Shown here piece after piece: positions 1 to 64,000 of a stretch of DNA of 64,000 nt. Within the stretch, counting starts at the first letter, position 1, and every line of letters starts with the position of its first letter. The translations under genes and the position numbers were made by a program. The notes beneath the pieces were generated by a model, which searched no databases, was not told where the DNA came from, and saw nothing but the letters and a program-made list of their open reading frames with translations. This stretch comes from Magnetospirillum gryphiswaldense MSR-1 v2 (GTDB lineage: Bacteria > Pseudomonadota > Alphaproteobacteria > Rhodospirillales > Magnetospirillaceae), in NCBI RefSeq assembly GCF_000513295.1, contig NC_023065.1, positions 3,704,501 to 3,768,500 of the forward strand, written 5' to 3'.

Positions 1-82
1 CGAGGATATGGCCGCCCTGCTGATCGCCAACAAACTGGCACGGGAATATGGCGGGCGAGCCAAGCAGAGCTGGTGCGACTAG
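1..82 (+). CDS. 3' end of an unidentified gene (partial)
   Basis: An open frame enters from the left edge and encodes 26 residues (reading from base 2, EDMAALLIANKLAREYGG and on to a final QSWCD) before a TAG at 80-82. The TA of that stop is the IS630 target and its G is the first base of the insertion sequence. Rejoining the flanks gives TAA, so the protein end was not altered by the insertion. Too little is visible to name a family. The gene was convergent with the flagellar operon, whose last stop lies only about 24 bases beyond the IS. Confidence 0.5.
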   Translation, partial: EDMAALLIANKLAREYGGRAKQSWCD

Positions 83-177
83 AGCGGTTTCACGCCGAGC
101 GGAATCGGTAGAGGATTCCCCCTGAGGTCATTTTGTGATTCAACATCTTCGGTAACAACGCTCCCGAGGATGATGCG

Positions 178-1139
178 ATGACGTGGCGCTCAGGGCAGTC
201 CTATTCTCAGGACTTGCGCGATAGAGTTTTGGCGGCTGTGGACAGCGGCATGAGCGCCTACGAGGTGGCGCCGCTGTTCCGGGTGAGCGTTTCGTACATC
301 TACAAGGCCCAAGGCCGCCGCCGGGCCACCGGCGAGACGACGGTGAAGCCACGGCCTGGGCGGCCAGGACAGAAGCTGGCGGCTCACCTTGAGGCGTTGC
401 AGGCGCAGATCAAGGTCGAGCCCGATGCCACGCTGGCTGAGTTGCGCGCCTGGGTTCTGGCCGAATTGGGCGTGTCGATCAGCGTCGGCGGCCTGTGGAA
501 CACGCTTGAGCGGCTCGACCTCAGTCTGAAAAAAAGAGTGCGCATGCTGCCGAGCAGGAACGTCCCGACGTAGCCGAAGGACGCATCGCCTGGCGAGCCG
601 AGCAGCCGGCGCTGGACCCAACCCGCTTGGTCTTCCTTGATGAAACCGGGGCATCGACCAACATGACCCGGCGCTACGGACGGGCGCCGCGCGGTCAGCG
701 GCTGCTGGCTGCGGTGCCGCACGGTCATTGGAAAATGACCACCTTCGTCGGGGCGCTCCGGCATGACGGAATCTCCGCCCCCTTCGTCATCGACAAGGCG
801 ATGAATGGCGCGATCTTCCTGGCCTATGTCGAGCAGGTCCTGGCTCCGACCTTGCGGCCCGGCGACATCGTCGTAATGGACAATCTGCCCGCCCACAAGG
901 TGGCAGGGGTCAAGCAACTCATCGAAGCCCGAGGGGCCACCCTGCGGTATCTGCCGCCCTACTCCCCAGACCTCAATCCCATCGAGCTCGCCTTCGCCAA
1001 GCTCAAGAGCCTGCTGCGAAAGGCGCAAGCCCGCACCATCAACACCTTATGGGACGTGATCGGAAAACTCATCGACCTGTTTCCGCCCGAGGAATGCGCC
1101 AATTTCTTCGCCCACGACGGATATGGACGCTCGATGTGA
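178..1139 (+). CDS. IS630-family transposase, two frames joined by -1 frameshift (copy A)
   Basis: The DDE transposase is split over two frames. The first (178-573) carries an N-terminal helix-turn-helix (about residues 15-50, with [11 protein letters not shown]) and a basic GRPGQKL linker. The second frame continues to 1139 with the catalytic triad: D in [10 protein letters not shown] in [10 protein letters not shown] and E in [16 protein letters not shown]. The frames meet at a run of seven A and a G (529-536). Slipping back one base there gives a continuous protein of about 320 residues, the usual IS630 length, reading [17 protein letters not shown] across the join. Programmed frameshifting is known for this family and is inferred here because both copies share the split. 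Confidence 0.9.
530..536 (+). promoter_or_regulatory. -1 ribosomal frameshift site A_AAA_AAG
   Basis: This heptamer lies where the upstream frame (CTG AAA AAA AGA) must shift to the -1 frame (GAA AAA AAG AGT) to make full-length transposase. It fits the X_XXY_YYZ rule of -1 slippery sites. The same heptamer is at 55635-55641 in copy B. No attempt was made to fold a stimulatory structure downstream. Confidence 0.7.
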
Positions 1140-1171
1140 AAATGCTCTAAAGTCACCACCATAGGGTCCAA

Positions 1172-2836
1172 TCACGCCTGAATGCTGGTCGGTCCGGTCT
1201 GGTCGGTGCGGATGTCGATCCAGCGCCCACCCGCCTGAAAGGCGACACTGCCCTTGGTGCCCACCAGTTCCGACGCCTGGGTGAAGATATGCATGATGTC
1301 CATGCGCATCTCTTGTGGCAGCGGGTCGCCGGTGCGGATGATCAGGTCGAACAGCTTGTCCTCGCGCCGCACCAATCCGTCCAATTGCAGCCGGCCCAGG
1401 CTGGTCAGATTGAAATCCAGAATGAAACGCTGATCGCCATTGGCGCTGCCGGCCTGATTGCGGCCATCCTTGCCATCGGCCCCGCGCACGAACAGGTGGA
1501 TGGGGTCGACCTGACCGCCGTGGGCGAAAGGCATGGTGTGCAACCGCCAGTCGCCGCCACCGACCGGCCTGCCAGCCTCCTCCGACAGCGCCGACAGATC
1601 GGCTTTCAGTCGTTCGGCCAGGTCGCGGCGCCCGGCCTTGTCCAGCGCCTTGGTGGTGTTGTCGCCAAGGATGCCGCGGGAATCACCCGTGCGCATCGCC
1701 CCGGTGAAGGCGACCATGGCGGCAGCCAGACGCGGCCCGGCCTGGGGGATGGCTCGCATCATCATGTCCAGCGCCTGGCGGTCGTTGGTGGCCAGGGTTT
1801 CCATGGTGTCGGTCAGCGCCGGCCAGCCTTGCGCGGTCAGCCCCTCGGGTTTAGCGGCGGCCACATTGGGCGGCGGGGCGGCGGGGGGATTGGGAGGCGC
1901 CACCACCTCAAGCCTGATGACGCTGCCGATTGCGACCGACTGGGCGGTGGGAACGGCGATGGTGCCGATGCTGGTGTTGAGCACCGCCTGACCACCGGGG
2001 GGATGGGCGGTCACCGTGCCGCTCAGCATGGGCGGGGCACCGCTTGCCGATGGCGCGGTGACGGTCATGGGCAGGGGTGACGCGGTGCCGCCGGGCGGTG
2101 CCGGCGGCGACATTGTGGGTTTATGCTGCATCCCTTGCTGCGCAGCATGAGCCGGGTTGGGCACGCTGGCAGGCTGGGAATTGTTAGTGGGATTACCCGT
2201 GGGAATTTGACCGGTCTGGGGCTGGGGCGGCTGGATGCCGGCGATGCGCACGGTCAATTGGGTGCCGGCGGGAAGATTGTTCGGTAATCCACCGGTCGCG
2301 GTCGGGCTGTCCATGGCGCCGGGATTTTGCGCCGGGCGGATCACAGTGGCGGTGATCCCCGGCGCCGCACCGGTCTGCACGGTAGCAGGGGGCGCGGTCT
2401 GTACGCTGTGCTGCGCTGGATTTGTCGCCGTCTGCGTATTGGGTGGTTGCGGCCCCGTGCCGAGGACGCCGCCGCCCAACACCGCCCCCCCCAGAAAGCC
2501 CGGCGGCATTCCGGTCAAGGCCGCTCCACCCAGGGCGCGGCCATTGACGGCCATCAGAGATAGGGCGCCATTGGGTCCGGTTTGCAGCAGCAGGCGCGCC
2601 CCTTCGGGGATGGGCGGCAAGGTGGCCGGCGGCAAGACCTTCAATTGCAGCGGGCCGTCGGCGGTCATCACTTCCAGCACGCCCTTGGTCGGACGGGCCT
2701 GAGCCATGGCCTCGATCAGGGCGCCGGCGGGCAGGCCGGCCAGGGCCTTGGCATCTCCTGTCACGCTGACCGGCACCGGTCCGGCGCTGCTGGTGGGCGG
2801 CGCCGGATTGGCCGAGGGCGGCAGGATCGCCGACAT
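1172..2836 (-). CDS. FliK-like flagellar hook-length control family protein
   Basis: 554 residues. The first ~330 are low-complexity, rich in Pro, Ala, Gly and Thr (for example GAVLGGGVLGTGPQPPNTQT), as in the ruler/linker part of FliK-type proteins. The C-terminal ~130 residues are folded-looking, with FILDFNLTSLGRLQLDGLV and LFDLIIRTGDPLPQEM, resembling the FliK C-terminal domain that switches export from hook to filament. It is the last gene of the flagellar operon, starting 4 bases after flhG ends; an AGGACC ribosome site lies inside flhG. The family call rests on composition, the C-terminal pattern and context. Its exact role, hook ruler or otherwise, is not certain. Confidence 0.65.
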   Translation of the reverse strand: MSAILPPSANPAPPTSSAGPVPVSVTGDAKALAGLPAGALIEAMAQARPTKGVLEVMTADGPLQLKVLPPATLPPIPEGARLLLQTGPNGALSLMAVNGRALGGAALTGMPPGFLGGAVLGGGVLGTGPQPPNTQTATNPAQHSVQTAPPATVQTGAAPGITATVIRPAQNPGAMDSPTATGGLPNNLPAGTQLTVRIAGIQPPQPQTGQIPTGNPTNNSQPASVPNPAHAAQQGMQHKPTMSPPAPPGGTASPLPMTVTAPSASGAPPMLSGTVTAHPPGGQAVLNTSIGTIAVPTAQSVAIGSVIRLEVVAPPNPPAAPPPNVAAAKPEGLTAQGWPALTDTMETLATNDRQALDMMMRAIPQAGPRLAAAMVAFTGAMRTGDSRGILGDNTTKALDKAGRRDLAERLKADLSALSEEAGRPVGGGDWRLHTMPFAHGGQVDPIHLFVRGADGKDGRNQAGSANGDQRFILDFNLTSLGRLQLDGLVRREDKLFDLIIRTGDPLPQEMRMDIMHIFTQASELVGTKGSVAFQAGGRWIDIRTDQTGPTSIQA

Positions 2837-2840
2837 GGCG

Positions 2841-3638
2841 TCAGGTCCTGAGCAAACGCTCGACGATGGCTTCCACGTCGGCGGCGGCTTCGGAATTGGG
2901 CGAACGGGTCAGGATCGGCGTCTGGTTGCGGATGGCCTCGCGCACCTTGAGATCACGGCGGATGACGCCGGCCAGTTGCGGGCTGATCTTCAGGAAGCCT
3001 TCGCAGGCCTTCAACAGCGTGTTGTAGATGCGCTCGCCCTCGCGGGTGGAATTGGCCATGTTGACGACGATGCGCATGTCGGTGCCGGGCCGCTCCATGT
3101 GGGTGACCTTGATGAAGGCATAGGCGTCGGTCAGCGAGGTGGGCTCGTCGGTGGTCACCACCATGATGGTGCCGGCCTGCTGGGCGAAGTTGCGGGTGGT
3201 CTTCTCGACGCCGGCGCCCAGATCGACCACCACCTTGTCATAGGAATTGGACAGAACCACCAGATCGTCGCCCAGCAATTGCAGGCGTGAGAGCGGAATA
3301 TTGGCGAGCGTGCCGCTGCCGGAACGTCCGGCCAGAATGTCGAACCCACCCTCGGTATAGGGCACGCAGGCCTGATTCAGGGTCATGCGCCCGGCGACGA
3401 CGCTGCCCAGATCGGTTTTCGGCATCAGGCCCAGTTGGATATCGACGTTGGCCAGGCCCAGATCGCCGTCGAACAACAGAACCTTGCGCCCGGCCCGCGA
3501 CAGCGCGTGGGCCAGGGTGATGGAGAACCACGTCTTGCCGACGCCGCCCTTGCCGGAGGCCACCGCCATGACGTTGCGGCCCTTGGCCCGCGGCGCGGGG
3601 CGGGGCGCCAAAGTGGGGAGATCGCTTGCCGTCGTCAT
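2841..3638 (-). CDS. flhG: FlhG (FleN/YlxH), MinD-type flagellar-number ATPase
   Basis: A 265-residue MinD/ParA-family ATPase. The deviant Walker A is SGKGGVGKTW (about residues 28-37) and is followed by LLFDGDLGLANVDIQLGL, characteristic of FlhG/FleN. VVVDLGAGVEKTTRNFA corresponds to the Walker B region. FlhG restrains flagellar number and works against FlhF at the cell pole. Its ATG overlaps the flhF stop by four bases (ATGA), implying translational coupling. Length and motifs are normal for the family. Confidence 0.9.
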   Translation of the reverse strand: MTTASDLPTLAPRPAPRAKGRNVMAVASGKGGVGKTWFSITLAHALSRAGRKVLLFDGDLGLANVDIQLGLMPKTDLGSVVAGRMTLNQACVPYTEGGFDILAGRSGSGTLANIPLSRLQLLGDDLVVLSNSYDKVVVDLGAGVEKTTRNFAQQAGTIMVVTTDEPTSLTDAYAFIKVTHMERPGTDMRIVVNMANSTREGERIYNTLLKACEGFLKISPQLAGVIRRDLKVREAIRNQTPILTRSPNSEAAADVEAIVERLLRT

Positions 3639-4636
3639 GATGCGGGTGCCTCGTGGGTCCAGAAGGTTTCGTCTTGTTTTTCAGGGGCTGGCGGTTGTGG
3701 CAGCAGCAGCCGGGCCAGGGAAAGGGCGGAAATGGGGGCGAGACCGCTGGCCACATGCGGACTGGCCGAAACGTCGCACAGCGCCAGTTGCGCGGCCTCG
3801 GCGGCGGCCAGCATGGCGCCCAGGCGCCTGGTGGTGTCGAGCCGGGTGGTGAACAGGCGGGTGGCGCCGATGCCGGCGAAGGCCTCGGCCATCTCGGCTG
3901 CCTCGAACGGGTCGCCGCCGGCGGCCATGACCAAAAGCGGTTCGACGTCGGCGGCTTCGATCAGGGCTTGCAGGAAATCCAGGTCGGATTGCTTGAACGG
4001 GTTCAAGCCGGGGCTGTCGATGACGATCAGGTCGAACATGCCGGTGGCGTTCTCCACCGCTTTGCGCAACGCATCGGGACCGCGGGCGCGCACCAGCTCG
4101 ATTTCCATGATGCGGGTGAAGGCGGCCAATTGTTCCACCGCGCCGGCACGCATGTTGTCGCAGGTGATGATGCCGACATGGCGCTGTTTCAGCACCGAGC
4201 GTGCCGCCAGCTTGGCGGCGGCGATGGATTTACCCGATCCGGGCGGGCCGATCAGCATGAACGGCCGGGGGGCGGAATGTTCCGGCAAGGGGGCGAAGGC
4301 GAAGCCGGCTTCCAAGGCAGCGGCGCAGGCCAAGGTGGGCTCGGTGATGTCCGAGGTACGCGCCGCGTTGACGAGGCGCTCCAGCAGCCGGGGCGGCAGA
4401 TTGTGGTTTTCCAAGGCCGCCTTGACCGCGTCGGCGGCAGAGGAAAGGCTGGATTCCTCCAGCATTTCCGCCACCGCCAGATCGGCGTCGGCGGGTTCCA
4501 GAGCGGCGGTGATGCGCACGCCCTTGGACCCGGCGGCCCGCTGGGTCGAGACGATGATCGCCTCGTCGCCCAGTTCGACGCGGACCAGTTCCATGGCCTC
4601 GGCCATGGTGGGGGCGGTGAAAGATTTGAGCCTCAT
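3635..4636 (-). CDS. flhF: FlhF, SRP-type GTPase for flagellar placement
   Basis: 333 residues, short for FlhF (often 380-450) because the B region between the N-terminus and the NG domain is reduced. The N-terminus MRLKSFTAPTMAEAMELVR is the FlhF signature. The P-loop is LIGPPGSGKSIAAAKLAA, and DNMRAGAVEQLAAF and DLIVIDSPGLNPF match the SRP GTPase motifs. The usual DTYR is DNMR and the TKLD motif reads TTRLD, so the guanine-binding sites are somewhat divergent. It should act with FlhG in siting the flagellum at the pole. It lies between flhA and flhG in the same operon. Confidence 0.88.
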   Translation of the reverse strand: MRLKSFTAPTMAEAMELVRVELGDEAIIVSTQRAAGSKGVRITAALEPADADLAVAEMLEESSLSSAADAVKAALENHNLPPRLLERLVNAARTSDITEPTLACAAALEAGFAFAPLPEHSAPRPFMLIGPPGSGKSIAAAKLAARSVLKQRHVGIITCDNMRAGAVEQLAAFTRIMEIELVRARGPDALRKAVENATGMFDLIVIDSPGLNPFKQSDLDFLQALIEAADVEPLLVMAAGGDPFEAAEMAEAFAGIGATRLFTTRLDTTRRLGAMLAAAEAAQLALCDVSASPHVASGLAPISALSLARLLLPQPPAPEKQDETFWTHEAPAS

Positions 4637-4656
4637 GGCCTAAGCGCGCCCCCCGA

Positions 4657-6779
4657 TCATATCTGCCCCAGCGTTTTGATTTTGGCCTTGGGATGGATCT
4701 CCGCCTGACTCATCACCACGGTGATGGGGCGGAAGCGTTCGATGATCGAGCGCACATAGGGGCGCACCATGGGGCTGGTCAGCAGCACCGGGGTTTCACC
4801 TTGCATGGCGAAGCGCTCGAAGGTCTGGCGGGTGCGGGTGATGAAATCCTGCAATTGCGACGGCGACATGGACAATTGCTTTTCCTCGCCCTGGCCGACC
4901 AGCGCCTCGGCGAAGGCCTGCTCCCATTCCGGCGACAAGGTGACCAGCGGGATGAACCCCTGATGGCCGGTATTGAGGTCGGAAATCTGCCGGGCCAGCC
5001 GTGACCGCACGTGCTCGGTGATCATGGTGACGTTGCGGGTATGGCCGCAGGCCTCGGCGATGCCTTCCAAGATGGTGGACAGGTCGCGGATGGAAATGCG
5101 TTCGTTCAACAGGTTCTGCAGCACCCGCTGCAAGCCGCCGATGGTGATCTGCGACGGGATCAGTTCGGCCACCAGCTTCTGGTGTTCCTTGTCCAACTCG
5201 TCCAGCAGCTTCTGCGTCTCGGCGTGGGACAAAAGCTCGGACATGTTGTCCTTGATCACCTCGGTCAGGTGGGTGGTGATGACGGTGGGCGGATCGACCA
5301 CGGTGTAACCGCGGAACAGCGCTTCCTCGCGGTTGGTGGGGTCGACCCACATAGCCGGCAGGCCGAAGGTGGGTTCCTTGGTCTTTTCCCCCGGCAGGGT
5401 GATGTCGTCGCCCCGGGGGTCCATGATCAGCAATTGGTTGGGCCTGAGATCGCCGCGCCCCGATTCCACTTCCTTGATGTAGACCACATAGGTATTGGCC
5501 GGCAGCTGCATGTTGTCCTGGATGCGCACGCTTGGCATGACGAAGCCCACTTCGGCGGCCATGGCCCGGCGCAAGCTTTTGATCTGATCGGTCAGCTTGA
5601 CGCCCTTGGGGTTGTTGATCAGCTGCAACAGACCATAGCCCAGCTCCAGGCGCACCATGTCGATGCGAAGCGCGGTGGAAATGGGTTCTTCCGCCACCGG
5701 CGCGCTCTGGCGGGCCTTTTCCTCGGTCTCGATGCTCTCACGCTCGGTCTTGGCCCGCTGGGTCTTGTCGAGGAAGAAGGCGCCGGCGGCCATGCCGCCG
5801 CCCAGCAGGGCAAACGGCAGGAACGGCATGTTGGGGACCAGGGACAGCAGGAAGATCAGGCCGGCGGCGGTGCCGACCGCGCGCGGATAACCGGCCAACT
5901 GGCCATAAAGCGCTTTGTCGACGCTATCTTGGACGCCGGCCTTGGTCACCAGCATGCCGGCGGCCACCGACACCAACAGCGCCGGCACCTGGGTCACCAG
6001 ACCGTCACCGATGGTCAGCTTGGTATAGAAATCGGCGGCCTGGGAAAAGGGCAGGTTGTTCTGGGCCATGCCGATGATCATGCCGGCGACCAGATTGATG
6101 CCGGTGATCAACAGGCCGGCGACGGCGTCGCCGCGCACGAACTTCGAGGCACCGTCCATGGCGCCGAAGAACTGGCTTTCCTGTTCCAGTTCCGAGCGGC
6201 GTTTCTTGGCGTCGTTTTCGTCGATCAGGCCGGCGGACAGATCGGCGTCGATGGCCATCTGCTTGCCGGGCATGGCGTCCAAGGTGAAGCGCGCCGCCAC
6301 TTCGGCGATACGGCCCGAGCCCTTGGTGATGACGACGAAATTGACGATGACCAGGATGATGAAGACGATGATGCCGATGACGAAATTGCCGCCCATGATG
6401 AATTCGGCGAAGGCGGCGATGACCTGACCGCCCCTTCGACACCTTCATGGCCGTGACCCAGGATCAGACGGGTGGACGCCAGATTGAGCGCTAGCCGGAT
6501 CAGGGTGGACAGCAGCAAAACGGTGGGGAACGAGCTGAATTGCAGCGGCTTCTCGATGAAGATCGAGACCATCAGGATGAGAACGGAAACGGTCAGCGAA
6601 AAGGCCAGACCCAGATCCAGCAGCCAGGTCGGCATGGGCAGGATGAGGACGGCGAGGATGAACACCACGCCGATGGCGAGTATGACGTCGCCGCGCTTGG
6701 CGGCGGAGGAAAAGCGGCCCCAAGCGGCGCGGGCTTCACCCGCGCCGGCCATACCGCCCTGTGCCGGTCCATCAGCCAT
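4657..6779 (-). pseudogene. flhA: flhA, flagellar type III export gate protein, interrupted by a one-base frameshift
   Basis: FlhA is read in two frames. The N-terminal part starts at 6779 ([18 protein letters not shown]) with the first membrane segments and [20 protein letters not shown], then [10 protein letters not shown]. The frame then breaks near 6429-6432. The rest continues from [19 protein letters not shown] through the FHIPEP-type region and the long cytosolic domain to 4657. One extra base (for example ctgaccggcccc instead of ctgaccgcccc) restores an unbroken protein of about 707 residues, the normal FlhA size, with conserved sequence on both sides of the join. FlhA is essential for flagellar export, so this is either a sequence error or a recent lesion. 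All neighbouring flagellar genes are intact. Ribosome site: GGGAATGATCC before the ATG. Confidence 0.85.
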
Positions 6780-6791
6780 GGATCATTCCCA

Positions 6792-8159
6792 TCAATAAGC
6801 CGGCTCGCCGCCGGCCGGTGGCGGCACCGGGACGCCTTCCTCGGAATACTGCTTCAACTTGTTACGCAGCGTACGGATGGAGATGCCCAGGATATTGGCG
6901 GCATGGGTGCGGTTGCCCAGGCAATGGGACAGTGTGTCGATGATGAGGTCGCGTTCCACCGCCGCCACGGTCTTGCCCACCAGACCGCTGGTGTTGCCGC
7001 CCATGACCGATTGCGCCACCTGGGCCACCTGCGCCACCACCGGGTCTTGCTGACCGCCCAAAGGGGCGCCGGTCAACAGGATGGCCTCGGGGCCGATCTC
7101 GTTGCCGTTGGCCAGCAGCACGGCGCGATGCATGGTGTTTTCCAGCTCGCGCACATTGCCGCGCCAGGAATGGCGGACCAGCATCTGGCGGGCCTCAGGG
7201 GTGATGGGCCGGGCCGGCACGCCGTTGATCTCGGCGTATTTGCGACCGAAATGATCGGCGAGGACAGCGATGTCGAGGGGACGTTCGCGCAAGGACGGCA
7301 GGATCAGGTTGACCACGTTCAGGCGGTAATACAGATCCTCGCGGAAACCGCCCTGGCGGACATATTCCTCCAGGTTGCGGTTGGAGGTGGCGACGATGCG
7401 CACATCGATCTTAACCGGCTGGCCGCCGCCGACACGGTCGATTTCCTTCTCCTGGATGGCGCGCAGCAATTTGGCTTGCAGGCGGATATCCATTTCCGAG
7501 ATTTCGTCCAACAGCAGCGTGCCGCCGGTGGCTTCCTCGAACTTGCCGATGCGCCGGGCGACGGCACCGGTGAAGGCACCCTTCTCATGGCCGAAAAGCT
7601 CGCTTTCCAGCAGGTTCTCCGGGATGGCGGCGCAGTTGACGGCAACGAAACGGCCCTTGGCCCGGGGGCTTTTGTTGTGAATGAAACGGGCCATCAGCTC
7701 CTTGCCGGTGCCCGATTCGCCGGTCACCAGGATCGACGCATGCGAGCCGGCCACCTGCTCGGCCAACTTCATGGTTTGGATCATGCGCGGGTCTTTGTAG
7801 ATGATGGCATGATTTTCGTCGGTGACGGCGGCCAGGACGGCGGCGATCAGCTCGGCGTCGGGGGGGAGTGGAATATATTCCTTGGCACCGGCCTTGATGG
7901 CGCGTACGGCGGCGGAGGCGTCGGAGGCGATGCCGCAGGCGATCACCGGCAGGACGATGCGTTCGCTCTCCAGGCATTCGATCAGGCGATGGACGTCGCG
8001 GCGAACGTCGATCATCACCAGATCGGCGCCTTGGCCGCGCAGCACTTCCATGCCCTGGTCGACGTCCTCGGCGATGCTGACCTTGGCGCCGCGCGCCATG
8101 GCGATCTGGCTGGCGGCGCCGATCTGGCCGTCCATCGCCCCGATGATCAGAAGTCGCAT
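6792..8159 (-). CDS. flbD: FlbD-type sigma-54 activator of flagellar genes
   Basis: 455 residues in three domains: a receiver-like domain (1-105), an AAA+ sigma-54 activator domain (about 130-370) with Walker A GESGTGKE at 147-154 and the sigma-54-contacting GAFTGA motif, and a Fis-type helix-turn-helix at the C-terminus (THAANILGISIRTLRNKL). The receiver lacks the paired acidic residues near its start (it reads LLIIGAMDG) although an Asp remains at about 51, as in FlbD regulators that do not work as ordinary phosphorylated receivers. FlbD drives late flagellar class promoters with FliX in Caulobacter; the same role is inferred. A GGGGGCAGGGC ribosome site precedes the ATG. Confidence 0.88.
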   Translation of the reverse strand: MRLLIIGAMDGQIGAASQIAMARGAKVSIAEDVDQGMEVLRGQGADLVMIDVRRDVHRLIECLESERIVLPVIACGIASDASAAVRAIKAGAKEYIPLPPDAELIAAVLAAVTDENHAIIYKDPRMIQTMKLAEQVAGSHASILVTGESGTGKELMARFIHNKSPRAKGRFVAVNCAAIPENLLESELFGHEKGAFTGAVARRIGKFEEATGGTLLLDEISEMDIRLQAKLLRAIQEKEIDRVGGGQPVKIDVRIVATSNRNLEEYVRQGGFREDLYYRLNVVNLILPSLRERPLDIAVLADHFGRKYAEINGVPARPITPEARQMLVRHSWRGNVRELENTMHRAVLLANGNEIGPEAILLTGAPLGGQQDPVVAQVAQVAQSVMGGNTSGLVGKTVAAVERDLIIDTLSHCLGNRTHAANILGISIRTLRNKLKQYSEEGVPVPPPAGGEPAY

Positions 8160-8170
8160 GCCCTGCCCCC

Positions 8171-8494
8171 TTAACCGCGATCGGTCTTGATGATTTCGGT
8201 CATGGTTACGCCCAGGCGATCTTCCACCACCACCACTTCGCCACGGGCCACCAGCCGGTTGTTGACGTAGATGTCGATGGCCTCGCCCACCTTGCGGTCC
8301 AGTTCGACCACGGCGCCGCGACCCAGCTTCAGCAATTGATTGACCTGCATGTTGGCCTTGCCGAGGACGGCGGAAACCTGCACCGGGATGTCGTAAACGG
8401 CTTCCAGGTCGCGGGCCGAGCGTGGTCCCTCCGCCAGTTCCATGGCCCGGCTTTCATTTTCCGGGATGAAGTCGTTCAGTTCAAAATCGGCCAT
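8171..8494 (-). CDS. fliN: FliN, C-ring switch protein
   Basis: 107 residues. The C-terminal ~75 form the SpoA/FliN domain: YDIPVQVSAVLGKANMQVNQLLKLGRG, then VELDRKVGEAIDIYVNNRLVARGEVVVVEDRLGVTMTEI. The Asp-Arg-Lys-Val-Gly turn and the closing VTEI-like tail are typical. FliN forms the lower rim of the C ring and docks FliH for export. A GGAGG ribosome site lies 11 bases before the ATG. No fliM is next to it in this window. Confidence 0.92.
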   Translation of the reverse strand: MADFELNDFIPENESRAMELAEGPRSARDLEAVYDIPVQVSAVLGKANMQVNQLLKLGRGAVVELDRKVGEAIDIYVNNRLVARGEVVVVEDRLGVTMTEIIKTDRG

Positions 8495-8530
8495 GTCATT
8501 CGTCCTCCAGAACCAGGCTTAAGGCCTGGT

Positions 8531-9220
8531 CTATTCCGCATCGCTTTCCTGGCGCCGTTCCGGCGGCGCCAGGGCGCGTTCCACCGCCGCGTCGATATCG
8601 GCCATCAGCCGGGCCTGATCGCGTTCGGCCCCGCCATCGGTCCATTCCACCCGGCAATCGCCCAAAGGCAGGCGATCATCAGCCTGCACCACCACGCGGC
8701 CCTCGAAGCCGCGGCCCTGGACCACCGCCTCCAATTGGGTGCGGACACCGTCCACCAGGGGGGCGGCGACGCGGACGATGATGCGTGGTTCGTCCAGCAC
8801 ATGGCCGACCACTTCTTCCACCACCCGGGTCACCTCGTCGAAAGCGTGACGTTCGCACGCCGCCGGCAACATCTTCTTTAACACCGCCATGGCCACCCGG
8901 ATGGCGGCCCTGGCATTGGTGTCGTTGGCGTCGTCTTGTTGGCGGCTCACCCCGTCCATCTGCTGGGTCAGCGTCGCCAGGGCGGTGGCCAGCAGGCGTT
9001 CGGTGGCGGCGCCCGCCTCTTCCAGCCCGGCTTCACGCCCCTCGTTGAAGGCGGATTCGCGGGTCAGCAGCAAATCCTCTTCCGAGAACATGGGCGGCGG
9101 CGGCTCCGCCTCGATCTCGGGTTCGTCGTCGGGTTCCTCTTCCTCGGCCCGATGATGGGCGGTCTGGGCCGGTTGCGGCCGGTCGAAATCCAGGTCGAAC
9201 ATGTACTTGCGATCGACCAT
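8531..9220 (-). CDS. fliH: FliH-like flagellar export ATPase regulator
   Basis: 229 residues. The N-terminus is acidic and Pro-rich (HRAEEEEPDDEPEIEAEPPPP), followed by an Ala/Glu-rich helical region with a GxxxG-like run (AFNEGREAGLEEAGAATERLL) and a FliH/HrpE-like C-terminal domain. FliH binds FliI and FliN and regulates the export ATPase. Position between fliG and fliN supports the call because FliH sequence is poorly conserved. The start lies 3 bases after the fliG stop. fliI is not in the window. Confidence 0.75.
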   Translation of the reverse strand: MVDRKYMFDLDFDRPQPAQTAHHRAEEEEPDDEPEIEAEPPPPMFSEEDLLLTRESAFNEGREAGLEEAGAATERLLATALATLTQQMDGVSRQQDDANDTNARAAIRVAMAVLKKMLPAACERHAFDEVTRVVEEVVGHVLDEPRIIVRVAAPLVDGVRTQLEAVVQGRGFEGRVVVQADDRLPLGDCRVEWTDGGAERDQARLMADIDAAVERALAPPERRQESDAE

Positions 9221-9223
9221 GGC

Positions 9224-10243
9224 TTAGTACACCAGCTCGTCTTCTTCGCGGCCTTCGGAAATGACGATCTGGCCCGACGCCGCCAGTTCCTTCGCCATCA
9301 CCACGATCAGCGACTGAGCCTGATCGACGTCGCGCAGACGCACCGGACCTTGGGCTTCCATATCCTCGCGCAGCATCTTGCCGGCGCGTTCGGACATGTT
9401 CTTGAAGAACAGATCCTTGATGGCGTCGGAAGCGCCCTTGAGCGCCAGGGCCAACTTGTCCTTTTCCACCTGACGCAGCAGGGTCTGGACGCCCGAGGCA
9501 TCGAGGCGGACCAGATCCTCGAAGGTGAACATCAGCGCCTTGATCTTTTCCGCCGATTCGCGGTTGCGCTCTTCCAACGCCGACATGAAGCGGTTTTCGG
9601 CGTTGCGGTCCAAATTGTTGAAGATGTCGGCCATCATTTCGTGGGCGTCGCGGCGCTGGGTACGGGCAAGGTTGGTCATGAACTCGGTGCGCAGGGTCTT
9701 TTCCACGCCGTCCAACACTTCCTTCTGCACCGCTTCCATGCGCAGCATGCGCATCACCACTTCCATGGCGAAGTTTTCCGGCAGGATCGACAGCACGCGG
9801 GCGGCATGATCGGGCTTGATCTTGGCCACCACCACGGCGACGGTCTGCGGGTATTCGTTCTTCAGGTAATTGGCCAGCACCGCTTCGTTGACGTTGCCCA
9901 GCTTGTCCCACATGGTGCGACCGGCGGGGCCGCGGATTTCTTCCAGAATCTGCTGGACGCGGTCTTTCGGCAGCGACTTCATCAGCAGCCGTTCGGTGGT
10001 GTCGACCGAGCCGACCAGCGAGCCGGTGGACGACAATTGGTCGGCGAATTCCACGAACAATCGTTCGACGATGGAAGACGACACCGTACCCAGCGACGCC
10101 ATCACCTGCGACAATTCCTTGATCTCGTCGTCGCCCATCATGGAGAACAGCTTGACCGAGTGCTCCTCGCCCAAGGACAGCATCATGATGCCCGCCTTTT
10201 GCGGGCCACTCAGCGAGCGATAGTCCTCTTTTACGCGGGCCAT
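9224..10243 (-). CDS. fliG: FliG, flagellar motor switch protein
   Basis: 339 residues, standard length. The N-terminal domain ([26 protein letters not shown]) binds FliF. The middle domain carries the EHPQ-like [14 protein letters not shown], and the C-terminal torque domain has charged helix residues in [36 protein letters not shown]. FliG transmits rotation from MotA to the MS ring. A GAGGAG ribosome site precedes the ATG. It follows fliF in the operon, matching their physical contact. Confidence 0.95.
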
Positions 10244-10264
10244 GGCGGCGGGCTCCTCAGCGGA

Positions 10265-11965
10265 TCAGGCTTCCTGGTAAAGCCAGTTGCGGATGATGGA
10301 CAGGGCTTCTTCCGGATGCTTGTCGACGATTTCACCAATTTTCCTTATAGACGAGGCCTTCACACGGCCTTCCACCTTATCGATGTCGATCAGTTCGTCG
10401 GCGATCACCTCTTCCTCGCCGCCCAAGGCGGGGGCGGGGACGGCGGGTGCCCCGGGGCCGGCCAGTTGCGGCACGCCCGAACCGTCGGCGGTCAGCAGGC
10501 GGCGCCCGTCGGGGCCGACCTGGCCTTGCATGCTTTCGATGGCGCGACCGATGAGCGGGCGCAGCACCAACAGCAGGAACAAGATGGCGACGATGGACAG
10601 GCCCAAATTGGACGCGATCTTCTCGACGAAGTCGCGGCGCATGCCGAAGATGAATTCGCCCGGTTCCTCGGCGGCGTATTGCTCCTCGCCGCCGGCGAAT
10701 TGCATGGACACCACCTTGACCTGATCCTGGCGCGACCGGTCGAAGCCGATGGCGTTCCTGACCAGTTCCTCCAGCTTGGCGGTTTCCTCGGGGCTGCGGT
10801 CGCGATAGGTCTTCTTGCCGTCGGCGGCGACGTCGTAGACACCGTCCACCAGCACGGCGGCGGTGATGCGGCGGACCTCGCCCATCTCGCGCACGGTATT
10901 CTTAACCTTCTTGGAAATCTCGTAATTGACGGTTTCCTGGGTCTTGGCCGCCTTGGACGACGATTTGTTGCCCGACGCGGCGCTGGCATTGGGGTCGGGC
11001 AGGTTGTTGGTGACGGAAACGTTGGGGGTCTCGCCGTCCTGGTTTTCCTCGTTCTCGTTGACGGTGACCTGGCTGCGCACCACCTGGCTTTCCGGGTCGT
11101 AGGTTTCCTCGGTGGTGACGGCGCGCGAGAGATCCATCTCCACCGAAACCTCGGCGCGGACGCGGCCCGGCCCGAGCGAGCGTTCCAGCATGCTTTCCAC
11201 TGTCCGGGCCAGCCGGTTCTCGGTGCTCATCTTCAGGGCTTCGGCGTTTTCCGATGCCACTTCCTGGTCGTTGTCATAGCCCTTGGCCAGCAGTGTCCCC
11301 TTGTCGTCGACGATGGAGATGCGGTTGGGCTTCATCTTGGGGACGGCGGCGGCAATCAGGTGCTGGATGGCGGTGACCTGGGCCTTGTCCAGCCGGGCGG
11401 CGCCTTGCATCTTCAAGATCACCGAGGCGCTGGGCTCGTTGGCTTCGCGGGCGAAGGCTTCGCGTTTGGGCAGCACCAGATGGACGCGGGCGACCTTGAC
11501 CTTGTCGATGGCGCGGATGGTGCGGCTGAGTTCGCCTTCCAGCGCACGGACGTAATTGATGTTCTGCTGGAAGCTGGTGGACGACAGGGCGTCTTGCTTG
11601 TCGAACAGTTCATAGCCGGCGACGCGGCCAACCGACGGCATGGCCTGCTCGGCCATGCGGACGCGAAGCTCGTTCTTCTTGTCCTTGGACACCCAGATTT
11701 CGGCGCCGTCCTTGCGGACCTCGAAGGGAATTTTATCGGCAGCCAGCTTCTCGACGATGGCCTTGGAATCGGCCATCTCGAGATCGCCATACAGCAACTC
11801 CATCTGCGGCGCGGCGACGCGGCTCATCAGATAGATGAAAAAACCCAGGATCGACACGCCGACGCCGGCGATCGCCGCCAAGCGCATGGGGCCAAGGCCA
11901 CGCATCATCTGCATAAAGGCGTTCACGTCGTTACCATCCCAAGCCGGCGGACACGGTGGGCACAA
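10265..11965 (-). CDS. fliF: FliF, flagellar MS-ring protein
   Basis: Up to 566 residues. There are two membrane segments, one near the N-terminus (LAAIAGVGVSILGFFIYLMS) and one near residue 440 (LGLSIVAILFLLLVL), around a large periplasmic part with the ring-building motif region LARTVESMLERSLGPGRVRAEVSVEMD. The C-terminus ending in IRKIGEIVDKHPEEALSIIRNWLYQE is the FliG-binding segment. The most upstream ATG (11965) adds a weak CPPCPPAW leader. A GTG at 11926, preceded by GGGATGG, fits the usual N-terminus better. This is the first gene of the flagellar operon. Confidence 0.92.
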   Translation of the reverse strand: MCPPCPPAWDGNDVNAFMQMMRGLGPMRLAAIAGVGVSILGFFIYLMSRVAAPQMELLYGDLEMADSKAIVEKLAADKIPFEVRKDGAEIWVSKDKKNELRVRMAEQAMPSVGRVAGYELFDKQDALSSTSFQQNINYVRALEGELSRTIRAIDKVKVARVHLVLPKREAFAREANEPSASVILKMQGAARLDKAQVTAIQHLIAAAVPKMKPNRISIVDDKGTLLAKGYDNDQEVASENAEALKMSTENRLARTVESMLERSLGPGRVRAEVSVEMDLSRAVTTEETYDPESQVVRSQVTVNENEENQDGETPNVSVTNNLPDPNASAASGNKSSSKAAKTQETVNYEISKKVKNTVREMGEVRRITAAVLVDGVYDVAADGKKTYRDRSPEETAKLEELVRNAIGFDRSRQDQVKVVSMQFAGGEEQYAAEEPGEFIFGMRRDFVEKIASNLGLSIVAILFLLLVLRPLIGRAIESMQGQVGPDGRRLLTADGSGVPQLAGPGAPAVPAPALGGEEEVIADELIDIDKVEGRVKASSIRKIGEIVDKHPEEALSIIRNWLYQEA

Positions 11966-12014
11966 AGCCCATGTGTTGCAGATTAGGCCCGCAAGCTTTT
12001 AAGGAAGGTTAATA

Positions 12015-12033
12015 CCCGGCAAACTTTGCCGGG
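12015..12033. terminator. Perfect hairpin between the binding-protein gene and fliF
   Basis: A 9-bp inverted repeat, CCCGGCAAA and TTTGCCGGG around one C, lies in the 150-bp gap downstream of the amino-acid-binding protein gene (minus strand) and upstream of fliF. There is no clear T run on the minus strand, so it may be a weak terminator or an operator of the fliF promoter. I could not find a convincing sigma-54 GG-N10-GC promoter in the gap. Confidence 0.4.
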
Positions 12034-12115
12034 TGATGGGGTTTTCGACCCATAAAGCCTGCGCGGTAATTGAGCGGCCCCGTCCACGGGCCGGCCCTCG
12101 GCCCCAAAACCCCAA

Positions 12116-13123
12116 TCAGCGCAGCGGCGGCGCGTACAGCAATCCGCCTTCGCTCCACAGCGCGTTCTGGCCGCGGACGATGCCCAGGGGCGCGAGATTG
12201 CGGGCGAAGATTTCGCCGTAATTGCCAACGCTGGCGATGATGCGGCGAGCCCAGGCCTGATCCAGGCGCAGATTGGCGCCGAACCCGGGTTCCTCGCCCA
12301 GCAGGCGGCGCAGTTCGGCATCGGCGGCGGGCACGCTTTCCAGATTGTATCGGCCCAGGCCGCGAGCCTCGGCGATGATCGGGATCAGCATGGACCAGCG
12401 GACGATGGAAAACCACTCGGGGTCGTTGTTGAAGATCGCTGGCCCCAAGGGTTCCCGCGAGATGATGGTGTCAAGCAAGACCCAGGATGGTTGGGTGGCG
12501 CTGCGGCGGTTCTTCTGCACCGCCAATTCGGTGCTGTCGCCGGTGACGGCAGTGCAGCGGCGTTCGGCGAAGGCGCTGAACTTTTCCTCGCTCGACGACA
12601 GGGCCAGCACCTTGGCGGCGCTTTTGCGCCGGCTCAGGTATTCCGCCAGATTGTTGGCCGAGGTGGTGCCGCTTTGCACGCAGATGGTCGAGGTCGCCGC
12701 CCACGGATCGGCGATGTCGGCCCATTTCATGAAGCCCTGACCGTCATAGAAGGCGATGGCGGGAAAGCTGGCCATCATGGTGGTGTCGCGGTCGAAGGTC
12801 CAGGTGGTCATGCCGAAGGCGACGTCCAACTCGCCCTCGGCCAGGGCGTGGAACTTGTATTTGGTGGTGACCCGCTGCACCTGGATGGCCTGGGGGTTTT
12901 TCAAGATTGCGGCGGCGATGGCCCGGCACAGATCCACTTCCAGCCCCACCGGCACGCCGCGATCGTCGAAGCCGCCGAACCCCGGGGTCTGGTCGACGCC
13001 GCACACCACCTTACCGCGGGTGAGCACCCGATCCAGCACCTGACCGGCCAGGGCCGGGGTCGGGGCCGGGGCGGAAAGGGCGAAAAGCATCGCCGTCATA
13101 AAGGACAAAGCACGATACCGCAT
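12116..13123 (-). CDS. AapJ-like periplasmic amino-acid-binding protein (orphan)
   Basis: 335 residues from the ATG at 13123, chosen because it has a GGAAAGGGG ribosome site and starts a clean signal peptide (MRYRALSFMTAMLFALSAP, cleavage near ALAG). The mature part matches the general amino-acid-binding protein family AapJ: GVPVGLEVDLCRAIAAAIL, GELDVAFGMTTWTFDRD, ICVQSGTTSANNLAEYL and the C-terminal ALWSEGGLLYAPPLR. No permease or ATPase genes are beside it, so it is either an orphan supplier to a transporter elsewhere or a sensor. It is divergent from a diguanylate cyclase 57 bases away. Confidence 0.85.
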   Translation of the reverse strand: MRYRALSFMTAMLFALSAPAPTPALAGQVLDRVLTRGKVVCGVDQTPGFGGFDDRGVPVGLEVDLCRAIAAAILKNPQAIQVQRVTTKYKFHALAEGELDVAFGMTTWTFDRDTTMMASFPAIAFYDGQGFMKWADIADPWAATSTICVQSGTTSANNLAEYLSRRKSAAKVLALSSSEEKFSAFAERRCTAVTGDSTELAVQKNRRSATQPSWVLLDTIISREPLGPAIFNNDPEWFSIVRWSMLIPIIAEARGLGRYNLESVPAADAELRRLLGEEPGFGANLRLDQAWARRIIASVGNYGEIFARNLAPLGIVRGQNALWSEGGLLYAPPLR

Positions 13124-13180
13124 TACAGCCCCTTTCCCTCTTGCCGTCCACATACTAGGGTAAGGTGTGACGGAGAGACA

Positions 13181-14539
13181 ATGCCGAGACTGATCCCGCA
13201 GCCCGATGAAATGCCATCGAGCATTTTTCGCTATCTGGTCGCCCGCGCCACCGTGGTGCTGGTGCTGATGGCGGTGGTGGCGGGCGCCTCGATTTTGGCG
13301 CTGTTGCAGGCGCGCATGGACAACAGCATCCTGGCCGACATGCATGTGCCGCGCTTTCGTTCGGCGGTGCATCTGTCCATGGACGCCAATGCGGCGGCGG
13401 CGCTATCGGTGCGCATGTCCACCGCCAGCAGCCAGGGCGAGCGGCGCAGCTTGCTCGACCGTCTGGCCGAACGGCATCAGGCCATGGAAGAGCGCATCGC
13501 CCAGATGGTCGACAGCGGGGTCGATTCCGCCTCGGTGGTCTCTATCCGCCGCCTGCGTGACGGCCTGATGGACGGCGCCGTGGCCATTTCCGCCATCGCT
13601 CAGGAAGAGATCACCCTCAGGGCCATGACCGTCAAAAATCCGGCGGTACAGGAACGCCTGGAGGAATTGGAGCAACGGCGCCGCAACCTGATCCTGCGCC
13701 AGCAGGATCTGTCTTCCGAACTGTCCGGTTTCGTCACCGCCCTGGCTTCCGAAGCCGGACGGCATTTCGACGACCAGCGCGAAATATCGGGCCGGACGGC
13801 GTTGAAGGCGGTGGCGGTGGTCGGCGCCTGCGCCCTGGCCGCCATGGTGGCGGTGATCTGGATGTATTGGGGACTGCGCCGTCACGTGGTCGACCGTATC
13901 CTGGCGTTGCGCGCCGCCATGCTCAACTGGCACGGCGGCGCCGTGGTGGTGCCGCGTGAAGGTAATGACGAAATCACCCAGATGTCCGACACCCTGGTGG
14001 ATCTGATCGCCACGGTGGAGCGGCGCAATGCCGAGCTCGAGGTGATGGCGTCCACCGATCCGCTGACCGGATTGACCAACCGCCGCCGCTTCGCCGAACG
14101 GGCGGACGAGGAAATCCGCCGGGCCCAGCGTTATGACGTGGCCCTGACCCTGATCGTCGGCGACGTCGACCATTTCAAGGCGGTCAATGACGGCTGGGGC
14201 CACGATGTGGGCGACCTGGCGCTTCGGCACGTGGCGTCCATCTGGCGCGACCAATTGCGCGATGTCGACCTGTCGGCCCGCATCGGCGGCGAGGAATTCG
14301 TCGCCCTGTTGCCGGAAACCCCATTGCCCCAGGCCGAAGGCGTGGCCGAGCGCATCCGCGCCGCCATCGCCGCCACGCCCTTGTCCACCGAGGGGGTGGC
14401 CGTCATGCACCTGACCATCAGCCTGGGAATCGCCGCCCTGTTGCCGGGCGAAACCCTGACCGACCTGATGCGCCGTGCCGATCAGGCCATGTATCGGGCC
14501 AAGCACAGCGGTCGTAATGTGGTGCGCAGTGCAACATGA
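13181..14539 (+). CDS. Membrane-bound diguanylate cyclase (HAMP-GGDEF)
   Basis: 452 residues from the ATG with GGAGAG upstream. A first membrane helix at about 20-45, a helical periplasmic sensor of about 160 residues rich in Arg/Glu (four-helix-bundle-like), a second helix at about 205-228, a HAMP-like linker, and a GGDEF domain with active site GGEEF. The inhibitory I-site RDVD stands exactly five residues before the active site, so the enzyme is probably active and product-inhibited. It would make c-di-GMP in response to a periplasmic signal. The binding-protein gene runs divergently from the same short gap. Confidence 0.92.
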   Translation: MPRLIPQPDEMPSSIFRYLVARATVVLVLMAVVAGASILALLQARMDNSILADMHVPRFRSAVHLSMDANAAAALSVRMSTASSQGERRSLLDRLAERHQAMEERIAQMVDSGVDSASVVSIRRLRDGLMDGAVAISAIAQEEITLRAMTVKNPAVQERLEELEQRRRNLILRQQDLSSELSGFVTALASEAGRHFDDQREISGRTALKAVAVVGACALAAMVAVIWMYWGLRRHVVDRILALRAAMLNWHGGAVVVPREGNDEITQMSDTLVDLIATVERRNAELEVMASTDPLTGLTNRRRFAERADEEIRRAQRYDVALTLIVGDVDHFKAVNDGWGHDVGDLALRHVASIWRDQLRDVDLSARIGGEEFVALLPETPLPQAEGVAERIRAAIAATPLSTEGVAVMHLTISLGIAALLPGETLTDLMRRADQAMYRAKHSGRNVVRSAT

Positions 14540-14681
14540 GTGGTTGGCATTCGGATTTCCGAAAATTACGCGGCAAATCGCCGTCTCGGGCTTGTTGTTT
14601 GCCTGGGAAGGGCGTATGCGATGAATTCCGCCATTGGCGGGCAAAAGAGTGAGCAATAATATTACCCGAGGGCGTCTTGTT

Positions 14682-16970
14682 ATGAGCATATCGGACGAAT
14701 TGCGCGACAGCGCGCTGGAATATCACCGCCTTCCCACCCCCGGGAAGATCAGCGTCACCCCGACCAAGCCCTTGGGCAATCAGCGTGATCTGGCGCTTGC
14801 GTATTCCCCCGGCGTCGCCGCCGCCTGCGAAGAGATCGTGCGCGACCCCGAGGCGGTATCCGAGATGACCGCGCGCGGCAATCTGGTGGCGGTGGTCACC
14901 AACGGCACCGCTGTCCTCGGCCTGGGCAATATCGGGCCGCTGGCCGCCAAGCCGGTGATGGAAGGCAAGGGCGTTCTGTTCAAGAAGTTCGCCGGCATCG
15001 ACGTCTTCGACATGGAAATCGCCGAGAACGATGCCGACAAGCTGGTCGACATCATCGCCTCCATGGAGCCCACTTTCGGCGCCATCAATCTGGAAGACAT
15101 CAAGGCGCCGGAATGCTTCGAGGTCGAGCGCAAGCTGAAGGAACGCATGTCCATTCCGGTCATGCATGACGATCAGCACGGCACCGCCATCGTCGTCGGC
15201 GCCGCCATGGTCAATGCGCTCAGGATCGTCGGCAAGGATATCGGCAAGGTCCGTCTGGTCGCCTCGGGCGCCGGCGCCGCGGCTTTGGCCTGTCTGAACC
15301 TGCTGGTGTCCTTGGGCGTCAAGCGCGAGAACATCTGGGTCACCGACATCAAGGGCGTGGTCTACAAGGGCCGCAACGAATTGATGGACCCCTACAAGGA
15401 AATCTTCGCCCAGGAGACCGATGCCCGCACGCTCGATGACGTCATCGGCGGCGCCGACATCTTCCTGGGGCTGTCGGCACCGCGCGTGCTGACCGGCGAC
15501 ATGGTGGCGAAGATGGCCGACCAGCCCATCGTCTTCGCCCTGGCCAATCCGACCCCGGAAATCCTGCCCGACGAGGTCAAGGCGGCGCGCAAGGATGCCA
15601 TCATCGCCACCGGGCGCTCGGATTACCCCAATCAGGTCAACAACGTCCTGGTCTTCCCCTATATCTTCCGCGGTGCGTTGGACGTGGGCGCCACCCAGAT
15701 CAACGAGGAAATGAAGCTGGCCGCCACCTATGCGCTGGCGGAACTGGCCATGGCCGAATCCGATGAACGCGTGCGCGCCGCCTATGGCGAGCAGCGGCTG
15801 TCGTTCGGCCCGGAATATCTGATTCCCAAGCCGTTCGATTCGCGCCTGATCCTGAAAATCGCACCGGCGGTGGCCCGCGCCGCCATGAGCTCGGGCGTGG
15901 CGCGGCGCCCGATCATCGACTTCCAGGCCTATCTGGAACGGCTGTCGCAATGGGTGTTCCGCTCCGGTCTGGTGATGAAGCCGGTGTTCGACCGCGCCAA
16001 GCAGGACGTGCGCCGCGTCGTCTATTGCGAAGGCGAAGGCCGCCGGGTGCTGCTGGCGGTGCAGGCGGTGGTGGATGAAGGCGTCGCCTTCCCCGTCCTC
16101 ATCGGTCGCCGCGACGTGGTGGTCAAGCGCATCAAGGATCTGGATCTGCGCCTGACCATCGACGAGGATTTCGAACTGTGCGACCCGCAGGACGATCCGC
16201 GCTACAACGATTATTGGCGCAATTATCACACGTTGCTGGAACGCAAGGGCGTCAGCCCCGATTATGCCCGCACGGTGGTGCGCACCCGCTCCACCGTCAT
16301 CGGCACGCTGATGGTGCGCCGGCGCGAAGCCGACGCCATGATCTGCGGCACCATCGGGCGCTATGACAAGCACCTGGAACATATCACCGACGTCATCGGC
16401 GTGCGCGACACCGTCAAGGTGCCGGCGGCCATGAACCTGCTGATCATGCCCCAAGGCACCTTCTTCATCTGCGACACCTATGTGACCGCCGATCCCAGCC
16501 CCGAACAGATCGTCGAGAACACCTTGCTGGCGGCGGAAGAAGTGCGCCGCTTCGGTATCGAGCCCAAGGTGGCCTTCCTGTCGCATTCCAATTTTGGTGC
16601 CCGCGACACCGCCTCGGCGCAAAAGATGCGCGCCGCCATCGCGTTGTTGCACGAACGCGCCCCCTATCTGGAGGCGGAAGGCGAAATGCATGGCGACGCG
16701 GCGCTGGAAGAAAGCATCCGCTCGCGCATTTTCCCCAACTCGCGCTTGAAGGGGCAGGCGAATCTGTTGATTATGCCCAACCTGGACGCGGCGAACATTT
16801 CGTTCAACCTCTTGAAGGTTCTGGGGGAAGGCCTGTCGGTCGGCCCCATCCTGATGGGCGCCGCTTTGCCGGCCCATATTCTGACGCCTTCGGCGACCGT
16901 GCGGAACATTGTCAACATGACCGCACTGGCCGCTGTCGACGCCCAGATGGCAGCCCATCAGCGGGGATAG
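14682..16970 (+). CDS. maeB: NADP-dependent malic enzyme with phosphotransacetylase-like C-terminus (MaeB)
   Basis: 762 residues from the chosen ATG. Residues 1-425 are malic enzyme: [13 protein letters not shown], the metal/substrate segment [19 protein letters not shown] and the nucleotide fold [16 protein letters not shown]. The remaining ~330 residues are a phosphate acetyl/butyryl-transferase domain that in MaeB enzymes is thought to be regulatory. The enzyme decarboxylates malate to pyruvate with NADPH formation. The start is uncertain: a GTG at 14649 and a TTG at 14634 are in frame, and the ATG has only a weak ribosome site. Confidence 0.93.
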
Positions 16971-16971
16971 T

Positions 16972-18369
16972 TTGGCGAACGAAGACAGCAAAGCGCACGA
17001 ACCGGCCCGGATCGAGATCGAGGACGACCTGTACGGCCTTGACCCGGATTTCGTGCGTGCTGTCGAGGATGCGTTGGAACAGGGCGACGCGGCCACCGCC
17101 GCCGCCCTGACCGCGCCTTTGCATTATTCCGATGCCGCCGATTTGCTCGACCGCCTGTCGCCCGAGGACCGGGTGCGGCTGGTCGAGGTCTTACGCGCCG
17201 ATTTCGAGCCGGAAATCCTGACCGAGCTGGATGAAGGCGTGCGCGATCAGGTGATCGAGGCGCTGGGCTTCGCCGATCTGGCCACCGCCATCTCCGAACT
17301 GGATTCCGACGATGCGGTGTGGCTGGTGTCGCAGTTGGACGAGGACGAGCGCACCCGCGTGCTCGATGCGCTCAGCTCGGAAGACCGCGCCATCGTCGCC
17401 CAGGGTCTGTCCTACCCGGAATATTCCGCCGGGCGCATGATGCAGCGCGAATTGGTGGCGGTGCCGGCCTATTGGACGGTGGGCGAAACCATCGATTATT
17501 TGCGTGCCAGCACCACCATCCCCGAAGCTTTCTACGACCTTTACGTGGTCGATCCGCGCCATCGCCCCATCGGCAAGATCGGACTGGCCAAGCTGGTGCG
17601 GTCCAAGCGGCCGCAGCGCCTGCGCGAGATCATGGACGACGAAAGCATCACCGTGCCGGTGGCCGCCGACCGCGAGGAAGTGGCCTTCCTGTTCCGCCAG
17701 CACGATCTGGTCTCGGCCCCGGTGGCCGATGGCGCCGGGCGTTTGGTCGGCGTCATCACCATCGACGACGTGGTCGACGTCATCGACGAGGAAGCCGCCG
17801 ACGACATGCTGCGTCTGGCCGGCGTGCCCGACACCGATCTTTACCGCGCCGTCAAGGATACGGTGCGCGCCCGCATCCCCTGGCTGTTGGTCAATATGTT
17901 GACCGCCATCCTGGCCTCCAGCGTCATCGGCCTGTTCGAGGCCACCTTGGAAAAGATCGTGGCCCTCGCCGTGCTGATGCCCATCGTCGCCGGCTTGGGC
18001 GGCAATGCCGGTACCCAGACCCTGGCGGTGGCGGTGCGCGGTCTGGCCACCAAGGAGCTGGATTCCGACAACGCCCTTCGCATCATCGGCAAGGAAGTGC
18101 TGGTCGGCTTCATCAACGGCACTGTTCTTGGGTGCATCATCGGTCCCATCGCCTGGGCCTGGTTCGACATGCCCATGGTCGGCGCCGTCATCGGCGCGGC
18201 GGTGGTGTTCAACCTGCTGGTGGCCGGGTTGATGGGGTCGCTGATCCCGTTGACCTTGGAAAAGTTCGATGTCGATCCGGCGGTGGCCAGTTCCATCTTC
18301 CTGACCATGTGTACCGATTCCTTGGGCTTTTTCGCCTTCCTCGGGCTGGCCACCTTGCTGTTGCTGTGA
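16972..18369 (+). CDS. mgtE: MgtE-family magnesium transporter
   Basis: 465 residues starting at TTG, two bases after the maeB stop, with GGGGATAG as ribosome site. Order of parts: an acidic N-terminal superhelical domain (about 20-140), two CBS domains (about 145-270, ending VGVITIDDVVDVIDEEAADDML), a linker helix and five membrane helices with the pore signature PIVAGLGGNAGTQTLAVAVRG and a C-terminal LTMCTDSLGFFAFLGLATLLL. Mg2+ gating through the cytosolic domain is known for the family. No Mg riboswitch was recognised upstream, where maeB abuts it. Confidence 0.95.
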   Translation: MANEDSKAHEPARIEIEDDLYGLDPDFVRAVEDALEQGDAATAAALTAPLHYSDAADLLDRLSPEDRVRLVEVLRADFEPEILTELDEGVRDQVIEALGFADLATAISELDSDDAVWLVSQLDEDERTRVLDALSSEDRAIVAQGLSYPEYSAGRMMQRELVAVPAYWTVGETIDYLRASTTIPEAFYDLYVVDPRHRPIGKIGLAKLVRSKRPQRLREIMDDESITVPVAADREEVAFLFRQHDLVSAPVADGAGRLVGVITIDDVVDVIDEEAADDMLRLAGVPDTDLYRAVKDTVRARIPWLLVNMLTAILASSVIGLFEATLEKIVALAVLMPIVAGLGGNAGTQTLAVAVRGLATKELDSDNALRIIGKEVLVGFINGTVLGCIIGPIAWAWFDMPMVGAVIGAAVVFNLLVAGLMGSLIPLTLEKFDVDPAVASSIFLTMCTDSLGFFAFLGLATLLLL

Positions 18370-18372
18370 TTC

Positions 18373-18402
18373 TTGACTTAGGCGGAAAATCGGCGGCATA
18401 AT
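18373..18402 (+). promoter_or_regulatory. Sigma-70 promoter candidate after mgtE
   Basis: TTGACT (18373-18378) and CATAAT (18397-18402) are separated by 18 bases, each matching five of six consensus positions. The site starts four bases after the mgtE stop. It would fire into a 300-base stretch without a gene but full of hairpins. Confidence 0.55.
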
Positions 18403-18409
18403 AAGGGCG

Positions 18410-18680
18410 TAAGAGAGAGGCAAATGAGGTCAAGTTACCTTCGCCAGTCTCTAATGTTCCGGCCAACGACTCCGCTTCCTGTGAAGCAGCCGAGCCGGAA
18501 GGGAGGGTGTGTAACGGCATGACACCGCCGGGTTACAGTGGAGATGCCGATTAATATGGCATCGAACAGGTGTGACAATCAGAAGTACTTCTATCGGCAA
18601 CTTGCCGAATACTAGGCCGGTGCGGCCAAAAACCGAAAGCCCCGCGATGCGCGTTGATTCGCCCGCGGGGCTTGGTTTAT
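18410..18680 (+). ncRNA. Candidate structured RNA of about 265 nt, or structured leader
   Basis: This stretch has no credible protein but a series of perfect inverted repeats. TTCCGGC (18457-18463) pairs with GCCGGAA (18494-18500) and encloses GCTTC-CTGT-GAAGC (18474-18487). GATGCC/GGCATC is at 18543-18563, AGAAGTACTTCT at 18581-18592, and TCGGCAA-C-TTGCCGA at 18594-18608. A 10-bp GC-rich stem ends it at 18637-18673. A promoter candidate precedes it. I do not recognise an Rfam family; the GAAGCAGCC string recalls SRP RNA but its surroundings do not. It may be a free small RNA or the leader of the acetyltransferase gene 45 bases on. Confidence 0.4.
18637..18679 (+). terminator. Terminator-like stem
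   Basis: AAGCCCCGCG (18637-18646) pairs perfectly with CGCGGGGCTT (18664-18673) around a 17-base loop, followed by GGTTTAT. The stem is strong but the T run is short, so termination may be partial. It stands 45 bases before the acetyltransferase start. Confidence 0.5.
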
Positions 18681-18717
18681 CTGGACTATCGATGATGATG
18701 CCCAAAGGGGGGCGCGC

Positions 18718-19176
18718 ATGGTCGCGGATTTGCTGGTCAGGGCGGCGCAAGACGCCGATTCACGCGATATCTGGTGCTGGCGCAACGATGCGGTCACCCG
18801 CGCCATGTCGCTGTCCACCACCGAAATTTCCTGGGACGCGCATGTGGCGTGGTTCGCCCAGGCCCTGACCGATGTCAGCCGGCGTTTTTATGTGGCGGAA
18901 GCGGGCGGCGCCAAGGTGGGGATGTGTCGCTTCGATCTGGCGTATGACGGCGCCAGCGCCGAGGTTTCCATCAATCTCAACCCGGATCTGCGCGGTCAGG
19001 GATGGGGCGCGCCCGTGCTGGCCGCCTGTATCGCCCGGTTCCGCCAGGATTTCCCCGTCACCATCACCGCCACCATCCGTCCCGACAACGCGGCCAGCCA
19101 GCGCATCTTCGCCCGCTGCGGCTTTGTCCTGGTCGACAATGAGGGCCGCGATGGCTTCGGCCATTACCGTCTGTAA
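18718..19176 (+). CDS. GNAT acetyltransferase, PseH/RimJ-like
   Basis: 152 residues, a single GNAT domain. The N-terminal pattern DIWCWRNDAVTRAMSLSTTEISWDAHVAWF is common in PseH-type and related sugar N-acetyltransferases. The acetyl-CoA loop is NLNPDLRGQGWGAPVLAA and the C-terminal DNAASQRIFARCGFVL is also typical. A pseudaminic-acid role (flagellin glycosylation) is possible, but no other Pse genes are near, so the substrate is unknown. The ribosome site is a G-rich run (GGGGGG) before the ATG. Confidence 0.8.
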   Translation: MVADLLVRAAQDADSRDIWCWRNDAVTRAMSLSTTEISWDAHVAWFAQALTDVSRRFYVAEAGGAKVGMCRFDLAYDGASAEVSINLNPDLRGQGWGAPVLAACIARFRQDFPVTITATIRPDNAASQRIFARCGFVLVDNEGRDGFGHYRL

Positions 19177-19188
19177 TCTGGCCGGGGG

Positions 19189-19338
19189 TCAGAAATCGGA
19201 ACAGCGCCCAGCTTTTTCCCAATCGCCGAAGCGGGTGGGTTCCGGCCCGGCGGGGCCGCCGATTTCTTCCGCCGGCTGCTTGGGTTCCGCCGTGGGCGCG
19301 GGTTCGGCTGCGGGCTTCTTGTCGTCGTCATCGTTCAT
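19189..19338 (-). CDS. SDHAF4/DUF1674-type small protein (49 aa)
   Basis: A 49-residue protein: an acidic, Pro/Ala-rich start (MNDDDDKKPAAEPAPT), then the family signature EEIGGPAGPEPTRFGDWEKA followed by GRCSDF at the very end. That ending is the hallmark of the DUF1674/SDHAF4 family, whose mitochondrial members protect and deliver flavinylated SdhA during succinate dehydrogenase assembly. It lies 9 bases downstream of the xseA stop on the same strand, so the two are probably co-transcribed. No sdh genes are in the window. Confidence 0.85.
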   Translation of the reverse strand: MNDDDDKKPAAEPAPTAEPKQPAEEIGGPAGPEPTRFGDWEKAGRCSDF

Positions 19339-19347
19339 GCGGATATC

Positions 19348-20841
19348 CTATAACAGGCTGCCCTGGCGGATGTCGTCCTTGCCCTTTTTCGGGCGCGGCG
19401 ATGCCGGCGGCGCATTGGCACCGACCACCACATCGGTGGTGCCGTCCTTGAATTCAATGCTCCACGCCGCCCCGGCCTGGGCATCGGCGGCCGATACCAG
19501 CTTGCCGGCATCGTCGCGGATGACGGCGAAGCCGCGATCCAACACGTTCTTGTAGCTATAGCTTTCCAGCAGCTTGGCCGAGGCGTCCAGCCGCCGGGCC
19601 TGCTCGGCCAGCAGACGGGTCACCGCCGGGGCCAACCGCTGACCCGTCTGCTCCAGGCGCAGACTGTGTTTTTCCTGGCGCGACTTTTCCGCCTGTAGCG
19701 CGCTTTTGATGGCGTGGGTCAGGCGGGTGGACAGGCTGTCCAATTGGTGCGTCTTGGCCGCCAGCAATTCACGCGGATGGCGCAACTGGGCGGCCGAGCG
19801 GTCAAGGTCGGCATGGCGGCGGTGCAGTAGATTGGGCAGGGCCAGTTTCAGCCGCTCGGCCCTATCGTCCAGTTTCAGCCCGGCATCGTCCAGCACCCGG
19901 CGCGGATTGGGCAGGGCTCGGGCCAAATGCTGCACGCGGTTGCGGCGATCTTCCAGCCCACGGGCGGTACTGCCCACCAATCGGGCGGCGCAATCGGCCA
20001 CAGTGGCCACCAGTTCGGCCCGCACCGGCACCGCCATTTCGGCGGCGGCGGTGGGGGTGGGCGCGCGCAGGTCAGAGGCGAAATCGATCAAGGTGGTGTC
20101 GGTTTCGTGCCCGACCGCGCTGATCAGCGGAATGGCCGAAGCGGCGGCGGCACGCACCACCACTTCCTCGTTGAAGGCCCACAAATCTTCCACCGAGCCG
20201 CCGCCGCGCGCCACGATCAGCACATCGGGGCGGGGCACGCCGTTGGCCGGCAAGGTGTTGAAGCCGGCGATGGCGCGGGCCACCTGCTGGGCGGCGCCGT
20301 CGCCTTGCACCGCCACCGGCCACAGCAACACCCGGCGGGGGAAGCGGTCGGCCAATCGGTGCAGGATGTCGCGGATGACCGCGCCGGTGGGCGAGGTGAC
20401 GATGCCGATAATTTCGGGCAAAAACGGGATCGGGCGCTTGCGGCCCTGGTCGAACAATCCCTCGGCGGCCAGCTTGCGGCGGCGGTCTTCCAGCAATTTC
20501 AGCAGCGCGCCCTGCCCGGCCAGTTCCATGCGCTCGACCACCATCTGGTACTTGGAGCGCCCGGGATAGGTGGTCAGCCGCCCGGTGGCGATGACCTCCA
20601 TGCCGTCCTCGGGATTGATGCCCAGCTTGGCCGCCTGACCGCGCCAGCACACCGCGTCCAGCACCGCCTCGGCATCCTTCAGGGCGAAATAGAGATGGCC
20701 GGAGGAATGGCGTTTGAAGCCGGAAATCTCGCCCCGGACGCGGACATGGGCAAAGGTTTCCTCGACCGTGCGCTTGAGCGCACCGGACAATTCGGCGACG
20801 GAGAATTCAGGGACATTGCTGGCGGGGCGCGGTTCGTTCAT
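19348..20841 (-). CDS. xseA: Exodeoxyribonuclease VII large subunit
   Basis: About 497 residues from the ATG at 20841 (MNEPRPASNVPEFSVAELSG). Upstream in-frame ATG (20853) and TTG (20877) starts exist but lack better ribosome sites. The N-terminal OB fold contains VRVRGEISGFKRHSSGHLYF. The catalytic core includes GIVTSPTGAVIRDILHRLADRFP, LIVARGGGSVEDLWAFNEE and ISAVGHETDTTLIDFASDLRAPTPTAAAE split over conserved blocks, then the long coiled-coil region that holds XseB. It degrades single-stranded DNA from both ends. It is divergent from purD. Confidence 0.95.
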   Translation of the reverse strand: MNEPRPASNVPEFSVAELSGALKRTVEETFAHVRVRGEISGFKRHSSGHLYFALKDAEAVLDAVCWRGQAAKLGINPEDGMEVIATGRLTTYPGRSKYQMVVERMELAGQGALLKLLEDRRRKLAAEGLFDQGRKRPIPFLPEIIGIVTSPTGAVIRDILHRLADRFPRRVLLWPVAVQGDGAAQQVARAIAGFNTLPANGVPRPDVLIVARGGGSVEDLWAFNEEVVVRAAAASAIPLISAVGHETDTTLIDFASDLRAPTPTAAAEMAVPVRAELVATVADCAARLVGSTARGLEDRRNRVQHLARALPNPRRVLDDAGLKLDDRAERLKLALPNLLHRRHADLDRSAAQLRHPRELLAAKTHQLDSLSTRLTHAIKSALQAEKSRQEKHSLRLEQTGQRLAPAVTRLLAEQARRLDASAKLLESYSYKNVLDRGFAVIRDDAGKLVSAADAQAGAAWSIEFKDGTTDVVVGANAPPASPRPKKGKDDIRQGSLL

Positions 20842-20931
20842 GGCGGCGATCATGGCGCGTCGCGGCGATGATTGCAAACCCGTGCCGTCGTGCTAAAACC
20901 GCCCCACATGAAAATTGGCGGAGTTGGCCCG

Positions 20932-22215
20932 ATGAAAGTCCTGGTGGTCGGCGGCGGTGGCCGCGAGCATGCGTTGTGTTGGAAGCTGGCCCAATCGCCG
21001 CTTTTGACCAAGCTGTGGTGCGCGCCGGGCAATGCCGGGATCGGTACTGTGGCCGAATGCGTGGCCATCGGCGCCGAGGACGTGGCCGGGCTGGTCGCCT
21101 TCGCCAAAGACAACGCCGTCGATCTGGTGGTGGTCGGCCCGGAAGGGCCGCTGTGCCTGGGTCTGGCCGACCGTCTGAGTGAGGCCGGCATCAAGGTGTT
21201 CGGGCCGTCGCAAGCCGCGGCCGAGCTTGAGGGCTCGAAGGGCTTCATGAAGGACATCGTGTGGAAGGCCGGCATCCCCACCGCCTGGTATGGCCGCTTC
21301 ACCGACATCGACAAGGCCAAGGCTTTCGTCCGCGAAAAGGGCGCCCCCATCGTCGTCAAGACCGATGGTCTGGCCGCCGGCAAGGGCGTGGTCGTCGCCA
21401 TGACCTTGGACGAGGCCTTGGGCGCCATCGACGACATGATGGGCACCAAGGTATTCGGCGATGCCGGCAACGAGCTGGTGATCGAGGAATATCTGGATGG
21501 CGAGGAAGCCAGCTTCTTCGCCCTGTGCGACGGCAAGACCGCCCTGGGTCTGGTGGCGGCGCAAGACCACAAGCGGGTCGGCGACGGCGATACCGGCCCC
21601 AATACCGGCGGCATGGGCGCCTATTCCCCCGCCCCGGTGGTGACGCCGGAACGGGAAGCCCTGGTGATGGAAACCTGCATCTTGCCGGCCATCCGCACCA
21701 TGGCCGCCGAGGGCAAGCCCTATACCGGCGTGCTGTTCGCCGGCCTGATGTTCACCAAGAACGGTCCCCGGCTGCTGGAATTCAACGTCCGTTTCGGCGA
21801 CCCGGAATGTCAGGTGCTGATGGCGCGGCTGAAATCCGATTTGTTGCCTGTGCTGCTGGCCGCCGCCGAAGGCCGTCTGGATCAGGTCAGCCTGGAATGG
21901 CGCGACCAATGCGCCCTGGTGGTGGTGATGGCCGCCGCCGGCTATCCCGGTTCGTACCAGAAAAACACGGTGATCGGCGGGTTGGATCAGGCCGGCGCGG
22001 TCGATGGCGTCACCGTGCTGCATGCCGGGACGGCCTTCAACGATCAAGGTCAGGTGGTCGCCACCGGTGGCCGCGTGCTGGGGGTCACCGCCATCGGCGA
22101 CACCGTCAAACAGGCACGGGAACGGGCCTATAAGGCGGTGGATGCGCTGGACTGGCAGCAGGGTTTCTGCCGCCGCGACATCGCTTGGCGGGCGCTGGCC
22201 CGTGACGGCGCGTAA
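20932..22215 (+). CDS. purD: Phosphoribosylamine-glycine ligase (GARS)
   Basis: 427 residues from the ATG at 20932, preceded by GGAG at a good distance; ATG 20908 and GTG 20872 are possible but add an atypical leader. The N-terminal [19 protein letters not shown], the ATP-grasp region ([17 protein letters not shown]), [17 protein letters not shown] and [14 protein letters not shown] are GARS signatures. It catalyses the second step of purine synthesis. The following gene overlaps its end. Confidence 0.96.
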
Positions 22216-22930
22216 GGGCGCCGCCAGCCGCGCCGCTGTCGGGCCTGACCTGCTGGCGGCGTTGAACGCGGGGACGGAACAGACCCGGACGCTGTCGGAA
22301 GCGCTGACCATGGATTTGGCGGTGCTGCTGGAAAATGTCGCGCCCCGGGTGGATGCCGGGCCGCTGCGCGCCGTGGCCGGCGACGGCATCACCAAGCGTA
22401 TGGATGTGGCCGGACGGCTGATCCTGCCCATATGGCGGGATTTGGCCGACCACCCGTCCGATACCGTGCGCGGCTGGGCCGCCTATGCCATCGCCGCTTT
22501 GGACGGCCTGTCCTTGGCCCAGCGGCTGGAGCTGATCCGCCCGCTGGCCGATGATGGTCATTTCGGCGTGCGCGAATGGGCGTGGTTGGCGTTGCGCCCG
22601 CATGTGGTGGCCGAGCCTTTGGCCGCCCTCGACCTGCTGCGCCCGTGGACGGCGGAGGCCAGCCCCAATCTGCGCCGTTTCGCCAGCGAGGCGACCCGCC
22701 CCCGCGGCGTCTGGTGCGCCCTTATCCGCCCGTTGCGGGCCGATCCGATCCCGGCCCGGGCGCTGCTGGAATCTTTATGCACCGACAGCCACCGCTATGT
22801 GCAGGATTCGGTCGCCAACTGGCTCAACGACGCCGCCAAGGATAATCCCGCCTGGGTGCGCGGCGTGCTTGACGATTGGCAGGGCAAGGCGACGCCTTAC
22901 ACGCTGAAACGGGCGGCGCGGTCGCTTTAA
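22202..22930 (+). CDS. AlkD-like HEAT-repeat DNA alkylation repair family protein
   Basis: 242 residues from a GTG at 22202 that overlaps the purD stop by 14 bases. The same frame is open further upstream inside purD but only as a shadow. The sequence is made of helical repeats ([81 protein letters not shown]), the arrangement of AlkD/COG4335 proteins. AlkD excises positively charged alkylated bases. Whether this member is an active glycosylase cannot be judged here. The end overlaps the convergent LysR gene by four bases. Confidence 0.75.
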
Positions 22931-23817
22931 CCGATCTCCGCCTCGCTCATTACCCAGGTGCGGAAGGCGGCGACCTTGGGGCTGTTCAGCCGGTTGGGCG
23001 GACAGACCAGATGATAGGCGTTGGTCAAGGGCTGGGCCGGGAACAGGGCGACAAGGCGGCCTTGTTCCAGTTCCTCGGCCACCAGGGTCTGCCACACCAA
23101 GGCCGCCCCCAGGCCCGAGGTTGCCGCCTGGATCAGCAGATTGGCATCACCGAACGCGCGTAGTTTCAACGGCCCATCGGCGGTGACGCCAGCATTCTTC
23201 AGCCAGCCGGGCCAATCGGGATAGGTGATGTCCCAGTTCATGCCCTCGTTGTGCAACAGCGTCGCTTTCAGCAGATCGGCGGGTGCGGTCAGGTCGGCGG
23301 CCAGACGCGGATGGGCCACCGCCACCACCGCTTCCGCCTTCAGCCGTTCCACGTGCAGGCCGCCGTAAAGGCCGTTGCCATAGCGAATGGCCAGGTCCAC
23401 GTCCTCGGTGTCGAAATCCACCAGCCGCACCGAGGCGGCCAGATGCAGGTCGATTTCCGGGTATTGGATCTGGAAACCCTCCAGCCGCGGGATCAGCCAG
23501 CGGGCGGCGAAAGACGGCGGTGCCGACACCACCAGCGGGCCGCCGTCGCGCCCGACCCGCAATCGCTCCACCGCGCGCTCCAGCCGGTCGAAGGCGTCGG
23601 TCAACAGCGGCAGGGCGGCGGCGGCGGGTTCGGTCAGGCTGACGCCGCCGGCCCGGCGGAATAGGGCTTGGCCCAAATGATCCTCGAGCAATTTGATCTG
23701 CTGGCTGATCGCCGCCGGTGTCACGTGCAATTCGTCGGCGGCGCGGGCGAACGACAGGTGGCGGGCGGCGCTTTCAAAGGCGCGCAGCGAACGCAGCGGC
23801 GGCAGGCGGCGGACCAT
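22927..23817 (-). CDS. LysR-family regulator, GcvA-like
   Basis: 296 residues. The N-terminal winged helix reads LPPLRSLRAFESAARHLSFARAADELHVTPAAISQQIKLLEDHLGQALFRR over about residues 5-55 and is closest in pattern to GcvA-type LysR proteins. The ligand-binding domain follows. It is divergent from a DMT-family exporter gene about 100 bases away, the usual layout for a LysR protein regulating its neighbour; that link is inferred. Confidence 0.88.
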   Translation of the reverse strand: MVRRLPPLRSLRAFESAARHLSFARAADELHVTPAAISQQIKLLEDHLGQALFRRAGGVSLTEPAAAALPLLTDAFDRLERAVERLRVGRDGGPLVVSAPPSFAARWLIPRLEGFQIQYPEIDLHLAASVRLVDFDTEDVDLAIRYGNGLYGGLHVERLKAEAVVAVAHPRLAADLTAPADLLKATLLHNEGMNWDITYPDWPGWLKNAGVTADGPLKLRAFGDANLLIQAATSGLGAALVWQTLVAEELEQGRLVALFPAQPLTNAYHLVCPPNRLNSPKVAAFRTWVMSEAEIG

Positions 23818-23918
23818 AAGAATTCCTAATCTTTGGGCTCAGAAACACTGGTTTGTATCATAAACACGGGCCGATCAGTATTTCCGGGCGAAAAGTTTTT
23901 CTGAAAAGGACCGGACCC

Positions 23919-24785
23919 ATGCGGACCACCATTTTTCTGGTCGCCGCCGCCGCCATTCTGTGGGGTGCCAACTTCAATCTGTCCAAGCCGGTGGTGGCTG
24001 AGATGCATCCGCTGCTGGCCGGGGCCGGGCGTTTCGTCCTCGCCGCCGTGGTCATGGGGCTGATGGTGGCGTGGCAGCGGCGTAGGGTGCCGCTGATCCG
24101 GCATTTCCGCGCCTATACCTTGTTGGGTCTGGTCGGCGTCGGCGGCTTCAACGTGTTGTTTTTCCTGGGGATGCAAATGACCTCGGCGGTCAATGGCGCC
24201 CTGATCATGGCCATCAGCCCATTGGTAACCGCCGTCCTCGCCGCCCTGTTCCTGGGGGAACGGTTGAACCGGATGCAGATGCTGGCCTTGCCGGTGGCCT
24301 TGGCCGGGGTGGCGGTGGTGGTCCTGGGCGGCGGGGCCCGGCTGACGCTGTCGCCCGGCGATGCGCTGATGCTGGGAGCCAATTTCAGCTGGTCGCTTTA
24401 CAACGTGCTGGGCAAGCGACTGATGCCGGCGGAAGACGGTCTGGTCAACACCACCGGCATCATGACCATGGGGGCAGTGGTGATGACCATCGCCGCCCTG
24501 GTCGTCGGCGTGCCGGCACAAATCCCCAGCCTGCCGTCGGCGGCGGCGCTGGTGTTCATGGCGGTGGCCGGCAGCGCCTTGGCCTATCTGTTCTGGAACC
24601 GGGGCCTGGCCCAGTTGGGGGCGGCGCGTACCTCGGTTTTCCTCAATCTGGTGCCGGTCTCGACCATGATCATCGCCGCCGCCACCGGGGCGCCGCCGAG
24701 CCCACTGCAACTGGTCGGCGCCGTGCTGGTGCTGGCGGCGGTCAGCGCCCCCATGGTCAAGCGACCGCGTGCGGCCACCGCCTGA
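23919..24785 (+). CDS. EamA/DMT-family inner-membrane transporter
   Basis: 288 residues from the ATG at 23919 with AAGGA upstream. Ten hydrophobic segments in two EamA halves, starting FLVAAAAILWGANFNLSKPVV and repeating at LMLGANFSWSLYNVLGKRL. FLGERLN and AQLGAARTSVFLNLVPVSTMI are typical of the family. It probably exports a small metabolite or amino acid; the substrate is unknown. Regulation by the divergent LysR gene is likely. Confidence 0.88.
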   Translation: MRTTIFLVAAAAILWGANFNLSKPVVAEMHPLLAGAGRFVLAAVVMGLMVAWQRRRVPLIRHFRAYTLLGLVGVGGFNVLFFLGMQMTSAVNGALIMAISPLVTAVLAALFLGERLNRMQMLALPVALAGVAVVVLGGGARLTLSPGDALMLGANFSWSLYNVLGKRLMPAEDGLVNTTGIMTMGAVVMTIAALVVGVPAQIPSLPSAAALVFMAVAGSALAYLFWNRGLAQLGAARTSVFLNLVPVSTMIIAAATGAPPSPLQLVGAVLVLAAVSAPMVKRPRAATA

Positions 24786-24855
24786 AGTCTGCGGGCTTGC
24801 CATTGATGCTTGGGCGTTTCATCATACGAAAGGGATTGAACATTTCGGGGATATC

Positions 24856-26496
24856 ATGGCCGACCGCGAGCGGGACCGCTTCGTCGCCCTGGCCTTTTGC
24901 CGCGCCGACATCTTGCTGGAACTGGATGATGACCTGGATGTGGTGTTCGCCGCCGGCGCCACCCAGGTATTGATGGGCACGGGCGCCGACGCCTTGCACA
25001 ATCGTCCGTTCCTGGATCTGGTGGCGGAAGAGGATCGGGTGCTGGCCGGCGAGATGCTGGAGGCGGCGCGATCGCAAGGTCGTATCGACGACGTGGTGGT
25101 GCGCTTGAACGGCACCCGCCGCCGCCCCAATGTGGCTTTGGCCGGCTATCGGGTGCCCGATTTCGACAACCACTTTTTTCTGGCGCTGAAGCTGGAACCG
25201 GCTTTCCAGGCCGAACGCCCGGACGAAGCCGAGTTGAAGCGCGACGCCGAGACCGGCCTGTTGGACGAGGCGTCCTATGCCGCCCTGGCCGCTGACCGGG
25301 CCTTGGCCTTCAAGCGCGCCGGCGGGCGACCGCAACTGAGCGTGGTCAAGGTCGATGGGTTGGCAAGCCTGAACAAGGCCTTGGGCGCCTCCGACCGCAA
25401 GCGGGTGATGAGTACTGTCGGCGACATCCTCAACCAGCATTCCATCGGCGGCAATTCCGCCGGTCAGGTGTCGCCCGACAGCTTTTCCTATCTGCATCGC
25501 GACGACATCGACGCCGAGGAGATCGGCAACATGATCTCGCAGGCGGCGAAATCCCTGTTCAACGCCGATCTGAAAACCGAATCCCATACCCTGGACGCCG
25601 ATGGCGCCGGGCTGGCCGAACATCAGGTGGCCAAGGCCATCGCCCACACCATCCGCCTTTTTTCCGAAACCGGTCAGGTGGACAAGAAGAAAAGCATCGG
25701 CCAGGTGCTGAAGGGGCTGGTCTCCGACACCATCGACAACGTCGCCTATATCCGCCGGTTGGCGGCCAAGCGCGAGTTCGACATGGCCTTCATGCCGGTG
25801 TGCGACATGCGGTTGGAGCGGGTCCACCATTTCGAGGTGCTGACCCGCTTCCGCGATGCCCGCCCCGGCGTGTCGCCCTATCACCTGTTCTGCTTGGCGG
25901 AAGAGATGGGCATCGTCGCCGAATTGGATATGGCGGTGGTGGAAACCACCATCCGCACCATCGCCGATCTGACCCGCAAGGGCGGTTTGCTGCCGGCGGT
26001 GGCCATCAACCTGTCGGGCCTGTCGCTGTCGTCTCAGCATTTCGTCACCGAACTGCGCAAGCTGCTGGCCCGTTCCGGGGTTCAGCCGCGCAAAATAATG
26101 TTCGAACTGACCGAATCGGTGAAGATCGAACAATTGGCCGAGGTCAACGCCACCATCCAGACCTTCCGCCAGCGCGGCTTCCGTTTCTGCCTGGATGATT
26201 TCGGCTCGGGTGCGGCCAGTTTCGATTACCTCAATGCTTTGGACGTGGATTTGGTCAAGTTCGATGGCCCGGTGATCAAGCGCGCCGCCGCCAGCCAGAA
26301 GGGCAGCGACCTGCTGGCCTCCATGGCCCGCATGTGTGCGTCCATGGGCATCAAGACCGCCGCCGAGATGGTCGAGGACAAGCGGCTGGCCGGACGCGTC
26401 TATCAATGCGGCGTCGATTTCGGCCAGGGCTGGCATTTCGGCAAGCCGGAATTCGATCCCTTCGTCTATGCCGATCGTTTTATGGGGGGTTTGTGA
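24856..26496 (+). CDS. PAS / degenerate GGDEF / EAL protein, probable c-di-GMP phosphodiesterase
   Basis: 546 residues from the ATG at 24856 with GGGG upstream. The N-terminal ~110 residues look like a PAS-type sensor. The middle (about 130-240) has GGDEF-domain shape but no GG[DE]EF. The C-terminal EAL domain keeps the catalytic set: FEVLTRF (E-x-L-x-R), AINLSG, FELTES, LDDFGSG, VKFDG, the Glu in AAEMVE and GQGWHFGKP. It is therefore probably an active phosphodiesterase. No membrane segment was seen, so it is cytosolic. A clear paralog with the same architecture is at 59933-61669. Confidence 0.88.
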   Translation: MADRERDRFVALAFCRADILLELDDDLDVVFAAGATQVLMGTGADALHNRPFLDLVAEEDRVLAGEMLEAARSQGRIDDVVVRLNGTRRRPNVALAGYRVPDFDNHFFLALKLEPAFQAERPDEAELKRDAETGLLDEASYAALAADRALAFKRAGGRPQLSVVKVDGLASLNKALGASDRKRVMSTVGDILNQHSIGGNSAGQVSPDSFSYLHRDDIDAEEIGNMISQAAKSLFNADLKTESHTLDADGAGLAEHQVAKAIAHTIRLFSETGQVDKKKSIGQVLKGLVSDTIDNVAYIRRLAAKREFDMAFMPVCDMRLERVHHFEVLTRFRDARPGVSPYHLFCLAEEMGIVAELDMAVVETTIRTIADLTRKGGLLPAVAINLSGLSLSSQHFVTELRKLLARSGVQPRKIMFELTESVKIEQLAEVNATIQTFRQRGFRFCLDDFGSGAASFDYLNALDVDLVKFDGPVIKRAAASQKGSDLLASMARMCASMGIKTAAEMVEDKRLAGRVYQCGVDFGQGWHFGKPEFDPFVYADRFMGGL

Positions 26497-26588
26497 TTTT
26501 TTCACATTCGACATAAAACGCGTTCACATGACTTTGCTACACCTCCTGCGGGCGCAGCCCGCTCTCTGGGCCTGATGGGGTTTCAGCC

Positions 26589-29123
26589 ATGCTTTCCCGT
26601 TCTGGACTTGGTATCCGCACCAAGTTGATCGGCATCTTCGTCCTGATCAAGGTCATCCCCTTGGTGCTGCTGGCGTGGTTCGCCTGGCAGGGGCAGGTCT
26701 GGCTGGCCGACCGGGTGTCGGGCAGCGTCGTCGGCATGGTGCAGCAGATGCGCGAAACCGCCGAGATCGTGGCCAAAACCACCACCGACAGCGCCATCAA
26801 GGCCCTGGACGACGCCGCCCGCGAATCCATGGAACGCATGACCACCGACGTGGCCCGAGCGGTGGCGGCATTTCTGTATGATCGTGATGCCGACATCGCC
26901 TCGGCGGCATTGCTGCCACCCGATGCGGGCGATTATCGCCGTTTTCTTGCCGCCCGTACCCGTGGGGTGGAGCGTCATCACGCTTGGGTGCTGGCACCCG
27001 ACGGCACCAAATGGGTGCCCGGTCCCGAGGCGACGCCGCGCTATGACCAGCCGCCGGCGCAGCCCAGCCTGCCCGATCAGGCGCGCAACTTCAATTATCG
27101 CCATCCCGACGCCGTTGGCCGCATCGAGGCCCGCCCCCTGTTCCTGGAAATGACCTTTGTCGGCCTGGATGGGATCGAACGGGTCAAGGTCACCAGCAGC
27201 GACCACATGAACGCGGCGTTGCGCGACGTGTCGCGGCGCGAGAACACCTATCTGAAGGCGGAAACCTATTTTCCGGCACTCCAGGCCTTGAAGCCCGGTG
27301 AAATCTATGTGTCCGACGTCATCGGCGCCTATGTGGGCTCGCCGGTCATCGGCCCCTATACGCCGGCGGCGGCGCAAAAGCGCGGGCTGTCCTTCGTCCC
27401 CGAACAGGCCGGTTACGCCGGGGTCGAAAATCCGGTAGGCAAGCGTTTCCAGGGTATCATCCGCTGGGCCACCCCGGTGGTCCGGGACGGCAAGGTGACC
27501 GGCTGGGTGACCTTGGCGCTGGACCACACCCATGTGATGGAATTCACCGACCACATCCTGCCCACCGGCGACCGTTATTCGCCCATTCCCGACGCCACCA
27601 GCGGCAATTACGCCTTCATCTGGGATTACAAGGGCCGCTCCATCGTCCATCCACGCCATTATTTCATCACCGGCTACGACGCCGAAACCGGCGAGCCGGC
27701 GCCGCCATGGATGGACCAGGGGCTGTATGACGGCTGGAAGGCCAGCGGCCAAAGCGTGTCCGATTATCTGGCCAGCGTGAAGACCTTCGACGGTCAGTCG
27801 TGGGACAAGAAGGGAGCGGTGCAGCAGATCAAGGCCGGTACCTTGGGCCTGGATTGCCGTTACCTCAACCATGCGCCGCAATGCACCGGCTGGATGGATC
27901 TGACCCAGAACGGCGGTTCGGGCTCGTTCGACATTTTCTGGAGCGGGCTGTGGAAGCTGACCACCGCCGCCGCCATTCCCTATCGCACCGGCCAATACGG
28001 GCAAAGCCCGCGCGGCTTCGGCTTCGTCACCATCGGCGCCAATGTGGATGATTTCCACCGTGCCGCCACCGAATCGCGGCAAGTGGCCGACCGTATCGTC
28101 GCCGAGCACGATGCCGACTTGCAAAGCCGGCTTGACGCGGTGCTGTCCCTGGTCCACACCCAGGTCACCACCATGGCCCAGCAATTGGCCGCATCGACGG
28201 TGATGATGAGCGCGGTGGTCATCGTCATCGCCATCTGGATGGCGTCGTTCCTGACCCGGCGCATCACCGCCGTGGTCCAGGGCATCCGCCGGTTCGAGGA
28301 TGGCGACATGGCCCATCGCCTGCCGGTGCAGAGCAACGATGAGATGGGCGTTTTGGCGTCGTCCTTCAACGACATGGCCGACCGGGTGGGTGAATCCTTC
28401 CAGCGGGCGGAAGAAGCGCGGTTACGGGCCGAAGAGGCCAGCCGCATGAAAAGCGAGTTCCTGGCCTCCATGAGCCATGAACTGCGCACGCCCTTGAACG
28501 GCATCATCGGCTTCGCCGAGTTGATCAAGGATGATGCCGCCGACGAGGAGGTGCGCGAGAACGCCGAGATCATCGAGAAAAGCGGCAGCCATCTGCTCAA
28601 TCTGGTCAACACCATCCTTGATGTCGCCAAGATCGAGGCCGGGGCCATGACCCTGGCGCGTGAGACGGTGGATATTCGCACCCTGGTGACCGACGTGGCC
28701 GCCATCCACCAGTCGGGTGCCGATGCCAAGGGGCTGGATTTCCAGGTGCAGCTGGCCGACGATTTGCCGCCCGCGTTGGTTACCGATCCGGTGCGGGTAC
28801 GCCAGGTGCTGCACAATCTGTTATCCAACGCGGTCAAGTTCACCCAGGCGGGCCGGGTCCATACGGTGGTGGCGGCAGACAAGGATTCCGTCGTCATCCG
28901 CGTCATCGACAGTGGCCCAGGCATCGCCCTTGATCTGCAAGACAAGATTTTTGAAAAGTTCCATCAAGGCGACGCTTTTCTGACCCGGTCCCATGGCGGC
29001 ACCGGGCTGGGGTTGACCCTGGCGCGTCATCTGGTGGAATTGATGGGGGGCGAAATGAGCTTGGAGTCACAGGTCGGACAGGGCAGCACCTTCGTCTTTA
29101 CCCTGCCGGCGGGGCATTCATGA
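26589..29123 (+). CDS. Membrane sensor histidine kinase (Cache-like sensor, HAMP, HisKA, HATPase)
   Basis: 844 residues. A membrane helix at about 12-35, a very large periplasmic part (about 36-530) of dCache-like size, a second helix (TVMMSAVVIVIAIWMASFL), a HAMP domain, then a kinase core: H-box FLASMSHELRTPLNGIIGF, N-box NLLSNAVKFT, G1 DSGPGIA and G2 GGTGLGL. No receiver is fused; the next gene supplies one. The kinase would autophosphorylate on the His of SHELRTP in response to an extracellular ligand. Confidence 0.93.
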   Translation: MLSRSGLGIRTKLIGIFVLIKVIPLVLLAWFAWQGQVWLADRVSGSVVGMVQQMRETAEIVAKTTTDSAIKALDDAARESMERMTTDVARAVAAFLYDRDADIASAALLPPDAGDYRRFLAARTRGVERHHAWVLAPDGTKWVPGPEATPRYDQPPAQPSLPDQARNFNYRHPDAVGRIEARPLFLEMTFVGLDGIERVKVTSSDHMNAALRDVSRRENTYLKAETYFPALQALKPGEIYVSDVIGAYVGSPVIGPYTPAAAQKRGLSFVPEQAGYAGVENPVGKRFQGIIRWATPVVRDGKVTGWVTLALDHTHVMEFTDHILPTGDRYSPIPDATSGNYAFIWDYKGRSIVHPRHYFITGYDAETGEPAPPWMDQGLYDGWKASGQSVSDYLASVKTFDGQSWDKKGAVQQIKAGTLGLDCRYLNHAPQCTGWMDLTQNGGSGSFDIFWSGLWKLTTAAAIPYRTGQYGQSPRGFGFVTIGANVDDFHRAATESRQVADRIVAEHDADLQSRLDAVLSLVHTQVTTMAQQLAASTVMMSAVVIVIAIWMASFLTRRITAVVQGIRRFEDGDMAHRLPVQSNDEMGVLASSFNDMADRVGESFQRAEEARLRAEEASRMKSEFLASMSHELRTPLNGIIGFAELIKDDAADEEVRENAEIIEKSGSHLLNLVNTILDVAKIEAGAMTLARETVDIRTLVTDVAAIHQSGADAKGLDFQVQLADDLPPALVTDPVRVRQVLHNLLSNAVKFTQAGRVHTVVAADKDSVVIRVIDSGPGIALDLQDKIFEKFHQGDAFLTRSHGGTGLGLTLARHLVELMGGEMSLESQVGQGSTFVFTLPAGHS

Positions 29124-29497
29124 ACGGGGAAAAGCGCGCCCTGGTGGTGGATGACAACGATGTCAATCGCATGCTGGCCGGACGTCTGTTGAACAAGGCC
29201 GGTTGGGTCGTCGACATGGCTGAGGATGGCGCCCAGGCGTTGGACTGGCTGGAGGGCAATCGGGTCGATCTGGTGCTGTTGGATATTTCCATGCCGGGCT
29301 TGAGTGGTGAGGATGTCTGTCGCACCGTCCGCGCCCGTCAATTGTGTCAAGGGGCCAAGGTGGTTGCCTATACCGCCCATGCCATGCCGGAGGAGCGCGA
29401 ACAATTCCTGGCCTGTGGTTTCGATGCCATCCTGACCAAGCCCATCAGCAAGGCCGGCATGCTGGATCTCCTCAATACGTTGGGGCTGGGCTCATGA
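29120..29497 (+). CDS. Stand-alone receiver domain protein (first)
   Basis: 125 residues, receiver only. VVDDNDVNRML gives the acidic pocket, LLDISMPGLSG the phosphoacceptor Asp, AYTAHAM the Thr and TKPI the Lys. There is no output domain. The ATG overlaps the kinase stop by four bases (ATGA), so the kinase is the likely phosphodonor and the pair behaves like a split hybrid kinase. Confidence 0.9.
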   Translation: MNGEKRALVVDDNDVNRMLAGRLLNKAGWVVDMAEDGAQALDWLEGNRVDLVLLDISMPGLSGEDVCRTVRARQLCQGAKVVAYTAHAMPEEREQFLACGFDAILTKPISKAGMLDLLNTLGLGS

Positions 29498-29949
29498 TCG
29501 CCCGGCTGCTGGCACTTTTGTTCGTGTTGACGCTGCCCTTGGCGGCGCAGGCGCAGGACAAGATCGATCCGCTGATGGTGCGGGCGCTGACTCTGAAAGC
29601 CGCCACTTTACTGGCCGACGAAGGGGCCGAGGCGGCGCGCCCGCGCTTTCATGCCCAAGGTGAATTCCGCTTCGGCGAAATTTATGTCAACGTCATCGAT
29701 CTGAACGGCGCCTGGGTGATCTATCCGCCGGCACCAAAGAACGAGGGCAAGTCGGTGCTGAACGTCACCGACAGCGATGGCAAATTGCTGGTCAAGGAAA
29801 TCATCAAGGTGGCCGAGGACCAGGGCGAGGGTTGGGTGGAGTATCGTTGGCTCAATCCCGCCAGTAACCGCATCGAGCCCAAGCTGACCTTCGTCAAACG
29901 CGTTCCCGGCAAGGATCTGATCGCCTATGTCGGGCTTTATCGTCCATAG
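29494..29949 (+). CDS. Secreted single-Cache-domain protein
   Basis: 151 residues. A signal peptide (MIARLLALLFVLTLPLAAQAQ, cleavage after AQA) is followed by a domain with the sCache_2 pattern: GEIYVNVIDLNGAWVIYPPAPKNEGKSV, VKEIIKVAEDQGEGWVEYRWLNP and KLTFVKRVPGKDLIAYVGLY. It would be a soluble periplasmic ligand-binding protein. Its ATG overlaps the receiver stop, so it is made with the kinase. It may present a ligand to the kinase sensor domain. A second protein of the same kind is at 59279-59767. Confidence 0.8.
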   Translation: MIARLLALLFVLTLPLAAQAQDKIDPLMVRALTLKAATLLADEGAEAARPRFHAQGEFRFGEIYVNVIDLNGAWVIYPPAPKNEGKSVLNVTDSDGKLLVKEIIKVAEDQGEGWVEYRWLNPASNRIEPKLTFVKRVPGKDLIAYVGLYRP

Positions 29950-29958
29950 GGGAAAAGC

Positions 29959-30369
29959 ATGACCGAGCAACTGGAACAGCGTGTCGGTGCCGCCCTGGCC
30001 GACAAGACATTGCTGGTGGTGGAAGACACCTCGTCGTCGCGGCTGCTGGTCGCCGGTCTGCTGCGCGGCCTGGGCGCGGCCAAGGTGGTCGCCGCCATCG
30101 ATGGTCAGGACGCCTTGACCAAGCTGAACCCGGTGCCCGACGTGGTGCTGTGCGACTGGGTGATGCCGAAGATGGACGGGCTGGAATTGCTGACCCGGCT
30201 GAAAGCCGATCATCCGGGGGTCAAGTTCATCATGATGACGGTGAAGACCGAAGCCGAGGCGGTGATCCAAGCGCGCCAGCACGGCGTCGATGGTTATGTG
30301 GCCAAGCCGTTCACCCGCGACAGCCTGTTGGCGGCGCTGGCCAAGGTGCTTGGGGTGGCCGTCGCGTGA
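29959..30369 (+). CDS. CheY-like stand-alone receiver protein (second)
   Basis: 136 residues. A ~15-residue N-terminal extension, then a receiver: LLVVEDTSSSRLLVAGLLR, phosphoacceptor DVVLCDWVMPKMDGLELL, MMTVKTE (Thr) and VAKPFT (Lys). DWxMPxMDGLELL is CheY-like. It has no output domain. It starts 9 bases after the Cache gene and its end overlaps the HPt gene. Confidence 0.9.
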   Translation: MTEQLEQRVGAALADKTLLVVEDTSSSRLLVAGLLRGLGAAKVVAAIDGQDALTKLNPVPDVVLCDWVMPKMDGLELLTRLKADHPGVKFIMMTVKTEAEAVIQARQHGVDGYVAKPFTRDSLLAALAKVLGVAVA

Positions 30370-30743
30370 CCGCATGGCGGGATGCGCCGCTGCTGGATGC
30401 TGGGGTGATCGCGCAATTGCAGGCCGATCTCGAGGCGGACGAGTTGGCGGAAATCCTGGCCGCTTTCGCCGCCGATATCCACAGCCGCGCGGACCAATTG
30501 GCCGCCGCCCTGGCTGCCGGGGACGCCGAGCTGGCACACCGTGCCGCCCATAGTCTGAAGGGAGCGGCGCTCAATCTCGGGCGCCAGCGTTTGGGGCTGA
30601 TCTGCGCCCATTTCCAGCATGCGGGCCAGGCCGACATCAAGGCTCTGTGGCCCGAATTCGCCACCATCTGCGATGCCGTCTTGGCGGCGCAGGGGCAGAC
30701 GGGTCTTGCCTTTGAGGTGGATTCGTCTATAGTCCGCGCTTAG
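30366..30743 (+). CDS. HPt phosphotransfer protein
   Basis: 125 residues from a GTG that overlaps the previous stop (GTGA). A four-helix HPt domain with the phosphorylatable His in AHRAAHSLKGAALNLGRQRL. It would shuttle phosphate between the two receivers made from this operon. It is the last gene; a strong terminator follows at 30797. Confidence 0.88.
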   Translation: MTAWRDAPLLDAGVIAQLQADLEADELAEILAAFAADIHSRADQLAAALAAGDAELAHRAAHSLKGAALNLGRQRLGLICAHFQHAGQADIKALWPEFATICDAVLAAQGQTGLAFEVDSSIVRA

Positions 30744-30796
30744 ACACATTCTTGCGTGCCTGTCCAAGAAGCGCTGCTGGAGGACGGGATTGCAGG

Positions 30797-30825
30797 GTGG
30801 GCCATTGGCCCACTTTTTGTTTTTT
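30797..30825 (+). terminator. Rho-independent terminator before rimP
   Basis: GTGGGCC (30797-30803) and GGCCCAC (30807-30813) around ATT, followed by TTTTTGTTTTTT. It ends the signalling operon and isolates the rimP-nusA cluster. A second small stem (GGGCC/GGCCC, 30861-30876) lies in the rimP leader. Confidence 0.85.
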
Positions 30826-30890
30826 CTGGGGGCCGCTTGCGGCTTTTGCTTATTTTCTAAGGGCCGCTTCAGGCCCAGGGTAGTTTGGGA

Positions 30891-31406
30891 ATGGATCTTC
30901 AACAGCGTTTGGAAGCATTGTTCGCCCCCACTTTGGAAGCCATGGGCTACGAAATGGTGCGGGTGATGTTCCAAGGTCGCAGTCATCCGACGCTTCAGGT
31001 GATGGCCGAGCGCAAGGACGGTCGCAACATGACCGTGGACGATTGCGCCGATATCAGCCGGTCGCTGTCGGCGCTTTTGGATGTGGAAGACCCCATCCAA
31101 AGCGCTTATGCGCTGGAAGTCAGCTCGCCCGGTATCGACCGGCCGCTGACCCGGGCCAAGGATTTCGTCACCTGGGCCGGTTTCGAGGTAAAGCTTGAAG
31201 CTTTGGTCGGCGTCGATGGACGCAAGCGGTTTCGCGGCAAGCTGTTGGGGCTTGAGGGCGAGGCCGTGCGCCTGTTCGCCGATGGGGCCGAGGTTTTAGT
31301 GCCTTTGACCGACCTGAAAAGCGCCAAGCTGGTTCTGACCGATGAATTGATCGCCGCCGTAACCCGGGATGAAGACCCGCAGGCGGACCAACAGGGAAAC
31401 GAATAG
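30891..31406 (+). CDS. rimP: Ribosome maturation factor RimP
   Basis: 171 residues from ATG 30891 (an in-frame TTG lies six bases upstream). LEALFAPTLEAMGYEMVRVMFQG and the ALEVSSPGIDRPLTRAKDF motif are RimP signatures. It assists 30S assembly. It is the first gene of the nusA-infB cluster, directly abutting nusA. Confidence 0.95.
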   Translation: MDLQQRLEALFAPTLEAMGYEMVRVMFQGRSHPTLQVMAERKDGRNMTVDDCADISRSLSALLDVEDPIQSAYALEVSSPGIDRPLTRAKDFVTWAGFEVKLEALVGVDGRKRFRGKLLGLEGEAVRLFADGAEVLVPLTDLKSAKLVLTDELIAAVTRDEDPQADQQGNE

Positions 31407-32918
31407 ATGGAACGTATCGCAGCTCTGCCCCGCCCGGAACTCCTGCAAGTCGCCGACGCCGTCGCCCGCGACAAGGGTATCGACCGCGACGAGGTTCTGG
31501 AAGCCATGGAACAGGCGATCCAGAAGGCTGGCCGCTCCAAATACGGTCACGAGCATGACATCCGTGCTCATATCGACCGCAAGACCGGCGAAATTCAGCT
31601 GGCCCGCTACATCGAAGTGGTGGAAGAAGAGGTCGAGAACGAGGCCACCCAAGTGCCGCTGGCCCGTGCGCTCAAGAAGAATCCCGGCGCCAAGGCCGGT
31701 GACTTCCTGGTCGACCCGCTGCCGCCCATCGATTTCGGTCGCATCGCCGCCCAGACCGCCAAGCAGGTCATCGTCCAGAAGGTGCGCGATGCCGAGCGTC
31801 AGCGCCAGTTCAACGAATACAAGGACCGCGTCGGCGAGATCAGCAATGGTCTGGTCAAGCGCGTCGAGTTCGGCAACGTCATCGTCGATCTGGGTCGGGC
31901 CGAGGCGCTGTTGCGCCGCGACGAACTGATCCCGCGCGAGACCTTCCGCACCGGTGACCGCGTCCGCGCCTACATCGCCGACGTCCGGCAAGAGCCGCGC
32001 GGCCCGCAGATTTTCCTGTCGCGCACCAGCCCCATCTTCATGTCCAAGCTGTTCGCTCAGGAAGTGCCGGAAATCTATGACGGCATCATCGAGATCAAGG
32101 CGGTGGCCCGCGATCCCGGTTCGCGCGCCAAGATCGCCGTGATCAGCCACGATTCGTCCATCGATCCGGTCGGCGCCTGCGTCGGCATGCGCGGTTCCCG
32201 CGTGCAGGCGGTGGTGGCCGAGTTGCAGGGCGAGAAGATCGACATCATTCCGTGGTCGGGCGAATACGCCACTTTCGTCGTCAACGCCCTGGCCCCGGCG
32301 GAAGTGTCCAAGGTGGTGCTGGACGATGAAACCCACACCATGGAAGTGGTGGTCCCCGACGACCAGTTGAGCCTGGCCATCGGTCGTCGCGGCCAGAACG
32401 TGCGTCTGGCGTCGCAACTGACCGGCTGGTCCATCGACATCATGACCGAAGCCGAGGAATCGGAGCGCCGCAACGAAGAGTTCCGCTCGCGCTCCAAGCT
32501 GTTCATCGATGCCCTCGATGTGGACGACGTCATCGCCCATTTGCTGGTGACCGAAGGCTTCACCACCGTCGAGGAAGTGGCCTATGTGCCGCTCGAGGAT
32601 CTGAGCGGCATCGAAGGTTTCGACGAAGACGTCGCCGCCGAGTTGCAGCAGCGGGCGCGGACCTTCCTGGCCGAACAGGACGAACGCTACGACGCCATGC
32701 GCAAAGATCTGGGCGTCAGCGACGAAATGGCTGCGCTGGAAGGCCTGAGCCCGGCTATGCTGGTCAAGCTGGGGCACCGCGAGATCAAGACTTTGGACGA
32801 TCTGGGCGATCTGGCTTCGGACGAGTTGATCGACATCGTCGGCAAGGACGAAATGAACGAGGACCAGGCCAACGCGGTGATCATGGCCGCGCGCGCCCAT
32901 TGGTTCGATGGAGAATAA
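31407..32918 (+). CDS. nusA: Transcription termination/antitermination factor NusA
   Basis: 503 residues: N-terminal RNA-polymerase-binding domain, S1 domain (about 135-200), two KH domains ([26 protein letters not shown] and [21 protein letters not shown]) and C-terminal helix-hairpin-helix AR repeats ([19 protein letters not shown], then [21 protein letters not shown]), as usual in proteobacteria. It controls pausing, termination and antitermination. Translation follows rimP with no gap. Confidence 0.97.
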
Positions 32919-33528
32919 GGCTCTGCCGGAAACGGACGAAGACGACGAATTGCGCAAGGGGCCCAACCGGCGGTGCATCGCCACCGGGACGGTCATGCCG
33001 AAAGAGAGCTTGCTCCGGTTCGTCGTCGGGCCTGATAATGAAGTGGTTCCCGATGTGGAAGGCCGCCTGCCCGGACGGGGAATATGGTTGAGCCCTCGCC
33101 GGGATGTGGTAAATACTGCGTTATCCAAGCGTCTTTTCGCCAAGGCTGCCCGGCGCGCGGTTTCCGTGCCCGAGGATTTGGCGGATCGGATCGAAAGGCT
33201 GCTGACCCGCCGCTGTCTGGACGCTCTGGCTTTGGCCCGGCGCGCGGCGCAGGCGGTGTGCGGCTTCGAGAAGGTCAAGGCCGAGTTGAAGTCCGGCAAG
33301 GTTGGCGTGCTGGTGCAAGCCGGCGACGCTGCCCAGGACGGGCGGGACAAGTTGAAGGCGCTGGCCCCCGGCGTCGTCGTGGTCGATTTGTTCGACGCGG
33401 CAGAATTGGGGGCGGTGTTCGGCCGCGACCACGCGGTCCATGTCTGTGTCGCGCCGGGCGGGTTAGCCCGCCGGCTGGCGTCGGAGGCGGTCTTTTTGGC
33501 CGGCTTCCGGCAGGACAGAACGCCATGA
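32908..33528 (+). CDS. YlxR (DUF448) plus L7Ae-like RNA-binding protein
   Basis: 206 residues overlapping nusA by 11 bases. Residues 20-95 are YlxR/DUF448 (NRRCIATGTVMPKESLLRFV, GRGIWLSPRRDVVNTAL). The rest resembles the L7Ae/YlxQ fold (LARRAAQAVCGFEKVKAELK, LVQAGDAAQDGRDKLK). The fusion of the two is common in alphaproteobacteria between nusA and infB. The role is RNA binding, not further defined. Confidence 0.9.
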   Translation: MENKALPETDEDDELRKGPNRRCIATGTVMPKESLLRFVVGPDNEVVPDVEGRLPGRGIWLSPRRDVVNTALSKRLFAKAARRAVSVPEDLADRIERLLTRRCLDALALARRAAQAVCGFEKVKAELKSGKVGVLVQAGDAAQDGRDKLKALAPGVVVVDLFDAAELGAVFGRDHAVHVCVAPGGLARRLASEAVFLAGFRQDRTP

Positions 33529-33593
33529 GATAAGCATGTTCCCAGGGCGGGCCGCCGGTCCGTCCGTTCCGCGAAAGAGATGAAGTCTACTAC

Positions 33594-36257
<2,664 letters not shown>

Positions 36258-36290
36258 AGGACACCGTCCCATCCTGCGGAGGACCAGGCA

Positions 36291-36725
36291 ATGCCCAGAG
36301 GCCAAAAGCCACCGACCCAGCGCCAGTTGCGCGTGGGCGAGGAGCTGCGTCACATCATCGCCAACATCATCGAGCGCGGAGAAATCCGCGATCCCGATCT
36401 GGCCGGTCGCGCCATCACCGTGACCGAGGTGCGCATCAGTCCCGACCTGAAGAACGCCACCGTCTTCGTCGTCCCCTTGGGCGGCGGCGAGGTGGAGAAA
36501 GTGGTCAAGGGGCTGAAGCGGGCGCGATCCTTTATCCGTCACGAAGTCGCCCGTCAGGTCGATCTGCGCATCGCCCCCGATCTGTTCTTCCAAGCCGACA
36601 CCAGCTTCGACGAGGCCAGCCACATCGACGCTCTGCTGCGCAGTCCCCAGGTCCGGCGCGACCTGGGCGCCAACGATGATATGCGTGGAGCTGAAGTCGT
36701 CGATGGCGAAGACGACGGCGAGTGA
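36291..36725 (+). CDS. rbfA: 30S ribosome-binding factor RbfA
   Basis: 144 residues. QRQLRVGEELRHIIANIIERGEIRDPDL, ITVTEVRISPDLKNATVFVVPLGG and VARQVDLRIAPDLFFQADTSFDEA are conserved RbfA segments, with an acidic tail. It binds 16S rRNA during cold-sensitive maturation. A GGAGGA ribosome site precedes the ATG. Confidence 0.95.
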   Translation: MPRGQKPPTQRQLRVGEELRHIIANIIERGEIRDPDLAGRAITVTEVRISPDLKNATVFVVPLGGGEVEKVVKGLKRARSFIRHEVARQVDLRIAPDLFFQADTSFDEASHIDALLRSPQVRRDLGANDDMRGAEVVDGEDDGE

Positions 36726-36758
36726 TATGATTTTCGCCGTCATGCCCGCGCAGACGCC

Positions 36759-36900
36759 TGTGAATTTATCCGCTCCCTTTTACCGTCACTCCCGCGAAGG
36801 CGGGAGTCCAGAGGGTGCGCTTCCATCCTTTCCGCGACTCCTGGATACCCGCCTTCGCGGGTATGACGGGGTGAAAGGTGAAGTCCTCAATAAATTCACA
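36759..36900. repeat. MITE-like element carrying palindromic repeat, copy 1
   Basis: In the 206-base gap between rbfA and truB. The outer ends are a perfect 11-bp inverted repeat, TGTGAATTTAT (36759-36769) and ATAAATTCACA (36890-36900). Inside (36784-36868) are two GC-rich hairpins, ACTCCCGC/GCGGGAGT and ATACCCGC/GCGGGTAT, bounded by CGTCA and TGACG. The core recurs at 56297 and 59784. It does not encode protein. Confidence 0.8.
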
Positions 36901-36931
36901 CGCTCTTTGGCGGCAATGACGGCTTCATTTC

Positions 36932-37897
36932 ATGGCCCGTAAGCGCAAAGGCATTGCCATCGATGGCTGGCTGGCCATCGACAAGCCGGTGGGCATCGGT
37001 TCGACCCAGGTGGTGTCCATCGTCCGGCGCACCCTGAACGCGGCCAAGGTCGGTCATGGTGGCACCCTTGATCCGTTGGCCGACGGCATCCTGCCCATCG
37101 CCCTGGGCGAGGCGACCAAGACGGTGCAATGGGTGATGGACGGGGCCAAGACCTATCGCTGCACCATTCGCTTCGGTCAGGCCCGTTCCACCGACGATCT
37201 GGAGGGCGAGGTCATCGCCACCTCCGACGTGCGGCCCTCGGCCCAGGCCATCCATGACATGCTGCCGCGCTTCACTGGCGATATTTCCCAGGTGCCGCCC
37301 ATCTTTTCCGCCATCAAGGTGGCGGGCGAACGTGCCTATGATCTGGCCCGCGCCGGTGAACAGGTGGACTTGAAGGCGCGGGTGGTCAGCATCCATGGCC
37401 TGACCGTGCTGGGCATGGCCGATGCCGACCATGTTGAACTGGAAGTCCGCTGCGGCAAGGGCACCTATATCCGTTCACTCGCCCGCGATCTGGCCGTCGC
37501 CTTGGGGTCGGTCGGCCATATCACCCGGCTGCGGCGGCTGGCCTGTGGTCCGTTCACCGAACAAAACGCGATTTCCCTGGACAAATTCACCACTGTGGGG
37601 CAACTTCCCGCCCTTCGGGCATATCTGCTTCCGATCGAGACCGCGCTGGACGACATCCCGGCGCTGGCCCTGACGGCGGCGGAGGCCCGGCGTCTCCACA
37701 GCGGTCAGGTTCTGGCCATCGGCCAATTGGCTGACCGCGACGCACTGCCCGCCAGGCCGCAGAACCTCACGGTTCGGGCCATGGACGGAAACAGGCTGGT
37801 GGCGCTGGCGTGCTGCGACGGCACTGAAGTCCGATCGCTGCGCGTTATCAATCTCCAACCATCTCATGCAGGAGAAGACGATGTCGATTACGCCTGA
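36932..37897 (+). CDS. truB: tRNA pseudouridine-55 synthase
   Basis: 321 residues. The catalytic Asp is in [78 protein letters not shown] and [17 protein letters not shown] are the other TruB blocks. The ATG has no strong ribosome site, perhaps because the repeat element upstream displaced the ancestral leader. The end overlaps rpsO. Confidence 0.96.
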
Positions 37898-38150
37898 GCG
37901 TACCCAGGAACTGATCACGGAATACGGCACCAAGCCGGGCGATACCGGTTCGCCGGAAGTCCAGGTCGCCATTTTGTCCGAACGCATTCGCAATCTGACC
38001 GAGCACATGAAGTCCCACAAGAAGGACTTCCATTCGCGCCGCGGTCTGTTGATCATGGTCGGCCAGCGCCGCCGCATGCTCGACTACGTCAAGAGCGTGA
38101 ATGTTGGCCGTTACGAGCAGCTGATCGCCCGTCTGGGCCTGCGCAAGTAA
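37881..38150 (+). CDS. rpsO: 30S ribosomal protein S15
   Basis: 89 residues, full S15. [45 protein letters not shown] and [22 protein letters not shown] are conserved. The ATG at 37881 lies inside the end of truB (overlap of 17 bases) behind a CAGGAGAAGACG ribosome site. Confidence 0.98.
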
Positions 38151-38174
38151 TTCTGGTCGGTTAAGATCGGCGCC

Positions 38175-38224
38175 GGAGCCCCGGTCAGTCGTCAAGAGCG
38201 GCTGGGGCTCCCGTCGATTTTTTT
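38175..38224 (+). terminator. Rho-independent terminator after rpsO
   Basis: GGAGCCCC (38175-38182) pairs with GGGGCTCC (38204-38211), followed by CGTCGA and seven T. It separates rpsO from pnp, so pnp has its own promoter or depends on readthrough. Confidence 0.8.
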
Positions 38225-38293
38225 GTATTTATCCCAGCCGCCATGGCGGCGGCGGCCAAGCCCGCGGATGCGGGCGCCCGGCGAGGGACTTAC

Positions 38294-38381
38294 AACGGTC
38301 ACCCCTGACCGTTGGGATTATATTTTGCGTGGTGATGCCGAAGGGCGTTTGAAGGGCAAGCGCCCTTCGGTCTCACCACGC
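38294..38381 (+). promoter_or_regulatory. pnp leader hairpins, possible RNase III / PNPase autoregulation site
   Basis: Two hairpins fill the 240 bases before pnp. The first is AACGGTCA-CCCC-TGACCGTT (38294-38313). The second is long: arms 38327-38347 and 38361-38381 pair at 19 of 21 positions around a 13-base loop, ending 85 bases before the ATG. In E. coli a long pnp leader stem is cut by RNase III and lets PNPase repress itself; the same use is inferred. The small open frame at 38223-38462 crosses these stems and is not considered a gene. Confidence 0.55.
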
Positions 38382-38466
38382 GAGGGCGTCACGTCGGCCA
38401 ATGGGGGCGATACGGACGCCGCGCTGGGCAATCCGGCCCGGTGCGCATGGAATAAGGAATGACCGT

Positions 38467-40632
38467 ATGAGCATGTTCAATGTCACCCGCAAGGAAATCA
38501 CCTGGGGTGGACGCAAGCTGGTTCTGGAAGCCGGCAAGATCGCCCGTCAGGCCGACGGCGCCGTTTTGGCCACCTATGGCGACACCACCGTGCTGTGCAC
38601 CGTGGTCGGCGCCAAGGCGCCCAAGCCGGGTATCGATTTCTTCCCGCTGACCGTCAACTACCAGGAAAAGGCGTTCGCCGCCGGCAAGATTCCCGGTGGC
38701 TTCTTCAAGCGCGAAGGCCGCCCGTCGGAAAAGGAAACCCTGGTTTCCCGTCTGATCGACCGTCCCATCCGCCCGCTCTTCGTTGACGGCTATCGCAACG
38801 AGACCCAGGTGGTCTGCACCGTGCTGTCGCACGACCTGGAGAACGATCCCGATATCGTCGCCATGGTCGGCGCCTCCGCCGCGCTCACCATTTCCGGCCT
38901 GCCCTTCATGGGCCCCATCGCCGCCGCCCGCGTCGGTTACATCAACGGCGAATACGTGCTGAACCCGACCACCGCTCAGGTGAAGGAATCGGCGCTTGAT
39001 CTGGTCGTCGCCGGCACCGTCGAAGGCGTGCTGATGGTCGAATCGGAAGCCAAGGAATTGTCGGAAGACATCATGCTGGGCGCCGTCATGCACGGCCACC
39101 GCGAATTCCAGGCGGTGATCCAGGCGATCATCGACATGGCCGAAAGCTGCGCCAAGGAGCCCTGGGACGTGCCGGCCCCGCCGGCTGAAGTCGCCGTGGT
39201 CGAAGGCAAGTTCGCTGCCGCCGGCATCCCCGCCGAACTGGCCGAAGCCTACAAGATCGTCAAGAAGCAGGACCGCTACGCCGCCGTCGGCGCCGTCAAG
39301 GTCAAGGCCCTGGCTTTGCTGACCGAGGCGGCTGAACTGGCCGTCGCCGGCCCGATCTTCAAGCACATGGAAGCCGACGTCGTCCGTGGCAACATCCTGA
39401 AGACCGGCATCCGCATCGACGGTCGCGATACCAAGACCGTGCGCGCCATCGAAAGCCAGGTCGGCGTGCTGCCGCGCGCCCATGGTTCCGCCCTGTTCAC
39501 CCGTGGCGAAACCCAGGCCCTGGTGGTCGCCACCTTGGGCACCGGCCAGGACGAGCAGATCATCGACGCGCTCGACGGCGAATACCGCGAAAACTTCATG
39601 CTGCACTACAACTTCCCCCCCTATTCGGTGGGTGAAGCCGGTCGCATGGGCAGCCCGGGCCGTCGTGAAATCGGCCATGGCAAGCTGGCCTGGCGCGCCG
39701 TGCGCCCGTGCCTGCCGACCAAGGAATCCTTCCCCTACACCATCCGCGTGGTGTCGGAAATCACCGAGTCCAACGGCTCGTCCTCCATGGCCACCGTCTG
39801 CGGTTCCAGCTTGGCCATGATGGATGCCGGCGTGCCGATGCCGCGCCCGGTCGCCGGTATTGCCATGGGCCTGATCAAGGAAGACAGCGGCTTCGCCGTG
39901 TTGTCCGACATCCTGGGTGACGAAGATCACCTGGGTGACATGGACTTCAAGGTGGCCGGCACCGCCGAAGGCGTCACCGCCTTGCAGATGGACATCAAGA
40001 TCACCTCGATCACCGAGGAGATCATGAAGATCGCCCTGGGTCAGGCCAAGGATGGCCGTCTGCACATCCTGGGCGAGATGTCCAAGGGTCTGGACAGCGC
40101 CCGTACCGAAGTCTCGGGCAATGCGCCCCGGATCATCACCTTCAACATCCCGAAGGAAAAGATCCGCGAAGTCATCGGCACCGGCGGCAAGGTCATTCGC
40201 GAGATTTGCGAAAACACCGGCGCCAAGATCGACATCGACGACGACGGCACCATCAAGGTGGCTTCGGTTGACGCCGATGCCGGCCAGCGCGCCATCGACT
40301 GGATCCGCGGCATCGTCGCCGAGCCGGAACTGGGCGTGGTCTATACCGGCAAGGTGGTCAAGGTCGTCGATTTCGGCGCCTTCGTGAACTTCCTGGGCTC
40401 GCGCGACGGTCTGGTCCACATCTCGGAAATCAGCCGCGACCGCGTCGCCAAGACCGCCGACGTGCTGAAGCAGGGCGATTCGGTCAAGGTCAAGGTCTTG
40501 GGCTTCGACGATCGCGGCAAGGTCAAGCTGTCCATGAAGTGCGTCGATCAGGAAACCGGTGAGGACATCACCGCCCAGGTCGAGGCCGAACGGGCCGAGC
40601 GCTCCAAGGACCGCAAGAAGCACGACGAATAA
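38467..40632 (+). CDS. pnp: Polyribonucleotide nucleotidyltransferase (PNPase)
   Basis: 721 residues from the ATG with AAGGAA upstream. Two RNase PH domains ([20 protein letters not shown] in the first, [20 protein letters not shown] in the second), then KH ([20 protein letters not shown]) and S1 ([20 protein letters not shown]). It degrades RNA 3' to 5' by phosphorolysis. A strong terminator follows. Confidence 0.97.
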
Positions 40633-40663
40633 GGCTCAGGCCTTAATCGGATCGATGTGACGA

Positions 40664-40695
40664 AACGCGGGTCGCGCAAGCGGCCCGCGTTTTTG
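40664..40695 (+). terminator. Rho-independent terminator after pnp
   Basis: AACGCGGG (40664-40671) pairs with CCCGCGTT (40684-40691), followed by TTTTG. Confidence 0.85.
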
Positions 40696-40708
40696 TTATT
40701 CTCGGCCC

Positions 40709-41416
40709 ATGCTTTCCCTTCCCCCCGTCATCGGCCATCGCGGCGCCGCCGGTCTGGCGCCGGAAAACACCTTGGAATCCTTCGCCCTGGCCGCCGATCT
40801 GGGTTGTACCATGGTGGAATTCGACGTCCGCCTGTCCGCCGACCGGGTGCCGGTGGTGTTTCATGACGACATTCTCGACCGCTGCACCGATGGCAGCGGT
40901 CCGGTGGCGGCGCTGACTTTGGCACAGTTGAAGCGGCTGGATGCCGGCGACGGCCAGCAAATCCCCAGTCTGGCCGAGGTGCTGGCGCTGTGTCGGGATC
41001 GTCACCTCGCCGTCAACATCGAGATCAAGCCCGATGTCGGAGCCGAGGCGGAAACCGCCCGCCTCGCCCTGGAGATCGCCGGGGCATCGTGGCCGACGGA
41101 TCGTCCGCTGCCCCTGGTTTCCAGCTTTTCCCATCAGGCCTTGGCCATGGCGCGACAGGTGGCGCCCCATTGGCCGCGCGGGCTGCTGGCCGAGCGACTG
41201 CCCAAGGATTGGCGGCGGCTTATCGATATTTATGGATGCAATACGCTCAACCTGGACCATTCAAGGTTGACGCCAAAGCGGGTGACGGAAATCAAGGCTG
41301 CCGGACTGGCTGTGCTGGCCTATACGGTCAATCGCCGGTCGCGGGCGGAAATGCTTTGGTCTCGCGGGGTTTTAGCGGTATTTTCCGACCGCCCCGATCT
41401 GTTGGTCCGGGGGTAA
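40709..41416 (+). CDS. Glycerophosphodiester phosphodiesterase
   Basis: 235 residues, a single GDPD TIM barrel without signal peptide, so cytosolic (UgpQ-like). The catalytic blocks are IGHRGAAGLAPENTLESF, EFDVRLSADRVPVVFHDD and NIEIKPD, with KRVTEIKAAGLAVLAYTVN near the end. It releases glycerol-3-phosphate from glycerophosphodiesters. It begins just after the pnp terminator; the ribosome site is weak. Confidence 0.92.
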   Translation: MLSLPPVIGHRGAAGLAPENTLESFALAADLGCTMVEFDVRLSADRVPVVFHDDILDRCTDGSGPVAALTLAQLKRLDAGDGQQIPSLAEVLALCRDRHLAVNIEIKPDVGAEAETARLALEIAGASWPTDRPLPLVSSFSHQALAMARQVAPHWPRGLLAERLPKDWRRLIDIYGCNTLNLDHSRLTPKRVTEIKAAGLAVLAYTVNRRSRAEMLWSRGVLAVFSDRPDLLVRG

Positions 41417-41538
41417 CATTCGATTGTCATGAATTTTTCACGTCTAAGGTAGAAAAGCGTGAAAAGGCTGGCTAGAAATAGGGGCCGCCGCGAACCCGCT
41501 CAACCGGGATCGTCATTCGCCAGGGAGTTTTCGTCACC

Positions 41539-42939
41539 TTGTTCAAGCTAGACCCCATCGTCATTTCCGGTCGTGAAGTCCTGCCGCTGGTCGAAGGCGG
41601 CAAGGGGATCAATGTTTCCAACGGCGAAAGCTCGGGCGCGTGGGCGGCAGCCGGCGGCGTGGCCACCTTTTCCGGCGTCAATGCCGACAATTACGATGAG
41701 AACGGCAATCTCATCCCCATGGTCTATCACACCAAGACCCGCAGCGAGCGTCACGGTGAGTTGATCGCTTTCGGTATCAAGGGCGCCATCGCCCAGGCGC
41801 GCATCGCCCACGACATTTCCGGCGGCAATGGCCGTCTGCACATGAACGTGCTGTGGGAAATGGGCGGCGCCGAGGAAATCCTGGAAGGCGCGCTGGAAGG
41901 GGCCAAGGGTCTGATCCATGGTGTCACCTGCGGCGCCGGCATGCCGTACCGCGTCGCCGAGATCGCCGCCAAGTATGGCGTCTATTACTATCCCATCGTT
42001 TCCTCGGCCCGCGCCTTCCGCGCCCTGTGGAAGCGCGCTTATCACAAATACGGCCAGTTGCTGGGCGGCGTCGTCTACGAAGACCCCTGGCTGGCTGGCG
42101 GTCATAACGGCCTGTCCAATTCGGAAAACCCGGAAAAGCCCGAGCCCCCCTATGCCCGCGTGCGCGATCTGCGCGCCACCATGCGCGAATGCGGCGTGTC
42201 CGATGCGGTACCGGTGTTCATGGCCGGCGGCGTCTGGGCCTTGAAGGAATGGTCCGACTGGATCGGCAACCCGGAGCTGGGGGCCATCGCCTTCCAGTTC
42301 GGCACCCGTCCGCTGCTGACCCAGGAAAGTCCGATTTCCGACGCCTGGAAGCACCGCCTGCTGACCCTGAAGCCGGGCGACGTCCTGCTGCACCGTTTCA
42401 GCCCCACCGGTTTCTATTCGTCGGCGGTAAAGAACGATTTCATCACCGATCTGGTCGACCGCTCGCACCGTCAGATCGCGTTCTCGTCGGAAGCCATGGG
42501 CGACCACGTGGCCGAACTGCCCATCGGGGCGCGTAAGCGCATCGTCTGGGTCACTCCCCACGACAAGGAACAGGCCCTGGCCTGGATGGCCGCCGGTTTC
42601 ACCGAGGCCCTGCGCACCCCCGACAACACCCTGGTGTTCGTCGATGCGGTGAAGGCCGAGGAAATCCGCAAGGATCAGGTCGATTGCATGGGGTGCCTGT
42701 CGCAATGCGCCTTCTCCAACTGGGCGCAGAACGATGCCGGCACCACCGGCAAGAAGGCCGATCCGCGCAGCTTCTGCATCCAGAAGACCTTGCAGAACAT
42801 CGGCCACGGCGGCGATGTGGAAAACGAACTGATGTTCGCCGGCCACAACGCCTATCGCTTCGCCAATGACCCGTTCTATGCCGGCGGCTTCATCCCCACC
42901 GTGCGCCAATTGGTCGACCGCATGGCCACCGGCGAATAA
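41539..42939 (+). CDS. Nitronate monooxygenase (2-nitropropane dioxygenase) family flavoprotein
   Basis: 466 residues starting at TTG with GGGAG about 10 bases before it. TIM-barrel FMN motifs: GGVATFSGVNADNYD, GLIHGVTCGAGMPYRVAEIA, VFMAGGVWALKEWSDWI and GAIAFQFGTRPLL. It is longer than classic NMOs (about 320-380) because of a C-terminal extension with a CMGCLSQCAF motif (C-x2-C-x3-C) around residue 380, which could hold a metal or cluster. The substrate is not known. A hairpin terminator follows. Confidence 0.8.
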   Translation: MFKLDPIVISGREVLPLVEGGKGINVSNGESSGAWAAAGGVATFSGVNADNYDENGNLIPMVYHTKTRSERHGELIAFGIKGAIAQARIAHDISGGNGRLHMNVLWEMGGAEEILEGALEGAKGLIHGVTCGAGMPYRVAEIAAKYGVYYYPIVSSARAFRALWKRAYHKYGQLLGGVVYEDPWLAGGHNGLSNSENPEKPEPPYARVRDLRATMRECGVSDAVPVFMAGGVWALKEWSDWIGNPELGAIAFQFGTRPLLTQESPISDAWKHRLLTLKPGDVLLHRFSPTGFYSSAVKNDFITDLVDRSHRQIAFSSEAMGDHVAELPIGARKRIVWVTPHDKEQALAWMAAGFTEALRTPDNTLVFVDAVKAEEIRKDQVDCMGCLSQCAFSNWAQNDAGTTGKKADPRSFCIQKTLQNIGHGGDVENELMFAGHNAYRFANDPFYAGGFIPTVRQLVDRMATGE

Positions 42940-42985
42940 AGATGTCGGGTGGGCGGCATAAAACGCCGCCCACTTGACCGCGATC

Positions 42986-43016
42986 AAAGGGGATGCCGGG
43001 CATCCCCTTTATTTTT
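42986..43016 (+). terminator. Rho-independent terminator
   Basis: AAAGGGGATG (42986-42995) pairs with CATCCCCTTT (43001-43010), followed by ATTTTT. Another stem without T run, GTGGGCGGC/GCCGCCCAC (42949-42973), lies just before it. Confidence 0.8.
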
Positions 43017-43098
43017 CAATCGTCTCTGTGATAGCTTCGACAGAGAACTCTTCCAATGTGGACGAGTGGTCCAAGCCCCAACATGGGACGCGCGCGAC

Positions 43099-43518
43099 AT
43101 GAGCATGGTAACCGTACGCCCTTACAGCCAAGCCCTTGACCGGTTGCGCGCCGCCGGCCTGCGTCCCACCCGTCAACGTCTGGCCCTGGCCCGGCTGTTG
43201 TTCGACGGCGGCGACCGCCATATCTCGGCCGAGCAACTGCATTCCGAGGCCCTGGGCAGCAACATCCGGGTGTCTCTGGCCACCGTCTACAACACGCTGC
43301 ACCAGTTCACCGATGTGGGCCTGCTGCGCGAGATCGTGGTTGATGCCGGGCGCTCGTATTTCGACACCAACACCTCGGACCACCACCATTTCTTTTACGA
43401 GAAGTCGGGCAAGCTGTGCGACATCCCTGCGGAAATGGTAGGGCTGACCCGCGTTCCTGACGCACCCGAGGGCTTCCACATCACCCGGGTCGAGGTTATA
43501 GTCAGGGTTGACGGTTGA
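43099..43518 (+). CDS. irr: Irr-type Fur-family iron/heme response regulator
   Basis: 139 residues from ATG 43099. The winged helix contains LRAAGLRPTRQRLALARLLF and VSLATVYNTLHQFTDVGLLREI. The metal/heme region TSDHHHFFYEKSGKLCDIPAE fits Irr rather than Fur, whose CxxC zinc motifs are absent. In alphaproteobacteria Irr represses or activates iron genes under low iron and is destabilised by heme. The upstream frame is open to 42949 but overlaps a terminator and is not used. Confidence 0.82.
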   Translation: MSMVTVRPYSQALDRLRAAGLRPTRQRLALARLLFDGGDRHISAEQLHSEALGSNIRVSLATVYNTLHQFTDVGLLREIVVDAGRSYFDTNTSDHHHFFYEKSGKLCDIPAEMVGLTRVPDAPEGFHITRVEVIVRVDG

Positions 43519-43548
43519 GATTTACTCTTCTTCCGAACGAACAGGACG

Positions 43549-43573
43549 GGGCGCCTTCTTCAGGCGCCCTTTT
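43549..43573. terminator. Terminator between the convergent irr and tlpA genes
   Basis: GGGCGCC (43549-43555) and GGCGCCC (43563-43569) with TTTT after it on the plus strand. It separates irr from the convergent thioredoxin gene; on the minus strand AAGAAG in the loop and no T run make it weaker. Confidence 0.75.
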
Positions 43574-43579
43574 CCTTTC

Positions 43580-44170
43580 TCACTCCGCCATCACCGCCTT
43601 GATGACGCTGATCGCCTCCTCCTCGGTCCAGGCATAGATGCCGGTGCCGGTCCAGGCGACGCGGCCTTGTTTGTCCAACAGGATCGAGGTGGGCAGCAGG
43701 GCGCCGGGGAAGTCGGCGGGGTTGGCGTTGTGGATGGTCAGGTGCTTGATGCCGGCCTGGGCATTCCAGCGTTCGACCATGGCCTTGCCGCCGCGATCCA
43801 GCGACACCGCCACCACCTGAAAATCATTGCCCCCCAGCATTGCTTGTAAACGGTCGAGATCGGGCATCTCGGCGACACAGGGCGGGCACCACGTCGCCCA
43901 CAGATTGACCAGCACCACCCGGCCTTTGACATCGGCCAGAGTCATGGCCTGTCCATCGGCGCGGACGAAACGGAAGTCCTTGGCAGCTTGGCGCTGACCG
44001 GTGGCAAGGGCGACCATGGTGCGGCCCGAGACGCTTGGGTTGGGCGCCGGTTCGGTGTAGCTTAGGCGCCCACCGGACCCCAGCATGGCGGTGACCACCC
44101 CGGCGACGGCCGCAAGGACCAAAAGGGCGGCCACCAGGATGATGCGGCGGGTACGGTGTGCTTGTTTCAT
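43580..44170 (-). CDS. TlpA/ResA-type membrane-anchored thioredoxin
   Basis: 196 residues. An N-terminal membrane anchor ([23 protein letters not shown]) followed by a periplasmic thioredoxin fold with active site [19 protein letters not shown] and the cis-Pro region [14 protein letters not shown]. This type reduces disulfides, for instance for cytochrome c or oxidase assembly. It is divergent from argH with only about 20 bases between starts, so the two promoters must overlap each other's genes. Confidence 0.9.
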
Positions 44171-44191
44171 TCTTGCCGTTCCGGGATGTCC

Positions 44192-45604
44192 ATGACCGAT
44201 ACTTCCAAATCCGCGTCTTCCGCCGCCGCCTCGTCCATGTGGGGCGGGCGTTTCGCCGGCGGCCCCGCCGCCATCATGCAGCGGATCAACGCATCCATCG
44301 ATTTCGATAAGCGTCTTTACGCCCAAGACATCCGGGGCAGCAAGGCCCATTGCCGCATGCTGGTCAAGCAAGGCATCCTGACCCAGGCCGATGGCGATGC
44401 CATCCTGGCCGGTCTCGACACCGTCCTGGCCGAGATCGAGGCGGGCTCGTTCCCCTTCAGCATGGCCCTGGAAGACATCCACATGAATGTGGAATCGCGT
44501 CTGGCCGAGTTGATCGGCGAGGCGGCGGGGCGGCTGCACACCGCGCGTTCGCGCAACGATCAGGTGGCCACCGATTTCCGCCTGTGGGTGCGCGATGCCC
44601 TGGATGGCATGGAAAAGGCGTTGCAGGGACTGCAAGCGGCCCTGATCGCGCGGGCCGGCGAACATGCCGGCACCGTCATGCCCGGCTTCACCCATTTGCA
44701 GGCGGCGCAGCCGGTGACCATGGGTCACCATCTGATGGCCTATGTGGAGATGATCGGGCGCGACCGTGGCCGTCTGACCGATGCCCGCGCCCGTTTGAAT
44801 GAAAGTCCGTTGGGCTCGGCGGCGTTGGCCGGCACCTCGTTCCCCATCGACCGTCATTTCACGGCGGAGCAATTGGGCTTCGACCGGCCCATGAACAATT
44901 CGCTCGACGGCGTGTCGGATCGTGATTTCGCCTTGGAATTCATGGCCGCCGCCGCCATCTGCGCCGTACACCTGTCGCGGCTGGCGGAAGAATTGGTGAT
45001 CTGGACCTCGGCTCAGTTCCGCTTCGTCAAGTTGTCCGATGCCTTCACCACCGGCTCGTCCATCATGCCGCAAAAGCGCAATCCCGACGCCGCCGAGCTG
45101 ATCCGGGCCAAGACCGGTCGGGTCATCGGTGACCTGAATGCGCTGCTGATCGTGATGAAGGGCCTGCCCTTGGCCTATTCCAAGGACATGCAGGACGACA
45201 AGGAACCGGTGTTCGAGGTGGCCGACACCATGGAACTGGCCATCGCCGCCATGACCGGCATGATCGCCGACATGACTGTCAATACCGAGGTGCTGGCCGC
45301 CGCCGCCGGGGCTGGCTTCACCACCGCCACCGACATCGCCGATTGGTGCGTGCGCGAACTGAAGATGCCGTTCCGCCGCGCCCATCACGTGGCCGGCTCG
45401 CTGGTCAAGCTGGCCGAGGACAAGGGCTGCGATTTGCAGGATCTGTCCCTGGCCGAAATGCAAGGCATCGAGGCCGGCATCACCGAACAGGCCCGCGCCG
45501 TGCTGGCGGTGGACTCCTCGGTGGCCAGCCGCACCAGCTTCGGCGGCACCGCGCCGGCCAATGTGCGGGCCCAGGTGGCTGCGGCCAAAAGCCGATGGCT
45601 GTGA
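44192..45604 (+). CDS. argH: Argininosuccinate lyase
   Basis: 470 residues from ATG 44192 (an ATG two codons earlier is possible). [43 protein letters not shown] and the family signature [20 protein letters not shown] are present. It splits argininosuccinate into arginine and fumarate. It leads an argH-lptM-lysA operon. Confidence 0.96.
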
Positions 45605-45618
45605 CGGGAGCAAAGAGA

Positions 45619-45792
45619 ATGAAGCGCAGGATATTGCTGTTGGCCGTACTGACGGCGCCCCTGGCCGCCTGCGGTCGCAAGGGCCGGCCCGTTCCGCCGG
45701 ACGGGTCCACCTATCCGCGCAAATACCCCGACATCACTTTCCCCCGCGACGAGAGGGACGGCCAGGAAAAGCCGGAGACGGAGAACCCATGA
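45619..45792 (+). CDS. lptM: Small lipoprotein, LptM-like (57 aa)
   Basis: 57 residues. A signal peptide with a lipobox ending LTAPLAAC, then a short Pro-rich tail GRKGRPVPPDGSTYPRKYP. The size, the sequence just after the Cys and the place between argH and lysA match the LptM/YifL family, which helps mature the LptD outer-membrane LPS translocon. A GGGAG site precedes it. Its stop overlaps the lysA start (ATGA). Confidence 0.75.
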   Translation: MKRRILLLAVLTAPLAACGRKGRPVPPDGSTYPRKYPDITFPRDERDGQEKPETENP

Positions 45793-47054
45793 ACCATTTC
45801 GATTACGTGAACGGTCAGTTGCAGGCCGAGCAGGTGCCGGTGGCCGAGATCGCCGCCCAGGTCGGCACGCCGTTCTATTGCTATTCCACCGCCACCTTGG
45901 TGCGTCACTACACCGTGTTTACCCAGGCCCTGGCCGAGGCCGGCCTGGACGCCCAGGTGTGCTTCGCCCTCAAGGCCAATCCCAATGTGGCCGTGGTCCG
46001 CACCTTCGCCCAATTGGGGGCGGGCGCCGACGTGGTGTCGGAAGGCGAACTGCGCCGGGCCCTGGCCGCCGGCGTGCCGGTGGACCGCATCGTCTTTTCC
46101 GGTGTGGGCAAGACCGAGGCCGAACTGACCTTCGCCGTGGCCAAGGGCATCATGCAGATCAACGTGGAATCGGAACCGGAGCTGGAGGCGCTGTCGAAAA
46201 TCGCCGCCGCCCGCGGCATCCGCATGCCCATCGCCTTGCGCGTCAATCCGGATGTCGATGCCGGCACCCACGCCAAGATCACCACCGGCAAGAAGGAAAA
46301 CAAGTTCGGCATCGAATGGACCCGCGCGCACGAGGTCTATAACAAGGCCCGCGCCTTGCCGGGTATCGAGGTGGTCGGCATCGCCTGCCATATCGGCTCG
46401 CAATTGACCGATGTCGAGCCGTTCCGTCAGGCTTTCCTGCGGGTGCGCGATCTGGTGGCCATGCTGCGCGCCGACGGCTTCGACATCCGCCGGCTCGATC
46501 TGGGCGGCGGTCTGGGCATTCCGTACGAAAGCGAGGAACCGCCCCACCCGGCGGTCTATGCCAAGGCGATCAAGGACACGCTTGGCGATCTGGGGTGCAA
46601 GATCGTGCTGGAGCCGGGCCGTCTGCTGGTGGGCAATGCCGGCATCCTGGTCAGTCGGGTGGTCTATGTGAAGGAAGGTGCCACCCGCACTTTCCTGATC
46701 GCCGACGCCGCCATGAATGATCTGATGCGTCCGGCGCTGTACGAAGCCCATCACACCATCGAACCGGTGATCGAGCCGGCCAAGGACGCCCCGCGTCTGC
46801 CCGTCGATGTGGTCGGCCCGGTGTGCGAGACCGGCGACACTTTCGCCAAGCAACGCTCGTTGCCGCCGATCAAGGCGGGTGATCTGATCGTCTTCCGCAC
46901 CGCCGGTGCCTATGGCGCCGCCATGTCGTCCACCTACAACACCCGGCCCCTGGTGCCGGAAGTGCTGGTCAAGGATGACAGCTTCGCCGTGGTCCGGGCC
47001 CGTCCCAGCTTCGACGACATGTTGGCGCTGGACTCGGTGCCCGACTGGCTGTGA
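45789..47054 (+). CDS. lysA: Diaminopimelate decarboxylase
   Basis: 421 residues. The PLP lysine is in CFALKANPNVAVVRTFAQLG, with CHIGSQLTD, DLGGGLGIPY and the active-site GPVCETGDTF. It performs the last step of lysine synthesis. Translation is coupled to the lipoprotein gene upstream. Confidence 0.97.
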   Translation: MNHFDYVNGQLQAEQVPVAEIAAQVGTPFYCYSTATLVRHYTVFTQALAEAGLDAQVCFALKANPNVAVVRTFAQLGAGADVVSEGELRRALAAGVPVDRIVFSGVGKTEAELTFAVAKGIMQINVESEPELEALSKIAAARGIRMPIALRVNPDVDAGTHAKITTGKKENKFGIEWTRAHEVYNKARALPGIEVVGIACHIGSQLTDVEPFRQAFLRVRDLVAMLRADGFDIRRLDLGGGLGIPYESEEPPHPAVYAKAIKDTLGDLGCKIVLEPGRLLVGNAGILVSRVVYVKEGATRTFLIADAAMNDLMRPALYEAHHTIEPVIEPAKDAPRLPVDVVGPVCETGDTFAKQRSLPPIKAGDLIVFRTAGAYGAAMSSTYNTRPLVPEVLVKDDSFAVVRARPSFDDMLALDSVPDWL

Positions 47055-47057
47055 CGG

Positions 47058-49400
47058 ATGAGCGGGCCCAACCCCAACGACAGCCTGCCGCCTGATCGCG
47101 GGATGGTGACGCGGTTGCGGTTGGCCCGCCTTATCCTGGGGCTGGAAGTCCTGTGGCCGTCCCTGGTATGGCTGGCCAGCCTGGCCGCCTTGTTCGCCGC
47201 TCTGGCTTTATTCGATCTGCTGCCCCTGCTGCCGGGCTGGCTGCACGCTGTCATTCTGGCTGTCTTCATTGGTGTCGGGTTGTTTTTGCTGCGCGTCATG
47301 TTGCGCAGCAAATGGCCCGATCAGGCCGCCGCCGCCCGCCGGCTGGAACAAGACAGCGGGTTGGGGCATCGCCCCTTCCAGGCCCTGGGCGACCGTCCGG
47401 CCTTGGGCGACGCGGCCTTGTGGGACAGCCATCGGCAACGGATGTTGGATCAGGTGCGGCGGGCACGGCTGGGCTGGCCGCGTTCCGACATGGCGGTGCG
47501 CGATCCTTGGGGCGTGCGGGCCGGTGCGCTTTTGCTGCTGGCGGTGGCCTTGTCCGGTGGCACTCATGATGCCTTTCCCCGGCTGGCGCGGGCCTTGGAC
47601 CCGGCCCTGGTCTTGCCGGGACTGGGGCCGGACGAGGTGCAGGTGTGGGTTACGCCGCCGGTCTATACCGGGGCGCCGCCGCAATTGCTGCGCCCGGATC
47701 AGGGCGACAAGGCGGTCTTGGTGCCTGCCGGCAGCGCCGTATTGGCGGTGGCCAGCGGCGGCTGGGGCGAGGTCAGCCTGGATGTGGACGGGGTGGTGGT
47801 GCCGATTCCGCCGCTGGAGGACGGTAGCCGGAGGCTGGAAACCCGCATCCAGGCCGGCACCCGTCTGGCGATCCGTCATTGGGGCCGCGAGCTGGTGGCC
47901 TGGCCGCTGGCGGTGGTCGCCGATCTGTCGCCGTCCATCGATTTTACCGGGGTGCCGGAACCGGCGGAACGCGGTCGCTTGCATATGGCGGTCAATGCCC
48001 AGGACGATTACGGCCTGACCCGTCTGTGGGTGGAAATCCGTCGGCTGGGTGCCCCGGTGGACGAAACCCCACTACAGGTGGATCTGCCGCTGTCGGCGGG
48101 GCGCAGCAAACAGGTGGCGTCGTCGTCGTGGCATGACCTGACCGCCCATCCTTGGGCTGGTATGCCGGTGCTGGCCCAGCCCATGGCCGAGGACGCCCTG
48201 GGCCAACGCGGCGCCGGCGAACCCATGGCCCTGACCCTGCCGGAACGGAGCTTTTTGAACCCCCATGCCCGCGCCCTGATCGACCAACGCCGGCTGGTGA
48301 CGGAAAACCGGGCCAATGCCCCCGGCGCCATGGGCATCATCGACTGGCTGGCGGTCGAGCCGGCGCGTTTCAACAACGACATGGCCGCTTTTCTCGCCAT
48401 GCGGTTGGCCCGGCATGCCTTGTCCGCTCCGGTTTTCGATCTGGCCGAAATTCAGGATTTGCTGTGGAACGCCGCCTTACGCATCGAGGACGGTGACTTG
48501 GCGGCGGCGGAACAAAGGCTGGAGGAGGCTCGCCGCGCCCTGGAGCGAGGTCTCGACGACAATGCCGACGCAGCGACGTTGGCCGGGCTGCTCGATCAGT
48601 TCCAGACGGCGCTGCACCGCTATCTCAACGCCTTGTCGGAACGGCTGGGGACGCTGCCCACGGACCTGGAGGCGGGGGCCGGGGCGGCTATCGGTGCCGA
48701 CGAATTGCAGGGTATGGTGCAGGCCATGCGCGACATGGCGGCCATCGGCGCCCGTGACGGCATGCGGCAAATGTTGCGCAACATGGCCGGCATCCTGGAC
48801 GGTTTGCAAACGCGCGTGCCGCAGGCGCCGTCGGCGGCGGCGACCCAGGCGGTGCGCACCTTGCGCGATCTGGCGCAACGGCAGCAGCGCCTGTTGGAGC
48901 AAAGCCACCGCCATAGCCAGCCGGGGACGGAAACGCCGCCGCCGGGGGCCGGCGCCAGCCGTCAGCAGGATGAATTGGCCAAAATCCTCGAGGGCGCCCG
49001 CCGCCAGTTGAGGGAAGGGCTGGGGCAAGAACCGTTGGCATTGGACGATGCCGGTCAGGCCATGGCCCAAGCGGCGCAATCCTTGCGCGACGATGATTGG
49101 GCCGGCGCGGCCGAGACGCAGGCCCGAGCCTTGGACACTCTGTCGCAGGGTTTGCGGCAAAGCCTTGACGCCATGGCCGCCGGGGCGCTGTCCATGCCCG
49201 GCGGTCTGCCGCGCGACCCCTTGGGCCGGCCCATGGGCCAGGGGCCGGGCAACGGCGACGATGGTGCCACCCGAGTGCCCGATCAGGCGGAAATGCGCAA
49301 GGCCCGGGCCATCGTCGACGAATTGCGTCGCCGTGCCGGCGAGTTCACCCGGCCCCAGGCCGAACGCGATTATCTGCAGCGTCTGCTGCGGCAATTTTAA
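47058..49400 (+). CDS. DUF4175 / TIGR02302-type membrane protein
   Basis: 780 residues. Two N-terminal membrane helices (LVWLASLAALFAALALFDLL and LHAVILAVFIGVGLFLLRVM), a third near 150, then a large part ending in a Gln/Ala/Arg-rich, probably coiled C-terminal half with MRDMAAIGARDGMRQMLRNM and TLRDLAQRQQRLLEQSH. This is the pattern of the alphaproteobacterial DUF4175 family, often found after lysA. The function is unknown. Confidence 0.8.
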   Translation: MSGPNPNDSLPPDRGMVTRLRLARLILGLEVLWPSLVWLASLAALFAALALFDLLPLLPGWLHAVILAVFIGVGLFLLRVMLRSKWPDQAAAARRLEQDSGLGHRPFQALGDRPALGDAALWDSHRQRMLDQVRRARLGWPRSDMAVRDPWGVRAGALLLLAVALSGGTHDAFPRLARALDPALVLPGLGPDEVQVWVTPPVYTGAPPQLLRPDQGDKAVLVPAGSAVLAVASGGWGEVSLDVDGVVVPIPPLEDGSRRLETRIQAGTRLAIRHWGRELVAWPLAVVADLSPSIDFTGVPEPAERGRLHMAVNAQDDYGLTRLWVEIRRLGAPVDETPLQVDLPLSAGRSKQVASSSWHDLTAHPWAGMPVLAQPMAEDALGQRGAGEPMALTLPERSFLNPHARALIDQRRLVTENRANAPGAMGIIDWLAVEPARFNNDMAAFLAMRLARHALSAPVFDLAEIQDLLWNAALRIEDGDLAAAEQRLEEARRALERGLDDNADAATLAGLLDQFQTALHRYLNALSERLGTLPTDLEAGAGAAIGADELQGMVQAMRDMAAIGARDGMRQMLRNMAGILDGLQTRVPQAPSAAATQAVRTLRDLAQRQQRLLEQSHRHSQPGTETPPPGAGASRQQDELAKILEGARRQLREGLGQEPLALDDAGQAMAQAAQSLRDDDWAGAAETQARALDTLSQGLRQSLDAMAAGALSMPGGLPRDPLGRPMGQGPGNGDDGATRVPDQAEMRKARAIVDELRRRAGEFTRPQAERDYLQRLLRQF

Positions 49401-49410
49401 GGGAACGGTC

Positions 49411-49833
49411 ATGGTGGTGAAGGAAGAGGGGCCGTCGGGGTTCCAGCAATTATTGGGCTATCGCCTGACCGAATGGACCGAGGGTCAGGCGGTGCTGGAA
49501 CTGGATATGGACCACAAGCACACCAACCGCGCCGGCGTCCTCCATGGCGGCGTGCTGGCGACGCTGATCGACACCGCTTGCGGCTTCGCCGCCACCTTTT
49601 GCCCGCTGCCGGGGCGGGTGCGCCGGGTGGTGACGTTGTCGCTCACCACGAACTTTACCGGTCAGGCCCGCCACGGCACCTTGCGGGCGGTGGCGAAAAA
49701 GACCGGAGGCGGCTCGCGCATCGTGTTTTGTCAGGCCGATGTGGTGGATGAACACGGCAAGCTGATCGCCAGCGGCCAAGGGAGCTTCCGCTATCGCAGC
49801 GGCAGCGAGCATCCCGAGGGCGTGGCGTTATAA
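49411..49833 (+). CDS. PaaI-type hotdog-fold thioesterase
   Basis: 140 residues, one 4HBT domain. NRAGVLHGGVLATLIDTACGFAA is the characteristic segment with the HGG turn, and VVTLSLTTNFTGQARHG follows. It probably hydrolyses an acyl- or aryl-CoA; the substrate is unknown. A GGGAACGG ribosome site precedes the ATG. Confidence 0.88.
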   Translation: MVVKEEGPSGFQQLLGYRLTEWTEGQAVLELDMDHKHTNRAGVLHGGVLATLIDTACGFAATFCPLPGRVRRVVTLSLTTNFTGQARHGTLRAVAKKTGGGSRIVFCQADVVDEHGKLIASGQGSFRYRSGSEHPEGVAL

Positions 49834-50100
49834 GCCTCGGCGGGTACGGGGGGCGAGCAGCGTCACCGCCTGATGGCGGTAATCGGCCAGGGCCAGGGTG
49901 CGGCGGTGCAAGGTGCCGTCGATCATCGCTGGTGCCGCCTTCAGGTCGCGCCGCCGCCGGGCCGCTTGCGCCCGGCTTTCCGCCGCCAATCGGTCAAGTA
50001 ACCCCGATCCAGCCAAGCCATCGACACGATGGCGGGGAATGGGGCCGTCATAGCGGCGTTCAAGACCGGGGGCGGCAAGGTGGAGCAGGACGAAGCGCAT
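49828..50100 (-). CDS. Small basic protein of unknown function, possibly SOS-controlled
   Basis: 90 residues from ATG 50100. A short hydrophobic start (MRFVLLHLAAPG) is followed by a strongly basic, Arg-rich rest (LAAESRAQAARRRRDLKAAP and a final TLLAPRTRRGL). I recognise no family. A GTTC-N7-GTTC box lies 12 bases upstream of its start, reading toward it. It overlaps the convergent thioesterase by six bases. It could be a phage-derived gene, a damage-response peptide or, less likely, an unexpressed frame. Confidence 0.5.
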   Translation of the reverse strand: MRFVLLHLAAPGLERRYDGPIPRHRVDGLAGSGLLDRLAAESRAQAARRRRDLKAAPAMIDGTLHRRTLALADYRHQAVTLLAPRTRRGL

Positions 50101-50111
50101 GGCCCCACTAA

Positions 50112-50126
50112 GAACATAAGTAGAAC
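50112..50126 (-). promoter_or_regulatory. SOS-box-like direct repeat GTTC-N7-GTTC (minus strand)
   Basis: On the minus strand it reads GTTCTACTTATGTTC, the form of the alphaproteobacterial LexA site. It lies between the repressor gene stop and the start of the small basic protein. A second box with the same last seven bases (TATGTTC) is at 50869. Confidence 0.5.
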
Positions 50127-50140
50127 AAATTTGCAAACTG

Positions 50141-50779
50141 CTATTGGCTGGCCCAGAGGATGCGGGCCAACCACGAGACCTCTTCCGCCGCCAGCGAGCG
50201 GCCCGGATGGGCCGGGTTGAGCGAGGCTAACTCGATGCGCTTGGCGGTCTGGCGGATCAGTTGCTTGACCATCACCTCGCCCTCAAGGGTCTTGACCACC
50301 ACACGGTCACCACGGCGCACCGACGCGGCGGGGGAGACGATGACGATGTCGCCGTCACGGTACAGGGGTTCCATGCTGTCGCCGGACACTTCCAGGGCAT
50401 AGGCGTTGCTGTCGCCCACCTCGGGGAAGGGAATCTCGTCCCAGCCGCCGCCGCACGGATAGCCGGCATCGTCGAAATAGCCGCGATCGCCCGCCTGGGC
50501 CGAGCCGATCAGCGGAATGGTCGCCCCCTTGACCACCGGGGCCGGCAACGAATCATCGATGTAGTTGAGCAATTGCCCCAGGCTGGAGCCGGTGGCGTCG
50601 AGAACCTTGGCCACGCTCTCCGTCGACGGCCAGCGCAATTTACCCTCGCGGGTGATGCGCTTGCTTTTGTTGAAGGTGGTGGGGTCCAGCCCGGCCCGCC
50701 GGGCAAGCGCCGACGCCGTCAACCCGTTGTCGCGGGCAAGGGAATCAAGAGCGGCCCAGATATCGGCATGCGTCAACAT
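50141..50779 (-). CDS. S24-family (CI/LexA-like) self-cleaving repressor
   Basis: 212 residues from ATG 50779, which has GGGGGAT upstream; a TTG 18 bases earlier is possible. The N-terminal helix-turn-helix (DNGLTASALARRAGLDPTTFNKSKRI) is of phage-repressor rather than LexA type. The C-terminal peptidase has the Ala-Gly cleavage site IGSAQAGDRG, the Ser in EVSGDSMEPLYRDGD and the Lys in VVVKTLEGEVMV. RecA filaments should trigger its self-cleavage. It faces away from the phage genes across a 122-base gap. Confidence 0.85.
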   Translation of the reverse strand: MLTHADIWAALDSLARDNGLTASALARRAGLDPTTFNKSKRITREGKLRWPSTESVAKVLDATGSSLGQLLNYIDDSLPAPVVKGATIPLIGSAQAGDRGYFDDAGYPCGGGWDEIPFPEVGDSNAYALEVSGDSMEPLYRDGDIVIVSPAASVRRGDRVVVKTLEGEVMVKQLIRQTAKRIELASLNPAHPGRSLAAEEVSWLARILWASQ

Positions 50780-50868
50780 GGGAAGATCATCCCCCAATCT
50801 CCCAACGAAGACATCAGGAATAATAGCCTAAGAATGCTTGACATGACTCCGCAACCCATGGAATCAGT

Positions 50869-50883
50869 GTTCATTATATGTTC
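50869..50883 (+). promoter_or_regulatory. SOS-box-like direct repeat GTTC-N7-GTTC (plus strand)
   Basis: GTTCATTATATGTTC, 18 bases before the first gene of the phage module. A perfect TTGACA -35 hexamer is at 50838-50843, but I see no good -10 at 16-18 bases from it. The box could bind LexA or the neighbouring S24 repressor. Confidence 0.55.
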
Positions 50884-50901
50884 TCGCCTTAGGGGGATTT
50901 T

Positions 50902-51267
50902 ATGGCTCGACCGCGCTTCATGCCGCGTCCATTGCAGGGTGGCGCCACCCAGCCGTTCAGCACTGCCGAAGAGGCATGGCTGTGGTATGCCCATTGTCAA
51001 TTGGCCCGCCTGGCCGGTTGCCGGCCCCGTCCCGACATGGGCGAGGTTTCCCGCCCCTGCGACCCCGACGATATCCACCGCGAGGTCATGCGGTTGTTCC
51101 GCCTGAACCGTTTGCAGGCCGAGCACCTGCGCACCCTGGCTGAGCTGGGTACCCGGCTGGCTGGCGAAAATGCCGCCGTCACGTGGTCGGACAGCCAGGA
51201 CAAATTGTGGTGCGAGGCCTTGGATCGCCTAGAAACATCGTTACGGATCAAGGGGATCGTCGGATGA
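50902..51267 (+). CDS. Hypothetical protein, first gene of phage module
   Basis: 121 residues. MARPRFMPRPLQGGATQPFSTAEEAWLWY then a helical rest with TLAELGTRLAGENAAVTW. No family recognised, though small proteins of this kind often precede podovirus-like virion genes. A GGGGG ribosome site lies before the ATG. The stop overlaps the next start (ATGA). Confidence 0.65.
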   Translation: MARPRFMPRPLQGGATQPFSTAEEAWLWYAHCQLARLAGCRPRPDMGEVSRPCDPDDIHREVMRLFRLNRLQAEHLRTLAELGTRLAGENAAVTWSDSQDKLWCEALDRLETSLRIKGIVG

Positions 51268-51635
51268 TGCGGCCGCCTGATGTTCTGGTTGGTTTTGTCG
51301 GTCATACCGATCTGTGGTGGTTGCGGCTGCTGCGTCCCGGCTTTCGCCATTGCTTCGCCGCCATCCGCCAGGGTCCGGTCTGGGTGGTGATCGACCCCAT
51401 GTCGCATCATACGCTGATGCGGGTGGAATCCTGCCCCGACCTGATGGCGTTTTACGTCAGTCGCGGCATCACCGTGGTCGCCACCCGGTTACGCCCGCCG
51501 CCGCACCGTCCGGCGCCCTGGCGTCCCTATACCTGCGTCGAGGCGGTCAAGCGATTGTTGGGCTTGCCGGCACCCTGGGTGTTGACGCCGTGGCAATTGT
51601 ACAAATTCCTAAAATATCAGGAAAAAATGCCTTGA
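51264..51635 (+). CDS. Hypothetical protein, second gene of phage module
   Basis: 123 residues. DLWWLRLLRPGFRHCFAAIR, then WVVIDPMSHHTLMRVE and a C-terminal YTCVEAVKRLLG followed by LTPWQLYKFLKY. The conserved-looking Cys and His residues are compatible with a papain-like (NlpC-related) fold, but this is a guess. It is translationally coupled to the gene before it. Confidence 0.6.
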   Translation: MMRPPDVLVGFVGHTDLWWLRLLRPGFRHCFAAIRQGPVWVVIDPMSHHTLMRVESCPDLMAFYVSRGITVVATRLRPPPHRPAPWRPYTCVEAVKRLLGLPAPWVLTPWQLYKFLKYQEKMP

Positions 51636-51762
51636 ATTGTGTTCGTGTTTTGAGATAAGACGGAATCACGAGCTCCCGCATAGGTAAAAACTCAGGTCCG
51701 GCAGCGCCCGGTGCGGATTTTTTGCACATGCGATATGGAACAAAACATGTACGGAGGGTGAG

Positions 51763-51966
51763 ATGGGTGGATTTTTTGGCGGCGCCCCGGAAGTGCCGGC
51801 CCCGGCGCCATTGCCGCCGGTGACCGATCCCGAGGACGAGGCGCGCACGCAACGTCTGGAAACCATGTCGCGCAACCGCCGTGGCCGCCAGGGCATGGTC
51901 GCCACCAGCGATCGCGGCGTGCTGGCCCCGGCTGCCAGCGACGGCAAACGCCTGTTGGGGGAATGA
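51763..51966 (+). CDS. Small phage-type protein
   Basis: 67 residues. A Pro-rich start (MGGFFGGAPEVPAPAPLPPV) and a basic end (SRNRRGRQGMVATSDRGVL). Proteins of this size and pattern commonly sit directly before podovirus connector genes. A GGAGGG ribosome site precedes the ATG. The 127-base gap upstream holds a weak stem followed by TTTTTT near 51717. Confidence 0.6.
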   Translation: MGGFFGGAPEVPAPAPLPPVTDPEDEARTQRLETMSRNRRGRQGMVATSDRGVLAPAASDGKRLLGE

Positions 51967-51967
51967 G

Positions 51968-53476
51968 ATGACCGACGTCAATCATCCGCTGGGGCCGGAC
52001 CACCAATCGGGCCATCTGCGCCAGCGTTACCGCAAGGCCAAGGAACGGCGCGCCACCTGGGAAGCCCATTGGCAGGAATGTTACGATTACGCCCTGCCGC
52101 TGCGCGACGCCGTGCTGCACCAACCCAATCCGGGCGAGAAAAAGGGCGACCGCCTGTTCGACGGCACCGCCGCCGATGCCGTCGACCAACTGGCCGCCAG
52201 CCTGTTGTCGGAACTGACCCCGCCGTGGGCGCAATGGTTCGGCCTGACCGCCGGTCCCGATCTGGACGAGGCCGAGCGCCAGCAGGTCGCCCCCTTACTC
52301 GACAAGGTCGGCGCCATCTTGCAAAGCCATTTCGACCGCTCCAACTTCGCGGTGGAAATGCATCAATGCTATCTCGACGTGGTCACCGGCGGCACCGCCT
52401 GCCTGTTGTTCGAGGAGGCGCAGCCGGGCGAGGCCTCGGCCTTTCGCTTCACCGCCGTCCCCTTGGCCCAGGCGGTGCTGGAGGAAGGCCCCGACGGCAA
52501 GTTGGACAGCAGCTTTCGCCGTAGCGAGCTGGCGCTGGCCGCCTTGCGGCAACGCTTCCCCGCCGCTCAGTTGGATCCGTCGCTGATCCGCCGGGGCGAG
52601 GAAGACCCGCAGGCCCGCTTCGCCGTCATCGAGGCGGTGATCCCCAACCAGCGCGGCCATTACGATTATGCCGCCATCCTGGAAGACGCCGGCGATGACG
52701 ACGAAGCCCTGCTGGCCGAGGGCCGCTTCGGTCAGTCGCCCTTCATCAATTTCCGCTGGCTGAAGGCGCCGGGGGAAATCTATGGCCGTTCGCCGGTGAT
52801 GAAGGCGCTGCCCGACATCAAGACCGCCAACAAGGTGGTGGAACTGGTGCTGAAAAACGCCACCATCGCCGTCACCGGCATTTGGCAGGCCGATGATGAC
52901 GGCGTGCTCAACCCGGCCAACATCAAGCTGATCCCCGGCACCATCATCCCCAAGGCGGTGGGCTCGGCCGGGTTGCAGCCGCTGGAAAGTCCGGGCCGCT
53001 TCGACATTTCGCAACTGGTCCTCGACGATCTGCGCGGGCGCATCCGCCATGCCTTGCTGGCCGACAAGCTGGGGCAGGCCGACAACCCCAAGATGACGGC
53101 GACCGAGGTGTTGGAACGCTCCGCCGACATGGCCCGCCTGCTCGGGGCCACCTATGGCCGTCTGCAATCGGAACTGCTGACGCCGTTGATCCTGCGCGCC
53201 GTCACCATCTTGCGCCGGCGCGGCGAAATCCCGCCGCTGTTGGTCGACGGCCATCTGGTCGAGTTGCAGTACCGCTCGCCCCTGGCCCAATCCCAGGCCC
53301 AGCGCGACGCCCACAACGTGCTGAGCTGGCTGTCGGCGCTGGCCCAACTCGGCCCCGCCGGCATGGCGGTGGTCGATCCCGCCGCCGCTGCCCAATGGCT
53401 GGGCCGCGCCTTCAACATCCCCGCCGATCTGATGGTGGCACAGCAAAACCCGGAGAACGTCCATGTCCAAATCTGA
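51968..53476 (+). CDS. Podovirus-type head-to-tail connector (portal) protein
   Basis: 502 residues, intact. The beginning (LRQRYRKAKERRATWEAHWQECYDYALP, DRLFDGTAADAVDQLAASLLSEL) and the middle (IYGRSPVMKALPDIKTANKVVE, TATEVLERSADMARLLGATYGRLQSELL) match the T7-like head-tail connector family (PF12236). It would form the dodecameric portal through which DNA enters the capsid. A GGGGGAATGAG ribosome site precedes the ATG; the end overlaps the next gene by 14 bases. Confidence 0.88.
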   Translation: MTDVNHPLGPDHQSGHLRQRYRKAKERRATWEAHWQECYDYALPLRDAVLHQPNPGEKKGDRLFDGTAADAVDQLAASLLSELTPPWAQWFGLTAGPDLDEAERQQVAPLLDKVGAILQSHFDRSNFAVEMHQCYLDVVTGGTACLLFEEAQPGEASAFRFTAVPLAQAVLEEGPDGKLDSSFRRSELALAALRQRFPAAQLDPSLIRRGEEDPQARFAVIEAVIPNQRGHYDYAAILEDAGDDDEALLAEGRFGQSPFINFRWLKAPGEIYGRSPVMKALPDIKTANKVVELVLKNATIAVTGIWQADDDGVLNPANIKLIPGTIIPKAVGSAGLQPLESPGRFDISQLVLDDLRGRIRHALLADKLGQADNPKMTATEVLERSADMARLLGATYGRLQSELLTPLILRAVTILRRRGEIPPLLVDGHLVELQYRSPLAQSQAQRDAHNVLSWLSALAQLGPAGMAVVDPAAAAQWLGRAFNIPADLMVAQQNPENVHVQI

Positions 53477-53735
53477 TCCCGGCTGGGACTGGTTCGCGCC
53501 GCCCGCCCCGCCCGACAATGCCCAGCGGCTGGCGGTGGCCCGCGCCTTTGCCCGGGCTTTTTCCGGCGCCGACGGCGATCTGGCCCTGGCCCATCTGCGC
53601 AGCCTCACCCTTGACCGCTGTCTCGGTCCCGATGCCAGCGACGCGGCGCTGCGCTGCCTGGAGGGCCAGCGCCTGCTGGCCGCCCATATCCTGTCGCTGG
53701 TCGAACGCGGCCGCGACGGCTCTCTTTACGCTTGA
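53463..53735 (+). CDS. Bbp19-like phage protein
   Basis: 90 residues. The core LAHLRSLTLDRCLGPDASDAALRCLEGQRLLAAHILSLVERGR is the pattern of the Bbp19 phage protein family, which in related phages sits beside the connector gene. The exact function is unknown. It starts inside the end of the connector gene. Confidence 0.7.
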   Translation: MSKSDPGWDWFAPPAPPDNAQRLAVARAFARAFSGADGDLALAHLRSLTLDRCLGPDASDAALRCLEGQRLLAAHILSLVERGRDGSLYA

Positions 53736-53750
53736 TCAGGAGAACAACAG

Positions 53751-54473
53751 ATGTACTACGAAGATTCCCTGCCGCCCGAACCGGAGATGCCGATCAGCAC
53801 CGCCATCCCGGAAAAGTTCCGCGATCCGGCCACCGGCGCCTTGCGCACCGATGCCTTGCTGCGCGCCTATCAGGAGTTGGAGCGCCGCATGCATCGCATG
53901 GTGGAAATCCCCGGCGACGATTGCTCCGACGAACAGCGTTGCGCCTTTCACCGGGCCCTGGGGGTACCGGAAAGCCCCGAGCAATACAGCATCGAACAGC
54001 GCCACCCCATGCTGAGCCCCGATGCCGAGGTCAACCGCCTGCTGCATCAGGCCGGCTTCACCCCCAAGCAGGCGCAGTTGGTCTATGATCTGGCCCATCA
54101 GCGGGTGATTCCGACGTTGGAACAGATGGCCGGTGAGTTCGAAAGCCAGCGTAGCCTGGAACGTCTGCGCGACCATTTCGGCGGCGAGGCCAAATGGGCG
54201 GAAACCGCCCGTCAGGTTCAGGCCTGGGGTCAGGCCAATCTGTCGGCGGAATTGTACGAGGCCTTGTCCGCTTCCGCCGACGGCATCATCGCCATGCGCG
54301 CCATGATGAATTCGGGCGAGCCCAGCATGGGCCGCACCGCCACCCCACGCGAAGACGAGCCGTCGGAAGACGATCTGAAGCAGATGCTGCAAGATCCGCG
54401 CTATTGGAAAAAGCGCGATCCCGCCTTCATCGCCAAGGTCTCGGCCGGTTTCCGCCGCCTGTCGGGAGAGTGA
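53751..54473 (+). CDS. Phage capsid-assembly (scaffold-like) protein
   Basis: 240 residues, acidic and helical. Pattern: MYYEDSLPPEPEMPISTAIPEKFRDPATG, a long helical middle, and a C-terminus LQDPRYWKKRDPAFIAKVSAGFRRL that is common to T7-like scaffold/capsid-assembly proteins. It would guide procapsid assembly and leave. No major capsid gene follows, where one would be expected. Confidence 0.7.
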   Translation: MYYEDSLPPEPEMPISTAIPEKFRDPATGALRTDALLRAYQELERRMHRMVEIPGDDCSDEQRCAFHRALGVPESPEQYSIEQRHPMLSPDAEVNRLLHQAGFTPKQAQLVYDLAHQRVIPTLEQMAGEFESQRSLERLRDHFGGEAKWAETARQVQAWGQANLSAELYEALSASADGIIAMRAMMNSGEPSMGRTATPREDEPSEDDLKQMLQDPRYWKKRDPAFIAKVSAGFRRLSGE

Positions 54474-54560
54474 TTCCAACCGGCGGGGCGCGTTCTTCAC
54501 ATTTCGCGCTCCGCCGGTTGTGCTACCTTTGCCGCCATCACACGGGAACGGGGGGATGGC

Positions 54561-55187
54561 ATGCTGTCGGTACTGGTCGGGAACATCAAGGGCGGCTGCG
54601 GCAAGACCACCATCGCCACCCATCTGGCGTCGTCCTTCGCCGCCACCGGCCTGTCCACGATCATCGCCGATTGCGACCGACAGAAATCGTCGCTCAACTG
54701 GCTAAAGCGCCGCGACGAGGCCGCCCCCACCATCACCGGTCTGGATTGGTCCAAGACTTTGGGCAATCCGCCCAAGGGCATCGACCGGCTGGTCATCGAC
54801 GCTCCCGCCGCCATGCATCATGACGACGTGGAGGATTTGATCGCCATCGCCGACGTGGTGGTGGTGCCGGTCCTGCCCGGCGCCTTCGACCAGGATGCCA
54901 CCGCCCATTTCCTCAAGAAGCTGTCGGCGGTCAAGGCGGTGCGCAAGAACAAGCGGGTGGTGGCGATCATCGGCAACCGCCTGCGCCTGGGGGCCAAGGC
55001 GACAGAACAACTGGACGTGTTCTTCGAATCCCTGGGCTTTCCGGTGGTGGCGCGACTGCGCGACAGCCAGATTTATCCGACCACCGCGGCCCTGGGCTCG
55101 TCGGTCCTGGAATCCAGGGACCGCCGCGCCCGCGATTATGCCGCCGAATGGACGCCGCTTTTGGATCTGCTGGCCCGCCAAGGTTAG
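54561..55187 (+). CDS. ParA-family partition ATPase
   Basis: 208 residues. The deviant Walker A GNIKGGCGKTTIATHLASSF lies at the very start, so there is no N-terminal DNA-binding domain. DRLVIDAPAAMHHDDVEDLI gives the Walker B region. No ParB or parS-like repeat was seen beside it, so the partner is elsewhere or the protein has another cargo. Its TAG stop (55185-55187) is made from the TA target and the first base of IS copy B; without the IS the stop is TAA, so the protein is unchanged. Confidence 0.85.
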   Translation: MLSVLVGNIKGGCGKTTIATHLASSFAATGLSTIIADCDRQKSSLNWLKRRDEAAPTITGLDWSKTLGNPPKGIDRLVIDAPAAMHHDDVEDLIAIADVVVVPVLPGAFDQDATAHFLKKLSAVKAVRKNKRVVAIIGNRLRLGAKATEQLDVFFESLGFPVVARLRDSQIYPTTAALGSSVLESRDRRARDYAAEWTPLLDLLARQG

Positions 55188-56252
55188 AGCGGTTTCACGC
55201 CGAGCGGAATCGGTAGAGGATTCCCCCTGAGGTCATTTTGTGATTCAACATCTTCGGTAACAACGCTCCCGAGGATGATGCGATGACGTGGCGCTCAGGG
55301 CAGTCCTATTCTCAGGACTTGCGCGATAGAGTTTTGGCGGCTGTGGACAGCGGCATGAGCGCCTACGAGGTGGCGCCGCTGTTCCGGGTGAGCGTTTCGT
55401 ACATCTACAAGGCCCAAGGCCGCCGCCGGGCCACCGGCGAGACGACGGTGAAGCCACGGCCTGGGCGGCCAGGACAGAAGCTGGCGGCTCACCTTGAGGC
55501 GTTGCAGGCGCAGATCAAGGTCGAGCCCGATGCCACGCTGGCTGAGTTGCGCGCCTGGGTTCTGGCCGAATTGGGCGTGTCGATCAGCGTCGGCGGCCTG
55601 TGGAACACGCTTGAGCGGCTCGACCTCAGTCTGAAAAAAAGAGTGCGCATGCTGCCGAGCAGGAACGTCCCGACGTAGCCGAAGGACGCATCGCCTGGCG
55701 AGCCGAGCAGCCGGCGCTGGACCCAACCCGCTTGGTCTTCCTTGATGAAACCGGGGCATCGACCAACATGACCCGGCGCTACGGACGGGCGCCGCGCGGT
55801 CAGCGGCTGCTGGCTGCGGTGCCGCACGGTCATTGGAAAATGACCACCTTCGTCGGGGCGCTCCGGCATGACGGAATCTCCGCCCCCTTCGTCATCGACA
55901 AGGCGATGAATGGCGCGATCTTCCTGGCCTATGTCGAGCAGGTCCTGGCTCCGACCTTGCGGCCCGGCGACATCGTCGTAATGGACAATCTGCCCGCCCA
56001 CAAGGTGGCAGGGGTCAAGCAACTCATCGAAGCCCGAGGGGCCACCCTGCGGTATCTGCCGCCCTACTCCCCAGACCTCAATCCCATCGAGCTCGCCTTC
56101 GCCAAGCTCAAGAGCCTGCTGCGAAAGGCGCAAGCCCGCACCATCAACACCTTATGGGACGTGATCGGAAAACTCATCGACCTGTTTCCGCCCGAGGAAT
56201 GCGCCAATTTCTTCGCCCACGACGGATATGGACGCTCGATGTGAAAATGCTC
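55187..56252 (+). mobile_element. IS630-family insertion sequence, copy B
   Basis: A second 1066-bp copy, in the same orientation as copy A and with the same ends and predicted proteins. TA flanks at 55185-55186 and 56253-56254. It lies in the stop codon of the ParA gene. Identity suggests recent transposition of one from the other or from a common source. Confidence 0.95.
55283..56244 (+). CDS. IS630-family transposase, two frames joined by -1 frameshift (copy B)
   Basis: Same split as copy A: frame one 55283-55678, frame two to 56244, joined by slippage on the A-run at 55634-55641. The DDE residues and the helix-turn-helix are intact in both frames, so it may be active. The fact that both copies have the split argues that it is the functional arrangement and not damage. 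Confidence 0.9.
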
Positions 56253-56296
56253 TAAATTTGCCAGCCTGAAATCTGACGCGCGTTCACATCAATGGT

Positions 56297-56380
56297 CGTC
56301 ACTCCCGCGCAGGCGGGAGTCCAGAGGGTGTACCTCCAGCTTGTCCGCGCTCCTGGATACCCGCCTGCGCGGGTATGACG
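56297..56380. repeat. Palindromic repeat, copy 2
   Basis: The same core as 36784-36868: CGTCACTCCCGC... and ...GCGGGTATGACG with two hairpins, here with a GCAGGC variation in both loops that keeps the pairing. It stands in the 138-base gap between IS copy B and the Cys-rich protein gene. The TGTGAATTTAT-type outer ends of copy 1 are not clear here. Confidence 0.75.
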
Positions 56381-56390
56381 GGGGGCGACT

Positions 56391-56825
56391 TTAATCACAC
56401 ACGGCCTTGTCGCCGTTGATGACGCAGGCGCGCCGGGTGCGCAGCACCATCATGGCGCCGTCTTCATAATCGCACACCACCCGGGTCAGCTTGCCGGCGG
56501 GAGCGACCTTCATGCCGGTCAACTTCAAGGCGCGGGTCTGTTCCGGGCTGCGACCGCAATGCAGATAGCCCTGGAAGTCGCCGGCTTCCCATAACGCATG
56601 GTTCTTCAGTTTCTTGAAGTCGTCCAAGGTGACGCAGGTGTTGCCGCCATCCTTGTCGTACATGCGGGCGTCGTCGCTGCAATAGCCGGCGTAGGAATAT
56701 TTCAACTGCTCCTCCGACGGGCAATCGCCCACCGGTTGGGCAATCGACAAATCGGGGCAGGCGATGTCCTCGGCCAAAGCGGGCGTGGCGGCAAGGCACA
56801 AAAACAGGGCAAGGCGGCGCAACAT
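56391..56825 (-). CDS. Secreted Cys-rich protein of unknown function
   Basis: 144 residues from ATG 56825, chosen for its GGGGGAAA ribosome site. A signal peptide (MLRRLALFLCLAATPALA) and a mature part with several Cys (ACPDLS, GDCPSEEQ, GYCSDD, NTCVTLDD, LHCGRS, VVCDYE, RACVINGD and a terminal VCD), suggesting disulfides in the periplasm. No family recognised. Confidence 0.65.
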   Translation of the reverse strand: MLRRLALFLCLAATPALAEDIACPDLSIAQPVGDCPSEEQLKYSYAGYCSDDARMYDKDGGNTCVTLDDFKKLKNHALWEAGDFQGYLHCGRSPEQTRALKLTGMKVAPAGKLTRVVCDYEDGAMMVLRTRRACVINGDKAVCD

Positions 56826-56961
56826 CACGATTTCCCCCAAAATGGAACCGGGCCAGCTTAGGGCCGCCGCTCGCCCCCGCCTCTGACATTGGTCAAGCCG
56901 CCTCTTTCAATTAGCCGTCGGCATCCCCACACTCAGGTCTTCGGATACGGGAGGACAATCC

Positions 56962-57801
56962 ATGCGTGAGGACGAGAAAAGCCTGAACCCCGATTTCAGC
57001 CGTCGCGGCTTCATCGGTACCGCCCTGGCCGCCACCGGCTTCGCCGTCGCCGCCGGTCCGGTCAACGCCCAGGCCATCAGCACCGACAGTACCGGCCTTG
57101 CCGCCGGGCCGCAGATGATCGGGACCTTGCCCGCCTATGTGGCCCGCCCGGCCAGCGGCAGCAATCTGCCGACCATCCTGGTGGTGCAGGAAATCTTCGG
57201 CGTGCATGAACATATCCGCGACGTCTGCCGCCGGCTGGCCAAGCTGGGCTATCTGGCCATCGCCCCCGAACTTTATTTTCGTCAGGGCGACCCGTCGACC
57301 GTCAGCGATATTCCCACCTTGCTGAAAACCATCGTCGCCCAGGTGCCCGATGCCCAGGTGCTGGCCGATCTGGATGCCGCCGCCGCCTGGGCTACCAGCC
57401 ATGGTGGCGATGCCAAGCGCTTGGGCATCACCGGCTTTTGCTGGGGCGGGCGCATTTCCTGGCTTTATGCCGCCCATAATCCCAAGCTGAAGGCGGCGGT
57501 CGCCTGGTATGGCAGGCTGGTCGGCGACGCGTCGGAAAACAACCCGCGCCATCCCATCGATATCGCCGGCCAGTTGAAGGCGCCGGTTCTGGGGCTTTAC
57601 GGCGGCGGCGACCAGGGCATCCCGCTCGACAGCATCGAGCGCATGCGAAGCGCGGCCAAGGCGGCCAAGGTCAAGACCGAGATCGTCGTCTACACCGACG
57701 CCCCCCATGCCTTCCATGCCGATTACCGGCCCAGCTATCGCGCCTTGCCGGCCCAGGCCGGCTGGCAGCGATTGCAGGACTGGTTCAAGACATATCTGTG
57801 A
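56962..57801 (+). CDS. Tat-exported dienelactone hydrolase family protein
   Basis: 279 residues. A twin-arginine signal ([21 protein letters not shown]) followed by a dienelactone-hydrolase alpha/beta fold: [20 protein letters not shown], the nucleophile Cys in [10 protein letters not shown], and the His region [15 protein letters not shown]. The substrate in the periplasm is unknown. A GGGAGG site precedes the ATG. The end overlaps the convergent MATE gene by 17 bases. Confidence 0.88.
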
Positions 57802-59170
57802 GCAAGCCCAGGCGGCGGCGCAGGCTCCAACGCATGGTGACCAGCGCCGCCACCACCGCCAGGCCCAGGGCCAGACCGATCCAGATGCCCAGGCCGCCGA
57901 CACCGCCGGTAAAAGCCAGGGCGGCGCCGACCGGGATGGCCAATCCCCAATAGCCGAGACCGGCGAAGATCATCGGCACCCGGGTGTCCTTGAGCCCGCG
58001 CAGGGCGCCGGCTCCCACCACCTGGGCGCCGTCGGCGACCTGGAAGATCGCCGCCACCGCCAGGAAGCCGATGCCATGAGCCAGCACGGCGGCGCTATCG
58101 GGATGGGACAGATCCAGGAAGACGCCGATGATGGCCCGCGGCCACAACAGCAGCACCAGGGCCATGACCGCCATGAAGCCCACCCCCAGAACCAGGGCGG
58201 TCCAGCCGGCCTTGCGCACCCCCTCGGCATCGCCGGCCCCCGCCGCCAGCCCCACCCGTACGGTGGCCGCCTGGGCCATGCCCATGGGCACCATGAAGGT
58301 GGCCGAAGCCACTTGCAGGGCGATGGCATGGGCGGCCAGCGACGCGGTATCGATCAGCCCCATCAGGAAGGCGGCGGCATTGAAGCCCGAGACCTCGAAA
58401 CCCATGGCCAGCCCCATGGGCAGGCCGATACGCCATAATTCGCGCAGCTTGATCCAATCCGGGCGCCAGAAATGCCCGAGCAAATGATAACGGCGGAAGC
58501 GGCGATCCCACAGGATGAAGCCCAACAGGGCGCTGAACATGAACAGGTTGGACAAGGTCGAGGCGATGCCCGCCCCCATCACCCCCAGGGCCGGCGCCCC
58601 CCAATTACCGAACATCAACAGCCAGTTGACGAAGGCATTGAGGCCCACCGCCAGCAAGGTCACCACCATGGCGGCGCGCGGCCGTTGCAAGGCCGAGATG
58701 AAGGACCGCAGCGCGATCACCCCCAGGGCCGGCAGTAGCCCCCACATCATGGCGCGGCCATAATCGCCGGCGGCAGCGGTCAGGGCCGGGTCTTGGCCCA
58801 TGGCGTTCAGGATGGCGGCGGTGTTCCACAGCACCAGCCACACCGGCAGGCAATAAAACCCGGCCAGCCACAATCCCTGGCGGACGATGCGGCGGCATTC
58901 GCGCACTGAATGACGCCGAGCCCCCAAGGTGTGGGCCAACAGCGGCGAGGTGGCCAGGACCAGCCCGATCCCCATGACGAACCAGCCGAAATACAGATTG
59001 GCGCCCAAGGTGCCGGCGGCCAGATCGGTCGGTCCCAGCCAGCCCATCATCAGCGTATCGGTGGTGCCGATGGCGATCTGCGCCAGGTTGGTCATGATGG
59101 TCGGCCAGCCCAGCGTCAGCATGGCTGCCACTTCCGACCGCCAGGAGATGGGTTTGCTCTGTGTGTGCAT
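57785..59170 (-). CDS. MATE-family multidrug/sodium antiporter (NorM-like)
   Basis: 461 residues from ATG 59170. Twelve hydrophobic segments in two similar halves ([29 protein letters not shown] at the start of the first, [24 protein letters not shown] in the second). This is the MATE exporter pattern. Substrate probably cationic drugs or a metabolite. The ATG is preceded by a weak ribosome site. Confidence 0.92.
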
Positions 59171-59278
59171 GGTCTGCGGCTTATAGCACCGGCACACACG
59201 TGTCACCAACCAGCCTTTGGTTTCCGGCGAAAGCTATATTAGGATGGCGGCAATAAATATATGAGGGGAGGCTTAACC

Positions 59279-59767
59279 ATGATGTCCAATCGCCTGGGGG
59301 CGGCGCTGCTGGGTGCCTTGTTGCTGGCGCCGCCGGTTTTCGCCGCCGAGACCAACACGCCGGCCCCGCCGCCGGTGGTCCGCCACGGCTACGAGGAAGT
59401 GCAGGCCCTGGTCGACGACGCCGTCGCCTTCATGAAGAAGGTGGGGCCGGAAAAGGCCTTTGTCGCCTTCAACGATCCCAAGGGCAAGTGGATCAAGGAC
59501 GACCTTTATGTTTTCGCCTTCGACCCCAAGGGCGTCTACAAGGCGACCGGCTTTCGTCCCGAGCGCACCGGCTCCAACGCCTGGGAGATGACCGACGCCG
59601 CCGGCCTGAAGGTGGTGCAGGAAATCATCAAGAAGGCCAAGCGCAACGGCTCTGGCATGGTTGATTACCTGTGGAAGAACCCGAGCACCGGCAAGCTGGA
59701 AAACAAGACGTCCTATGTGGTCCAGGTCGGCGACTATGTCGTCGGCGCCGGGTTCTATCACCGCTGA
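59279..59767 (+). CDS. Secreted single-Cache-domain protein (second)
   Basis: 162 residues. The ATG at 59279 has AGGGGAGG upstream. A signal peptide (LGAALLGALLLAPPVFAAE) is followed by an sCache_2-like domain: FVAFNDPKGKWIKDDLYVFAFDPKGVYKATGF, VVQEIIKKAKRNGSGMVDYLWKNPSTGKLE and SYVVQVGDYVVGAGFY. The VDYLWKNPSTGK block parallels VEYRWLNPASNR in the protein at 29494. It would bind a small ligand in the periplasm; the partner is not known. Confidence 0.82.
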   Translation: MMSNRLGAALLGALLLAPPVFAAETNTPAPPPVVRHGYEEVQALVDDAVAFMKKVGPEKAFVAFNDPKGKWIKDDLYVFAFDPKGVYKATGFRPERTGSNAWEMTDAAGLKVVQEIIKKAKRNGSGMVDYLWKNPSTGKLENKTSYVVQVGDYVVGAGFYHR

Positions 59768-59783
59768 GGCATGGTCCCTCCCT

Positions 59784-59869
59784 CGTCATACCCGCGCAGG
59801 CGGGTATCCAGGAGTCGCGGGAAAGGTGGTGGTGCCCCCCTCTGGACTCCCGCCTTCGCGGGAGTGACG
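59784..59869. repeat. Palindromic repeat, copy 3 (inverted)
   Basis: The core of copies 1 and 2 in reverse orientation: CGTCATACCCGC at the left and GCGGGAGTGACG at the right, again with two hairpins. It occupies the 165-base gap between the Cache gene and the convergent EAL gene. Confidence 0.75.
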
Positions 59870-59932
59870 GCGGAAGGGCGGGGATGAAGAAGGAAAAATG
59901 GGCGTCTTTCACCGCCCTGATGTCACATCACG

Positions 59933-61669
59933 TCAGCCGTTGCTGACGGTGGGAAAGCGGATGGGCTTGGCCTGCGGCGCCTGATTGCGATAGGCCAGCA
60001 GGCCGTTTTGCCAGTAAAGGCCGTTGACCGCCCAGCCCTTCATGGGGTCGGCCTCGATATTGGCCGGCTGCATGGGCTTGCCGTACAGATAGCCCTGGGC
60101 GTGGCGGACCTTCAGCAATTTCAGCAGATTGGCGGTTTCCGACGTCTCGACGAATTCGGCGATGGTGCCCACCTTGAGGTCGGCGCACAATTGGGCGATG
60201 GCCTTGAGATAGGGTGTCGGCGTGTTCGAGCCCCTGACTTCCTTGATATAGGCGCCATCGATCTTGACGTGATCCACTTCCAGGGCGCGCAGATAGTGGA
60301 AGGCGGCGGAGCCGGCGCCGAAATCGTCCAGGCAAACCTGGAAACCGCCCTTGCGCAGGGATTGCAAGATGGCGTTGACGGCGGGCAAATCGTCCACTTC
60401 CGCCGATTCGGTCAGCTCGAACAGCATGCGCCCGCGTAAATCCGGACAGCCGGCGACCATGGACAGCAGGCGGCGCGCCGTGGGCGCGTGCGACAATGAC
60501 CGCCCCGACAGATTGACGGCGAAACGCAGCGACGGGTTGTTGCCCAGCGGCGAGCGCATGAAATTGATGGCCCGGTTCAAGATGGCCATGTCCAGATTGC
60601 CGACGATGCCGACATTCTCGGCGAAGGTGACGGTTTCAAACGGCGACGATTTGCCGGGAAAGCGCACCAGACATTCAAAATGATGAACCATGTCGGTCCA
60701 CAGATCGACGATGGGCTGGAACACCAGCTCGAACCGGCCCTGGTCGATGACTTCCTTGATCTCGCGCATCTGGCCGACGGTGTCGGACAGGCGCGAGCGC
60801 ACATCCTTGGCCAGATTGTGCAGATTGACCTCTTCGCCCTGGGAAAACCGGTTGAGCGAGTAAAGCAGGGCGTTGGTCGCCTCTTCCGACGAGATGCCGG
60901 CGGCGTCCAGGGCGACGGTGGCCGATTTCACCGGCTCGGGCTGATCGCCGGGCAGGAAGGCGGCGACCAGATCGGTCAGCGCCGCCTCGATGGACGAGGC
61001 GGTGACCGAGGGGGAATGGATGACGCCATAGCGGTTCTCGCCCAATTCACCGGCGGCGTCGCCGCCCATGGACACCGCCTTCAAGCGGTCGCCCAACTCG
61101 GCCATGAACTCGTCGGCCTTGACCGGCCCGGCGGCGGCGCGCACCTGCTCGACCGCCGGCAATTCGACCATGGTCAGCTGATAGGCCTGGTCGGTGTCGG
61201 CGCCGACGCTGCCTTCATCCATCATCCGCCGGGCGAGGACGGAAAAATCCTCGCGGCTCAGCAGGTGGCCGATGGGGGTGCGGTTTTCCTCGGGCACTTC
61301 CAAGGCGGCGGCGTGGGTCAGGGCCAGCAGGCGATGACCCGGCCGGTCCGGGTGGCGATAGCCTGCCAAAGCCACCGGTTTGTTGGGGCGCCCAGGTCCG
61401 CCCGGTGTATGCAGCAGCAGCAGGCGCACCCGCTCGCCTTCGTCCATGCGGTTGAGCGCGCGGTCGATGCGCTCACCGTCCTGGGGGATGAACATGGCCG
61501 AGGCCGGTTGCCCGGTCAACGCGCGGGCCGGCTTGCTGGTCAGGGCCATGGCGGCGCCAACGGCGAAGACGATGGCGCCGTCCTCGTCCACCTCGACCAG
61601 AAGGTCGGCGGCGGCGAAGGCGAAGGCGACATATACTTCGCGTGAAGTGGCGATATCCCCTGCGGCCAT
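59933..61669 (-). CDS. PAS / degenerate GGDEF / EAL protein, probable c-di-GMP phosphodiesterase (second)
   Basis: 578 residues. Same build as the protein at 24856: a PAS-like start (FAFAAADLLVEVDEDGAIVFAVG against FCRADILLELDDDLDVVFAAG), VALAGYRHPD against VALAGYRVPD, a GGDEF-like middle without the motif, and an EAL domain with FECLVRF, AVNLSG, FELTES, LDDFGAG, VKIDG, the Glu in IAEFVE and AQGYLYGKP, so catalysis is likely. AAAGGG lies before the ATG. It is convergent with the Cache gene. Confidence 0.88.
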   Translation of the reverse strand: MAAGDIATSREVYVAFAFAAADLLVEVDEDGAIVFAVGAAMALTSKPARALTGQPASAMFIPQDGERIDRALNRMDEGERVRLLLLHTPGGPGRPNKPVALAGYRHPDRPGHRLLALTHAAALEVPEENRTPIGHLLSREDFSVLARRMMDEGSVGADTDQAYQLTMVELPAVEQVRAAAGPVKADEFMAELGDRLKAVSMGGDAAGELGENRYGVIHSPSVTASSIEAALTDLVAAFLPGDQPEPVKSATVALDAAGISSEEATNALLYSLNRFSQGEEVNLHNLAKDVRSRLSDTVGQMREIKEVIDQGRFELVFQPIVDLWTDMVHHFECLVRFPGKSSPFETVTFAENVGIVGNLDMAILNRAINFMRSPLGNNPSLRFAVNLSGRSLSHAPTARRLLSMVAGCPDLRGRMLFELTESAEVDDLPAVNAILQSLRKGGFQVCLDDFGAGSAAFHYLRALEVDHVKIDGAYIKEVRGSNTPTPYLKAIAQLCADLKVGTIAEFVETSETANLLKLLKVRHAQGYLYGKPMQPANIEADPMKGWAVNGLYWQNGLLAYRNQAPQAKPIRFPTVSNG

Positions 61670-61754
61670 GGTGCCCTTTGCCCGCCTGCAATTATTGGAA
61701 TGACTATGGCATGCTGCGCACCGCCGGGCCAGTGTCGATATGTGCCGCCAAGGC

Positions 61755-61783
61755 TTGCAATTCGCCCCCCTTGCGTTTATAAG
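61755..61783 (+). promoter_or_regulatory. Sigma-70 promoter candidate of rpmI-rplT
   Basis: TTGCAA (61755-61760) and TATAAG (61778-61783) with a 17-base spacer, about 90 bases before the rpmI start. The 200-base gap between the divergent EAL gene and rpmI holds no other gene. Confidence 0.55.
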
Positions 61784-61871
61784 CTTCCTCCTTCAAGCGC
61801 GCGTGGGCCTGTAAGGGCATGCCCCGCCGCTTGTGTATCGCAGTGAAACCCTTTTCGCGAAGGAAGCGAAA

Positions 61872-62078
61872 ATGCCCAAGATGAAAACCAAGAGCGCCGC
61901 CAAGAAGCGGTTCAAGCTCACCGCGTCCGGCAAGGTCAAGGCCGGCGCCGCCAACAAGCGCCACTGCCTGTCGGCCAAGCCGAACGACATGAAGCGTCAA
62001 GCCCGCGGCACCTTCATCCTGTTCAAGGCTGATGGTGAGAAGGTCAAGCAATACTACCTGCCGAACGGAGCTAAGTAA
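61872..62078 (+). CDS. rpmI: 50S ribosomal protein L35
   Basis: 68 residues. [20 protein letters not shown] and a [16 protein letters not shown] block are the L35 signature. A GAAGGAAGCG ribosome site precedes the ATG. Its stop shares one base with the rplT start (TAATG). infC is not immediately upstream, unlike in many bacteria. Confidence 0.97.
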
Positions 62079-62434
62079 TGGCGCGCGTCAAGCGGGGCGT
62101 AACCACTCACGCCCGTCACAAGAAGATTTTGAAGCTGGCCAAGGGTTTCCGTGGCCGCTCCTCCACCTGCTTCCGTGTGGCCATCGAAAAGGTCGAAAAG
62201 GCGCTGCGTTACGCCTATCGCGACCGTCGGGCCAAGAAGCGTAATTTCCGTGCCCTGTGGATCCAGCGTATCAACGCCGGTACCCGTCAGTACGGCATGC
62301 CCTATTCCCGCTTCATGAATGGCCTGAAGAAGGCCGGTATCGTGCTGGACCGCAAGGTGCTGGCCGACATCGCCGCGCGCGAGCCGGAATCCTTCAAGTC
62401 GTTGGTGCAAAAGGCCGAGGCGGCCCTGGGCTAA
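62078..62434 (+). CDS. rplT: 50S ribosomal protein L20
   Basis: 118 residues: [34 protein letters not shown] and [18 protein letters not shown] split over conserved blocks. Standard length. L20 often represses its own operon by binding the leader. It is coupled to rpmI. Confidence 0.98.
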
Positions 62435-62467
62435 GGCTCTGCGCGACGAAGCAGGTCTGTTTTGCTT

Positions 62468-62497
62468 AAGGGGGCTGCCCAGCGGGCGGCCCCCTTT
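62468..62497 (+). terminator. Terminator or attenuator before pheS
   Basis: AAGGGGGCTGCCC (62468-62480) pairs with GGGCGGCCCCCTT (62484-62496) along 13 bp with one G-U, loop AGC. The T run is short because it is part of the stem. No leader peptide rich in Phe was found, so tRNA-attenuation is not supported. Confidence 0.65.
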
Positions 62498-62518
62498 CGT
62501 GTCCGAAAGGGATGACGC

Positions 62519-63598
62519 ATGGACGAGTTGGAGAGTATCCGTGCCGAGGCTTTGGCTTCGGTCGCCGCCGCTGACACCATCGAGGCGCTGGAAACCGCCC
62601 GCGTCGCCGCCTTGGGCAAAAAGGGCAGTATCTCCGCCCTGATGGGCGCGCTCGGCAAGATGGACCCGGACGCGCGCAAGGCCGCCGGTGCGGCCATGAA
62701 CAAGGTCAAGGACGAGGTGGCCGAAGCCATCAACGTCGCCAAGACTTTGCTTGAGGCCAAGGCGTTGGATCAGCGGCTGGCGCGGGAAAAGCTTGACGTC
62801 ACCTTGCCGGTACGCCCCGATACCCTGGCGGGCCGGGTCCACCCCATTTCCCAGGTGATGGAGGAGATGGCCGCCATCTTCGCCCAGATGGGCTTCGACG
62901 TGGCCGAAGGTCCGGATATCGAGGACGATTTCCACAATTTCACCGCGCTCAACATCCCGGCGGAACATCCCGCCCGGCAGATGCATGACACCTTCTATTT
63001 CGGCGAGCGCGACGATGGGTCCCGTCATCTGCTGCGCACCCATACCAGCCCGGTGCAGATCCGCACCATGCTGGGGAAGAAGCCGCCCATCCGCATCATC
63101 GCGCCCGGTCGCACCTATCGCTGCGATTCCGACATGACCCATACGCCCATGTTCCATCAGATCGAGGGGCTGGTGATCGACAAGACCACCAATATGGGCC
63201 ATTTGAAGGGCTGCCTGCTGGAATTCGTCACCACCTTCTTCGAGGTCGACGAAGTGCCGGTGCGTTTCCGCCCCAGCTTCTTCCCCTTCACCGAACCGTC
63301 GGCGGAAGTGGATATCGGCTGTTCGCGCGAAGGCGGCGAACTCAAGATCGGCAAGGGCGCCAGCTGGCTGGAAATCGGCGGCTCGGGCATGGTCCATCCC
63401 AACGTCCTGAAGGCCTGCGGCCTCGACCCGGATGAGTGGCAGGGCTTCGCCTTCGGCATGGGCGTCGAGCGCATGGCCATGCTGAAATACGGCATCCCCG
63501 ATCTGCGTACCTTCTTCGATTCCGACATGCGCTGGCTGAAGCATTACGGCTTCGTGCCGCTGGACGTGCCGACCCTGGCCGGAGGGCTGACCCGATGA
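62519..63598 (+). CDS. pheS: Phenylalanyl-tRNA synthetase alpha subunit
   Basis: 359 residues. An N-terminal coiled coil, then the class II core: [72 protein letters not shown]. It charges tRNA-Phe with PheT. GAAAGGG lies before the ATG. The stop overlaps pheT. Confidence 0.98.
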
Positions 63599-64000
63599 AA
63601 TTCACCCTGTCGTGGCTGAAGGCCCATCTGGAGACCGATGCCTCCCTGGCCGAGATCGATGCCCGCCTGACCATGCTGGGCCTGGAGGTGGAGGACATCC
63701 ACGATCCGGCCAAGGATTTGGCCGGCTTCACCATCGCCCGTATCGTCGAGGCGGAACCGCACCCCAATGCCGACCGCCTGCGCGTGTGCAAGGTCGATAC
63801 CGGCAGCGGCATCATCCAGGTGGTGTGCGGCGCCCCCAATGCCCGAGCCGATATCAAGGTGATCCTGGCGCAGCCGGGCTGCTTCATCCCGGTCAGCGGC
63901 GAAAAGCTGAAAAAGGGCAATGTGCGCGGTGTGGAAAGCCAGGGCATGATGTGTTCCTGGCGCGAGCTGAAACTGGGCGAGGACCATGACGGTATCGCCG
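63595..64000 (+). CDS. pheT: Phenylalanyl-tRNA synthetase beta subunit (5' part, runs off the window)
   Basis: The first 135 residues are present: [20 protein letters not shown], then the tRNA-binding (EMAP-like) domain with [28 protein letters not shown] and [17 protein letters not shown]. The ATG overlaps the pheS stop by four bases (ATGA). The remainder lies beyond 64000. Confidence 0.95.

Follow-up and report, generated by a model that had tools for sequence, protein, structure and literature searches.

The 64,000-nucleotide stretch of the Magnetospirillum gryphiswaldense MSR-1 v2 chromosome analysed here (the window; contig NC_023065.1, positions 3,704,501 to 3,768,500) contains the gene of an S24 repressor, flanked by two sequences of the form GTTC-N7-GTTC and followed on one side by phage genes. 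The locus raises the question of what these boxes govern, which protein is likely to bind them, and whether the phage genes are those of an ordinary prophage. The preliminary description had placed two boxes of LexA form on opposite strands around the repressor gene, each before a gene start, and these coordinates were confirmed. The features of the switch region, in window positions, are:

49828-50100, minus strand: small basic gene, 90 amino acids, with an alternative TTG start at 50136
50112-50126, minus strand: LexA-type box GTTCTACTTATGTTC, an exact GTTC-N7-GTTC in front of the small basic gene
50141-50797, minus strand: S24 self-cleaving-type repressor (HTH_26 and Peptidase_S24), likely ATG start at 50779
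50838-50843, plus strand: putative -35 element TTGACA of the orf121 operon, with a weak -10
50869-50883, plus strand: LexA-type box GTTCATTATATGTTC, an exact GTTC-N7-GTTC lying over the putative start region in the promoter of the orf121 operon
50902-51267, plus strand: orf121, a conserved helical protein (AlphaFold pLDDT 85), first gene of the operon
51264-51635, plus strand: orf122, a conserved small protein (predicted structure, pLDDT 86)

The end of the minus box is 11 nt from the likely ATG of the small basic gene (50100), and that of the plus box 18 nt from the ATG of orf121 (50902). Structure searches with orf121 and orf122 gave no PDB match with E <= 0.001.

By number alone the boxes are not exceptional. 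About two such motifs had been expected by chance per 64 kb, in agreement with our computed expectation of 1.65; the window holds three, and three or more were obtained in 25 of 100 shuffles. The genome-wide count that had been proposed was carried out on the single contig of 4,365,796 bases and yielded 84 sites, compared with 122 for the reversed control pattern, and enrichment of the motif by count was rejected at both scales. Composition tells more, the spacers of the window pair being unusual in a GC-rich genome. Spacers with at most one G or C occur in 5 of the 84 genome sites, against 0.98 expected from base composition, and the window pair are two of those five; with at most two G or C the figures are 11 sites and 5.7. 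The window boxes exceed chance in spacer composition, position and conservation, not in number. Their correct direction, which had been offered as further support, carries little weight, because a site at a third locus of what seems to be the same regulon runs the other way round.

In relatives, the plus box has a fixed position on the upstream side of the S24 start, at a distance of about 70-80 bp, and the minus box has one by the small gene, while the seven bases of the spacer vary. We counted 42 related S24 loci, of which 30 are cluster-bearing (orf121, orf122 or portal visible) and 12 are S24-only, some of the latter ending 0.9-1.5 kb upstream of S24. An exact box stands upstream of S24 in 18 of the 30 and in none of the 12 (Fisher p 0.0003, kinship ignored). 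Named genomes, sampled as the best 80 of 549 confirmed relatives, provided 74 assessable loci, 37 of which have an exact box in the S24/orf121 promoter region, where the background in the same loci is 0.0091 per 260 bp; the exact box is absent from the other 37, as it is from 12 of the 30 cluster-bearing loci above. Upstream of the box, TTGA[CT] is found in 54 of 56 box-bearing loci, with a spacing of 30-34 bp in 39 of these 54. These sequence comparisons support assigning the plus box to the phage-derived operon. On the small-gene side, a minus-type box is present in 12 of the 42 related S24 loci, eleven of the same genus and one in G013.

The repressor itself had been said to carry all residues for RecA-stimulated self-cleavage, and this holds: the Ala-Gly site, the Ser and the Lys are present and conserved in most of 73 orthologues (Ala in 71, Gly in 66, Ser in 67 and Lys in 66). 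A near-full-length orthologue with at least 50% identity exists in 48 of 61 genomes, its own included, and a further one is truncated at the edge of a contig, while the best matches among 50,697 phage records stay below 60%. Because of this distribution of orthologues, S24 is, as judged by comparison of sequences, a conserved chromosomal regulator and not a recent prophage repressor.

Motif discovery in 92 non-redundant upstream regions returned a palindrome, TAGGAAnATATTCCTA, as the putative S24 operator. Its correlation with its own reverse complement is 0.82, whereas 2000 column permutations gave a mean of 0.06 and a maximum of 0.57. The matrix was built from 82 non-redundant sites, with the window sites at 51618 and 51596 left out of it. 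The putative operators in the window are:

50815-50830, plus strand: putative S24 operator 1, CAGGAATAATAGCCTA, beside the S24 start, score 16.5
51596-51611, minus strand: putative S24 operator 3, TAGGAATTTGTACAAT, just before orf67-portal, score 13.3
51618-51633, plus strand: putative S24 operator 2, CAGGAAAAAATGCCTT, upstream of orf67-portal, score 16.4

The palindrome beside S24 scores at least 12 in 67 of 73 named loci, which together with others built the matrix, and the second position, before orf67-portal, holds a site in 33 of these 73 loci against a background of 0.031 per 450 bp. Since the matrix derives from the 82 collected sites, autoregulation by S24 is something that we only infer. 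The palindrome is kept in 27 of the 30 cluster-bearing loci versus only 4 of the 12 S24-only loci, and so it gives no independent sign of a role for S24 outside the cluster. Taken as they stand, the predicted palindromic operators, distinct from the GTTC boxes, seem to be the sites through which S24 acts.

Operator-like matches scoring 12 or more number eight in 150,951 bases of the own genome, and four of them were taken as operators. Those set aside are GTGGAATATATTCCTT at window positions 7868-7883 (score 15.3), which is as good a match, lies away from the cluster and has no evident meaning, and the matches in the second module at L132 1409 (13.1) and L132 17396 (15.4, over a start codon) and at L274 11333 (12.7).

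Downstream of orf122, the operon continues with genes of podovirus type:

51763-51966, plus strand: orf67 (phrog_831)
51968-53476, plus strand: portal, a head-to-tail connecting protein, PF12236 (E 3e-163)
53463-53735, plus strand: Bbp19-like phage protein, PF25181 (E 2e-14)
53751-54473, plus strand: scaffold-type capsid assembly protein, PF05396 (E 5e-17)
54561-55187, plus strand: ParA-like ATPase, after the operon and of doubtful membership

The arrangement orf121-orf122-orf67-portal-Bbp19-scaffold behind S24 recurs unchanged in relatives at the genus, family and order level. The ParA-like ATPase, which in this clade comes after the scaffold gene, has a match in 7 of 40 stretches, in the same place in six and on the opposite side of S24 in L062. 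Reading frames of an IS630-type transposase adjoin the operon at window positions 55283-56244.

Capsid, tail and terminase genes are missing from the window. In the own genome, the terminase gene lies at 2,373,183-2,374,649 and the capsid gene at 2,385,582-2,386,397, about 1.37 Mb from the window locus; relatives of the two are present in 27 and 29 of 61 genomes, respectively. This second locus, extending from capsid to holin over about 2.372-2.387 Mb, also comprises a tail adaptor, a hub, four fibre genes and an endolysin, and its families include PF19821 for the capsid, phrog_38 for the terminase, PF07486 for the endolysin and PF11351, GTA_holin_3TM, for the holin (E 1e-15). The four tail-fibre-like genes stand in a row (L132 6046-13699), several with related starts, and may set the receptor range. 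Both halves form one cluster of roughly 20-30 kb in six relatives (G052, G060, G046, G044, G004 and G010). The gene order S24|orf121-orf122-orf67-portal-Bbp19-scaffold-capsid-tail-hub-fibres-terminase is common to all of these except G044, which has the same gene set but with the lysis genes between capsid and tail, and in which orf67 was not found.

A third locus, at about 4.097 Mb, encodes a 136-aa protein with a weak match (E 0.0096) to the internal virion protein phrog_418, and homologues of its gene sit, in L194, L226 and L203, between the hub and the fibres. Its promoter combines an operator, TAGGAAAATAGTCTTT (score 15.6), the hexamer TTTACA and a box, GAACAAACAACGAAC, an arrangement also found in G005. 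As it repeats the design of the window promoter, operator plus box, it strongly supports, in our view, the existence of one regulon. The three loci thus stand at about 3.755, 2.372-2.387 and 4.097 Mb. The true promoters aside, genome-wide searches with composite patterns gave about as many matches as the reversed control, and the capsid promoter of the own genome showed no GTTC box. Three candidate sites at the second locus were discarded: a GTTC site at 2,373,153, by the lysis genes, which overlaps a Shine-Dalgarno-like sequence and a start codon; a GTTC site at 2,387,540, which, relative to the reading direction of the capsid gene, is not upstream of it and for which conservation was not seen; and an operator-like match at the capsid start, which overlaps the ribosome site and the ATG.

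Our preferred reading, to which we give a probability of roughly 60%, is that the window locus would be the regulatory and head-assembly part of a domesticated, inherited particle of podovirus type, most likely a gene transfer agent (GTA) wired to the SOS response. A cryptic, decaying prophage, an old and functionless phage relic that retains some regulation, would account for a cluster broken into three places with an IS630 element alongside, for the loss of phage genes in several relatives and for family searches that recognised no integrase or replication gene among the adjacent genes; yet all 16 genes tested are open reading frames, and promoter sites show conservation across genera. Against five relatives, dN/dS of these genes ranges from 0.02 to 0.40, some genes being lacking in some relatives, the tail adaptor comparison in G008 spanning only 30 codons and that of orf122 with G004 being saturated. 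Their G+C content is 0.61-0.71, compared with 0.65 for the window. Decay is further contradicted by the pairwise identities of portal, capsid, terminase, hub and scaffold, which follow those of RecA with Spearman coefficients of 0.73-0.86 in 11-15 genomes, values as high occurring in at most 2 of 1000 permutations. We regard a decaying remnant as unlikely; by these sequence comparisons, the particle cluster is domesticated, vertically inherited and under purifying selection. A plain prophage was rejected because of S24 orthology, congruence with RecA and purifying selection taken together.

The same congruence with the host bears on a second alternative, namely that the genes belong to a still-mobile temperate or satellite phage family in which S24 would be a CI-type repressor and LexA the inducer. 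Relatives do have a full set of virion and lysis genes, and S24 has a likeness of 29% to podoviral repressors, BPP-1 being one example. Within the class, 95 of 337 genomes have a portal relative, which scores above 500 bits in 39 of them. Of the 1420 phage records that match the portal, a single one attains 60% identity, and it is an unannotated faecal contig. IMG/VR, which classes similar contigs as viral, contains at least 437 relatives, the best 80 of which have 59-82% portal identity; in these 80, S24 lies divergently upstream in 40 of the 45 where it is visible, with a box in 22 of the 40. An integrase domain was detected in 2 of 28 longer IMG/VR records, but the other 26 have no match, though they may be fragments. 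Moreover, the genes required are separated by 0.34-1.4 Mb or more in the own genome, and one particle could therefore not carry them. A mobile family appears improbable to us, and the IMG/VR contigs of the S24-orf121 type may be pieces of bacterial chromosomes, that is, GTA-like loci counted as viruses. Family searches of the annotated genes of the cluster and its neighbours recognised no self-propagation gene.

Several tail-fibre paralogues, the lysis genes and a promoter of damage type would also suit an SOS-induced killing particle, or another domesticated particle of the PBSX kind, which packages host DNA or nothing and has no role in gene transfer. Sequence does not separate such a particle from a GTA, but the holin, whose family is named after GTA release, leans weakly to the GTA, and we consider the killing particle quite improbable.

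As for the protein that binds the boxes, GTTC-N7-GTTC is also present in front of lexA, two copies of umuDC and an imuA-like gene in the own genome (SOS gene names besides lexA and umuD were assigned by eye from the protein start), which, together with the conserved position in relatives, bears out the LexA-box form ascribed to the sites; no such box was seen in the recA stretch examined. The window boxes are very probably LexA operators, as predicted, and they are most likely LexA's because S24 has its own, different palindromic operator. That they are instead operators of S24, whose gene they flank and which, like LexA, has an S24 domain, is very unlikely in view of the motif at lexA, umuDC and the imuA-like gene and of the different conserved palindrome adjoining the S24 start. 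The proposal of a damage-inducible divergent switch survives in part: the boxes are predicted LexA operators and the self-cleavage residues are kept, but a simple prophage-style switch through these two boxes is not supported, because S24 has another operator and is a conserved chromosomal regulator, and because the phage genes form a split, inherited cluster.

Elsewhere in the genome, the two umuDC copies are near-identical (L001 and L002, at genome positions 2017349 and 2538908), and their LexA-type boxes differ by one base. An AT-rich GTTC-N7-GTTC at 4158535 (L147 1536), between a radical-SAM-like gene and a divergent gene, is a candidate SOS target.

For the SOS-wired gene transfer agent, the following mechanism can be proposed. 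LexA would shut the promoter of the orf121 operon through its GTTC-N7-GTTC box, with S24 as an additional lock that acts on its palindromic operators, both at this promoter and ahead of orf67-portal. Upon DNA damage LexA would be released, and probably also S24, by RecA-stimulated self-cleavage, so that orf121-orf122 would be freed first and the head operon once S24 is cleaved or overcome; it is a guess that orf121 or orf122 counteracts S24. The cell would then produce proteins for head, tail, packaging and lysis, and particles with host DNA would escape as it lyses. We hold at even odds the broader claim that this is a third kind of alphaproteobacterial GTA, of podovirus type, class-wide and under a double lock of LexA and S24, with damaged cells releasing host-DNA particles and with three loci that, in this species, would be joined only by shared promoter sites.

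RcGTA has a siphovirus-like head of HK97 type. RcGTA-type head proteins, as the families of that agent are generally known, were not found here, the portal (PF12236) and the capsid (PF19821) being of podovirus type. RcGTA-like agents (Rhodogtaviriformidae) nevertheless share with the present locus virion genes of phage origin spread over several loci of an alphaproteobacterium, and lysis genes that include a GTA_holin_3TM holin. Passages of PMC10883770 describe their co-evolution with the host. According to passages of PMC6473078, the RcGTA switch consists of CtrA and GafA, in contrast with the LexA box and S24 here; for Dinoroseobacter shibae, the same source reports a LexA site predicted at the GTA cluster and proposes a LexA input, so that a link between LexA and a GTA has been suggested before. 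BaGTA (Bartogtaviriformidae) likewise consists of alphaproteobacterial particle genes maintained with the host, and the portions of PMC9662315 that treat it mention an HK97-type capsid, a virus-derived replication origin and neighbouring secretion genes; the present cluster differs in being of podovirus type and unrelated by the families found. That classification has families for RcGTA, BaGTA and BhGTA, and in a term search of its text podoviruses came up only within a reference title.

PBSX of Bacillus subtilis is a conserved, SOS-induced defective particle with its own repressor. In these traits, as generally known, it resembles the reading proposed here, and it differs in host phylum and in particle type. 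BPP-1-like podoviruses share the Bbp19-like protein, the PF12236 portal and a CI repressor, equipped with an S24 domain, at 29% identity to S24, and the overall likeness of the cluster to BPP-1 is in part a matter of general knowledge; what sets the present genes apart is vertical inheritance, the division over three loci and the finding of no integration or replication genes with the cluster. Comparable, too, are the podovirus lineages of the PhiGT1 study, passages of which (PMC10386132) describe podoviral structure modules in alphaproteobacteria that descend vertically, as here, and persist patchily. This study covers phages and prophages, and a term search of its text returned no gene transfer agents, Rhodospirillales or Magnetospirillum. 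Sections of a prophage survey of M. gryphiswaldense (PMC7860042) report seven PHAST regions, of which one may become active after mitomycin C; neither gene transfer nor GTA occurs as a term in the text searched.

No podovirus-type GTA of this group turned up among the entries listed by full-text searches of one open-access library. As the best reading of the locus, an SOS-wired GTA of podovirus type would be unlike RcGTA, BaGTA and BhGTA. If it is correct, a class that includes the laboratory-friendly Magnetospirillum and Azospirillum carries a GTA outside the three families named in the consulted parts of PMC9662315. The trigger of this GTA would be direct, namely DNA damage, and the long-standing question whether GTAs exist to supply repair templates to damaged populations would become testable. 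Similar contigs counted as viruses in metagenome collections would in part be bacterial genes.

The small basic gene on the other side of the repressor adjoins S24 in 13 of the 61 genomes searched and has a dN/dS of 0.26-0.40 in four relatives. With its conserved LexA-type box and a conserved ERRYDGPIP-like motif, it could encode an SOS-induced small protein.
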